From a virus, in IMG/VR virus record IMGVR_UViG_3300027767_000001, positions 1-38,482 of that record: 38,482 nucleotides of DNA. One strand, given 5' to 3'. The position numbers and the translations under genes are program-made. Below, piece after piece: positions 1 to 38,482 of this stretch (position 1 is its first letter; each line of letters begins with the position of its first letter). A model generated the notes under the pieces. It worked only from the letters and a program-made list of their open reading frames with translations. It was not told the DNA's origin and ran no database searches.

Positions 1-99
1 AAACGGTAGCGTTTGATGGTCGCTGCACTATAAGAAGAGCCATCTTACCAGAAGATAGTGCAATCGAGTCGTGGAAAGAAGGGGTCCGGAAAGCCGGAC
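1..99. repeat. Left copy of exact 99-bp terminal direct repeat
   Basis: Bases 1-99 are identical to 38384-38482. The replication gene stays in frame across the join, so the sequence closes into a circle of about 38,383 bp. An overlap of exactly 99 bases equals a common odd k-mer length in short-read assemblers. I therefore read it as an assembly overlap of a circular or circularly permuted genome, not as a biological terminal repeat. Confidence 0.95.
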
Positions 100-764
100 G
101 CAGGTCCGGAAAGCCGGACTCGGAGTCTGGAAAGCCGGACTCGCCAGGTCCGGGTTCCCGGACCGGGGGTGACCCTTCTCCTTATATACATTATAACAAA
201 GGAGAGATAATTATTGCTCAGACGCCAAAAAAGGCGCTTCGCAACACCGCCCCTGTTTTGCATTCAAGGTCTGATAATATATGTTGTGATATTCAATTTT
301 GTTTTGAAAAGCGCGAATTCCTGAACATTTCCGAAAAAGACCTCGATTCTTGGAGACAGATTTATCCTGATGTCAATGTAGCTCTAGAGCTTAAGGAAAT
401 GAGTGAGTGGCTCTTGTCTAATCCATCGAGAGCAAAGAAAAAACTCTATCGCAAATTCATCACAACTTGGCTGGCGAAAGAGCAAGACAAGAACTCGAAT
501 CAAAAAGCTTACCGGGAAACGAAGGCGAAATCTCAAAAAGAAGATCCCAAAGTTACAGCTCTCAATGCTGAGTTAGAAATTGAAACTCAAAATCGACACT
601 GGTTTAGAAGCATCCGCGAAAAGATATATCCCCATGTGTCTGATTCTTCATGGGATTATGTAGAATTTAGAACAGGGGACCTCGAAGACAAGAAAATATT
701 CTATAAAGATTCTAGGTTCAAAGAGTTGATAAAAACAGAAATAAAAAATAGGAAGCTTCTATGA
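1..764 (+). CDS. Replication initiator protein, C-terminal part (gene starts at 38164)
   Basis: This is the downstream part of a gene that begins at 38164 and runs across the circular join, giving a 327-residue protein. The frame is open from base 3 with no start of its own; a TTG at 258 is internal. Encoded here are the last part of the winged-helix domain, a Gly/Pro/Arg/Asp-rich linker (about residues 101-132) spelled by the iteron repeats, and a C-terminal domain rich in Trp, Lys and Glu. The architecture (DNA-binding N-terminus, repeat-containing linker, C-terminal domain) resembles phage initiators such as lambda O, with the origin inside the gene. That the C-terminal domain recruits a host helicase or its loader is inference only. 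The end overlaps the next start by 4 bp. Confidence 0.85.
   Translation, partial: TVAFDGRCTIRRAILPEDSAIESWKEGVRKAGRRSGKPDSESGKPDSPGPGSRTGGDPSPYIHYNKGEIIIAQTPKKALRNTAPVLHSRSDNICCDIQFCFEKREFLNISEKDLDSWRQIYPDVNVALELKEMSEWLLSNPSRAKKKLYRKFITTWLAKEQDKNSNQKAYRETKAKSQKEDPKVTALNAELEIETQNRHWFRSIREKIYPHVSDSSWDYVEFRTGDLEDKKIFYKDSRFKELIKTEIKNRKLL
84..163. repeat. Four inverted-repeat iterons inside the initiator gene; candidate origin
   Basis: Four 16-bp units of the form GTCCGG-N4-CCGGAC start at 84, 104, 125 and 148. Units 1 and 2 are GTCCGGAAAGCCGGAC, unit 3 has one change in the left arm (GTCTGG), and unit 4 has GTTC as spacer. Spacing is 20, 21 and 23 bp, about two helical turns, so the units lie on one face of the DNA. 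Unit 4 extends to an 8-bp-arm inverted repeat at 147-164. The block is very GC-rich in an AT-rich genome. Position inside an initiator gene fits a lambda-type origin. That the initiator binds these sites is inference. Confidence 0.75.
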
Positions 765-1009
765 GTTCCAACGATGAATTTATCCAAAAGCTCGATCAGA
801 TTTGGCCAGAGATACTCGAGACAGATGATCTCGTTAAGGTGGGGCTCTATCCTTCGATGCAGGCTGCATATTATTCACGAAAACTAGGTCGTGCTCCTGA
901 ATACTTTGAAGTGGGGAAGAGAATATTTTATGCGAAGACTGCTGTCCTGAACTGGCTAAGATCGGCAAAGCGTAATGAAAAAGATACCCAAACTCAAAAG
1001 ACAGCCTAG
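761..1009 (+). CDS. Small AlpA/excisionase-like DNA-binding protein
   Basis: This 82-residue protein has a compact helix-turn-helix look: an acidic N-terminal helix, the segment DLVKVGLYPSMQAAYYSRK (residues 22-40) as a likely recognition-helix region, then a strand-rich stretch with FEVGKRIFYAKTAVLNWL, which resembles the wing and last helix of AlpA/MerR-type domains. The start overlaps the initiator stop by 4 bp (ATGA) and the end overlaps the nuclease gene by 35 bp, so all three are translationally coupled. Being next to the initiator suggests a role in replication or transcription control. The fold call is from pattern only. Confidence 0.6.
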   Translation: MSSNDEFIQKLDQIWPEILETDDLVKVGLYPSMQAAYYSRKLGRAPEYFEVGKRIFYAKTAVLNWLRSAKRNEKDTQTQKTA

Positions 1010-1427
1010 GGTCTTCAATGCTAAAGCTTCATGGCAAGAAGTTGGTGGCAAAAGGATTTACTTCCGATCAGTTTGGGAGTGGCAATATGCGTTATATTTG
1101 GAGTTTCTCAAGCAAAATGGAAAGATTGAAGATTGGGAGCATGAACCGAAAACTTTTTGGTTTGAAGAGGTCAAACGAGGAAGAAATAATTACAAGCCCG
1201 ATTTTCGCGTTTTAAAGGCTCAAGGCGATCATTTCTGGGTTGAGGTGAAGGGTTTCATGGATAAGGGGTCGATCGTCAAGCTGAAGCGGTTTAAACAATG
1301 TTTTCCGGCCGAAGAGATTGAGGTTGTCGGTCCGGATTGGTTTCAAAAGCATTCCGTTTTGCTTTCGATCATTAAGCAAATGAACATATCAAAAAGAGGA
1401 AAAGATGCTGAAGATAAAATTATTTAA
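975..1427 (+). CDS. DUF1064-type PD-(D/E)XK endonuclease (resolvase-like)
   Basis: The 150-residue protein matches small phage endonucleases of the DUF1064 group. The first acidic residue is Glu35 in RSVWEWQYA. The core motif is KPDF (Asp76) followed by E-V-K at 90-92 in FWVEVKG, together forming a PD-(D/E)XK active site. The EHEPKTFWF strand before the core is also typical. Relatives are annotated as Holliday-junction resolvase-like or generic endonucleases, which would help branch resolution before packaging or during recombination. The start at 975 lies inside the preceding gene and is in the frame that carries the whole fold. It overlaps the next gene by 23 bp. Confidence 0.8.
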   Translation: MKKIPKLKRQPRVFNAKASWQEVGGKRIYFRSVWEWQYALYLEFLKQNGKIEDWEHEPKTFWFEEVKRGRNNYKPDFRVLKAQGDHFWVEVKGFMDKGSIVKLKRFKQCFPAEEIEVVGPDWFQKHSVLLSIIKQMNISKRGKDAEDKII

Positions 1428-1596
1428 TGCAATCACTGTGAATGAATTGGAAGTAGCGGTAAATTATTTTCTAAGCTCTGTGCCATTGAAGCTTCTCGCT
1501 TTGCAATACCACGCAGCAGGGGACAAACATATATTTTTACTTACGTATGAGGTAATCAATGCCGTTGAAGAAGGGAAAGTCCAAGAAAACAATTAG
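1405..1596 (+). CDS. Small protein resembling the Cse60 family
   Basis: A 63-residue protein with the pattern KIKLFN-x(n)[11 protein letters not shown] followed by strands containing IQY-like (LALQYHA) and YEV. This is the strand-helix-strand arrangement of the small Cse60/DUF2758 group often seen in phages, whose biochemical function is not established. A good ribosome site (AGAGG) precedes ATG 1405 inside the nuclease gene. Its 3' end overlaps the next gene in another frame (1559). The family assignment is by eye. Confidence 0.6.
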
Positions 1597-1714
1597 TTCA
1601 AACATCAAGACAGAGATTGAGCATGGAAAACCACAGAAACAGGCTGTGGCTATAGCTCTCAATATAGCGCGTAAATCGGGTGATAAAATTCCTAAAAAGA
1701 GGAAGAAAAAATAA
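1559..1714 (+). CDS. Small basic phage protein, DUF6496-like
   Basis: A 51-residue, very basic protein starting [16 protein letters not shown], with a central [18 protein letters not shown] and a Lys-rich C-terminus. This layout is shared by a widespread group of short phage proteins (N-terminal KKG-x-S, then P-x-KQAVAIA, then a basic tail). Their function is unknown; the charge suggests nucleic-acid binding. It overlaps the previous gene by 38 bp and its stop at 1712-1714 is followed directly by the ATG of the next gene. Confidence 0.75.
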
Positions 1715-1858
1715 ATGGACAAGAAGATCAAGAAAATTCAGCAGGGTACAAAGAAGTTGGTAAAAGAAGAGTCTGAACTTCTCAAAGCGGATAAGAAGCG
1801 GGATAAAGTCTGCGATTATGGCGAAAAGATGTTGAAGAAGAAGAAAAAATCGAAGTAA
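1715..1858 (+). CDS. Small lysine-rich protein
   Basis: A 47-residue protein, mostly charged helix (KKIKKIQQGTKKLVKEESEL), with a single cysteine in a DKVCDYG motif and a poly-Lys end. Similar short Lys-rich proteins with a DKVCD-like motif accompany DUF6496-like genes in other phages. No function is known. It begins immediately after the preceding stop, and its stop overlaps the next start (TAATG). Confidence 0.6.
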   Translation: MDKKIKKIQQGTKKLVKEESELLKADKKRDKVCDYGEKMLKKKKKSK

Positions 1859-2052
1859 TGGACAAAAAAAAGATTTGCGGCAGCCTGAATGATGATCTCA
1901 TCACTTTGATGATTTATGTGCAAATCATCCAGAAGACTTCTTGCTCAAAACAGAATTTTCATAAAGAGCTCTCGCATGTAATTGAAGAGCTTTCTGCAAT
2001 CTACAATAAAACGATCAGCATCAGAGATGAATTAGATAATTTCAACGTGTGA
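1858..2052 (+). CDS. Hypothetical small helical protein
   Basis: A 64-residue protein coupled to the gene before it by a TAATG overlap. The sequence predicts two or three helices with two cysteines (positions 7 and 29). The C-terminal half (HVIEELSAIYNKTISIRDELDNF) reads as a short coiled coil. I do not recognise a family. It ends 4 bp before the SpoVG-like gene, so it belongs to the same early transcript. Confidence 0.6.
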   Translation: MDKKKICGSLNDDLITLMIYVQIIQKTSCSKQNFHKELSHVIEELSAIYNKTISIRDELDNFNV

Positions 2053-2056
2053 AAAG

Positions 2057-2377
2057 ATGGAGATAATCAATTTTAGGAAAATCGATAAGGGAGCAGTCAA
2101 GGCGGCTTTTACGATACTGATCCCGGAATGGGGACAGATTCAGGTGGATGCTGTCTATGTTGAAAAAGAGGATGGAGCCTTTTGGGTCAATTACGCTTCG
2201 CAGCAATATGTCGATTCATTCGGGGCGAAGAAATCTTTTAACATGGTTCGCTGGCCAGTGGAAACCATAAAGAAATTGAATGCAGCCATCAGAGACAAGA
2301 TCAAGGCTGGAAATGTGAAGCACAGGGAAGAGAACGAAAAAAAACCAATATACAACGAGCAAGATATACCGTTTTAA
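2057..2377 (+). CDS. SpoVG-like nucleic-acid-binding protein with SSB-type C-terminal tail
   Basis: A 106-residue protein. Residues 1-80 follow the SpoVG layout: MEI-x-NFRKIDKGAVKAAFTI, a strand pair with VDAVYVEKEDGAFWVNYAS, then a C-terminal helix starting at RWPVETIKKLNAAI. SpoVG proteins bind DNA and RNA. The last residues are Asn-Glu-Gln-Asp-Ile-Pro-Phe after a flexible charged linker. DIPF is the peptide by which bacterial single-strand DNA-binding proteins recruit host repair and replication enzymes. I infer a phage ssDNA-binding protein working with the initiator and the recombination genes. The fold is by pattern only. Confidence 0.6.
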   Translation: MEIINFRKIDKGAVKAAFTILIPEWGQIQVDAVYVEKEDGAFWVNYASQQYVDSFGAKKSFNMVRWPVETIKKLNAAIRDKIKAGNVKHREENEKKPIYNEQDIPF

Positions 2378-2385
2378 GGAGGATT

Positions 2386-2502
2386 ATGAATACGGGTCAG
2401 CAGATTATGTTTGTCATCATTGGAATGGGAGCTTTTTTGTCATTACAGTGGTGCTGGGATTTATCTCGTCGCGTTAGAGCATTAGAGAAGAGAGGGAAGT
2501 AG
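2386..2502 (+). CDS. Small single-pass membrane protein
   Basis: A 38-residue product after a strong ribosome site (AAGGAGG, 6 bp before ATG 2386). It has a hydrophobic segment (IMFVIIGMGAFLSLQWCW, residues 7-24) followed by a positively charged tail (DLSRRVRALEKRGK), which predicts N-out/C-in insertion. I do not recognise it. The strong translation signal and position in a tight operon argue that it is real. Confidence 0.6.
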   Translation: MNTGQQIMFVIIGMGAFLSLQWCWDLSRRVRALEKRGK

Positions 2503-2505
2503 GAA

Positions 2506-2727
2506 ATGTTAAAGAAAATAATTACATGTGACAACTGCGACTCGGATTTGACAAAGGCAGATAATCATCCCGATTGGAGATTGGCGCTCGTTAATCAGAT
2601 GATTGAACCAAAATCATTTTTGACGACCGCCCCAAATCGATGTCCATGTGTTGATGAAGACAAGCATTTTTGTGGATTGGGTTGTTTGGAAGAATGGGTA
2701 CAAATATATAAAAATTCACAGGCCTGA
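2506..2727 (+). CDS. Small cysteine-rich, probable zinc-binding protein
   Basis: A 73-residue protein starting at ATG 2506, right after the membrane peptide gene. It has C-x2-C at residues 8-11 (TCDNCDSDL), a C-P-C pair at 46-48, and C-x3-C (FCGLGCLEEW) at 56-60. The arrangement reads as a treble-clef or zinc-ribbon type site with a terminal helix. No family is recognised and the role is unknown. Confidence 0.65.
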   Translation: MLKKIITCDNCDSDLTKADNHPDWRLALVNQMIEPKSFLTTAPNRCPCVDEDKHFCGLGCLEEWVQIYKNSQA

Positions 2728-2746
2728 CAGTGGTGTGTGAGGGCGT

Positions 2747-2821
2747 TTGGAATTTGAATTTTGGATACTGTACATAATATTCGGATTAGTAATGGCTTAC
2801 GCTTTTCTTAAGGTAACATAA
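2747..2821 (+). CDS. Possible 24-residue membrane peptide (TTG start)
   Basis: An open frame from TTG 2747 (preceded by GAGGG) encodes a very hydrophobic peptide containing WILYIIFGLVMAYAFLKV. Its TAA stop overlaps the ATG of the following gene. It fills an otherwise empty 93-bp gap and looks like the membrane peptide gene at 2386. The non-ATG start and short length make it uncertain. Confidence 0.35.
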   Translation: MEFEFWILYIIFGLVMAYAFLKVT

Positions 2822-3087
2822 TGTTGGGAATCAGACGTTCCGATCTTAAATTGTACGTAGATTTTTTGAATGAACACGGCGTCTTATCCACTTTGCATTT
2901 GATGAGAAAGTGGAAAAAAACTCGTGATGAAGCAAAAGAAATTTTGAATCAGATAGTCGACTATTTTGAAAATGTAAGATTCATGAGTGACACTCTGATT
3001 TATATTGAAGATCGAGACATGGAACGGTTGACCAATCCTATAAGGAGTAAAAGAAAATCTAAATGGAAAGATGTGACAAAGCCATAG
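2821..3087 (+). CDS. Hypothetical protein, possible winged-helix
   Basis: An 88-residue protein starting MLGIRRSDLKLYVDFLNEHG. The run of helices, with LSTLHLMRKWKKTRDEAKEIL as a possible recognition segment and a following strand pair (VRFMSDTLIYIED), is compatible with a small winged-helix fold. Nothing in it is diagnostic. It is in tandem with the flanking small genes and probably shares their transcript. Confidence 0.6.
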   Translation: MLGIRRSDLKLYVDFLNEHGVLSTLHLMRKWKKTRDEAKEILNQIVDYFENVRFMSDTLIYIEDRDMERLTNPIRSKRKSKWKDVTKP

Positions 3088-3110
3088 ATTTGAAAGGAAG
3101 GGATGTGATT

Positions 3111-3293
3111 ATGAGATGTTGGCCGATTATAATATTGATTATGGTATCGTCATGCAGCTACAACATCGAGGATACGATTATCGAAGGAAAAGATAATCAC
3201 GTCGTAGAGGAATCAAAACAAGAGCCTGAAACAAAAATCAAGGCTGCTCTTGAAGGTCATGGATTGTGGGATAAGTTATGGATGTTACAATAA
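3111..3293 (+). CDS. Small predicted lipoprotein (60 aa)
   Basis: I choose ATG 3111 because a GGAAGGG ribosome site lies just upstream and the product then begins with a lipoprotein signal: MRCWPIIILIMVSSCSYN, with lipobox V-S-S-C and Cys15 as lipidated residue. The mature part is short and charged and ends in a Trp-containing helix. A second small lipoprotein with the same S-S-C-S-Y junction is encoded at 32793. Small phage lipoproteins can be outer-membrane spanins or exclusion proteins. Neither role can be decided here. Confidence 0.65.
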   Translation: MRCWPIIILIMVSSCSYNIEDTIIEGKDNHVVEESKQEPETKIKAALEGHGLWDKLWMLQ

Positions 3294-3361
3294 ATATCTA
3301 TTTCACAGATCAAGACATTAAGAGATTTCGATTGTCAAAAGAGGATGTAAATGCAAGCTGA
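3278..3361 (+). CDS. Possible 27-residue ORF
   Basis: ATG 3278 lies inside the end of the lipoprotein gene in another frame and the TGA stop overlaps the next start at 3351. The product (MDVTINIYFTDQDIKRFRL...) has one strand-like and one helix-like segment. Only its position, bridging two genes with overlaps on both sides, supports it. There is no clear ribosome site. Confidence 0.3.
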   Translation: MDVTINIYFTDQDIKRFRLSKEDVNAS

Positions 3362-3692
3362 AGATCCTTTCAATCATGCCATAAAGCAATGCGCTGAGGT
3401 GTTAATAGATGAATTCTCAGACGATTTTTCAGATGCAATTACAGATATTTATAAGGACATTTTGAACATTGTTGAGAGAATAGATGGATCTGAACTTGAT
3501 CGTGTAAACATTGTGAATGAGGTTTTTATACAATTTCATTCGTATCATATCGCTCAAACTCTTGCCATATATCCGCGTGAAATTCAAGAAGGAATATTGG
3601 TAAGAATGCACAGTAATTTAAAAAAATTATCTTTAAAAGCGCGTGATCATTTTCTTATTATGTGTGCTAAAGATGAGTATGATGAGAGATGA
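3351..3692 (+). CDS. Hypothetical acidic protein
   Basis: A 113-residue protein from ATG 3351, with AGAGGATG just upstream as ribosome site. It is mainly helical and acidic in the N-terminal half (CAEVLIDEFSDDFSDAITDIYKDI by character), with a Lys/Arg-richer second half. I do not recognise it. It overlaps the next gene by 4 bp (ATGA), so the two are coupled. Confidence 0.65.
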   Translation: MQAEDPFNHAIKQCAEVLIDEFSDDFSDAITDIYKDILNIVERIDGSELDRVNIVNEVFIQFHSYHIAQTLAIYPREIQEGILVRMHSNLKKLSLKARDHFLIMCAKDEYDER

Positions 3693-3874
3693 GCACTCCT
3701 ATTGAGATAAAAGTGATTTTAAAAGATGATGAGAGAACTTTGACGCAGCAATTTTTGTGTTATGAAGGACTTGTGAATGAAGACATGATCAGTCAATACG
3801 TAACTCAAGCAAAAAAGAATTTTTCAGGAAATACCGAGAGCATTGTTGTTAGATTAACGATGGTGATAGAATGA
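3689..3874 (+). CDS. Hypothetical small protein
   Basis: A 61-residue protein with strand-helix-strand character (IEIKVILKDD ... SIVVRLTMVIE). It is coupled on both sides by 4-bp ATGA overlaps, upstream with the 113-residue gene and downstream with the small terminase. No family is recognised. Confidence 0.6.
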   Translation: MSTPIEIKVILKDDERTLTQQFLCYEGLVNEDMISQYVTQAKKNFSGNTESIVVRLTMVIE

Positions 3875-4404
3875 GTCGTAATGGTTTTAGAAAAGGGGAC
3901 GAACTACTCGACGAGCTTAATAAGGAAAAGCCGCACTATACTCCGTTTGTTCCAGGAAATACTTATTCTAAAAAATTGACTACTAAAGAATTAAAGGAAG
4001 AAGCTTTTCGTCAGTATTGTGAGCATTTGGCTAAGGGAAAGTCCAAAAGGTCATGGTGGTTTGAGCATCCTGATCTCTCTCTTACCTGGGAAACAATGGA
4101 AAAATACCTAAGAGAAGATCCAGATTTCGATTCAATAAAAAAAAGTATATCAGAATCGAAGGGTTTTCGTGTATGGGAAGATGTCGTTGAAGAGTCCGCA
4201 AATGGTAAAAACAGAAAGGCAAATACAGCAACGCTTCAAATGCTTATGAGGAATAAATTTGGATGGGATAAAGAGGCCGATAAGCAGAATCCAGACTTTA
4301 ACGTCCACATCGAGCTAAATCAAGCGCTCATGGAGCAGATCACAAAGTTTCAAGAAGCACGGAAAAGAGATACTATCAGCATTAATGCCGAGCAAAAATC
4401 ATAG
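3871..4404 (+). CDS. terS: Terminase small subunit
   Basis: A 177-residue protein in the expected place, ahead of the large terminase. The segment around residues 48-95 (EEAFRQYCEHLAKGKSKRSWW, then LTWETMEKYLREDPDFD) looks like the N-terminal DNA-binding helices. Residues 118-133 contain NTATLQMLMRNKFGWDKE, the helix with an F-GW motif commonly found near the end of the core in small terminases of this kind. It would recognise phage DNA and hand it to TerL as an oligomeric ring. Unusually, about 520 bp of mostly minus-strand genes separate it from terL. Confidence 0.75.
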   Translation: MSRNGFRKGDELLDELNKEKPHYTPFVPGNTYSKKLTTKELKEEAFRQYCEHLAKGKSKRSWWFEHPDLSLTWETMEKYLREDPDFDSIKKSISESKGFRVWEDVVEESANGKNRKANTATLQMLMRNKFGWDKEADKQNPDFNVHIELNQALMEQITKFQEARKRDTISINAEQKS

Positions 4405-4508
4405 TGAGTGATAGGCAATATTTTTGCGTGTTCCGGCATGCTTTCTATGTATTTAATCTGATTGAGAAGCATCTCTAGCAGATCTTCTTTCGTGAGTTTT
4501 TCGTTCAT
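4350..4508 (-). CDS. Small hypothetical protein (52 aa)
   Basis: ATG at 4508 follows directly after the stop of the DUF551 gene, with an AGAGGA ribosome site inside that gene's end. The product starts MNEKLTKEDLLEMLLNQIKY and is helical and acidic. Its 3' end overlaps the end of terS on the opposite strand by 55 bp. The coupling and ribosome site support it. Confidence 0.5.
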   Translation of the reverse strand: MNEKLTKEDLLEMLLNQIKYIESMPEHAKILPITHYDFCSALMLIVSLFRAS

Positions 4509-4721
4509 CTATTCCTCTACAGGCGGTTGTGGTAGCGGCATCCAATGTGTAAATATTGCATCTTCTTTGACGTAGTAGGGCAGTCCCCAATCTAATCTTG
4601 AATATCCGTTGGGATTGATTGATGCGACTCTTCTTATTTCATATATGCCGCGTCCGTGCGTTAGCCCTAAAACCCAATCTCCTAATGTAGGCATTCTATC
4701 TTTAAGGCTTATCCATTCCAT
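4509..4721 (-). CDS. DUF551 domain protein
   Basis: A 70-residue protein with the full DUF551 signature: MEWISLKDRMPTLGDWVL at the N-terminus and THWMPLPQPP at the C-terminus (residues 58-67). DUF551 proteins are common in phages and prophages, and their role is unknown. The gene lies on the minus strand between the two terminase genes, in the middle of a small minus-strand cluster. It looks like an accessory insertion. Confidence 0.8.
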   Translation of the reverse strand: MEWISLKDRMPTLGDWVLGLTHGRGIYEIRRVASINPNGYSRLDWGLPYYVKEDAIFTHWMPLPQPPVEE

Positions 4722-4927
4722 ATCTTTTCCGTTTCACAGCTCTATTCTAATCGGTTTGTTCACAGGTTGATAACGCTCATTGGAAATGAGCGTTCTGCCT
4801 CATCAAAATTGAAAGGCTTTTCTACTTCTATTCCTAAATGCATGTAGCCAGAATATCCCTATTCAACATCAGGTCAGATTTTACATTATCCATTAAATTT
4901 CTCCTTTGATATAAAATTAACTAAAGT
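4722..4927. other. Gap before terL: hairpin and small overlapping minus-strand frames
   Basis: This 206-bp stretch holds a perfect inverted repeat with 10-bp arms and 3-base loop at 4772-4794 (AACGCTCATT/AATGAGCGTT), without a T-run, so it is not a simple terminator. On the minus strand a 27-residue frame (4843-4760, MHLGIEVEKPFNFDEAE...) overlaps the end of the 19-codon frame that starts at 4893. The two lie in different frames and may be remains of one longer gene. No convincing promoter for terL is visible here. Confidence 0.5.
4834..4893 (-). CDS. Possible 19-codon leader or remnant ORF
   Basis: ATG at 4893 has an excellent ribosome site (AAAGGAG, 7 bp upstream) but the frame stops after 19 codons (MDNVKSDLMLNRDILATCI). 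The next minus-strand frame begins at 4843 within its last codons. This could be a leader peptide, a short gene, or the start of a gene broken by a frameshift. It would head the minus-strand cluster that includes DUF551. Confidence 0.35.
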   Translation of the reverse strand: MDNVKSDLMLNRDILATCI

Positions 4928-6226
4928 ATGCTAAATCACTTATCAGAAAAGCAAGTGGAATTTGTTTTGGAGGCTACCACCAAATGGAACTTGGCGCATG
5001 GTCCTATGCGCTCAGGAAAGACAATTGGAACTCTTTTTAGATTCATGCATGCCGTGGATAGATGTCCAGATTCTAAGATCTGGATGATAGGTCACACTTC
5101 CTCTACTATTTTTGATAATGCAGTGCGTCTTATCCTAGAGCAACCGCCTTTAGACAAACCAGATCCATTAGGAATATTCCGTCCATTTTGTTATTGGAAG
5201 AAACACGACCGTGAACTCATTTACAAAGAAAAAAAAATTTCAACTTGCGGCTCTAGAGATTCAAGCAGCGTCGGACGTATTCAAGGCTCAACGATGTCTC
5301 TTGTTTATGGCGATGAGATGACATTATGGGGAGAAGATTTCATACAGACCGTCGATACTAGACTCAGTAATCCCTGGAGTAAAGGATTCGGCTCTATGAA
5401 CCCAGTATATCCCTCACATATCTTGAAAAAATGGATAGATCAAGCATCTAAGGGCAATCCTGACTATTATGCTCTACAAATCATGCTCGATGATAACCCA
5501 TTTCTTGATCAGGAATATAAAGACCGTATCAAAAACTCACTTTCTGGCGTGTTTTACAAAAGAAATTATCTAGGAATTTGGTGCTTGGCGGAGGGCGCCA
5601 TCTTTGACTTTTTTGATAGACCCTTCCATGTAAAGCAAAAACCACCGCGTTGCGCTGAATATTGGATAGCAGGAATAGATGATGGAACATCTAATAACTT
5701 CGTATGTCTGCTTGTTGGTATAGATTCGGGCGTCAAAGAGCAAATTGGACCTATGCGTTGGGTTGAAAAAGAGTTCGTGTGGAATTCAAGGGATAAAGGA
5801 AGGGGACTGACAACATCCGAGAAAGCTCAGCATGTTAGAGAATTTTTAGAACCATATGCCATCAAAGGGATCTATGTGGATCCGTCAGCGGCTGCCTTGA
5901 AGTTGGAAATGCGAAGGGCGGGTTTAACCGTAATCGATGCTGGCAACGACGTCTTTAATGGCATTTCTACCATAACTTCTTATATGTACAATGGAAGTCT
6001 CGTCATCTGCTCAGAGTGCAAAAACACTATACGAGAAGTTGAATCATATGTATGGGATCCAAGAGCTTCAGAAAAAGGGGAAGATGCGCCCCTAAAACGA
6101 GATGATCACTGTATAGACGCGATGAGATATGCCGTTTATACTCATAAAGTTAATTCTTATCAACCCTACGCTCATAGTTCTGCAGATTATCAGAAAACGA
6201 GGTTTCAAACACGCTCGATATTTTAA
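4928..6226 (+). CDS. terL: Terminase large subunit, PBSX type
   Basis: A 432-residue DNA-packaging motor with nuclease. The ATPase domain has Walker A GPMRSGKT (25-32), Walker B MSLVYGDE (123-130, Asp129/Glu130) and a coupling motif GSMNP (155-159). The RNase-H-like nuclease domain shows Asp251 in GIDDGT, Asp318 in YVDPSAAAL and the DDHCIDAMRY helix (392-401). The length is normal for PBSX-like terminases. The start has a weak ribosome site. Its stop overlaps the next ATG (TAATG). It acts at the portal vertex with TerS. Confidence 0.93.
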   Translation: MLNHLSEKQVEFVLEATTKWNLAHGPMRSGKTIGTLFRFMHAVDRCPDSKIWMIGHTSSTIFDNAVRLILEQPPLDKPDPLGIFRPFCYWKKHDRELIYKEKKISTCGSRDSSSVGRIQGSTMSLVYGDEMTLWGEDFIQTVDTRLSNPWSKGFGSMNPVYPSHILKKWIDQASKGNPDYYALQIMLDDNPFLDQEYKDRIKNSLSGVFYKRNYLGIWCLAEGAIFDFFDRPFHVKQKPPRCAEYWIAGIDDGTSNNFVCLLVGIDSGVKEQIGPMRWVEKEFVWNSRDKGRGLTTSEKAQHVREFLEPYAIKGIYVDPSAAALKLEMRRAGLTVIDAGNDVFNGISTITSYMYNGSLVICSECKNTIREVESYVWDPRASEKGEDAPLKRDDHCIDAMRYAVYTHKVNSYQPYAHSSADYQKTRFQTRSIF

Positions 6227-6414
6227 TGAAATTATATTCATATCAAGAAAAAGTTCTCGAATCTGTCTTGTCAGATCCCTCTCATGCGCAGCTTATATCG
6301 ATGCCAACTGGGACTGGGAAAACGATAACTTTTTTAAATATTGCAAAACATTTAGATAAACGCTGTCTAATTCTAGTTCACAGAGAAGAACTTTTAAATC
6401 AGACCTATGAATAG
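6226..6414 (+). CDS. N-terminal remnant of an SF2 (DEAD/DEAH-type) helicase
   Basis: The 62-residue product begins like a superfamily 2 helicase: YSYQEKVLE (Q-motif-like), MPTGTGKT Walker A (26-33), then motif Ia in CLILVHREELLNQTYE, where it stops. All later helicase motifs (DExx, SAT, VI) are missing, both in this frame and in the 62 bp that follow. It is coupled to terL by TAATG. It may be a decayed gene, or a short NTP-binding protein kept for another purpose. The remaining frame is clean, with no internal stop. Confidence 0.75.
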   Translation: MKLYSYQEKVLESVLSDPSHAQLISMPTGTGKTITFLNIAKHLDKRCLILVHREELLNQTYE

Positions 6415-6476
6415 GAGAGTTGCCTAATTAAAATCTTTAATGCTATGGTGTACGGCGTCTCATATCTGAGGTCTCT

Positions 6477-8579
6477 TTGGCTTTTTATTATCCACCGTGG
6501 AACAACGCTCTTGAGCCATCACAAGGCAACGTAAGACAGTGGCTCGATAATCTCTATAGCAAATTCCAACCCATCGAACAATCGCGTTGGAACCAAAGCA
6601 ACATTGATACTCTTTTTTATGCCGGCTCTCAAACTTTCGTAAACCGCTACTTCAACTTCGCCCCCACAACCTCATATCAACAATATTACTTCAATATTTG
6701 CCAACAGCCGGTAAACATGATTACAGGTTTACAAAGGCAGCATCGAAAATCTATCACATTTGTCCCTATAGAGGGTGCTGATCCACAAACTACTGATCAA
6801 TACACACGACTTATAATGCATTGTGCCAATACGGAGGCAATTCATGAGCAGTTCTCAAAAGCTTGCGAGCTCGCTTGTATCTCGGGCATGGTATTGTTAC
6901 AACCTTATCTTGACTTTACCGGCGATGATGCTGCTCAAGGTCAACTTAAACTCAAAATTTGGGAATATAACGCCTTCCTTGTTGATCCTTACTTTCGTAA
7001 CCCGGATATGTCTGACGCCCAATTTGTTTGGACGCAAGAATATATCAGCAAAAAAGAAGCAGAAAACCGATTTCCCGATAAAGTGGAAGCAATAGCTCCA
7101 ATGGCTGGAACTCCACAGCGTTACGGATCATTTTATTTCCTCCCAGAAAACTACAATATGGCTCGTAATGATCTGATGGTCCTCTCATATGTGTGGTATA
7201 AGTGGAAAAGGAAGAAAAAAAGACTCTATAGCCGTTCCAGAAACCAGTTTTTCGATTATTCAGGAGGTGAAACGAACCTCGAGGAAATACTTTATAACAT
7301 CCGAGATATGGAAACTGTCACAGTAGAGGTTCCTACCTGGAAGCTTGCTGTTGTTTTGAATGATCAGCTCATGTTTCAGGGAGACAATCCTTTGGGTTTT
7401 GATGATTGTCCATTTGTACCGGTATATTGGAACTATGAACCTCACATTAATTACTATGATCTTCGTGTGCGTTCTCTTATTCGCACTATGCGCGATCCTC
7501 AATTTCTATTTAATTATAAAGTAATCACTAACAACGACATAGCAGCAGCTACTATTAATGCTGGATGGAAGAGAAAGATAGGCGCTGTTGCCAACGAAGA
7601 CAATTTGAAAAAGTCAGGTCAAGGATGGGACGTCATAGTCAACGAAGGCTATGAGATGCAGGATGTCGAGAAGATCATTCCGAGCGCTGTTCCTGAATCA
7701 GATCTAGCGCTCGCCCAGCAAATGCAAGATTTAATATTCCACACCTCAGGAATCAACTTAGAAAACTGGTCTGGTCAAGAAGACAAACAAATTTCAAGTC
7801 TTACGGTTCTCATGAAGCAGGCTGCCAATCTCATGGTCTTCCAAAAATATTTCGATCAATGGGATTATGCTTTGAAATTGTTAGGAGAGAGACTCCTTCA
7901 AATTGCTCTTAACAACTGGAACGCAGCCAAGGTGGCTCTTCTTATAGGTGAGGAGCCATCTTCTTATTTCTTCGCGCGTATCTTTGCCAAATATCAAACC
8001 ATCGTGGAAGAGGGATTGCTTACGCCGACACAAAAGAATCTTCAAGCTCAGCAGATGATGGACATCAACGCGGCATTCGGAAGAGAAGTTATTCCTCCTT
8101 CTATGATCATTAAAGATATGAACGTTCAAGGAAAAGCAGAGATTATGCAGTTCTTGCAACAGCAAGAGCAAGCAGCGGCTGCTTCTCAAGAACAACAACA
8201 GAACGTTGCACATGCTTTTGAAGAGGCAAAACTCAAAGAGCTTATGAGTAAAGCTGCGGCCAATATCGCAACGGCACGAGAAAGGCATGGACGCTCGGAA
8301 GCTGATATTGGCCTCTTTGAGGAGCGTTTAAGCGAGATAACTCGCAACCGGGCTCTGGCAACCAAAGACAAAATGGAAGCACTTAGCAAACTTGTCGAAG
8401 TGATTGCTAAGTTTGGTGAGCTTGAGACGATGCTTAAAATGGGTCAAATCGAGGGAATGGAAAATCGTCAGGTAATCAAAGAAGATTCAGAAAAAGCCGA
8501 CGCTAAACGCACGGCAATGTCTAACGATTTTGTCCGTCAAATTCTAGGCGGCAATCAATCTCAGGGAATGGCCGCATAA
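6477..8579 (+). CDS. Portal protein, P22-like (700 aa)
   Basis: A 700-residue portal, long like the P22 portal. TTG 6477 is the start: no ATG or GTG lies between it and the in-frame stop at 6438, and a GAGG ribosome site lies about 6 bp before it. The N-terminal third (NNALEPSQGNVRQWLDNLY, later QPVNMITGLQRQHRKS) and the central wing region with FVPVYWNYEP are portal-like. From about residue 560 the chain is Gln/Ala/Glu-rich helix, matching the long helical barrel inside the head. It forms the dodecameric DNA gateway that TerL docks on. Confidence 0.88.
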   Translation: MAFYYPPWNNALEPSQGNVRQWLDNLYSKFQPIEQSRWNQSNIDTLFYAGSQTFVNRYFNFAPTTSYQQYYFNICQQPVNMITGLQRQHRKSITFVPIEGADPQTTDQYTRLIMHCANTEAIHEQFSKACELACISGMVLLQPYLDFTGDDAAQGQLKLKIWEYNAFLVDPYFRNPDMSDAQFVWTQEYISKKEAENRFPDKVEAIAPMAGTPQRYGSFYFLPENYNMARNDLMVLSYVWYKWKRKKKRLYSRSRNQFFDYSGGETNLEEILYNIRDMETVTVEVPTWKLAVVLNDQLMFQGDNPLGFDDCPFVPVYWNYEPHINYYDLRVRSLIRTMRDPQFLFNYKVITNNDIAAATINAGWKRKIGAVANEDNLKKSGQGWDVIVNEGYEMQDVEKIIPSAVPESDLALAQQMQDLIFHTSGINLENWSGQEDKQISSLTVLMKQAANLMVFQKYFDQWDYALKLLGERLLQIALNNWNAAKVALLIGEEPSSYFFARIFAKYQTIVEEGLLTPTQKNLQAQQMMDINAAFGREVIPPSMIIKDMNVQGKAEIMQFLQQQEQAAAASQEQQQNVAHAFEEAKLKELMSKAAANIATARERHGRSEADIGLFEERLSEITRNRALATKDKMEALSKLVEVIAKFGELETMLKMGQIEGMENRQVIKEDSEKADAKRTAMSNDFVRQILGGNQSQGMAA

Positions 8580-8585
8580 TAAATT

Positions 8586-8667
8586 AGAGTAGTGCAAGCT
8601 GTGGCGATGTGTGGTGTCGTAAGGCGTGCTACGTTATGGTATTCAAAGGTAAGGTAGAGTGCGGCGA
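8586..8667. other. G/T-rich non-coding block after the portal gene
   Basis: Between the portal stop and the promoter at 8674 lies an 82-bp stretch very rich in G and T on the plus strand. Related words recur in it (TGTGGCGATG and GTGCGGCGAT; AAGGTAAGGT). It has no open frame with a ribosome site. Its composition is unlike the rest of the genome. It could be a transcript 3' end structure, a protein-binding array or foreign DNA. Confidence 0.4.
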
Positions 8668-8673
8668 TTTTAT

Positions 8674-8702
8674 TTGAGTCTTTCTCAAAAGACTGTTATA
8701 AA
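8674..8702 (+). promoter_or_regulatory. Sigma70-type promoter with internal palindrome
   Basis: TTGAGT at 8674-8679 and TATAAA at 8697-8702 are separated by exactly 17 bp. A 7-bp-arm inverted repeat (AGTCTTT/AAAGACT, 8677-8694) sits between the two boxes and overlaps the -35, so it could be an operator. It would drive the genes from 8741 onward. This is a sequence match only. Confidence 0.55.
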
Positions 8703-8740
8703 ATTTGATATTAGGAACATTTCTCTATGTAGAGGTATAT

Positions 8741-8959
8741 ATGGGCGGACAGCGTATTGACGATCACAAAGCATGGATGGGAAGCCGTGGAAAAAACGTT
8801 CCTCTTCCAGATGGCGCTAAGATGAAACAGATCTCTGAAGAAGAAGGAGCTGGCTCATTGATGCACTATGAAGACACAGAGGAAGCAATCGGCCACGTTC
8901 AGAAAGAGAGCGTAAAACATCTGAAGGGTCGTCCTCTTAAGACTGGATATAGATATTAA
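8741..8959 (+). CDS. Conserved small phage protein (72 aa)
   Basis: ATG 8741 is chosen over an upstream TTG because AGAGG lies 7 bp before it. The product starts MGGQRIDDHKAWMGSRGKN and contains GAGSLMHYEDTEEAIGHVQ (44-62) and a GYRY end. Short proteins of this design follow the portal gene in related podovirus genomes. Their role is not known to me; it may be a minor head component. Confidence 0.65.
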   Translation: MGGQRIDDHKAWMGSRGKNVPLPDGAKMKQISEEEGAGSLMHYEDTEEAIGHVQKESVKHLKGRPLKTGYRY

Positions 8960-8983
8960 GCATTGATTTGCATCAGTGCTTCT

Positions 8984-9018
8984 CCTCTCATTAACGCTGT
9001 AGTTTGAGAGGACTTTTT
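8984..9018 (+). terminator. Rho-independent terminator
   Basis: CCTCTCA (8984-8990) pairs with TGAGAGG (9005-9011) around a 14-base loop, followed by AC and five T residues. It ends the short transcript of the 72-residue gene, or partly attenuates reading into the next gene at 9036. Confidence 0.55.
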
Positions 9019-9035
9019 ATAATCTAGGGGTATTT

Positions 9036-9299
9036 ATGAAAACAGGTTTCAATGATCCTATCGCTCCAAAGTCTGGAAAAAAGAAAAAAAGTCCTTGGGA
9101 TTACCAATGTCCGGAATATGATGAACGCAGTAGTTGCTATGTACATGCCGGTTCCAATTTTGGGATAGGTCATCGCAATCCTATAGGTCATGACGGAGCA
9201 GTTAAGCAACGAGTTGCTACGATGCCCTTTGGTCGAGTTAATACCATGCAAGTGGCTTACGCACCTCCTAAAGCTCTTGAGCAAGAATACATCGAGTAG
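9036..9299 (+). CDS. Hypothetical small head-region protein
   Basis: An 87-residue protein starting at ATG 9036 after AGGGG. It is basic at the N-terminus (SGKKKKSPWDYQCPEYDERSS) and Gly/His-rich in the middle (GSNFGIGHRNPIGHDG). I do not recognise it, but short basic proteins of this type commonly sit between portal and scaffold genes. One base separates its stop from the next ATG. Confidence 0.6.
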   Translation: MKTGFNDPIAPKSGKKKKSPWDYQCPEYDERSSCYVHAGSNFGIGHRNPIGHDGAVKQRVATMPFGRVNTMQVAYAPPKALEQEYIE

Positions 9300-9300
9300 C

Positions 9301-9531
9301 ATGGAAAATTACCTAAGAAACAACTACAATCCCAAGAAAGGCTTAGGAGCTCCTCGAAAACAGACGAGTAAAAAGCCTTATCGATTTGCTCACACAGCGG
9401 GTTCTAAAAAAGGTTTGGGCGACTATTATGGAACTGGAGTCCGAGCAAAACTTGGCACCATGCGTAGTGGAATGGGAATGCAAACTCTCAGTTCGAAACA
9501 GTTGAAGAAGCCTCCGCGATCACTTGCTTAA
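9301..9531 (+). CDS. Small basic Gly-rich protein (76 aa)
   Basis: I start it at ATG 9301, one base after the preceding stop, rather than at an in-frame start at 9190 inside the previous gene. The product (MENYLRNNYNPKKGLGAPRK...) is strongly basic with repeated KKGLG motifs (residues 12-16 and about 38-42). It may bind DNA or be a minor virion protein. Its end overlaps the convergent minus-strand gene by 44 bp. Confidence 0.55.
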   Translation: MENYLRNNYNPKKGLGAPRKQTSKKPYRFAHTAGSKKGLGDYYGTGVRAKLGTMRSGMGMQTLSSKQLKKPPRSLA

Positions 9532-10012
9532 TCTTTTTCTCTTCTAGAGAATTTGTCCATATATGAGTCATAATGTTCTTGACTTGCTCATCTGATAAAT
9601 CATCTAATCCAGGAGCTTCTAATTTTTTTCTATTGTATTTGAATTGATCTATCGACCACATAATCGTATTGTCTTCGGCAAAATTTCCTCTTTCATATGA
9701 TTTCCACAGCTCTCTTGGAGGAATTAACCAGCAAATTTCTACGATATCAGTATGAGATTGTGCTCTGAAAAGATATGAATTTGTCTGTGCCTTTGGCTTT
9801 GTTAATCGTGGCTGCCATAGAAGTTTTTTTGTAACGCCATCATCTGCAGTTCTTGTATGTGCAAATAGATAAATATAAGGGGAATGGTCTTGCATTCTAA
9901 GAGAATCGGGATTGCGTTTTAAGCAATCATCAGCTCCCTGCCATATCGTTTGAGACTGATCTCTTATGAAATGGTAAAGTCGATCGTCAGTTTCTAATCG
10001 ATTTAATTTCAT
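9488..10012 (-). CDS. Conserved phage protein of unknown function
   Basis: A 174-residue protein on the strand opposite to its head-gene neighbours. Distinct stretches are SPYIYLFAHTRTADDGVTKK (44-63), LWQPRLTKPKAQTNSYLFRA and DIVEICWLIPPRELWKSY. I recall similar proteins near head genes of other podovirus-like phages, but no function. The C-terminal region (DDLSDEQVKNIMTHIW) is helical and acidic. It is divergent from the scaffold gene and convergent with the 76-residue gene. Confidence 0.65.
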   Translation of the reverse strand: MKLNRLETDDRLYHFIRDQSQTIWQGADDCLKRNPDSLRMQDHSPYIYLFAHTRTADDGVTKKLLWQPRLTKPKAQTNSYLFRAQSHTDIVEICWLIPPRELWKSYERGNFAEDNTIMWSIDQFKYNRKKLEAPGLDDLSDEQVKNIMTHIWTNSLEEKKIKQVIAEASSTVSN

Positions 10013-10081
10013 CTATTTCCCTGCTTGATTACTATATCAAATGTTTGGTTTAATCGCCAAGGCGACAACAAAAGGATTTAC

Positions 10082-10762
10082 ATGACATCAGAAGTTAAAT
10101 CACAAGAGCCACAAGATCAAAAACAGAACGACAAAGAATTTAATTTTCGACAATTAGAATCTAAATATGAGAAACAACTAGCTCAGGAGCGCCAAGAACG
10201 CATACAAGAAAGAGCAGCTCGAGAAAAACTGGAAAGAGAAATGCAAGAAATACGCACTTCCTTTCAACAGTCTCATTCAGAAGAAGAAGCAGACGAACCC
10301 TATGTAGATCACAAACGTCTGGATAAGAAATTGTCTGCCTTTGAGAAGAAGTTAGAGGAAAAGATCGAGAAAAAAGCAGAGGAAAAAGCGCGCAATTTAA
10401 TGGCTCAGCAAGGACAAAATGACTGGCTGCGTCAGAATCCGGATTTTTATGATGTTTTGCAGCATGCCGAGAAATTTGCCAATGCTAATCCCGATCTTGC
10501 AGATACCATTCTTAGAATGCCCGATGGCTTTGAAAGACAGAAACTCGTATATGCAAACATTAAGGCTTTAGGCATACATAAACCCGTCGAAAAGCAACCA
10601 TCGATACAAGATAAAGTCGACGCAAATCGGAGGACACCTTATTATCAGCCGTCAGGAATCGCTACTTCTCCCTACGCTGCCGCTGGAGATTTTAGCGCTT
10701 CAGGCCAGAAGCAAGCGTATCAGAAAATGCAGGAACTAAAAAATAAACTTAGACTGGGGTAA
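10082..10762 (+). CDS. Capsid scaffolding protein
   Basis: A 226-residue protein from ATG 10082 (AAAGGA ribosome site), preferred to an upstream in-frame start at 10025 that lacks one. Residues about 25-125 are an almost unbroken charged coiled coil (QLAQERQERIQERAAREKLE by character, then KKLSAFEKKLEEKIEKKAEE). The C-terminus (YQKMQELKNKLRLG) is a basic helix, the usual capsid-binding end of scaffolds. Its position between portal and capsid genes fits. It would be removed from the head during maturation. Confidence 0.82.
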   Translation: MTSEVKSQEPQDQKQNDKEFNFRQLESKYEKQLAQERQERIQERAAREKLEREMQEIRTSFQQSHSEEEADEPYVDHKRLDKKLSAFEKKLEEKIEKKAEEKARNLMAQQGQNDWLRQNPDFYDVLQHAEKFANANPDLADTILRMPDGFERQKLVYANIKALGIHKPVEKQPSIQDKVDANRRTPYYQPSGIATSPYAAAGDFSASGQKQAYQKMQELKNKLRLG

Positions 10763-10770
10763 AAATCCGT

Positions 10771-10947
10771 ATGCACAAACTTACACATCATGATGAAATG
10801 ATGGGAGGGGAACATTCTCACCACCATCATAAAATGAAGAAAAAAGCACACAGCCATCAATCTAAAAAAGAGCACCATGAACATCATCATTCACATCATG
10901 GCAAGCATCATAGCACCATGGCGCTGAAAGCAAAAATTGCACGGTAA
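10771..10947 (+). CDS. Histidine-rich small protein (19 His of 58 residues)
   Basis: An open frame from ATG 10771, 8 bp after the scaffold stop, encodes 58 residues of which 19 are His, in clusters such as SHHHHKMKKK and EHHHSHHGKHH. It also has 11 Lys and a basic end (MALKAKIAR). Four consecutive His and repeated HH pairs imply binding of Ni, Zn, Cu or Co, or pH-dependent charge. It is co-directional with scaffold and ends just before a terminator. I know of no described family. It is too short and biased for homology to be certain, but codon-level bias (mixed cat/cac) argues for selection on the protein. Confidence 0.6.
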   Translation: MHKLTHHDEMMGGEHSHHHHKMKKKAHSHQSKKEHHEHHHSHHGKHHSTMALKAKIAR

Positions 10948-10970
10948 TACGGTAAAATAAAATTTTATAA

Positions 10971-11006
10971 ATTGGCAGTGATTTAGCTGCCAATCTTATT
11001 TTTTTT
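10971..11006 (+). terminator. Rho-independent terminator after scaffold operon
   Basis: ATTGGCAG (10971-10978) pairs with CTGCCAAT (10987-10994) around an 8-base loop, followed by CTTA and a run of eight T. It closes the plus-strand transcript of scaffold and His-rich genes and abuts the stop of the convergent minus-strand gene. Confidence 0.8.
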
Positions 11007-11220
11007 GAAGCATATCGAGCAATATGTGATAAAGCCTATTATTCTCTTCATAAAGATGATCGGTACGTGCTTCAGAACGATGCAAACTAGCTTCCCTCCT
11101 GTTAGCATCAACTCTAAATTCAGATAAATCCCGTTGTATATCTCGCAACATGAATTTGAGCATTGCCCACATCATGCCAGCTAGGAGACCTAGTGTAACT
11201 AATGATTCCAAATAATGCAT
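10996..11220 (-). CDS. Membrane-anchored coiled-coil protein (74 aa)
   Basis: From an ATG at 11220 with an AGGGAG ribosome site. Residues 4-24 (LESLVTLGLLAGMMWAMLKFM) are one transmembrane segment. The rest is charged helix with heptad spacing (RDLSEFRVDANRREASLHRSE). The design (short N-terminus, one membrane helix, cytoplasmic or periplasmic coiled coil) resembles small holin-associated or inner-membrane spanin proteins. No specific family is recognised. It is downstream of a similar gene at 11277. Confidence 0.65.
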   Translation of the reverse strand: MHYLESLVTLGLLAGMMWAMLKFMLRDIQRDLSEFRVDANRREASLHRSEARTDHLYEENNRLYHILLDMLQKK

Positions 11221-11276
11221 ATCATTCTCCCTAAACTCAAGTATAACAAAATCGCTGATTTATGGAAATTTAAAGA

Positions 11277-11561
11277 TTATGTGGACTCTTTAGGCTTGCG
11301 GCTGTTCCTTCTTTTCGATCTATTCGGGGCAGAGAGAAGAGCTTGAGGTTTTCTTTCTTCCAATCTCACCTCTGTCATGCTTACTCGCACATTCAGATCA
11401 CCCACTTTTGACTCAATCATCATTAGATGCTTAGTCACGATATCAAAATGATTTTGATCCTGTTTTCGTGAGCGATGTATTGAGAAAAGTGTCAAAACCA
11501 TCAAAACAAATATTAGGAGTTGGAAAGCCAAAGTGACCAAAAAGATGGATTGAAAAAACAT
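11277..11561 (-). CDS. Membrane-anchored coiled-coil protein (94 aa)
   Basis: From an ATG at 11561 with AGAGG upstream. Residues 3-27 (FQSIFLVTLAFQLLIFVLMV by character) form one transmembrane helix. A heptad region follows (HLMMIESKVGDLNVRVSMTEVRLEERK), then a very basic, Ser/Pro-rich tail (NRSKRRNSRKPKEST). It has the same layout as the 74-residue neighbour and as several genes at 24258-24865. A lysis or membrane role is possible but not shown. Confidence 0.65.
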   Translation of the reverse strand: MFFQSIFLVTLAFQLLIFVLMVLTLFSIHRSRKQDQNHFDIVTKHLMMIESKVGDLNVRVSMTEVRLEERKPQALLSAPNRSKRRNSRKPKEST

Positions 11562-11631
11562 GAAAACCTCTATTTGTAATGAAAAATAACGAAAGCATTG
11601 ATTTCCAACAACAAATTTATCAACTTTTTGC

Positions 11632-11659
11632 TTTACTCTATAAATTATTTTGATATAGT
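11632..11659 (+). promoter_or_regulatory. Candidate promoter for the capsid gene
   Basis: TTTACT (11632-11637) and TATAGT (11654-11659) are 16 bp apart on the plus strand. They lie in the divergent gap between the minus-strand coiled-coil gene and the capsid gene, just after a strong terminator cuts off upstream transcription. A separate promoter here would explain high capsid expression. Confidence 0.45.
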
Positions 11660-11846
11660 GGGTTCACGTTCGCTTTACGTTAAAAGCATTCGCGTAAAAT
11701 GGGTATCGCACCCCTGTTGGATATGAGCGAGAACTGACGTAATTAGGCTCGTCTACCGATCATCATATCGTAATGTACGGAATCGAGTTATCCGGAAATT
11801 CCGGATAGTTGGAATTCGTGCTCAACATTTCGACCGTGAGGTTGTC
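11660..11846 (+). promoter_or_regulatory. Long structured 5' leader of the capsid gene
   Basis: This 187-bp untranslated stretch contains several inverted repeats, such as GGGT-ATCGC-ACCC near 11700 and a perfect 9+1+9 palindrome TATCCGGAA-A-TTCCGGATA at 11789-11807. The latter lies about 40 bp before the capsid ATG and carries a TCCGGA core also seen in the iterons at 84-163. It may fold as RNA, or be a protein-binding site, or both. Confidence 0.45.
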
Positions 11847-13098
11847 ATGTCGGTTACGACAACTGGGAACCTGGGCCCACTCATTTTACAGAGTTTAGCT
11901 CCTGCTATGCTCTATGTGCCTACTCCCACAATGAACTACATCACAATCTGCGACAAGGTATCTATGCCTGCAAACGGCGGTACCACTTGCAGATTTATGC
12001 GCCCACGCGCGCTGACACCGCCCACTGTACAGTTGGGAAATAGTGGTATCGATCCACCAGCACAAGTGCCACAAAGAGATATTATAGATGCTCAAATGGC
12101 TTTTTTCGGTGAATCCAGTGCCGAAATTAATGACTTGTATTATGCCTTAGGACTGGCTGCATAATAAATGAACAAGTTATTTTACAGGATTTTTTTGAAA
12201 ATTGGTCCTGTATAAATCTGACCTAATCGACTTGGACCCCTAAATCACTTAAAAAGGTGACATGGAAACAAGGCGGAAGGACTTAATACACCTGATGTGT
12301 ATTTAAGTCCACCGTGACAGACTAAAGCGGTTGGATACACGAAAGTGTAAAGCGATAGTCGGGTCTCACGAGGAAACCGTGAGAGACATGCAGAGATGAC
12401 ATGTCCCCATATTAATATGGAGTAACAATTCGCAAGAAGGTGTATTAGCTTGGGTATCTGAACGTTTAGCTGTCGCAATGAGACAAGCAGAGGATATTAT
12501 CCTACGCGACTACATTGTTTCGGCTGCTAGCCAATTAAATGCTGGAGGTGGTTCCAATGGAGACAATCCAACAAATTTGGGCATCACCGACTTTTCTTTG
12601 GTGGCTACAACTCTTGATACAAATAACGCATACAAGTTTATGAGCGGAATCGAGGGTATGGACCGTTTTGGTACAGGGCCCGTTCGTTCCGCATACTTCA
12701 TGCTGTCTAGCACCGAATTGCAGACCGACTTTGACGGTTTGACAGGTTCAGGATTCTTGTCTCAATGGAACTATCCAACCAACGCGTCAGCTCTTCCTGC
12801 CGAATATGGTTCAGTATTCAATATCAGAATCTTAACTAGCTCGGAAGCTCCTGTTGCACGCGGTGCATCGATGCTTGGAAACGACGTCTATTACAACACG
12901 GTAGTTGGTAAACAAGCTGTAACACACATCAACCAAGATGGCTACAGCATGAACCTGATTTATCGCGATCCTTATTATTCTGGGATGCTCGCACAAAACG
13001 CAACTTTGGCAGTCAAATTTGCACAAGCGCAAGCCATTACCCAGGATACTGCCATTCGAAACCTTTTAAGCACTCGTCTTTCGAGTTTAGGAGTGTAA
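11847..13098 (+). CDS. Major capsid protein, interrupted by a group I intron
   Basis: Exon 1 is 11847-12140 and exon 2 is 12421-13098 by my reconstruction, giving 323 residues. The joined region reads ...SSAEINDLY|SNNSQEGVLAWV and continues to ERLAVAMRQAEDIILRDYI. It matches the conserved N4-gp56-type capsid pattern (EINEQVxLQNQDxVLNExxERLGVSMRQTED-like). Without splicing, exon 1 would run 7 codons into the intron and stop, and exon 2 would lack its own ribosome site. The fold expected is HK97-type, and several hundred copies would build the head. Start ATG 11847 is preceded by GTGAGG. Exact splice points are inferred. Confidence 0.88.
12141..12420 (+). ncRNA. Self-splicing group I intron, ORF-less (about 280 nt)
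   Basis: The conserved core is visible. The P7 strand in GACAGACTAAAG (AGACTA, 12319-12324) pairs with TAGTC at 12356-12360 in AGCGATAGTC. P8 is TACAC-GAAA-GTGTA (12336-12349). P3 pairs CTAATCG (12223-12229) with CGGTTGG (12328-12334). P2 is ACAGGA/TCCTGT (12184-12211). P6 is a long hairpin at 12279-12310. P9 is near 12363-12387. For P1 the exon end GACTTGTAT pairs with GAACAAGTT (12170-12178) with a terminal U-G pair and one A-A mismatch beside it. The last base is G and the codon phase is kept. It has no internal ORF. Confidence 0.92.
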
Positions 13099-13099
13099 T

Positions 13100-14257
13100 A
13101 TGACCGAATATTCAAGAATGGTAAAAGGTAACTTTACAGCGACATCTGCACAGCAGATTATTACTCTGCCTTTTCAACCAGACTATGTAGAGATCTGGAA
13201 CTATAGCATCATCAAGACAGCAGCCACTCACTCCGTTACAAGAGCATGGTGGGACGGAAAATTGAATGATGGCTCTAATAACCCAACAATGATCGAGTTG
13301 TATTCTGCTGCAACTACCTCAACAGTATTTGACACCATTCAAACGAACGGTATCAGTACTTTTGCTGGCGCTCAAATGCTTCAGTATGGAGCCTTGTACC
13401 AACACACTGGTTCCACTGATTTTTCTATTAGCAAAGCCAGTCCAGCAGTAGTCACAACTACTACAAACCATAACTTGCAAACAGGTGACGTTGTAATTTT
13501 CTCAAACCTGGCTCAAACATCAACAACTGGTATGCAGCAAATCGCTGAAATACCATTTATGATCACACGAACAGGTGCTACAACTTTCACTATTAACTGG
13601 AACACAAACCAGTCGAACTACACAGCATTCAACACTGCTACTTCGACTAACAACGTAGGCTCTTACAAAAAGGTGCTTTATCCTTATTTGTACTTGCCAA
13701 CAGTGTCTGTTATTAGCGCAATCACCACAGGTTCCACCACCACAATTTCTACAACAGCGCAACACCAATTGCATGTTGGTCAAGAAGTCGGGTTTAGAAT
13801 TCCTTCACAGTGGGGCACAACCCAATTGAATGAACTTCCAAACAGCGTGACACCTGGTTCGCCGATTTATGGTTACGTCGTATCAATCACTGACCTGCAA
13901 AACTTTGTGGTTAACATCAACTCTTCAGCTTACACAGCATTTATTTCTAACCAAACGTTCGCAGGAACAGCCGGTAGAACTTTTGCTCAAGTAGTGCCTG
14001 TTGGTGATGTGAATAGTGGAGGAACTAGCATTACTGTTGGATCTCAACTTTATCCACCACCTGCATGGTCTTATGCTGTTCAGGATGACAGCTCAACCAT
14101 CAATGGTCCTGCTATACGAGGAGCATTTGTCAATAACACCTCACAAGGGTTTGTAATTGGCAACGGCGTAGCAGCCGTCGATGGCACAGCAACGATGATC
14201 GCTAGCACGAACATTGTATACTGGCACGCATATTTGCATGACTTAGGTCAGCCTTAA
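13100..14257 (+). CDS. Beta-rich virion protein with two repeated modules
   Basis: A 385-residue protein starting 1 bp after the capsid stop, very rich in Thr, Ser, Asn and Val. Two modules of the type V-I-S-A-I-T-x(n)-T-x-x-x-H-x-L-x-x-G-x-x-V can be seen at about residues 111-200 (TTNHNLQTGDVVIF) and 202-300 (TAQHQLHVGQEVGF). These are followed by a strand ending in NINSSAYTAF. The same module recurs in the genes at 14301 and 17307. It is likely a capsid decoration, head fibre or tail-associated protein. A terminator follows it. Confidence 0.6.
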   Translation: MTEYSRMVKGNFTATSAQQIITLPFQPDYVEIWNYSIIKTAATHSVTRAWWDGKLNDGSNNPTMIELYSAATTSTVFDTIQTNGISTFAGAQMLQYGALYQHTGSTDFSISKASPAVVTTTTNHNLQTGDVVIFSNLAQTSTTGMQQIAEIPFMITRTGATTFTINWNTNQSNYTAFNTATSTNNVGSYKKVLYPYLYLPTVSVISAITTGSTTTISTTAQHQLHVGQEVGFRIPSQWGTTQLNELPNSVTPGSPIYGYVVSITDLQNFVVNINSSAYTAFISNQTFAGTAGRTFAQVVPVGDVNSGGTSITVGSQLYPPPAWSYAVQDDSSTINGPAIRGAFVNNTSQGFVIGNGVAAVDGTATMIASTNIVYWHAYLHDLGQP

Positions 14258-14267
14258 TTTGAGGATG

Positions 14268-14300
14268 AGAGAGGGGGTTTTTCCCCTCTCTTAATATTTT
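14268..14300 (+). terminator. Strong hairpin terminator after the capsid/decoration genes
   Basis: GAGAGGGG (14269-14276) pairs with CCCCTCTC (14283-14290) with loop GTTTTT, followed by TTAATATTTT. It ends the capsid transcript, perhaps only partly, since the next gene starts at 14301. Confidence 0.75.
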
Positions 14301-14720
14301 ATGACGGTAATTTCATATCCAATTCCTCCCTATTCGAATCTGCCGATCAATGCGCAGTATTATGCGCCTAGTCGCTTTGTAATTTCGGCAATCTCTCTTG
14401 GAGTCACAACAGCCGTCACCACAACACAAAATAACAACTACACAATTGGACAACTTGTGCGCCTTTTAATTCCACCTACCTTTGGCGCAAGACAGCTTAA
14501 TGAAAGTGAAGGCTATGTACTCTCTATTACTTCGCCAAATCAGATCGTTTTGTCCATCAATTCATCAGTAAATGTAGACCCATTTATTAACTCTTCCGCC
14601 AACACGAAAGCACAAACTTTAGCAATCGGTGACACGAATACTGGCGCAACGAATACCACCGGACGTTCGAATCAAACAACTTTCGTTCCGGGAAGCTTTA
14701 TTAACATTTCACCAGCATGA
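14301..14720 (+). CDS. Small virion protein carrying one copy of the beta-module
   Basis: A 139-residue protein with a Pro/Tyr-rich N-terminus (SYPIPPYSNLPINAQYYAPS). One module follows (about residues 27-112: FVISAISLGVTTAVTTT, then NYTIGQLVRLLIPPTFGARQLNES, ending in VLSINSS). It is closely parallel to the second module of the 13100 gene, including the GARQLNE/GTTQLNE segment and the IGDTNTG/VGDVNSG end, which points to domain duplication. Role unknown; a head or tail surface protein is likely. Confidence 0.6.
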   Translation: MTVISYPIPPYSNLPINAQYYAPSRFVISAISLGVTTAVTTTQNNNYTIGQLVRLLIPPTFGARQLNESEGYVLSITSPNQIVLSINSSVNVDPFINSSANTKAQTLAIGDTNTGATNTTGRSNQTTFVPGSFINISPA

Positions 14721-14726
14721 GGAAAT

Positions 14727-15293
14727 ATGGTTAAACCAAAAATCGCAGAAACCGAAATGGAAAAACTACAAAAACAATCGGATGCCTATGACGAGCAGAT
14801 CAAAAATCTGACTCAAGATGCAATGAATAAGGCACCTCTTGTAGAGCTAGAGCCACAGACAAAACTTTCATCGAAAGAGATCGAAAAATCAAACAAGATT
14901 TGGCTAAAACCTTCTCGCACAATTAACGATGGTCAGAAGTTCAATGAGAAGTGGAGAGAGGAATACAATTTCGCAATAGAATACGTTCAATTCATCGCCG
15001 AACATAAAGAACTCGAAGGCGACACCATTGACATTTGGACGCATGAATTTGGGGGTATGGGCGCACAATATTGGCAAGTTCCCACGAACAAACCTGTATG
15101 GGGACCTAGGTATCTTGCCGAGCGCATCCGTAACTGTCGTTACCACAGACTAAAAACAGAGGATAGCCGTATCACACGGTCCGATGGTATGGGCAGCTAT
15201 TATGGGGCTTTAATTGTAGATACGACTATTCCTCGTCTCACATGTGAATCTGTGTCATCTAAAAAATCAGTCTTTATGGGAGAGGCAGCATAA
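14727..15293 (+). CDS. Hypothetical virion-region protein
   Basis: A 188-residue protein from ATG 14727 with a GAGGA ribosome site. The N-terminal 60 residues are charged helix. The C-terminal part contains MGAQYWQVPTNKPVWGPRYLAE and RNCRYHRLKTED, then GMGSYYGALIVDTTIPRLTCE. I recall similar proteins in podovirus-like genomes between capsid and connector genes but no defined role. It is co-directional with the structural genes. Confidence 0.6.
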   Translation: MVKPKIAETEMEKLQKQSDAYDEQIKNLTQDAMNKAPLVELEPQTKLSSKEIEKSNKIWLKPSRTINDGQKFNEKWREEYNFAIEYVQFIAEHKELEGDTIDIWTHEFGGMGAQYWQVPTNKPVWGPRYLAERIRNCRYHRLKTEDSRITRSDGMGSYYGALIVDTTIPRLTCESVSSKKSVFMGEAA

Positions 15294-15325
15294 ATATGCC
15301 CAAAGAAAAAAAGGGAGTTATCCCA

Positions 15326-15514
15326 ATGGATAAAAAAAAGAATTGGATAGCCGGAGCGATAAAAAAACCAGGCGCATTACGTAAAAGTTTGCATGTAAAG
15401 AAAGGGGAAAAGATTCCGGAAGAAAAGCTTAAAAAAGCTGAACATTCTAAGAATCCCAAGACTCGAAAGCGTGCTCATTTAGCTGAAACATTGAAGAAAA
15501 TGCATAAAAAATGA
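15326..15514 (+). CDS. Small basic conserved phage protein (62 aa)
   Basis: ATG 15326 is chosen over 15296 because AAAGGGAG lies 9 bp before it and the product then begins like its relatives: MDKKKNWIAGAIKKPGALRK. The motifs WIAGAIKKPGAL, GEKIPEEKL and RKRAHLAETLKKM are shared by a widespread group of short phage proteins of unknown role near structural genes. It is very basic, so it may bind DNA. It overlaps the next start by 4 bp. Confidence 0.75.
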   Translation: MDKKKNWIAGAIKKPGALRKSLHVKKGEKIPEEKLKKAEHSKNPKTRKRAHLAETLKKMHKK

Positions 15515-16728
15515 ATCTACTTCAAGACATTATTACTTATGTTCGAAGGATCATAAAAAGTCCTTCGAACGCTGTCATTACAGATAGCTTGATCATCGAT
15601 TACATCAATCGATTTTGGATCATGGATATTGACGCACGTGTTCAGCTTTTTGACTTCAAGACCAAGTACCAATTTCAGACACAACCAGGCGTTGATAAAT
15701 ATAACATGCCATTATACAGCATGCAAACGCAGCCAGGATCGCAAGCTATTTCTATGTATCCTGTCTATCAAGGATTCACAGAAACTTGCTATATAAATGG
15801 AATTCAGATCCCTTTTCAGACTCAGAAGAATCAATTCTTTAATATCTGGCCAAACATTGTACAGAATTTAGGACAGATTGGGACGGCAAACGGTACAGTA
15901 GGTCCTTACATACTTCAAATTCCTATCATAGGTCCACCAGCCCCTCCAAATCCTCCATTGAATTCATTAGCAAGGGGTCACATCGATATCGCAGGAATTA
16001 TCGCTTTGTCACAAGGATTAGGTGATTATGTCGATCCACCAGTGGTAGACACTGTCACTGCACAAAGCAGTATCCCGGCAGTTCCAGTAACAAGCGTCGA
16101 CGCTGCATTATTTATCACAACAGCAGGATCTGACGGCTCAAATGTCATCGTTTCTGACAGCGGGCAGTTCTTAGAAGGAGCTGTAAACTATGGCTTGCTC
16201 ATGACACCCGGCGCGGCTCCATTTGGAAATTTACCATTACCCGGTGGCTATAGCACCACATCCAATACCATTAACTACCTCACCGGTCAAATTACGGTAG
16301 AATTTCCAGTTATCATTCCTGCCGGAAACAACATCTACGCGCAATGCTTCTATTACCAAACAGGTCTGCCAAGAGCGATACTGTTTTACAATAATACAAT
16401 CATTTTGCGCACGGTTCCAGATTCTCAATATCTGGTAGAAATTGATGCATATCTTTCGCCAGCCGCTTTCCTAAATTCAAGTGCAGGGATTCCATTCGGG
16501 TATATGGCCGAATATATAGCAAGAGGAGCGGCTCGTAAGATTCTTTCAGACACAGGCGATATTGAACAGTTTCAGTTCTATGAACCTCTTTTTAAAGAAC
16601 AGGAGCTTCTCGTTTGGAAAAGAAGCCAACGCATTTGGACATCATCCCGAACAGAATCAATTTACAGTCAAGGATTCGGTCAAGGCGCCGGATTTAATAA
16701 TAATTATGGTGGAGGCGTCAGCTTATGA
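15511..16728 (+). CDS. Head-tail connector / tail accessory protein candidate
   Basis: A 405-residue protein. The N-terminus (NLLQDIITYVRRIIKSPSNAVITDSLIIDYINRF by character) has the helical arrangement of connector adaptors. The C-terminus (YMAEYIARGAARKILSDTGD ... LFKEQELLVWKRSQRIW) is the long helical pair that such adaptors dock on the portal. Between them, residues about 110-300 are a beta-rich insert with much Pro, Gly and Thr. I infer a P22 gp4-like or other portal adaptor with a large inserted domain. It overlaps both neighbours by 4 bp. Confidence 0.6.
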   Translation: MNLLQDIITYVRRIIKSPSNAVITDSLIIDYINRFWIMDIDARVQLFDFKTKYQFQTQPGVDKYNMPLYSMQTQPGSQAISMYPVYQGFTETCYINGIQIPFQTQKNQFFNIWPNIVQNLGQIGTANGTVGPYILQIPIIGPPAPPNPPLNSLARGHIDIAGIIALSQGLGDYVDPPVVDTVTAQSSIPAVPVTSVDAALFITTAGSDGSNVIVSDSGQFLEGAVNYGLLMTPGAAPFGNLPLPGGYSTTSNTINYLTGQITVEFPVIIPAGNNIYAQCFYYQTGLPRAILFYNNTIILRTVPDSQYLVEIDAYLSPAAFLNSSAGIPFGYMAEYIARGAARKILSDTGDIEQFQFYEPLFKEQELLVWKRSQRIWTSSRTESIYSQGFGQGAGFNNNYGGGVSL

Positions 16729-17300
16729 GTCTTAATTTCTCTTTCAATTCATCCATACCAGCTTCAAATAATAATCCATCTAACGATCAGCCTTTGATGC
16801 TTCAAAATAATATATCTACCGAAGGTATCTTAGCCGTAGATCACGTCACTTTTAATCAAAATAGTGGTGGAACTCATAAGCAGGTCACGTTAAGTAGTAA
16901 AAATATCCCATCTGGTCAAACAGATCCTCAATCAGTAGTTTATTCAAACAGTGGGACAGCCAGTGCCATTTCACAGCTCTTTTATGCCAACCAAAACGGT
17001 ACATTTCTTCTCAGCGCATTACGAGCCTTTGCATTTTGTGATACGAACGGAGTTATACAGGGTGGTCAATCATTAAATGTCACATCTATTACAAGATCAG
17101 GGTCTAATATTTTTAATGTTGTTCTAACCACGAATGCTGTTTCTTCTAACAATTTTTTAGTATTGGCTAGCGTTTCTGATTTCAACCAAATCGTAACTGC
17201 TCAAATCACCGGAATTGGAACATTCAATTTAACATTCATTACGAATGGAGGTATCGCAGTCTTTCCTACAAGATGTTCTTTTATCGTGCTACAAATTTGA
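16725..17300 (+). CDS. Hypothetical beta-rich tail-region protein
   Basis: A 191-residue protein with a Ser/Asn-rich N-terminus (NFSFNSSIPASNNNPSND) followed by repeated strands (ILAVDHVTFNQNSGGTHKQVTLSS; later NVTSITRSGSNIFNVVLT). Coupled to the adaptor gene by ATGA. It is placed between adaptor and hub genes, so a tail-knob or tail-surface component is likely. No family is recognised. Confidence 0.55.
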   Translation: MSLNFSFNSSIPASNNNPSNDQPLMLQNNISTEGILAVDHVTFNQNSGGTHKQVTLSSKNIPSGQTDPQSVVYSNSGTASAISQLFYANQNGTFLLSALRAFAFCDTNGVIQGGQSLNVTSITRSGSNIFNVVLTTNAVSSNNFLVLASVSDFNQIVTAQITGIGTFNLTFITNGGIAVFPTRCSFIVLQI

Positions 17301-17306
17301 GGTTTC

Positions 17307-20300
17307 ATGGGTGAAAAAATCGTTGTTGGTCCAGTCAATAAGGGATTGAGAAATGATAGACTGCCTTTTGTCATTGACAACGATGCTTTCCCAGTTTTGA
17401 TCAATGCTTATCAGTGGCGTGGAAGATTAAAAAGAAAAAGAGGAACGTCTCTTTTAAATCGACTTCAGCGCTTTTGGAACTCTCTTTCTTTATCATACAA
17501 TTCAGGAAACACAACACAAACTTTGTCTGGAGGCGCTGGCAACCTTTTAACGGGATTTACAGGATTTACTTTTGAGCCCTTTGCGACAATTGAACCTGGC
17601 ACCGTCACCATAAATGATGAAACGGCCGCACAAACATACACCGATCCCAGTGCTAATGGTATATTAGTTGGAAGTAGCGGAGGCACCGGCACGATCAATT
17701 ATGTCACAGGAGCGATCACAATTTCAGGAGGTGGATCTCACGTAATCGATGCTAAATTTGTCTACTATCCTGATCTTCCAGTCATGGGAATCGAGGATTT
17801 TTTTCTTACCACAAGTGCATTTCCAGGAACGATCGCTTTCGATACGACTTATTCATACAACATTGTCACATCTGCTCCCTACAATGTTTATGATGTCAGC
17901 TTTTATAAAAATCCTGTAAGTGGAACCTATTCGGGATATACACAAAAAACAACGGTTACATCAACATCATGGAATGGACAAGATTACCAGCAATTTTGGA
18001 CTACAAATTATCAGGGCGCTTTGTGGGCGACAAATGGTATTGATATTCCATTTACTATTCAAAACATTGGGATGCAATTTGCTCCTGCTAGCACGATAAC
18101 TTTTGTCTCACAAACGGCCACAACATTGACGGTAACAATCACTAATTGTCCGCTTATCATTGGTGATTTTGTATTTGCTAATGAATGGGGAGCATCAAGT
18201 GCAGCAAATGCTTTGACCTTGAATTTTCAGACTGGATATGTAACAGCTTGTGCGCCAAATACACCACCTCTTGCCACAAAGACTATTACAGTAACTTTCC
18301 CGAATGCAGCGATTGCCACAGATACATACACACCAGGAATTCTTCAATATCTTACGAACCGATCTGATGAGACGAAAGATTGTATCAGATGGTATGATGG
18401 TGATCCTACAAATGGTAGCAATACAGCTCCAGTTTTAAACAACCATTTGGGATGGGTAAATTTTACACCTCCATTATCCAAGTTAAATTATTCTGTCGGT
18501 GGATTGCCAGCGGGTCAGTGGTATTTGATTGGCGCACGGATAATCATCCCATTCAAAGATAGATTGCTTTTCCTTGGGCCCGTTGTCCAAACATCAACAG
18601 TGGGAAGTCAAGTTTATCTGCAAGATACCATTATTTATAGCCAGAACGGAACGGTATATTACACAGCTTCTTTTACTGGCGATCCCTCATTTGTCACAAC
18701 TGCCTATAACGCAATTTTGGTCCCTGTAAACCAAACAGCAACTGCATCCGCCTATTTCGAGGATCAAACCGGATTTGGAGGATTCATAACAGCCGGACTT
18801 GATCAACAGATTATAACTGCATCACCGAATGAAGACGTGCTAATCGTCGGATTTAATTCTATGTATCAGACACGTTTAATTTACAGTGGAAATGACATCG
18901 TTCCTTTCAATTTCTTTGTCACAAACTCAGAACTTGGCTCCTCTAGCACATTTTCAGCCATCACCATGGATGAAGGTGTAATATCTCGAGGAAATCACGG
19001 ATTCGTAATAACAAGCCAGGACAGGGCCGATAGAATTGATTTAGAAATTCCTGATGAGGTATTTGAGATCAGTCTTTTGCAAAACGGAAATGAAAGATTC
19101 ACTGCACAACGCGACTTCATAAACGAATGGATCTACTTTACATATCCCGTTAATAATACACCTTCAACAAACGGTGTTACTTATAAATTTCCAACCCAAA
19201 CTCTTCAATTCAATTATCGCGATCAATCATGGGGTATTTTTTTAGAAAGCTATACAACTTATGGGGCTTTCAGGGCTTTAACGGGATATACATGGGCAAC
19301 GATTGGGCAAAAATTTTCTAGCTGGAGCGCTTGGAATGAACCTTGGAATACTGGCTCTTCAACACTTCTTCAGCCAAAGGTAATTGCAGGAAATCAGGAT
19401 GGTTTTGTTCTTTTACGAGAAAATGGAACTAATGAGGGAGTTTCACTCTTTATATTGAATTTCTCAATCCCTGCGACTATTACCGGTATAACTCAGGCAG
19501 CGAATGCAGCAGTTACTGCAAACAATGATTTTATTGTGGGCCAACAAGTCATGTTTAGCGGAGTTGTTGGCATGACTCAAATTAATGGACTCACAGGGTT
19601 CATTTTAGCAGCAACGACTACTCAGTTTACGGTAAATATTAACTCTACAGGATTTACCGCCTATGCATCAGGAGGCATCGCTACTCCTGTAGAGCCGGTC
19701 TATTCACCAAATCATTCTCTCGATGCCGGAGATTATATCATCATTAGCGGATGTTTAGGCACCGTTGGACCCTATGTAAACAATCAAATTTTTTCAGTTC
19801 AAAACCCAACTACTAATGGTTTTTCTTTAAATCCGAATCCATTACCTGCTTCTTTTACTTATCTTGGCGGAGGAGTAATTACAAGAATGTATGTTCCATT
19901 CATACAGTCCAAACAATTTCCTGTAGAATGGGCCATGTCGAGAAAAACAAGACTTGGAGCTCAACAATATCTTCTGTCTACAACAAGCACCTCGCAAATC
20001 ACTTTGCTGATTTTCTTAAGCCAAGATTATGAAAATCCATATAACAATCTTGAATACCCAAATCCCGTGCAGATTGTGCCAGAGGTGTCTCAAAACAATA
20101 CTTTGATTTACAGCACAATTCTTTATACATGTCCAGAGAGTACAAATTTAGGTTTAACTTCTGCCAATATCAATTTGCAAATGGTCACAGCCCCAAGTCA
20201 GCAGCAAATCTGGCATAGGATGAACACATCCCTGCTCGGAGATACGGTGCAAGTTGGCTTTTCGATGAACGACACTCAGATGCGCTCTTTAACACCATCG

Positions 20301-20606
20301 ACAATGGTTGTTACAATAACTGGAGCCTCTCAGGCAAATCCTTGCGTTTTGATAGCCTCAAATAGTCTGATGGTGGGTCAGTTAGTTTTAATTCAGAACG
20401 TCGTTGGAATGACACAATTAAATAATAACATCTATGCCATTGCAGCAGCTAATTCGACTACGATAACACTGAATGTAAACTCAACAACCTTCAATGCCTA
20501 TGCATCGGGAGGAACTGCTACAGTGGTTACACCGGTAGATCAATTTGCAGAGATCGAGATACATGGTTTCATTTTAGACGTACAACCAAGCATGGTGCTT
20601 GCATGA
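17307..20606 (+). CDS. Large tail hub protein, beta-propeller-like (1099 aa)
   Basis: The largest protein here. The N-terminus (VNKGLRNDRLPFVIDNDAF, then NAYQWRGRLKRKRGTSLL) is typical of large tail proteins that begin by taking over from the portal adaptor. The body is beta-rich with few charges, suggesting a propeller or multi-domain hub comparable to P22 gp10. Two copies of the shared beta-module occur at about residues 721-790 and 999-1070, both with VGMTQ(I/L)N and a YASGG(I/T)AT end. The start at 17307 has GAGG upstream. The hub role is inferred from size, place and N-terminus. Confidence 0.6.
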   Translation: MGEKIVVGPVNKGLRNDRLPFVIDNDAFPVLINAYQWRGRLKRKRGTSLLNRLQRFWNSLSLSYNSGNTTQTLSGGAGNLLTGFTGFTFEPFATIEPGTVTINDETAAQTYTDPSANGILVGSSGGTGTINYVTGAITISGGGSHVIDAKFVYYPDLPVMGIEDFFLTTSAFPGTIAFDTTYSYNIVTSAPYNVYDVSFYKNPVSGTYSGYTQKTTVTSTSWNGQDYQQFWTTNYQGALWATNGIDIPFTIQNIGMQFAPASTITFVSQTATTLTVTITNCPLIIGDFVFANEWGASSAANALTLNFQTGYVTACAPNTPPLATKTITVTFPNAAIATDTYTPGILQYLTNRSDETKDCIRWYDGDPTNGSNTAPVLNNHLGWVNFTPPLSKLNYSVGGLPAGQWYLIGARIIIPFKDRLLFLGPVVQTSTVGSQVYLQDTIIYSQNGTVYYTASFTGDPSFVTTAYNAILVPVNQTATASAYFEDQTGFGGFITAGLDQQIITASPNEDVLIVGFNSMYQTRLIYSGNDIVPFNFFVTNSELGSSSTFSAITMDEGVISRGNHGFVITSQDRADRIDLEIPDEVFEISLLQNGNERFTAQRDFINEWIYFTYPVNNTPSTNGVTYKFPTQTLQFNYRDQSWGIFLESYTTYGAFRALTGYTWATIGQKFSSWSAWNEPWNTGSSTLLQPKVIAGNQDGFVLLRENGTNEGVSLFILNFSIPATITGITQAANAAVTANNDFIVGQQVMFSGVVGMTQINGLTGFILAATTTQFTVNINSTGFTAYASGGIATPVEPVYSPNHSLDAGDYIIISGCLGTVGPYVNNQIFSVQNPTTNGFSLNPNPLPASFTYLGGGVITRMYVPFIQSKQFPVEWAMSRKTRLGAQQYLLSTTSTSQITLLIFLSQDYENPYNNLEYPNPVQIVPEVSQNNTLIYSTILYTCPESTNLGLTSANINLQMVTAPSQQQIWHRMNTSLLGDTVQVGFSMNDTQMRSLTPSTMVVTITGASQANPCVLIASNSLMVGQLVLIQNVVGMTQLNNNIYAIAAANSTTITLNVNSTTFNAYASGGTATVVTPVDQFAEIEIHGFILDVQPSMVLA

Positions 20607-21082
20607 CGACAGCCTCAAATAATATTGCAAATCCGTTGGCTTTTGTCAGAACTACGAGAGAATTTCCTCGAGATATCAATGAACTTGCAAGAGAAATGAA
20701 TCGCGGTTGGATTGAAATTGCGGGAGCTGTAAACAATAGGACCATTGCTGTTTATCCTACAAATAAGCAAGCACAGACAGGGGAATCATGGTTTCTTGAA
20801 AATAATGTTCGCCAAAGAACACTGCGCCAAGTCTACACATTTACAACGAATGCTGCCATCAATCATGGAATTACCGTGGTTGATCCAAATCAATTTTCAC
20901 GATGTTGGGGATCATATACCGACGGGACAAATTCTTATGGTATCACTTGGGCAAATACCAATACCATAGCTGGCTTGCCGACATTCTACATAACTTCTAC
21001 ACAAATCATAATGTTGCAGGTGACGCCGATAACAGCGGGAAGAATTACTTTGGAGTGGCTATCGCAGGCCCCAGAACCTTGA
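20603..21082 (+). CDS. Small tail-associated protein
   Basis: A 159-residue protein coupled to the hub gene by ATGA. Early residues (FVRTTREFPRDINELAREMNRGWIEIAGAVNNRTI by character) form a helix with NxRxI, followed by strands with TGESWFLENNVRQRTLRQVY. I recall the FPxDxNELxxxxxxxYxxIAxAVNxRTI pattern in tail-region genes of other phages, without a function. Probably a structural partner of the hub or fibres. Confidence 0.6.
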   Translation: MTTASNNIANPLAFVRTTREFPRDINELAREMNRGWIEIAGAVNNRTIAVYPTNKQAQTGESWFLENNVRQRTLRQVYTFTTNAAINHGITVVDPNQFSRCWGSYTDGTNSYGITWANTNTIAGLPTFYITSTQIIMLQVTPITAGRITLEWLSQAPEP

Positions 21083-21132
21083 TTTAGATTTAAATTTGAT
21101 AGTGATAAGATAAGGCGAAAAGCGAGGAAAAT

Positions 21133-21645
21133 ATGAGTTCAATGTACGGAAACCAGGGGATGGGAAATAAAATCCCAAAAGGATATTCGGCAGGACGCAT
21201 CCAACAATTCACCCCTGAAATGATGCAACTATTCAACAGTTTGTTTAGTCATGTGGGTCCGGAAAGTTATCTATCTCGTCTAGCTGGCGGGGATGAGGAG
21301 ATCTTTAAACAGATAGAAGGTCCTGCAATGAGACAATTCAGCGGACAGTTAGGGAATCTCGCCTCTCGTTTCAGCGGAATGGGACAAGGTGCTCGTCATA
21401 GCAGTGGATTCCAAAATACAGCCACATCTGCTGCGTCAGATTTTGCTCAAGATCTCCAATCCAAAAGACAGGGACTTACTAGACAAGCTCTCATGGATTT
21501 AATGAGTTCTAGTCAAATGCTTCTAGGACAAAGACCCTATGAGAATTTCCTCACTAAAAAACCTGATTTTCTTTCTCAGCTTTTCGGTGGAGGAGGAGAT
21601 ATTCTTGGTATGCTTTCTAAACTTGCACCTCTATTCATGGGATAA
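21133..21645 (+). CDS. Candidate internal virion/ejection protein (170 aa)
   Basis: Begins at ATG 21133 with GAGGAA upstream. It is rich in Gly, Gln, Ser and Met, with a helix-forming middle (RQFSGQLGNLASRFSGMGQGARHSSGFQ by character) and the segment GQRPYENFLTKK near the end. Small Gly/Gln-rich proteins of this type with a QRPYExFL motif are found at the start of ejection-protein clusters in podovirus-like genomes. The role is inferred from place and composition. Confidence 0.6.
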   Translation: MSSMYGNQGMGNKIPKGYSAGRIQQFTPEMMQLFNSLFSHVGPESYLSRLAGGDEEIFKQIEGPAMRQFSGQLGNLASRFSGMGQGARHSSGFQNTATSAASDFAQDLQSKRQGLTRQALMDLMSSSQMLLGQRPYENFLTKKPDFLSQLFGGGGDILGMLSKLAPLFMG

Positions 21646-21648
21646 AAT

Positions 21649-22809
21649 ATGGTTCAGATATTAGAAGATTTTTCACCTCAATCGCAGCGTATGGAAGCCT
21701 TTGCCAAATTGTTTGGAAATATTGGTGAGGGAGGTCAAGCTTTGAAAGGCGCGCTGGATGAACGAAGAACTCGACGGTCTTTAGCGGAGCAGTTCGGTGA
21801 ACAATTCCAAAATATACGCAACCCCGATTTACAAAGGTTGATGTTGCAATCACATTTTCAAAAAGAACAGGCTGAATCAAAGAGAAAAGAGGAGCTTCAA
21901 GACCTTCAAAAAGCTTATCCTATTCTTGAAAAAAGATTTGGGAAAGATACAGCAGATCTGATTACTTCATTTGGAGCAGGTGGTCAAACGGCAATACTTC
22001 AAGACCTTTTGAAACAAGAAGAAGCAGGTGAACGATTTGGAGATATTTTGGGGGGAGAGTCTCCACCAGAAGATGTTATCCAAGCAGATGTAGGTGAATT
22101 AGTAGAGCCTTTGGGTGCCCAAGAATCAAATCGATCCAAGTTAAATCTTCCAGATTACACTACACGTCCTAAAGGTTTTACCCGAAAACAATGGGTAGAT
22201 CAAAGAGCCGGTTGGTCTAAAAAAAATACTGAATCACTCGATGTCGCTCGCGATCGTTTAAAAGGCAACAAAAGAGATGTCCTTGGCACAAAAAAACTAC
22301 AACAAATAAACGATTCACATGAGCTGCCAGAGGGTTTACAGAGATTTACCATCAATCCAAAAACTGGCGAAATCTATGGCTTAGCTCAGCTTGCTGGAAA
22401 AGCTCCAACGGCTGCTCAGGAATGGGTGAAAGAGATTGCTCGTTTCGGAAATCGTGCTAAAGATGCTTATGGATCTCGAGTGACCAACTTTGACTTAGCT
22501 CAATATATGAAACAATTTCCATCTCTTCTCAACACGCATGAGGGAAGGCGAAATATTTTGCGCATGATGGAAATCAATTATGAATTAGATTCTCTTTACG
22601 ATAGATCTGTGCAAAGAATAATAGATCAGAAGGGTGCAGGAAACATTCCGCCGGATGAAGTAGATCGTCTGGTTAGGTTCTTAATAAAAGATAGAGAAGA
22701 ACAACTTTTTGATGAATATCTCAATCTCGAGCAAAAGAACGATTCAGTATTCATGAAAGAAGGACTAGAGAGCCAGAGACCTTCTTTGGAGGAAATATTC
22801 GGTGGCTAA
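21649..22809 (+). CDS. Candidate ejection protein (386 aa)
   Basis: Follows the 170-residue gene by 3 bp. The N-terminal 140 residues are charged helix with coiled-coil stretches (LMLQSHFQKEQAESKRKEEL). The rest is mixed and hydrophilic, with no membrane helix. It overlaps the next gene, which begins with GTG at 22802. By size, order and composition it fits the second of three internal proteins that leave the head with DNA. No enzymatic motif is seen. Confidence 0.55.
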   Translation: MVQILEDFSPQSQRMEAFAKLFGNIGEGGQALKGALDERRTRRSLAEQFGEQFQNIRNPDLQRLMLQSHFQKEQAESKRKEELQDLQKAYPILEKRFGKDTADLITSFGAGGQTAILQDLLKQEEAGERFGDILGGESPPEDVIQADVGELVEPLGAQESNRSKLNLPDYTTRPKGFTRKQWVDQRAGWSKKNTESLDVARDRLKGNKRDVLGTKKLQQINDSHELPEGLQRFTINPKTGEIYGLAQLAGKAPTAAQEWVKEIARFGNRAKDAYGSRVTNFDLAQYMKQFPSLLNTHEGRRNILRMMEINYELDSLYDRSVQRIIDQKGAGNIPPDEVDRLVRFLIKDREEQLFDEYLNLEQKNDSVFMKEGLESQRPSLEEIFGG

Positions 22810-24175
22810 TCCCTTAGAAATTGCCAAACAACACGGTTATACATATGAAGAAATCGACGAATACATGGGAGAAAAAAATCCAAAATATCGTCAAGCTCTA
22901 GATGCTGGTTATACGCGTGAAGAAATTCAATCTTTTTTCGAAAAAAAAGCACAACCTAAAGAATCATTAGGAAAAAATATAGGTCGTCAAGCTGGACGTA
23001 CAGGAGCGCGTGTTGTTGAAACAGTTTTGGGAGCACCAAGGGCATTTGCTGAATTTGGAGAGATGCTCGTTCCTAAAGAAACACTAAAAAAAGTGGCAGG
23101 AAAAGTTGGGCTTCGAAAGCCTGTGGAAAAAGCTTTCGAGCTTTCTGAAAAATATGCTCCCTATAAATTACTTCCAAAGTCCGAGGATATCAGAGAAAAT
23201 GTCACAAAACATCTTTTTGGAGAGAAATTAGAACCCAAAAACGAATGGGAAAAGGAAGCCGATACTCTTGTTTCTGATTTTGCAGCTTTAGCCGTTCCAG
23301 TTCCAGGTTCTCAGCTGAAACTTTTGAAGCCGGCGCTTCTTGCTGCAGGAGGCTTTATTGCAAGTAATGTTGTGGGGCAGCTAGGAGGAACGGACGAGCA
23401 GAAAACCTATGCAAAACTTGGGGTTATTTTTGCTGGGTCGATGATCAATCCTAAAAGTGCAGATAAATTAAAGAATGATCTTTATGAGCAAGCAAGAGAA
23501 GCAAAACCTTCTGATGCTGTGGTTACCGCCGAGAATCTTATCAAAAATTCTGATAATTTTGAAAAACAATTATTGAAAGGGGATTCAGGTGCAACGACCA
23601 AAAAGAAAGCTCTATCACTTATCGAAGAGATAAAATCCAAAGTCAAAAACAATGAAATCAATGTTGATGAGCTTGAAGAATTCAAACGCAACATAAATGA
23701 AGCGCGTGCGAGTCTTTATGATGAATTCAAAGCAAATAAAGTAGGAAGAAAAACAGCCAAAACATATCTTAATACCATATCTAAATTTATCGACGATACT
23801 CTGACAGAATATGGAGCCACAAATCCTGAATGGGAAGCCTTTTACCGTCCAGCTAATGAAGTGCACGGAGCAATTGTTGAGAGCCACAAGGTTAGAGGTT
23901 TTATTACTCGTATTGCTAAAAAATATGGACTGCACGCTATTTTACCGGCGTTAGGAATCAGTCATGCCATAGGTCTTCCAGGTGTTGTTGGCATGGCAGG
24001 AATGGCAGCAGCCGGCACAACGGGTATGATGGGAGAAGAAATAATTATTCGTTTTGCAAAAAGTAAAACTCTTCTAAAGCATTACATGAATTTGATCAAT
24101 TCAGCTCTAAAAGAAGATGTGGTTGTTGTCCATGAAAATCTGAAGAAACTGAAGAAAGAACTGGAAGAAGATTAA
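22802..24175 (+). CDS. Candidate ejection protein with hydrophobic segments (457 aa)
   Basis: GTG 22802 is the start, with GGAGGA about 8 bp upstream inside the previous gene. The N-terminus has two copies of a short motif (HGYTYEEIDEYM and AGYTREEIQSFF). Two hydrophobic stretches (LLKPALLAAGGFIASNVVG near 170-190 and GISHAIGLPGVVGMAGMAAAGTTGMMG near 385-410) could insert in membranes. The charged C-terminus is helical. These features fit a protein that helps build the DNA channel across the envelope. No muramidase motif is evident. Confidence 0.55.
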   Translation: MANPLEIAKQHGYTYEEIDEYMGEKNPKYRQALDAGYTREEIQSFFEKKAQPKESLGKNIGRQAGRTGARVVETVLGAPRAFAEFGEMLVPKETLKKVAGKVGLRKPVEKAFELSEKYAPYKLLPKSEDIRENVTKHLFGEKLEPKNEWEKEADTLVSDFAALAVPVPGSQLKLLKPALLAAGGFIASNVVGQLGGTDEQKTYAKLGVIFAGSMINPKSADKLKNDLYEQAREAKPSDAVVTAENLIKNSDNFEKQLLKGDSGATTKKKALSLIEEIKSKVKNNEINVDELEEFKRNINEARASLYDEFKANKVGRKTAKTYLNTISKFIDDTLTEYGATNPEWEAFYRPANEVHGAIVESHKVRGFITRIAKKYGLHAILPALGISHAIGLPGVVGMAGMAAAGTTGMMGEEIIIRFAKSKTLLKHYMNLINSALKEDVVVVHENLKKLKKELEED

Positions 24176-24261
24176 TCACACTCCTCGCCCCATTCATCCT
24201 TGATCGTACATATAAAGCCAATAATGAAGATAAGAAAAAAGAATCCTGCAATGATTTTCAT
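24172..24261 (-). CDS. Small membrane protein (29 aa)
   Basis: ATG at 24261 with a very strong GGAGAGGAG site. It encodes MKIIAGFFFLIFIIGFICTI followed by an acidic end (KDEWGEECD). It is one transmembrane helix. Its start overlaps the stop of the coiled-coil gene upstream (ATGA), and its end overlaps the convergent ejection gene by 4 bp. Tiny membrane proteins like this can be holin or antiholin parts. No match is recognised. Confidence 0.55.
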   Translation of the reverse strand: MKIIAGFFFLIFIIGFICTIKDEWGEECD

Positions 24262-24611
24262 TTTTTCTCCTCTCCTTTTATCAATTTAGGTTCCCAATGA
24301 TATTCATATGGATGCATGATGCTTAATTGGCCTTCAATTCTTGAAATTCTTGAATCAAGTATTTGTAATTTATCTTCAACTGATTTAATTTCTCCTTTTA
24401 CACCTTTAATTTCTTCTTTAAGTTCTTCTTTTACACCTTTAATTTCTTCTTTCACACCTTTAATTTCTCCTTTTACACCTTTAATTTCTTCTTTAATTTC
24501 TTCTTTAATTTTTAGGGCCTCACGTCGTGCCCCAATGCGAATGAAAATATACACTCCTAAAGCTGAGCCGAGGGTAGCTAAAATTTGCAGATTATCAGTC
24601 ATAATATTCAT
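24258..24611 (-). CDS. Membrane-anchored coiled-coil protein with 7-residue repeats
   Basis: A 117-residue protein from ATG 24611 (GAGGA upstream). Residues 8-27 (LQILATLGSALGVYIFIRIG) form one membrane helix. Then comes a charged region built from near-identical heptads of the type IKGVKGE/IKGVKEE (about residues 38-80), an ideal coiled coil. The tail (YEYHWEPKLIKGEEKK) is short and basic. The layout recalls XhlA-like or spanin-like proteins. The repeats are also repeats at DNA level, so length could vary. Confidence 0.7.
   Translation of the reverse strand: MNIMTDNLQILATLGSALGVYIFIRIGARREALKIKEEIKEEIKGVKGEIKGVKEEIKGVKEELKEEIKGVKGEIKSVEDKLQILDSRISRIEGQLSIMHPYEYHWEPKLIKGEEKK
24380..24500. 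repeat. 21-bp tandem repeats in the coiled-coil gene
   Basis: The word ACACCTTTAATTTCT begins at 24400, 24433, 24454 and 24475 on the plus strand, spaced 33, 21 and 21 bp. Each 21-bp unit codes for one heptad on the minus strand. Such repeats can gain or lose units by slippage without breaking the frame. Confidence 0.8.
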
Positions 24612-24632
24612 TTTTTATTCCTCAAAAATTCT

Positions 24633-24695
24633 TCAATCATCAAACATAAAAAAACAAGCAAGCATTCCTAAAACTGTACAGACATATCCCATCAT
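24633..24695 (-). CDS. Possible 20-residue membrane peptide
   Basis: ATG at 24695 after GGAGGAGAGGAG encodes MMGYVCTVLGMLACFFMFDD. Its start overlaps the stop of the upstream gene (ATGA), so it is coupled. It is hydrophobic throughout, with two Cys. The very strong ribosome site is the main support. Confidence 0.45.
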   Translation of the reverse strand: MMGYVCTVLGMLACFFMFDD

Positions 24696-24865
24696 TGCTT
24701 ACTCCTCTCCTCCAATATTGAAAGTCTTACATTAATATTGATCAAATCTTTATGGATATTGTCGATCTTAGTTCCCAAATAAAACATTGGCGCTAACATC
24801 AATCCTATAAATGTTGCTATCCCACCAATGAATCCTACAATTTCTAGAGCCAATCTCCAGTCCAT
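24692..24865 (-). CDS. Small membrane protein with coiled-coil tail (57 aa)
   Basis: ATG 24865 is preferred to ATG 24871 because AGGAG is then 7 bp away. The product (MDWRLALEIVGFIGGIATFI...) has one membrane helix of about 24 residues. A helical tail follows with heptad spacing (YLGTKIDNIHKDLININVRL). It shares its layout with the 117-, 74- and 94-residue minus-strand proteins, forming a set of four. Confidence 0.6.
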   Translation of the reverse strand: MDWRLALEIVGFIGGIATFIGLMLAPMFYLGTKIDNIHKDLININVRLSILEERSKQ

Positions 24866-24867
24866 TT

Positions 24868-25212
24868 TCATCTCCTATTGTAAAGAAAGCAACATGCAAT
24901 ACATGATCCGATATCTCCGATAATCGCAGCTACTACGACAGTAGCTTTTATTCCATCGTCATAGTTTTCAGAGCATATAGATCTTGTAGATTCATCTTGA
25001 TTTTGGCCGAAACATCCATGAGCTGCGACAATCATCGTCATTATTGTGCCCATTACACCCATAATAACTAGGATGCCCATACAACATTGACCGCCGTTTA
25101 GGTTTTTAAACATTCTTTCACCTACAGCCACTTGTCTCGTGGTATTTGTTGTTGGCAGAAGAAAAGTATGAGTAGTATTTCCGTCTTGCAAAGTTACTGA
25201 ATCTGCAGCCAT
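24868..25212 (-). CDS. Cys-rich protein with two membrane helices (114 aa)
   Basis: From ATG 25212 (AAGGA upstream). A 45-residue soluble N-terminus leads to two hydrophobic segments: GILVIMGVMGTIMTMIVAAH (about 46-65) and ATVVVAAIIGDIGSCIACCF (about 89-108), joined by a charged loop containing two Cys. Seven Cys in total. The two-helix hairpin with short ends is the kind of layout seen in small holins and also in membrane-targeted effector-like proteins. Function is not determined. Confidence 0.6.
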   Translation of the reverse strand: MAADSVTLQDGNTTHTFLLPTTNTTRQVAVGERMFKNLNGGQCCMGILVIMGVMGTIMTMIVAAHGCFGQNQDESTRSICSENYDDGIKATVVVAAIIGDIGSCIACCFLYNRR

Positions 25213-25215
25213 TTC

Positions 25216-25410
25216 TCAGTCCTTTTTTTGTGTTGTAAGCAAAACAAGTTGATTACGAAGTAATTCAAGTTCTTTCTGAAGTTCATCGAATCTCTGAAAT
25301 AATCCTCGTCGTAGATTATTTTGCTTGGTCTTCAAATCAGCGAGCTCCAACCACATCATCCCTTCATGAGTGATTTCATCTTTCCAAAATGTCAATTGTT
25401 CTGCGCTCAT
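25216..25410 (-). CDS. Conserved small coiled-coil protein (64 aa)
   Basis: From ATG 25410 with GTGAGGGAA upstream. The sequence (EQLTFWKDEITHEGMMWLEL, then KTKQNNLRRGLFQRFDELQKELELLRNQL by character) is a charged helix with leucine heptads. I recall similar short proteins in podovirus-like genomes without a known role. The ribosome site lies at the base of the inverted repeat at 25416-25450. Confidence 0.6.
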   Translation of the reverse strand: MSAEQLTFWKDEITHEGMMWLELADLKTKQNNLRRGLFQRFDELQKELELLRNQLVLLTTQKKD

Positions 25411-25415
25411 ATTCC

Positions 25416-25450
25416 CTCACTTATTCCCTCTTTATTTAGAGAATAGTGAG
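25416..25450. promoter_or_regulatory. Inverted repeat in the leader of the 64-residue gene
   Basis: CTCACT-ATTC-CTC on one side and GAG-AATAGTGAG on the other form an interrupted hairpin of about 12 pairs. On the minus strand the 3' arm runs into the GAGGG ribosome site of the gene starting at 25410. It may act as a translation-control hairpin or as a terminator for the upstream regulator gene. Confidence 0.45.
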
Positions 25451-25457
25451 TGAATCA

Positions 25458-25712
25458 TTAAGATTCAAGAGTTTTACGCTGATTTATTATCTTTTCAATC
25501 ATCTCTTCCATATCGAAATGACGTACTCTTGTGATTTCATCTTTAGAAATACGATAGATAGATCTTTTCCCAGAGCCCACCTTGAAGCCACAAATGCGTC
25601 CTGACTTGATAGCTCTTCGTATCGTATTGGGGTGAACACCGAGCTTATTCGCAAATTCCTTGATCGAGAAGTACTCAGATTCAGATGTACTCCTTTGACT
25701 ATGTTTATCCAA
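25458..25712 (-). CDS. Helix-turn-helix regulator (excisionase/MerR-type)
   Basis: An 84-residue protein with EYFSIKEFANKLGVHPNTIRRAIKSGRI (14-41), a clear HTH_17-type domain in which FANKLGVHPNTIRRAI is the helix-turn-helix. The wing with SGKRSIYRISKDEI follows. No ATG or GTG is in frame near the start; TTG 25712 is the only candidate start before the domain. As the first gene of the minus-strand cluster, it lies next to a palindromic gap shared with the fibre gene and probably controls one or both. Confidence 0.75.
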   Translation of the reverse strand: MDKHSQRSTSESEYFSIKEFANKLGVHPNTIRRAIKSGRICGFKVGSGKRSIYRISKDEITRVRHFDMEEMIEKIINQRKTLES

Positions 25713-25811
25713 TTTCGTTAACCATAGTTAATATTGGTTAGTTTCAATTTTAAACTATAGACATTATCCCCCTTTTTAATCAAATTTTAATTTCTCAAAA
25801 AAGGGGTCGTT
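25713..25811. promoter_or_regulatory. Divergent control region between regulator and fibre gene
   Basis: Two nested inverted repeats are visible: TAACCA (25719-25724) with TGGTTA (25735-25740), and ATAGTT with AACTAT flanking it. A possible plus-strand promoter is TTGGTT (25734-25739), a 16-bp spacer and TATAGA (25756-25761), so the right arm overlaps the -35. This is a likely operator for the adjacent HTH protein. Confidence 0.5.
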
Positions 25812-28112
25812 ATGTCGTCTTTAGTCTATGGTATCGGTGGTTTAATCTCTGTTGCTCCTCCTCCAATTGCGGGTGTCGGGGCTCCTCCTGCATCTTTTAG
25901 AGGTGCATTGGGTCAACAATTCTTCGATACATCTCAAAAGCCTCCCGTTGAATATATATTTAATGGTCAAACTTGGGCGACAGGCGGCGCTAATCCTGCT
26001 ACTACAACATCTTTGGGTACCGTTTTCTTAGCGACGTTATCTCAAACTGAATCGGGAGGTGCCCCAAGTTCGAGTTACGTATCTTCCGCAAACGATGTAG
26101 CTACTGCTCTTTCGGCCATTGTAGTTGGCGCCGGCGTCCCTGCCACTACATCTCAACAAGGTTATGTTTTTTTGGCTACAAATGCTCAGGCAATTGCTGG
26201 AGCTATCTCGACTAATACAGTAATCATACCATCGAATCTTCCTGCAGTATTCGCATCTCCACCAGCAATAGGAGGAACTGTTGCTGCGGCTGCTACATTT
26301 ACCAACTTAACCGCGGCAGGAACGGTCAATCTAAATGCGACTGGAGCTGGGGTTACAACAATTGGAACTGGTGGTACCGGCGCGGTAAACATTGGTAATG
26401 CAACCGGAAACACTGCCGTAACTGGAACTTTGACAACCAGTGCTGGAATTACAGTAACGACTGGCGGCTTAACTGTGACAGCTGGCGGCTTGACGGTAAC
26501 TGCAAATGGTGCTGCCATCACAGGAACTACAACCGTTAACACTACAGGAAACTCCAATACAACTATTGGAAATTCTGCAGGATCTGGCGCTGTCACGATA
26601 AATACACCCAGCGGAAATCTTTCTATTACCGGTAATGGCAACACAATTTCCATTGGTGCCGACAACAACACAAATACCATCAATATCGGTACTGGCACAT
26701 CTGCTGACACAATTGCAATTGGTGGCTCTGGTGCAAATACAATCGCAATAGCTAATACACAATCGGCTGGATCATTAGCAATAGCCGCTGCCATGACTAC
26801 CGGAACCGTATCGGTTGGCGGCGCTTCGATGACTGGTAACATTGTAATTGGTCAGTCTACAGCAGCTGGAGGTCAAACGATTGCCATTGGAAATGGTGTG
26901 AACGCCGGCACCTTAACTATAAACATGGCAAACGCTGCAAGCGCAACTGGTGCAGCAGCAGTGAACATTCTTTCTGGCGCAACACCTGGTGCTAACCAAA
27001 CTCTAACCATTATGGGTGGAATAGGCAGCGCTGGTAACCAAGTATTTTCGTGTCAAGGTGCGGCAATTTCTCAAGGCACAAATACCGCAACATTCTTCGG
27101 AGGGATAACTACTGGAGGGACGAATTCCTTTAACATATTTAATGCTGCATTCACCGGCGGAACGAACTCTGTAAATATCTTTTCGGGAGCTTACACAACT
27201 GTTGCCGGAACGTTTAACCTATTTTCAGGAGCTTCTACCCATGCAGGTACCACCAATATTGGAACAGGAACCAGTGCAGCTCACGCGACAAATATCGGTA
27301 GTAACGCCGGTGGAAACGTCACGATCATCTCAGGTTCTTCGGGAACAATTGGCATTGGTCTGGGAGGTAATGCAGCTCAAGTTATTACCATTGGAGCTGC
27401 TGCACAAACAGGAACGATCACACTAGGATCATCTTCGGCTACATCAACTGTGAATATTGCAAATGGATCAGGAGCTGCAACTGTGGCTATTGCCAATGCT
27501 GCAACCACAAATGCAGTGACACTAAACATTGCGGGTGCATGTACAGGTGGAGTGACAATGGCAATTGGTGCTGGTGTAAATACCGCCACCAACACTTTGA
27601 GTATTTTCAATGCTGCCTCAGCCACAGGTGCTTCAACGATCAACATTCTGAATGGTGCGACACCAGGTGCTAGCCAGACCGTCAACATTATGACAGGTTC
27701 CAATAGTGCAGGCACTCAAACGCTCAGCGTTGGTAGCTCATCGCAAGCCGCTAACATTATAACTTTAACCGCTGGTTCTACAGGTGGAATCAATCTAGTT
27801 GCTAAGACAAACGTGACCGGAAATTTAAATTTTGTCACTTCCGGAAACAAAATCTTGAGTGCAAACGTTGGTACCACAACAGCCGCGGGAGCCAATTCAT
27901 TCGGATCTGTAGCTCTAGTTGGTGGTACAGCAATTGTTGCCACGACAGCGGTAACTGCAAACTCTCTGATTTTCTTAACATGCCAGGCACTTGGAACTGT
28001 CGCAGTTGCATCAGCACTTGCTGTAACGGCTAAAACCGCAGGAACAAGTTTTGTAATCACTGCCTCCCAGGGCACTGACACCTCAACAATTGCATGGTTC
28101 ATCGTCAACTAA
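25812..28112 (+). CDS. Tail fibre with Gly/Ala/Thr/Asn repeats (766 aa)
   Basis: The N-terminus (SLVYGIGGLISVAPPPIAGVG, then RGALGQQFFDT and YIFNGQTW) is a virion-attachment domain of a kind common in phage fibres. From about residue 165 on, the chain is a long series of short strands of the type N-x-x-I-G-x-x-x-(S/T/G)-x-x-x-x-I (TTIGTGGTGAVNIGNATG, TINIGTGTSADTIAIGG), as in beta-solenoid or trimeric adhesin stalks. The C-terminal domain (about 690-766) is less repetitive. It likely binds host surfaces. SD GGGG precedes ATG 25812. Confidence 0.75.
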   Translation: MSSLVYGIGGLISVAPPPIAGVGAPPASFRGALGQQFFDTSQKPPVEYIFNGQTWATGGANPATTTSLGTVFLATLSQTESGGAPSSSYVSSANDVATALSAIVVGAGVPATTSQQGYVFLATNAQAIAGAISTNTVIIPSNLPAVFASPPAIGGTVAAAATFTNLTAAGTVNLNATGAGVTTIGTGGTGAVNIGNATGNTAVTGTLTTSAGITVTTGGLTVTAGGLTVTANGAAITGTTTVNTTGNSNTTIGNSAGSGAVTINTPSGNLSITGNGNTISIGADNNTNTINIGTGTSADTIAIGGSGANTIAIANTQSAGSLAIAAAMTTGTVSVGGASMTGNIVIGQSTAAGGQTIAIGNGVNAGTLTINMANAASATGAAAVNILSGATPGANQTLTIMGGIGSAGNQVFSCQGAAISQGTNTATFFGGITTGGTNSFNIFNAAFTGGTNSVNIFSGAYTTVAGTFNLFSGASTHAGTTNIGTGTSAAHATNIGSNAGGNVTIISGSSGTIGIGLGGNAAQVITIGAAAQTGTITLGSSSATSTVNIANGSGAATVAIANAATTNAVTLNIAGACTGGVTMAIGAGVNTATNTLSIFNAASATGASTINILNGATPGASQTVNIMTGSNSAGTQTLSVGSSSQAANIITLTAGSTGGINLVAKTNVTGNLNFVTSGNKILSANVGTTTAAGANSFGSVALVGGTAIVATTAVTANSLIFLTCQALGTVAVASALAVTAKTAGTSFVITASQGTDTSTIAWFIVN

Positions 28113-28129
28113 ATTAATTAGGGGAATAA

Positions 28130-28351
28130 ATGCTAAAGAACGTAGTCAGATTTGAACACACGATAGGACCTAAAATTTATCACTTCATATGTGATCCAGA
28201 TTCTCCATTGCCTGAAGCAAAAGAGGCTCTTTTTCAATTCTTGATAGACATAGGAAAAATCGAGGAACAAATCAAAGCAACTCAAACTGCGGCTGAAGCT
28301 GTCAAGCAATCTGAAAAACCGGCGGATGAAAACAAAACTGAGGTTTCATGA
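28130..28351 (+). CDS. Small conserved protein after the fibre gene (73 aa)
   Basis: From ATG 28130 with GGGGAA upstream. The sequence has KIYHFICDPDSPLPEAKEALFQFL (15-38), then a charged helix IGKIEEQIKATQTAAEAVK and an acidic tail. Short proteins with FxCDxDSPxxEVKEALFxF are found beside fibre or lysis genes in several phages. The role is unknown; a chaperone of the fibre is one idea. It overlaps the next start by 4 bp. Confidence 0.6.
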   Translation: MLKNVVRFEHTIGPKIYHFICDPDSPLPEAKEALFQFLIDIGKIEEQIKATQTAAEAVKQSEKPADENKTEVS

Positions 28352-28692
28352 GTGTAACACCAAGTGCTGGTTCAGGTAGTACAAATATTAGTCAAACCGC
28401 AACATTTCCAAATGAATTGACAGCAACAATGTCCGGTTCATTTGTCAAAATAGGAACGCTTACCAACAGTCCAGTGATCATCATTTTTGACAATCAAGGA
28501 ACCTCGAGTGTTGCGATTAGCGTTGATGGTGTCAATACCTGGAGAACATTTACATCTGGTGAAGCAATGATCCTTGATTTGAGAGCAAATCATGGCAATG
28601 CACCTAATTTTACCATAGCAGCTGGGACGACATTTTTTGGAAATGGTGCATCAGGGACGTTTTCGATTTCCTATTTAAGCGCAACGCCATAA
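28348..28692 (+). CDS. Small beta-rich virion protein (114 aa)
   Basis: Coupled to the previous gene by ATGA. It is nearly all beta strand with few charges (TFPNELTATMSGSFVKIG; VIIIFDNQGTSSVAISVDG; AMILDLRANHG). The fold could be a jelly-roll-like tip or collar protein. It sits between two large fibre/spike genes. No family is recognised. Confidence 0.55.
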   Translation: MSVTPSAGSGSTNISQTATFPNELTATMSGSFVKIGTLTNSPVIIIFDNQGTSSVAISVDGVNTWRTFTSGEAMILDLRANHGNAPNFTIAAGTTFFGNGASGTFSISYLSATP

Positions 28693-28702
28693 AGGAGATA
28701 AC

Positions 28703-30706
28703 TTGTCACAAATATTTAAGCCAGAAGCGGCAAGTCCACCACCTCCTGGGTTTGTGGAATTCCTTGAAGGTGATGACGGCGTCCCAGTCGGGCCAAATGC
28801 CGGTGATATCATCTTCGTTAAAAGCGCGGTTGTGGCAGCAGGTTCAACGCCCATTGAATCTACAGGTAATGCCGGCACTCATACGATCACCTACAATATT
28901 CAAACGTCACAAGCAATTGCCAGCACTGATCCCACAAAGATTGGTTTAGCTGCATTTAATTCGGCAGATTTTACGGTTGATGCAAATGGATTTGTTTCTT
29001 TTGCTTCAACGGCAACAGTTCAAACATTAACTGCTTTGACTGGAACAAATCCAGTTCCTCCTAACGCTTCAGATACCATTTTTATTGGAACATCTTTAGT
29101 TGCTCCTCGATCGGCTCCCATTTCTACATTAGGGATTGCAGGTACAAGTACCGTCGACATCGTAATGCAATTGACAACAGCATCAGCCAGCTCAATAGTT
29201 AATAATGTCGGTCTAGCTTCTTTTAATTCTGCGCAATTTTCTGTCGATGGAAATGGTTATGTTTCGAGCACACAATTGGATTTACACATAACACCATTCA
29301 TCGTGAGTGCAGCAGGTATTACAAATGGAGCAAGCTATACTACGATTCAAGCAGCAGTCAATGCCGCTAACACAGCTGGCGGTGGAATGGTATGGATACA
29401 ACCAGGAACTTACACGGAGAATTTGACGTTATTTTCTGGAATCCAATTATCCGGTCCATCTGAGCAATCTGTCACTATTATTGGTACTCACACACCTCCA
29501 TCATCAGGGACACTGAATTTATTTCGTCTAGCTTTTCAATCAGCTACAAATATTTTCTCTTCTGCTGTCGCAGGAACTACAGCAATTATAATGGAAGATT
29601 GCGCAGTCAATGTGACCAATGGATATACTTTTAATCTTCCAAATTGGACATCTTCGGGTTCTGTATCTGTATTTGATATTGGAAATAATGGGACCAACGA
29701 TGGATTTTTCAATAATACAGGTGGTGCCAGTTTCTTCGCGTTTTCGGCCGGTATTGGGAATGGAACTGCAAATTCTTTAACCATTAGCGGTACGGCAATC
29801 TTTGCTAATCAAATTGTGCTAGGATGCCCAGTGAATCTCGTGACTGGAGCTTCACTTTCTAGTTATGGTTCCTCTTATCAACATACGCTTACATTATCCA
29901 ATAACTCAACTGCCACCTTTACTGGCGATGACTTTTCCACAGGTGCGACTCCTGCGATAACTATGTCATCTTCAGGAAATGTGAAATTGGCTCATGTAAC
30001 CATAAATTCAAGCAATAATCCCGCTATATCTGGATCTGGCACTGGTACTTTAACCTATGAAGACATTGTATTCTTAAATAATGCAGCGTTAGCAGGAACA
30101 CTCACTACAGCAACAGTCAGCTGGCAACCATATTCACGTGCTATAGCTTCTACGGATGGAACAAAAGTGGGAACCGCAGCATTCAATTCTGCGCAGTTCA
30201 CTGTTGATGCTAATGGTTTCGTATCAACATCTGGAACTGGTATTGGGAACACAATCACAGGTCAATCCGGAGGAGCATTATCTCCCACAGCGGGGAACTG
30301 GAACATCTTCGCAAATGGTGTGAGTGGAAGTGGCACGAGCACTGCCGGAAATATGATCACTTCAGGATCTGGAAGTACGCTAACAGTCAATAGCACTGAA
30401 GCCCAGTTCATGACCAATTATACATCTGTGGCATTCGGGGCGTCTCCTTATACCGCTCTTGCCACAGACTACTATATCTCCTGCGTCAGCTCTGGCGGCG
30501 CAATCACGATCAAACTTCCTAATGCTCCTACAACGAACCGTTTATTCATCATCAAAGATAAGTCTGGTAATGCTTCAGTCGACAACATAAGCATTACGAC
30601 TGTTGGCGGTGCAGTAACAATAGATGGTGAAACGACTTATACAATCGCCGGGAACTATGGATCTATCACATTGCTATTTAATGGGGTCTCCTATGAAATC
30701 TACTAG
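28703..30706 (+). CDS. Tail spike with beta-helix (667 aa)
   Basis: TTG 28703 is the start; AAAGGAG lies 5 bp upstream and no ATG is near. Three copies of a module ending A(A/S)FNSA(Q/D)F(T/S)VD(A/G)NG(F/Y)VS are at about residues 72-102, 165-190 and 480-509. Residues 200-470 look like a right-handed beta-helix (SYTTIQAAVNAANTAGGGMV, WIQPGTYTENLTLFSGIQLSG), the fold of phage spikes that bind or cut polysaccharide. The last 100 residues are a C-terminal trimerisation-like domain (KLPNAPTTNRLFIIKDKSG). No catalytic residues can be named. Confidence 0.72.
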   Translation: MSQIFKPEAASPPPPGFVEFLEGDDGVPVGPNAGDIIFVKSAVVAAGSTPIESTGNAGTHTITYNIQTSQAIASTDPTKIGLAAFNSADFTVDANGFVSFASTATVQTLTALTGTNPVPPNASDTIFIGTSLVAPRSAPISTLGIAGTSTVDIVMQLTTASASSIVNNVGLASFNSAQFSVDGNGYVSSTQLDLHITPFIVSAAGITNGASYTTIQAAVNAANTAGGGMVWIQPGTYTENLTLFSGIQLSGPSEQSVTIIGTHTPPSSGTLNLFRLAFQSATNIFSSAVAGTTAIIMEDCAVNVTNGYTFNLPNWTSSGSVSVFDIGNNGTNDGFFNNTGGASFFAFSAGIGNGTANSLTISGTAIFANQIVLGCPVNLVTGASLSSYGSSYQHTLTLSNNSTATFTGDDFSTGATPAITMSSSGNVKLAHVTINSSNNPAISGSGTGTLTYEDIVFLNNAALAGTLTTATVSWQPYSRAIASTDGTKVGTAAFNSAQFTVDANGFVSTSGTGIGNTITGQSGGALSPTAGNWNIFANGVSGSGTSTAGNMITSGSGSTLTVNSTEAQFMTNYTSVAFGASPYTALATDYYISCVSSGGAITIKLPNAPTTNRLFIIKDKSGNASVDNISITTVGGAVTIDGETTYTIAGNYGSITLLFNGVSYEIY

Positions 30707-30753
30707 TAAATGTCGTAACTATATGGTAAACTCCTTAGAAAAAGGAGCAACCA

Positions 30754-31356
30754 ATGGAAAAAAGGCCCGGTGTTTACAGATTACAAAGTCTACCTACAGG
30801 AAGATTTTACATAGGTTCTTCCAAGAATGTTTATAGAAGATATTACAGACATAGGCAGATTCTACGAGAAGGATTAAAGGAAAATCTTCGCATTAAAGAA
30901 GATTGTGACAAATATGGGCCCAACTCATTTATTTTCGGAGTTATAGAATATTGTGAAGAAAGTGAGTTAAGAGAAAGAGAACAGTATTATTTTGAACTTT
31001 GGAATCCTCAATATAACGTCCGGAAAAGTGTTTATGACGGAAGTGGCAGAACTTATACAGAAGAGCAGTTAGCAAACTTTAAGAAAATTCACAGGCCGAT
31101 AAAGGATAAGGAATTATTTAGGAAGAAGCTAAAAGAAGGATGGGAAAAGCGAAGAGCTAGATGTTCACCCGAAGAGCTTAGTAAAAAATTAGCAGATGCC
31201 CGACGCGGCATAAAACATTCCGAAGAGACAAAAGCTATAATGAGCGCTAATCGGAAAGGGAAAAAGAAGTCTCCTGAGTGGATTGAAAAATTCCGTGAAA
31301 GACGTAAAGGGACAAAATTAATAGATGGTAAATATATCAAACTTGAAGGCGGCTAA
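30754..31356 (+). CDS. GIY-YIG homing endonuclease (free-standing)
   Basis: A 200-residue protein with AAAAGGAG before ATG 30754. The catalytic domain has GVY (6-8) and YIG (19-21), Arg29, Glu76 in REQYYFEL and Asn88. C-terminal DNA-binding motifs follow: a NUMOD3-like stretch (GIKHSEETKAIMSANRKGKK, 152-171) and a basic end. It lies between two spike genes with its stop overlapping the next ATG (TAATG). It could spread itself, or serve the ORF-less capsid intron. Confidence 0.88.
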   Translation: MEKRPGVYRLQSLPTGRFYIGSSKNVYRRYYRHRQILREGLKENLRIKEDCDKYGPNSFIFGVIEYCEESELREREQYYFELWNPQYNVRKSVYDGSGRTYTEEQLANFKKIHRPIKDKELFRKKLKEGWEKRRARCSPEELSKKLADARRGIKHSEETKAIMSANRKGKKKSPEWIEKFRERRKGTKLIDGKYIKLEGG

Positions 31357-32792
31357 TGGGTTATAGAAATTATTCGGTGGCCAATGGCTTTATAGTGGAT
31401 AAATTGGGAAATGGAGATTTCACAACAATTGGAGCAGCATTAACGGCAGCGGTTTCTGGAGATACGATCTTCATACGTCCAGGCACTTATACTGAGAATC
31501 CCACATTGGTAGCCGGAGTTAATCTCACCGCTTTTGATGCCGACGCTCTAACACCCAATGTCATCATCAATGGTACGTGCACCCTCACTGGTGCGGGCAC
31601 CGTATCAATAAGCGGAATCAGTCTTCAAACAAACTCTGCTTTTTGTCTAGCTGTAACTGGCTCTTCTAATTCTATAGTGAATTTAACCTCATGCAATATC
31701 AACTGCTTAAATAATACAGGTATTTCATTTACCTCCTCCGGCGCTACAGCCGGCATCAACCTAACTAATTGTACAGGTAATATAGCAACTACGGGTATCA
31801 CTTTATTCTCTAATTCTGCATCTTCAGGCAAGCTTAGCTTAAGCTTTTGCGCACTCAACAACACAGGGGCTAGCACCACAGCAAGTGCCACATCTGGAGT
31901 TGAAACAGATTTCAATTCCTGCTCGATCAAATTTCCTCTATCGACATCTTCTGCCGCTAAAATCCAAGCGACATATTGCAATATAAACACAAGCAGCATA
32001 AATACCACATCAATAACGACTGCCGGAACTGGCGTCAGTACTCTTTCATATTGCGATGTTATTGCCGGATCGGCATCAGCTCTTTCAATTGGTTCTGGAA
32101 CTGTTATAGAGATCTTTGAGAGTTCTAGGATTGAGTCAAGTAATACCAATGCCATCACTGGCGCTGGTCAAATCAATTATGGATTAATAGTCTATACTGG
32201 AGCATCATCTACTAATAACGTAACTACTCAAGATCCTTTTCCAACTCAACCTGCGACAACAGCTTCAGCATGGGTGCTACTTCAAACTCAAACCGCAAGT
32301 AGCTCTGCAAACATCGCATTTACCAGTACCAACATTACTACTAAATATAAGAACTATGCCGTTCTCATCAATAATGTATTGCCCGCCACGAACGAGGTGG
32401 GATTCCAAATGAATGTCTCAACAAATAATGGTTCCTCCTATTTGAACACAGGTTACAATGCCAATTCAACTTTTGCATCTACTGGAGGAGTTGGCCAAGG
32501 GAACTCAACCACTACCGCCATTCTCACTAATACCGCCACTGGAGGAAACGCACTGTCGAGTACTGCGGGAGGAGGGTGGAATGGTACTGTTTTTCTACAA
32601 AATATCACTACTGGTTCGGGGTATCCCTCTTATTCGTTTCAAGCTGGGACTTATTTGGGAACTGGCGCAATGTTCTCTCAAAACGGGGGAGGGACTTTAC
32701 CAACTACAAGCGTCATTAATAACATTCAGTTCATTATGACTTCAGGAAATATAGCATCAGGAACATTCAGTCTTTACGGAATAACTAGTTAA
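31356..32792 (+). CDS. Second beta-helix tail spike (478 aa)
   Basis: ATG 31356 overlaps the endonuclease stop. The N-terminus (NYSVANGFIVDKLGNGDFTT, then IGAALTAAVSGDTIFIRPGTYTENPTL) is a pectate-lyase-like beta-helix start, closely parallel to residues 210-245 of the upstream spike. The middle is Asn/Thr/Ser-rich strands with spaced Cys. From about residue 305 (ASAWVLLQTQTASSSANIAF) a C-terminal jelly-roll-like domain begins. A receptor-binding role is likely, and it may share structure with the upstream spike. Confidence 0.68.
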   Translation: MGYRNYSVANGFIVDKLGNGDFTTIGAALTAAVSGDTIFIRPGTYTENPTLVAGVNLTAFDADALTPNVIINGTCTLTGAGTVSISGISLQTNSAFCLAVTGSSNSIVNLTSCNINCLNNTGISFTSSGATAGINLTNCTGNIATTGITLFSNSASSGKLSLSFCALNNTGASTTASATSGVETDFNSCSIKFPLSTSSAAKIQATYCNINTSSINTTSITTAGTGVSTLSYCDVIAGSASALSIGSGTVIEIFESSRIESSNTNAITGAGQINYGLIVYTGASSTNNVTTQDPFPTQPATTASAWVLLQTQTASSSANIAFTSTNITTKYKNYAVLINNVLPATNEVGFQMNVSTNNGSSYLNTGYNANSTFASTGGVGQGNSTTTAILTNTATGGNALSSTAGGGWNGTVFLQNITTGSGYPSYSFQAGTYLGTGAMFSQNGGGTLPTTSVINNIQFIMTSGNIASGTFSLYGITS

Positions 32793-32930
32793 ATGTTTTT
32801 TACAAAAATAACAGTCTTAGAACTTTTCATTTATGTTATGATTTCAAGTTGTAGCTATAGGTTTTTAGATAAGGAAAGCTCTGATAATCCCATGCAGTAT
32901 ACGCATAGTGATTTCTTTAACAGCTATTAA
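32793..32930 (+). CDS. Small predicted lipoprotein (45 aa)
   Basis: ATG 32793 follows directly after the spike stop. The product begins MFFTKITVLELFIYVMISSC, with lipobox I-S-S-C and Cys20 as lipid site, then a short polar mature part (SYRFLDKESSDNPMQYTHSD). The S-S-C-S-Y junction is the same as in the lipoprotein at 3111. It overlaps the end of the convergent glycosyltransferase gene by 14 bp. A surface-exclusion or outer-membrane lysis role is possible. Confidence 0.6.
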   Translation: MFFTKITVLELFIYVMISSCSYRFLDKESSDNPMQYTHSDFFNSY

Positions 32931-33804
32931 AGAGTTTCTTCACTTTTCTTGTCGCATATCTCAGAAGAGCTTTAGGACAAAAGTTCCAAAAGTCTGGTCT
33001 CTTTAAAATTTGTGAGGGTGCAAATTTTAAGATGCAACCCAATTCGCCCGATTTTCTAAATTGAGAAATCAAAAACTTATCTTTGGTGAGCTCATCAAGG
33101 AGTTCTGAATACATTTCTTTTCTTCTCTCTTTATTTTTTAAAACCCTTTCCGACCAGCAATCCTCTGAATATCTTTTCCCTGCTAAGATTTCTGGAATAT
33201 GTATGAATCCCGTGCGGAAAGCTATCGATGTAATAAGATACCAATCCGATGAGCATAAAAGATTGGCTTTCAACCCTCCTTCTCTTCGTAAGAAATCAGT
33301 TTGTATAATTGAAGTATTACCTCCAAATTTCATGTAGGTTTTGAAGCATATTTTTGGAGCATCCTTGCTTTCCACAATCAATGGCGTTTTGCAACCTGAA
33401 ATGCAGATATGCTTCTTCAAAGTATTATCTGGCATGAGTTCGGAGCAATTTGAAGCACAGACTCCGATATCAGGTCGTGAAATCAATTGCTCCATGGATT
33501 TAGTAATAAATCCTGGGAAGATAAAATCATTTGCGCTGAGAAGGTATAGATATTCTCCCCGAGCTTTTGATATCCCTTCATTGATCGTATAATCAACTCC
33601 CTTATTTTGCTTCCTAGCAACAACTCTCATTCTCTTGTCAGAGGAATATTTCCCAATAATTTCAAGGCTATTATCTAAGGAGCCATCATCCACCACAATG
33701 AGCTCTAAATTTTCATAATCCTCTCTGAGAACAGATTCAATGGCTTGCCATATATACCGAGCATCGTTGTAATTAGGAATAACTACAGATATTTTTGGAT
33801 TCAT
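32917..33804 (-). CDS. Family 2 glycosyltransferase
   Basis: A 295-residue GT-A fold enzyme: ISVVIPNYNDARYIWQAIES (5-24), VVDDGSLDNSLEII (37-50, Asp39/Asp40 bind the nucleotide sugar) and NKGVDYTINEGISKARGEYL (67-86). The usual metal-binding DxD is replaced by S-A-N-D (90-93), leaving one Asp. A basic C-terminus could bind membrane. Acting on host surface glycan, it could block superinfection or change receptors. It sits on the minus strand between spike genes and the duplicated membrane cassette, in an accessory zone. Confidence 0.88.
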   Translation of the reverse strand: MNPKISVVIPNYNDARYIWQAIESVLREDYENLELIVVDDGSLDNSLEIIGKYSSDKRMRVVARKQNKGVDYTINEGISKARGEYLYLLSANDFIFPGFITKSMEQLISRPDIGVCASNCSELMPDNTLKKHICISGCKTPLIVESKDAPKICFKTYMKFGGNTSIIQTDFLRREGGLKANLLCSSDWYLITSIAFRTGFIHIPEILAGKRYSEDCWSERVLKNKERRKEMYSELLDELTKDKFLISQFRKSGELGCILKFAPSQILKRPDFWNFCPKALLRYATRKVKKLFNSC

Positions 33805-33809
33805 AAACG

Positions 33810-33971
33810 TTACAATTTGATCAAATAAGCAGGTCCAGAAGGTGTTGTGATCAATTTTTCGATTTTATCTTCTAAAAATTTGTCCACGGCTTTGCGCGCT
33901 CCCTCACATGATGGAAAACCATAGTCATCTATAAGGAGGTCGACCATATGATATGCGAGAATTTTTTTCAT
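33810..33971 (-). CDS. Small hypothetical protein (53 aa)
   Basis: ATG at 33971, stop 5 bp before the glycosyltransferase start. The product (MKKILAYHMVDLLIDDYGFP...) is amphipathic helix then KIEKLITTPSGPAYLIKL. Being placed just upstream in the same direction suggests co-transcription with the glycosyltransferase. The ribosome site is weak. No family is recognised. Confidence 0.5.
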   Translation of the reverse strand: MKKILAYHMVDLLIDDYGFPSCEGARKAVDKFLEDKIEKLITTPSGPAYLIKL

Positions 33972-34043
33972 ACGTTATTTTTCATTTGATTTTTTAGTCT
34001 TTATGTGAAAAATTTACCATTTTTCAGCACAACTGGAGATCTT

Positions 34044-34403
34044 GTGTCAGTAGGAAGAAATTATTTCGAAATGCAAAGAGAATACGACAGAGTGAATGAA
34101 CTCAATGATAGATTGACGAGAATGGCATATGAGGCACCTGATCCCAAACTTACTGAAACTACAGATCGTCTGAAAAAGGGATGTTTGAATCATCCTATTG
34201 TTTGTATTAGCACTGTATCTGGCACCGTAATTGGCATAATAGGTGGCGCTGCAGGTGGTGGTGTTGGAGCTTTCCCGGGTGGTATATTAGGGTGCATGAC
34301 AGGATATTTAATCGGATGTTGTATAGCTAGATGTATAGATGGAAAAGATAATTCTTCAAATCATAAAGTTCAGAAAAAACAAATAATAAAAGAGCGTTCA
34401 TGA
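34044..34403 (+). CDS. Cassette copy 1, gene A: glycine-zipper membrane protein (119 aa)
   Basis: I start at GTG 34044, preceded by CTGGAGAT, since the same ribosome site and start are kept in copy 2. An in-frame GTG at 34005 would add 13 residues. An amphipathic N-terminus (SVGRNYFEMQREYDRVNELN) leads to two hydrophobic segments with Gly-x3-Gly spacing (about residues 50-93, VSGTVIGIIGGAAGGGVGAF then GILGCMTGYLIGCCIARC). The end is basic (VQKKQIIKERS). It is likely a membrane hairpin that packs or oligomerises through glycines. Function unknown. Confidence 0.7.
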   Translation: MSVGRNYFEMQREYDRVNELNDRLTRMAYEAPDPKLTETTDRLKKGCLNHPIVCISTVSGTVIGIIGGAAGGGVGAFPGGILGCMTGYLIGCCIARCIDGKDNSSNHKVQKKQIIKERS

Positions 34404-34717
34404 GTCTTTCGTGCATAAAATATGCTTTTATGACTGAAAAAAATTTTGGAGTTTATACTCCAAAATCTATTGAATATAAACATAGAAAAAATTGCATGGA
34501 ATTTTTATCTAGACTCTTTATTGCTGTTGGATGTTTGTATCTTATATTGGCAGGACTTCTATATGGTTCTAACATGGAAGGCATTCATATATGGAACTGT
34601 GTATCCATCTTAGGTGCCGGAATTTTTTGGCAGATAATGGCACTATATTTTAATGCTATGCAATTTAAGCATCTAGAACAGGAAATGAAGAAAGAAAAAA
34701 CCCCAAAAACAAGTTGA
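34400..34717 (+). CDS. Cassette copy 1, gene B: two-helix membrane protein (105 aa)
   Basis: Coupled to gene A by ATGA. A polar N-terminus with YTPKSIEYKHRKN leads to two membrane helices: FLSRLFIAVGCLYLILAGLL (about 35-54) and CVSILGAGIFWQIMALYF (about 67-84). The charged helical tail (QFKHLEQEMKKEKTPKTS) is identical in DNA to that of copy 2. It probably forms a complex with protein A. Holin, exclusion or toxin roles are all possible. Confidence 0.7.
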   Translation: MSLSCIKYAFMTEKNFGVYTPKSIEYKHRKNCMEFLSRLFIAVGCLYLILAGLLYGSNMEGIHIWNCVSILGAGIFWQIMALYFNAMQFKHLEQEMKKEKTPKTS

Positions 34718-34743
34718 TACTTTTCAACACAACTGGAGATCTT

Positions 34744-35103
34744 ATGTCAGTAGGAAGAAATTATTTCGAAATGGAGAGACAGAAGGACAGATTGAATGCT
34801 GTCAGTGACAATTTGAATAGAATGGCCTTTAGAGCACCCGATCAACAGCTCAATGATACTGTTAATGGTATAATTGAGGGATGTCTAAATGATAAATATA
34901 TTTGTTATAGTACTATGACTGGAGCTGTGGTCGGAGGAGTTATAGGCGCTCCTGGTGGTATTGAAGGTCTTTTAATGGGTGTAGCCGTAGGAGGTACATT
35001 GGGATTTTTTGCTGGATGTTGTATTTCTAAATACGCTAAAAGTAAAGAAAATCCCCCAACTCATATAGTACAGAAAAAACAAATAACAAAAGAGAGATCG
35101 TGA
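34744..35103 (+). CDS. Cassette copy 2, gene A: glycine-zipper membrane protein (119 aa)
   Basis: ATG 34744 has the same GGAG site and spacing as copy 1; a TTG at 34714 overlapping the B1 stop is an alternative. Same length as copy 1. The N-terminal SVGRNYFEM, the GCLN and GCCIS segments and the end VQKKQITKERS are shared. The membrane segments differ in most positions but keep the Gly-x3-Gly pattern (VVGGVIGAPGGIEGLLMGVA). It reads as a diverged paralogue under structural constraint. Confidence 0.7.
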   Translation: MSVGRNYFEMERQKDRLNAVSDNLNRMAFRAPDQQLNDTVNGIIEGCLNDKYICYSTMTGAVVGGVIGAPGGIEGLLMGVAVGGTLGFFAGCCISKYAKSKENPPTHIVQKKQITKERS

Positions 35104-35423
35104 GCTGCTCAGACGTAAAATACATTTGTTATGATGAAAGACGATATGAAGCCTACGTTCCTAAATCGATAGAATACAAAAACAGAAGAGATTTCGCGAT
35201 ATGTGTAAGCACCCTTTTTTTTGCTATAGGATGTACGTACATATTATTGGCAGGTCTTTTGTATGGATCTAACATGGAAATTCTTCATACACGAGTTTTT
35301 TTAATTTTTGCGGTTGGTTCACTTGTTTTCATGATAACGAGTTGTTTTTTTAAGGTGCTGCAATTTAAGCATCTAGAACAGGAAATGAAGAAAGAAAAAA
35401 CCCCAAAAACAAGTGACACTTGA
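35100..35423 (+). CDS. Cassette copy 2, gene B: two-helix membrane protein (107 aa)
   Basis: Starts with GTG 35100 in a GTGA overlap, at the position where copy 1 has ATG. The segments PKSIEYK, AGLLYGSNME and the 18-residue tail are kept, while the second membrane helix (FLIFAVGSLVFMITSCFF) is mostly different from copy 1. A shifted stop adds two residues (DT). It is the last plus-strand gene before the convergent recombination operon. Confidence 0.7.
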   Translation: MSCSDVKYICYDERRYEAYVPKSIEYKNRRDFAICVSTLFFAIGCTYILLAGLLYGSNMEILHTRVFLIFAVGSLVFMITSCFFKVLQFKHLEQEMKKEKTPKTSDT

Positions 35424-35435
35424 TTTTGGGGAAAC

Positions 35436-35480
35436 ACTCTGGAGAATTCATTCACCCAGGTAGAGTAGTGTATTTGTTTT
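35436..35480 (+). terminator. Possible terminator between convergent operons
   Basis: An imperfect hairpin (ACTCT/AGAGT with inner CTGG/CCAG) is followed by TGTATTTGTTTTTT. It would end the membrane-cassette transcript. The stem is interrupted, so confidence is low. Confidence 0.35.
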
Positions 35481-35489
35481 TTATATGCA

Positions 35490-36269
35490 TTAGAGTTTTG
35501 ATTTATCCTCCCACATCCTTAAGGCATCAATAAAGCCTTGGGGATTTTTACTTGCTCTCTCCATGATTTCAGTTGGTGACTTGCCACTTGTTTGAGCGCT
35601 TTTTTCAATGTATTCATGAACTGATTCCCTATTGATATCTTGAGGAATTTCAAAACAGATAGATGGTCTACACTCTTCCGGTTCAACATTTATTTCTTCA
35701 AGAAGGGGGACGTCTACAGTCTCTATGGTCTTTTTCAAAGCCATTTCTTGAATTTCTCCCTCTACGTAACATCCACCAATACAATCCGGGAAAAGTCTCC
35801 TGGCAAGTCTCGAGATGGCCCTTGCAAAGAGCATATCTTCTGGGCATTTCTTCCATCCTCCACCATCTTTGATTAATCCTGCTCTGGCAGCATCTTCGAT
35901 GTGATATTGAGATTGCATCTCTTCTCCGGTGTCATTTCTTTTTCCCCAGATGATGCAGACTTCATTAGTCAATGTTTTGACTCTTATTTGATGTCCATGC
36001 TTGCGGATCAATTGATTCATAATCCTCGCTGAGATTTCAAATTTACCCTGGATGTTATTGATACCTCCAGAGACGGCTTGCATCGGACTGATACCTAATT
36101 CTCGAGCTAACAGCATCACAGAAAGTATCGTGGCCACGACTTGATCATCAGATCCGCCCCCTCCTAATTTTTTCCATGCAGGATTACTAGATGCGGCTTT
36201 GGCGATGACTTGATAAGATTCAAGCTCTTGCTCTGTGGGTAGGGATTTATTATATTGCGTTATTGACAT
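35490..36269 (-). CDS. RecT-like single-strand annealing protein
   Basis: A 259-residue protein with AAGGAG before ATG 36269. The region ATILSVMLLARELGISPMQA (46-65), GGINNIQGKFEISARIMNQL (67-86) and, after the strand pair, WKKCPEDMLFARAISRLARR (139-158) then FPDCIGGCYVEGEI match RecT/Red-beta-type phage annealing proteins (MAxELGxxPxxAL...IxGKxxLSA; WKxxPxDMLFARAxSRAxR). It would pair ssDNA made by the exonuclease of the same operon. It is last in the minus-strand operon and overlaps the upstream gene by 20 bp. Confidence 0.75.
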   Translation of the reverse strand: MSITQYNKSLPTEQELESYQVIAKAASSNPAWKKLGGGGSDDQVVATILSVMLLARELGISPMQAVSGGINNIQGKFEISARIMNQLIRKHGHQIRVKTLTNEVCIIWGKRNDTGEEMQSQYHIEDAARAGLIKDGGGWKKCPEDMLFARAISRLARRLFPDCIGGCYVEGEIQEMALKKTIETVDVPLLEEINVEPEECRPSICFEIPQDINRESVHEYIEKSAQTSGKSPTEIMERASKNPQGFIDALRMWEDKSKL

Positions 36270-36438
36270 GACCCCAGGCTCCTTCTTTTTGGATCGTCTT
36301 TAAGTTATTTTGAAATATTTCCTCAAAGAGGATGGCATCCTGATAGATTTTTCTCCATTTGTAATAGGGGATATCAGGATTATTCAAACGATTAGATTCG
36401 TATGATTTATAGGTGAGCCAATCAACCATGGATGTCAT
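36250..36438 (-). CDS. Hypothetical small protein in recombination operon
   Basis: ATG 36438 is preferred, with GGAG about 7 bp upstream, giving 62 residues (MTSMVDWLTYKSYESNRLNN...). It has many Tyr and Trp and is mostly helical. It overlaps both neighbours (17 bp upstream, 20 bp downstream), so it is translated with them. No family is recognised. Confidence 0.6.
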   Translation of the reverse strand: MTSMVDWLTYKSYESNRLNNPDIPYYKWRKIYQDAILFEEIFQNNLKTIQKEGAWGHVNNAI

Positions 36439-36622
36439 AGTGGATCTCCGGTTGGTATTTATCAAAATTATTCTCTATCTCTTCGTAGACAAGATCGTAG
36501 ATGTTTTTAAAACGGTAAGACCATCCTCGAGATAAGATCTCTTGAAATGCAGATTCCATAATCTCTTGAATGCATCTGTCTTCCTCTGGAGGCTGTAGGG
36601 GAGGTTCGTGTACTTTAAACAT
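36422..36622 (-). CDS. Hypothetical acidic protein in recombination operon
   Basis: ATG 36622 (AAGGAGA upstream) gives 66 residues: MFKVHEPPLQPPEEDRCIQE, then an acidic helix (NIYDLVYEEIENNFDKYQPE). A longer in-frame start inside the exonuclease gene is less likely, as it lacks a ribosome site. It overlaps the exonuclease gene by 8 bp. Confidence 0.6.
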   Translation of the reverse strand: MFKVHEPPLQPPEEDRCIQEIMESAFQEILSRGWSYRFKNIYDLVYEEIENNFDKYQPEIHYDIHG

Positions 36623-37259
36623 CGACTTTCTCCTTTTCTTGTTTTCTGTCAAAATAGTCGTAACAAATAAGAGCGCTTGAAAAAATTCGCCACAAATCGG
36701 TAAGATCGGGGTAGTTGATTTGTTTTGCTCCAATTACAGGGTGGGAAACCTTAACTTTCTCACCCTGTATATTTTCTGTCTTAGATCGCACACTCTTTTT
36801 CAAATGAACGATCATAACTTGTCCGATATTGTGCCCATATTTGTTGCATAGATGTTGATATGCCGCTAATTGAAGTGGCCAGCTCTTTGAAGGAGCACAA
36901 CTTGTCTTGATGTCAATCAAAACGGGGATGTCACTTCCCTTTAAAAGCACAATGGCATCTGGCTCTCCGCTAAAATGAAGCTCATCATCGAAATATCTTC
37001 GTCCCGTGATAAGCACTTTATGGATATTTTCATCAGCCCAAGATATAAAAGCGTCCACATAAGGCATGTATTGATCCTCAATATTTGGCAAAAAAAGCTT
37101 TTCTAGATACGTCGTACAGTATCTATGCACCGCAGTTCCTCGAAGAGCCGCTGTAACTAGGTTGTCAGTAGGAATTAATCTCATTTCTCTCTCGGTTTGT
37201 TTTGATAAAATGTCTGAAACACGTGGATAATAGAGTCTTTTTTCTTCTAAGCTATCCAT
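36615..37259 (-). CDS. PD-(D/E)XK exonuclease (RecB/Cas4-like fold)
   Basis: A 214-residue nuclease. Motif I has RGTAVHRYC (40-48, His45). Motif II is FSGEPDAIV (97-104, Asp101) and motif III is VLIDIKTS (113-120, Asp116/Lys118). The QxxxY helix WPLQLAAYQHL (127-137) completes the site. It is the likely 5'-3' dsDNA exonuclease partner of the RecT-like protein, as in Red and RecET pairs. Its AAAGGAG ribosome site lies within the end of the upstream 43-residue gene. Confidence 0.82.
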   Translation of the reverse strand: MDSLEEKRLYYPRVSDILSKQTEREMRLIPTDNLVTAALRGTAVHRYCTTYLEKLFLPNIEDQYMPYVDAFISWADENIHKVLITGRRYFDDELHFSGEPDAIVLLKGSDIPVLIDIKTSCAPSKSWPLQLAAYQHLCNKYGHNIGQVMIVHLKKSVRSKTENIQGEKVKVSHPVIGAKQINYPDLTDLWRIFSSALICYDYFDRKQEKEKVDV

Positions 37260-37383
37260 ACAACTCTCCTTTGACTGGGAATATGTTGTACTTTGTTTTT
37301 GATTTCAAGCTGTACTTGAACTTTAAGTCATTTGTTATTAACCATGATGATTCATTGGAATGATTATCATTAAATATTTGCAT
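37252..37383 (-). CDS. Small first gene of the recombination operon (43 aa)
   Basis: ATG at 37383 has a perfect AAGGAG, 5 bp upstream. The product (MQIFNDNHSNESSWLITNDL, then KFKYSLKSKTKYNIFPVKGE) is polar at the N-terminus and basic after. Its end overlaps the exonuclease start. It is divergent from the Cro/CI-like gene and so is the first early gene on this side. No family is recognised. Confidence 0.6.
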   Translation of the reverse strand: MQIFNDNHSNESSWLITNDLKFKYSLKSKTKYNIFPVKGELYG

Positions 37384-37452
37384 CGATTCTCCTTCTATGA
37401 AAGGGTTTCTTTGTGGTAACATGGATATTACAAAACACCAAGGTTTAAATCA
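37384..37452. promoter_or_regulatory. Divergent early control gap
   Basis: Only 69 bp separate the minus-strand recombination operon from the plus-strand Cro/CI-like gene. The gap holds the ribosome sites of both (AAGGAG on minus, AAGG on plus). It must hold at least one promoter, and AACATGGATATTAC near 37420 is a loose -10 candidate. This is the natural operator for the regulator at 37453. Confidence 0.45.
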
Positions 37453-37764
37453 ATGAAAATGAGAAAAAAGATGGATTTGCTAGAGAAATTCGAAATATTT
37501 TTCAAAGAATCAGGCTTGCAGAAAAAATGGTTTGCTCAAAAGATTGGGATCACACCGCAATACTTTTACTTAATCCTAGGTGGGTATAATAAGATGAATC
37601 CTAAGCTTTGGAAGGAGGTTATTAGGTTCTCAAATGGCTATATTACGCTTCAAGACTTAATGAATTATGAATTCACTCCGCTGGAAGTGATTGATGTAGA
37701 AAACTCACCAAATGACAATCCATATGAATGTAAAGTTAAGATTAAGATCATAAAGAAAAGTTAA
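37453..37764 (+). CDS. Cro/CI-like helix-turn-helix regulator
   Basis: A 103-residue protein. LLEKFEIFFKESGLQKKWFAQKIGITPQYFYLILGGYNKM (9-48 by character) carries an HTH: QKKWFAQKIGITPQYFYLIL. The C-terminal half is acidic then basic (YECKVKIKIIKKS) and may dimerise. It has no protease or inducer domain, so it is Cro-like rather than a full repressor. It is divergent from the recombination operon and is followed by a hairpin terminator. Confidence 0.72.
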   Translation: MKMRKKMDLLEKFEIFFKESGLQKKWFAQKIGITPQYFYLILGGYNKMNPKLWKEVIRFSNGYITLQDLMNYEFTPLEVIDVENSPNDNPYECKVKIKIIKKS

Positions 37765-37813
37765 TAAAGTGTACAAATTTATTGAAATAAATCTGGTTCA
37801 TATTGTAGAAAAG

Positions 37814-37843
37814 AAACTTCCCACCAGTGAAGGAGGGAAGTTT
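37814..37843 (+). terminator. Hairpin terminator after the Cro-like gene
   Basis: AAACTTCCC (37814-37822) pairs perfectly with GGGAAGTTT (37835-37843) over a 12-base loop, and TAAAA follows. The T-run is short, so it may be a weak terminator or may work in both directions. Confidence 0.55.
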
Positions 37844-38163
37844 TAAAAGATACGTTTTTCCGAGTCCGACGGATTAGAGCCCCCAAGGATTCAGAAAAAC
37901 ACCAAACCATGCCCCATTTTTTTTGACCGCCAAACCAACCAAACCAAAGGAAAGGAAAGCAAGGCGGCTTTTTTAACAGCCTAGAAGATGGAAACAACCA
38001 GCCAGTGGAATAAGTTATACATACGTATACCCCAACCACCCGCAGCTTTAACCACCCGCAAAGACTTTTTTTTTGGGTCAGTGTCTAGTTGTATATTATG
38101 CGAATCATGATTTTTCATCAAACTTTAAGGTAATTTTTTACCGAAAGGCAACAGGTTAATTCA
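37844..38163. promoter_or_regulatory. 320-bp gene-free control region upstream of the initiator gene
   Basis: It holds a T8 run, a CCGCC...GGCGG stem with a long purine-rich loop ending in T6 (37926-37977), and a TATAC-ATAC-GTATA inverted repeat near 38016-38030. It also holds two direct copies of AACCACCCGCA at 38034-38044 and 38050-38060 (16-bp period). TATTAT near 38092 could be a -10 box for the initiator gene. The minus-strand frame through here starts with GTG and has a poor composition, so I do not call it a gene. Confidence 0.5.
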
Positions 38164-38482
38164 ATGAACAGAGATTTTAAAGGTATATGGATTCCTAGAG
38201 AGATTTGGCTGAGGGACGATCTCTCATCACAAGAAAAATGTTTATGGGCAGAAATTTATTCTCTTTACGACCGTGAGAAAGGAGGATGTTACGCCAGTGA
38301 AGATTACTTATGCGAATTTATGAAGGTCAAACGTTCTCGGCTATACGAAATTCTAAAAAAACTCAAAAAAGCAAAACTTCTGGAAACGGTAGCGTTTGAT
38401 GGTCGCTGCACTATAAGAAGAGCCATCTTACCAGAAGATAGTGCAATCGAGTCGTGGAAAGAAGGGGTCCGGAAAGCCGGAC
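38164..38482 (+). CDS. Replication initiator protein, N-terminal part (continues at 100-764)
   Basis: ATG 38164 opens the initiator. The first 90 residues are a classic phage HTH_36-type winged helix: KGIWIPREIWLRDDLSSQEK (6-25), then GGCYASEDYLCEFMKVKRSR (40-59) as helix-turn-helix and EILKKLKKAKLLET (62-75) leading to the wing. The frame runs to the contig end and is continued from base 100, giving 327 residues in the circle. Proteins with this domain start theta-type replication in many phages. The start is preceded by AGG at a longer spacing than usual. Confidence 0.85.
   Translation, partial: MNRDFKGIWIPREIWLRDDLSSQEKCLWAEIYSLYDREKGGCYASEDYLCEFMKVKRSRLYEILKKLKKAKLLETVAFDGRCTIRRAILPEDSAIESWKEGVRKAG
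38384..38482. repeat. Right copy of the 99-bp terminal repeat
   Basis: Identical to 1-99. It ends at the last base of the first iteron. When the genome is closed, one copy should be removed. Confidence 0.95.

Follow-up and report, generated by a model that had tools for sequence, protein, structure and literature searches.

The window analysed here, the whole stretch of 38,482 bases, is a complete IMG/VR virus record. Between a scaffold-like ORF and the capsid coding sequence (from 11847), it contains a short ORF whose translation is MHKLTHHDEMMGGEHSHHHHKMKKKAHSHQSKKEHHEHHHSHHGKHHSTMALKAKIAR, starting 8 nt past the stop of the upstream ORF (Table 1). The 58-aa peptide contains 19 His, 10 Lys, 5 Met and 4 Glu, with no Cys and no Phe, Trp or Tyr, and no hydrophobic stretch was found in its sequence. 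Among the 144 six-frame ATG ORFs of the window with at least 40 aa, it has the highest His content (33%, vs. 9% for the second), and the maximum His fraction across 60 first-order Markov genomes was 15%, which bears out the first-pass annotation in describing a His-rich peptide. The His codons are mixed (14 CAT and 5 CAC), and this mixture, already held there to argue against simple repeat expansion, counts against a frame derived from chance or repeats. The same annotation had the gene ending at a terminator. A hairpin of 9 pairs followed by a T-rich run was indeed present (10971-10994), but the number of such sites in the region of the peptide gene (2, vs. a shuffle mean of 3.0) showed no excess.

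Table 1. Positions of the peptide gene, its motif segments and associated features in the window
Feature	Position	Strand	Basis or remark
His/Lys-rich peptide gene, 58 aa	10771..10947	+	translation, profile homology, motif
Motif A segment (residues 2-24 region), common to 13 other phage peptides	10771..10839	+	alignment; AlphaFold2 short helix 6-10
Motif B segment with a short C-terminal helix (MALKAKIAR region)	10915..10944	+	pattern in 8/37 peptides; AlphaFold2 helix 50-57
Terminator-like hairpin and T-rich run 3' of the peptide gene	10971..11006	+	number of such sites not above shuffles
Scaffold-like ORF directly upstream of the peptide gene	10025..10762	+	inferred; possible ATG start at 10082
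Second small Lys-rich protein, 72 aa	15296..15514	+	weak phrog_20603 match (unknown function)

PHROGs and Pfam searches identified terminase, P22-like portal (PF16510) and capsid proteins in the window, and the C-terminal part of the capsid matched phrog_1357 (major head protein). The ORF at 10025-10762 had no PHROGs or Pfam match; it probably encodes the scaffold, judging from its position between portal and capsid, its charged composition and its occurrence in all of the near-whole relatives (40 of 40). Close relatives of the capsid are common in IMG/VR, where 220 of 228 matched stretches were confirmed and the best 80 of these kept. Among annotated phages, no match to the window portal or to the C-terminal part of the capsid was observed, the capsid of an intact relative gave one weak match, and this comparison of portal and capsid revealed no cultured relative or host. 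Host assignment from six genome contigs bearing the capsid gene was rejected, since they carry six different bin labels and are probably misbinned phage contigs.

Other features of the window are as follows. Near the start of the record (82-143), a 20-bp unit, GGGTCCGGAAAGCCGGACTC, which is itself nearly palindromic, is present three times. The Pfam E1_FCCH domain, whose name comes from ubiquitin-activating enzyme, scored above the curated cut-off in the proteins encoded at 13100-14257 and 17307-20606. The gene at 24258-24611 (minus strand) encodes a protein that has a hydrophobic stretch at its N-terminus and GVKEEIK-type heptads repeated in tandem, which correspond to 21-33 bp tandem repeats (TRF). 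A probable tail protein with a K1-lyase-type C-terminal domain (25812-28112) and a GIY-YIG endonuclease ORF (30754-31356) were also observed.

Two inserts interrupt the window's capsid gene, one of 41 nt and out of frame (12111-12151) and one of 242 nt (12191-12432). Short inserts of 32-65 nt, none divisible by three, were found in 9 of 91 distinct loci, close to codons 88-92, and comprise type 1 (window 12111-12151, L004, L264, L065 and L086) and type 2 (L078, L186, L188 and L021). The reading frame continued from the upstream exon runs open through all five type 1 inserts, ending in LAA or LVA, and ends in AAA or MAA in all four type 2 inserts. Such endings resemble the ssrA degradation tag, and the similar codons flanking the short inserts (Gly..Gly, Ile..Ile) are reminiscent of the translational bypass in T4 gene 60. 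L264 has the 41-nt insert as its sole interruption between codon 88 and the QEGVLAW block, an insert too short for a self-splicing intron. The Rfam matches of the 242-nt insert were below the gathering score (group I intron, 18.2 bits; LOOT RNA, 26.9 bits). The measured capsid gap was 281-2505 nt in 33 of 96 distinct relatives, compared with 33 nt in uninterrupted ones. Nothing on capsid-gene introns of such phages was found in the literature covered, most subscription papers lying outside that coverage, and these inserts may perhaps be worth more attention than the peptide.

Homologues of the peptide and status of the gene

Motif A, H-x-L-[TS]-[HE]-x-[ED]-E-x-x-GG-x-x-SH, is common to 14 distinct phage peptides, the window peptide included. 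Its SH is invariant in all 14, with further His next to it in most members. The peptides of L041, L049 and L024 are encoded directly behind the scaffold and have the HKLTHxEExxGGExSHxHHKK pattern seen in the window. The motif scan added L273, L274/L275, L276, L277 (one and the same record as G031), L278/L284, L282, L285 and L286; 2 of 12 pattern matches (L281 and L288) fell by chance in long, unrelated ORFs and were removed. G004, together with G049 from the profile search, brings the set to 14 distinct members.

When the window ORF was left out of the profile it was still found (22.0 bits, E 6.6e-4 in 49,054 ORFs), and none of its 500 shuffles reached this score, the best shuffle being at -0.5 bits. 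Each of the 13 members tested was recovered by a leave-one-out profile, with 0 of 500 own-residue shuffles reaching the score every time. With composition correction on, the full profile at E up to 1 matched 16 real ORFs and no shuffled ORF, the 16 being 13 of its own members, the near copy L275, and L257 (G049) and L088 as new matches. With the HMMER composition correction off, 77 real and 69 shuffled ORFs matched, indicating that this correction matters. Motif B, [TMKI]A[LIM]KAK[IVM][AG], whose pattern was composed after the sequences had been seen, is present in 8 of the 37 collected peptides and was obtained in none of 500 shuffle rounds; elsewhere in 3.9 Mb of six-frame sequence, only one more K/H-rich peptide, the second in L274, contains it.

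The gap-free pair L041-L049 shows differences at 20.1 of 27.2 synonymous sites and at 26.9 of 149.8 nonsynonymous sites, which gives a ratio of 0.24. The pN/pS was 0.20-0.47 in 31 of 32 pairs and 0.85 in the exception (L274-G004), where the pairs are only those with pN < 0.32, which favours low ratios. These substitution patterns show that the peptide relatives are under protein-level purifying selection; the window ORF, too diverged for the pairwise test, is in none of the 32 pairs, so the selection applies to the relatives.

That the frame is no gene at all, being open by chance or derived from repeats, is highly improbable. The sequence is of low complexity, and the 69 shuffled matches with the correction off illustrate that composition alone can mimic membership; this is opposed by the 16 real and 0 shuffled matches with the correction on, the mixed codons, the leave-one-out homology, relatives that are saturated at synonymous sites while the protein is conserved, and an opposite strand without such ORFs (0/96). 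Judged by these comparisons of sequence, ORF 10771-10947 is a real gene.

The window peptide had no match in Pfam, PHROGs or NCBIfam, and the family profile had none among PDB sequences. When the 14 members were compared with PHROGs, two families were matched by one member each (E 0.015 and 0.14) and none by the window member. BLAST found no match to the peptide among phages (E up to 1), nor to the L285 homologue in either phages or plasmids (E up to 10); masking of the queries is the most likely cause, and these blanks do not count as evidence of absence. DNA searches of window 9600-14300 against phages and of the peptide ORF alone against plasmids also gave no match. A peptide search of genome records found 0 of 50, a false negative since at least G005 carries a homologue. 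In the literature covered, which left most subscription papers outside, nothing was found on such a phage peptide. The peptide family has no name and is an accessory family of uncultured phages.

Distribution and position among related phages

A wider set was collected from 40 near-whole relatives and the window by filtering for short ORFs in which K+H make up at least 30% and hydrophobic residues are few. The filter was passed in 25 of 41 genomes; the pass of G032 was a DUF6496-like protein only, and G049, missed by the filter, was recovered by the profile, so that a short Lys/His-rich peptide is still counted in 25 of 41 genomes, window included. The scaffold-capsid interval holds the gene in 15 of the 25 carriers (G001 only if the record is circular), and in the other 10 it is elsewhere (G004, G007, G013, G014, G017, G031, G036, G043, G046 and G049).

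Within 500 nt after the scaffold, a K/H-rich ORF was observed on the coding strand in 20 of 96 distinct loci and on the other strand in none. Among these 20 loci, L072 also has a filter-passing DUF6496-like ORF, and the peptides of L033 and L039 are identical. In seven control slots the corresponding numbers were 0 or 1 (portal 1/101, g8705 1/104, g9036 0/88, capsid 0/93, g13100 0/81, g14301 0/69 and g15511 0/39), in one further slot (g14727) 8/65, and in all five control slots with 13 or fewer loci 0. A translated His/Lys-rich gene beside the scaffold is supported by the homologues, the selection in relatives and the enrichment in this slot. Relatives lacking any ORF at this site had been named as evidence against the first-pass annotation, and they were found in part: 76 of the 96 scaffold slots are without a K/H-rich ORF within 500 nt, and 10 of 25 carriers have the gene elsewhere. 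These 76 slots and 10 genomes argue against the idea that the peptide takes part in scaffold-driven assembly or maturation as a fixed component. The absence from most slots and the variable place indicate an accessory and portable gene with a preferred slot behind the scaffold, and no constant component of head assembly.

From a divergent clade, 80 loci were retrieved, of which the 60 distinct ones with enough sequence were counted. A K/H-rich ORF lies behind the capsid in 6 of these 60, with motif A in 2 of the 6, indicating that most phages of this clade do without a motif A peptide behind the capsid. Carriers of motif A include phages whose portal is about 27-28% and whose capsid C-terminal part is about 34-35% identical to those of the window. 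The peptide family belongs to uncultured phages of about 35-44 kb.

Other small Lys-rich proteins adjoin or are fused to the K/H peptide. The DUF6496 (PF20106)/phrog_2423 protein, likewise a small Lys-rich phage protein, adjoins it in G037 and G042 and is fused to it in G004. Its sequence differs, the window peptide giving no match to the PF20106 profile up to E 0.1, and in the G004 fusion PF20106 is matched by the N-terminal part alone, which is outside the K/H peptide. Relatives of the second small Lys-rich protein of the window (15296..15514) sit near the K/H peptide in several other genomes. Further arrangements were a DESLGMRRG-type segment fused to or beside the K/H peptide (L026:5104-5382 and L369), a DUF6496 module in the same relation (L197:8064-8399), a separate MHKKIMEKASKAL-type protein beside it (L234:16137-16474), and in L274 a second K/H peptide next to or fused with the first.

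Charge, predicted structure and possible role

Across the 37 peptides of 28-84 aa, the fixed charge K+R-D-E was 7.8 with an sd of 1.56, compared with an sd of 4.76 expected from resampled composition; these figures are indicative only, and the 0 of 2000 simulations in the charge test is not a probability, since the statistic treats the peptides as independent samples, whereas some of them are related and some were chosen by K+H content. The 14 motif-A peptides (7.1, sd 1.3) and the 23 others (8.2, sd 1.6) gave similar results against resampling of pooled composition (sd 4.4 and 4.8, respectively). The window peptide has a net fixed charge of +6, and the motif-A members are at +6 to +8 in 13 of 14 and +11 in one. 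Net charge is hardly correlated with length (r 0.07) while the number of His is (r 0.80), and the numbers of positive and negative residues rise together (r 0.64). The His share ranges from 0 to 33% with the net fixed charge near constant, so that His is perhaps not the core property.

AlphaFold2 with a 14-row alignment gave mostly low-confidence coil (mean pLDDT 63.7, pTM 0.20), with helices at residues 6-10 in motif A and 50-57 in motif B, and the peptide is accordingly predicted to be largely disordered, apart from two short motifs that form helices. In five members, which end differently (LHKMAK type), there is a C-terminal helix that is amphipathic and cationic (hydrophobic moment 0.44-0.51, reached by 0-0.95% of shuffles), and three motif-B members, window included, are without such a helix; the hydrophobic moment of the window peptide is 0.27, and 65% of shuffles reach it.

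The constant charge, variable His, disorder, late-gene neighbourhood and small Lys-rich neighbours together point to a partner bound by electrostatics, for which nucleic acid is the simplest candidate. Electrostatic binding of nucleic acid, with His as a second component that pH or metal would tune, is the favoured reading, at a probability of roughly 0.38. The peptide would be made late, together with the head proteins, and would bind nucleic acid electrostatically, most simply phage DNA and possibly inside the head. Lys would supply the constant charge, and His would add hydrogen bonding and a charge rising as pH falls, which metal ions could mask; such His-dependent changes would tighten or loosen the binding. 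Synthetic HK nucleic-acid carriers are not known to contain Glu, unlike the phage peptides. Several points count against this role for the phage peptides. Typical DNA-condensing polycations differ from them, as they have many Glu and their charge of +8 is modest. Motif A is a specific short sequence, more than mere charge would need, the gene is outside the scaffold-capsid interval in 10 of 25 genomes, only 2 of the 60 divergent-clade loci have motif A behind the capsid, and the His-poor peptides, linked to the His-rich ones through short motifs, may not be homologous to them. According to one report, synthetic His-Lys carriers bind nucleic acids and, like the phage peptides, have His and Lys as main residues, with Lys giving the charge and the imidazole of His the hydrogen bonding, buffering and pH response (PMC7465012); they are designed and without conserved motifs, whereas the phage peptides are natural and have motifs. 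By this analogy, the peptide might be a natural phage counterpart of such DNA carriers, a late fixed-charge peptide entering the head with the DNA, whose His block would let pH or metal switch the binding while DNA is packaged, in an acidic environment or as the DNA enters; this more specific form is rather unlikely.

The main rival of the nucleic-acid role is metal buffering, possible if on the unlikely side, in which a metal buffer or metallochaperone would capture Ni, Zn, Co or Cu inside infected cells through its His clusters (SHHHH, HHEHHHSHHGKHH), whether for detoxification, for supply to a metal site of the virion or for withdrawal from a host metalloenzyme. The 19 His in 58 aa and the invariant SH of motif A, mostly with more His after it, would fit such a function, as would the likeness to Hpn of Helicobacter pylori, which sequesters nickel (PMC4671568). 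According to that report, Hpn and Hpn-2 are about 60 aa, His-rich, of low complexity and overlooked by automated annotation, as is the phage peptide; Hpn has 28 His in 60 aa, and the 19 in 58 of the window peptide are lower but similar in kind. Hpn has two Cys pairs, whereas the phage peptides have no Cys (0 in 14/14 motif-A members and in all 37 peptides), much Lys and conserved motifs of their own. The absence of Cys speaks against metal buffering, and so do similar peptides in the same slot that have 0-5 His and retain the charge, as well as the lack of any recognised metal-handling gene among the window proteins searched. Histatin-5, a human salivary peptide likened here by properties with no homology claimed, is similarly short, disordered, cationic and His-rich, and binds Zn and Cu (PMC6872563, PMC10012264).

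The sporadic presence, shifting position and fusions with other small proteins would also suit a host-directed accessory peptide (moron), a small late gene in variable slots whose product would target the host, rival phages or, at lysis, membranes, much as a cationic His-rich antimicrobial peptide does. The amphipathic helix of the five members above agrees with this, but the window member is without that helix and without a hydrophobic stretch, and the strong preference for the scaffold slot is not in its favour, so this role appears unlikely. The same preference (20/96 scaffold slots vs. 0-1 of 39-104 in seven controls) would be expected of an assembly cofactor, a role in line with the first-pass annotation, that attaches to scaffold or capsid protein and modulates how the procapsid assembles or matures; the window has the gene immediately after the scaffold, and 15 of 25 carriers have it in the scaffold-capsid interval. 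Such a cofactor is improbable, as 76 of 96 slots are without the peptide, 10 of 25 genomes carry it elsewhere and it accompanies very different capsids (34-35% identity). Motif B (ALKAKIA) is only slightly like the scaffold C-terminus (QELKxRLRL), a resemblance rejected as too weak on 103 scaffold C-termini.

The peptide is short enough to be synthesised and assayed directly for DNA and metal binding. Low-complexity small genes of this kind escape standard searches, with BLAST blank even at E 10 and the genome search missing a known carrier. A His/Lys-rich family with protein-level selection, constrained charge and a portable place shows that genes of this type can be both genuine and frequent (25 of the 41 genomes here).
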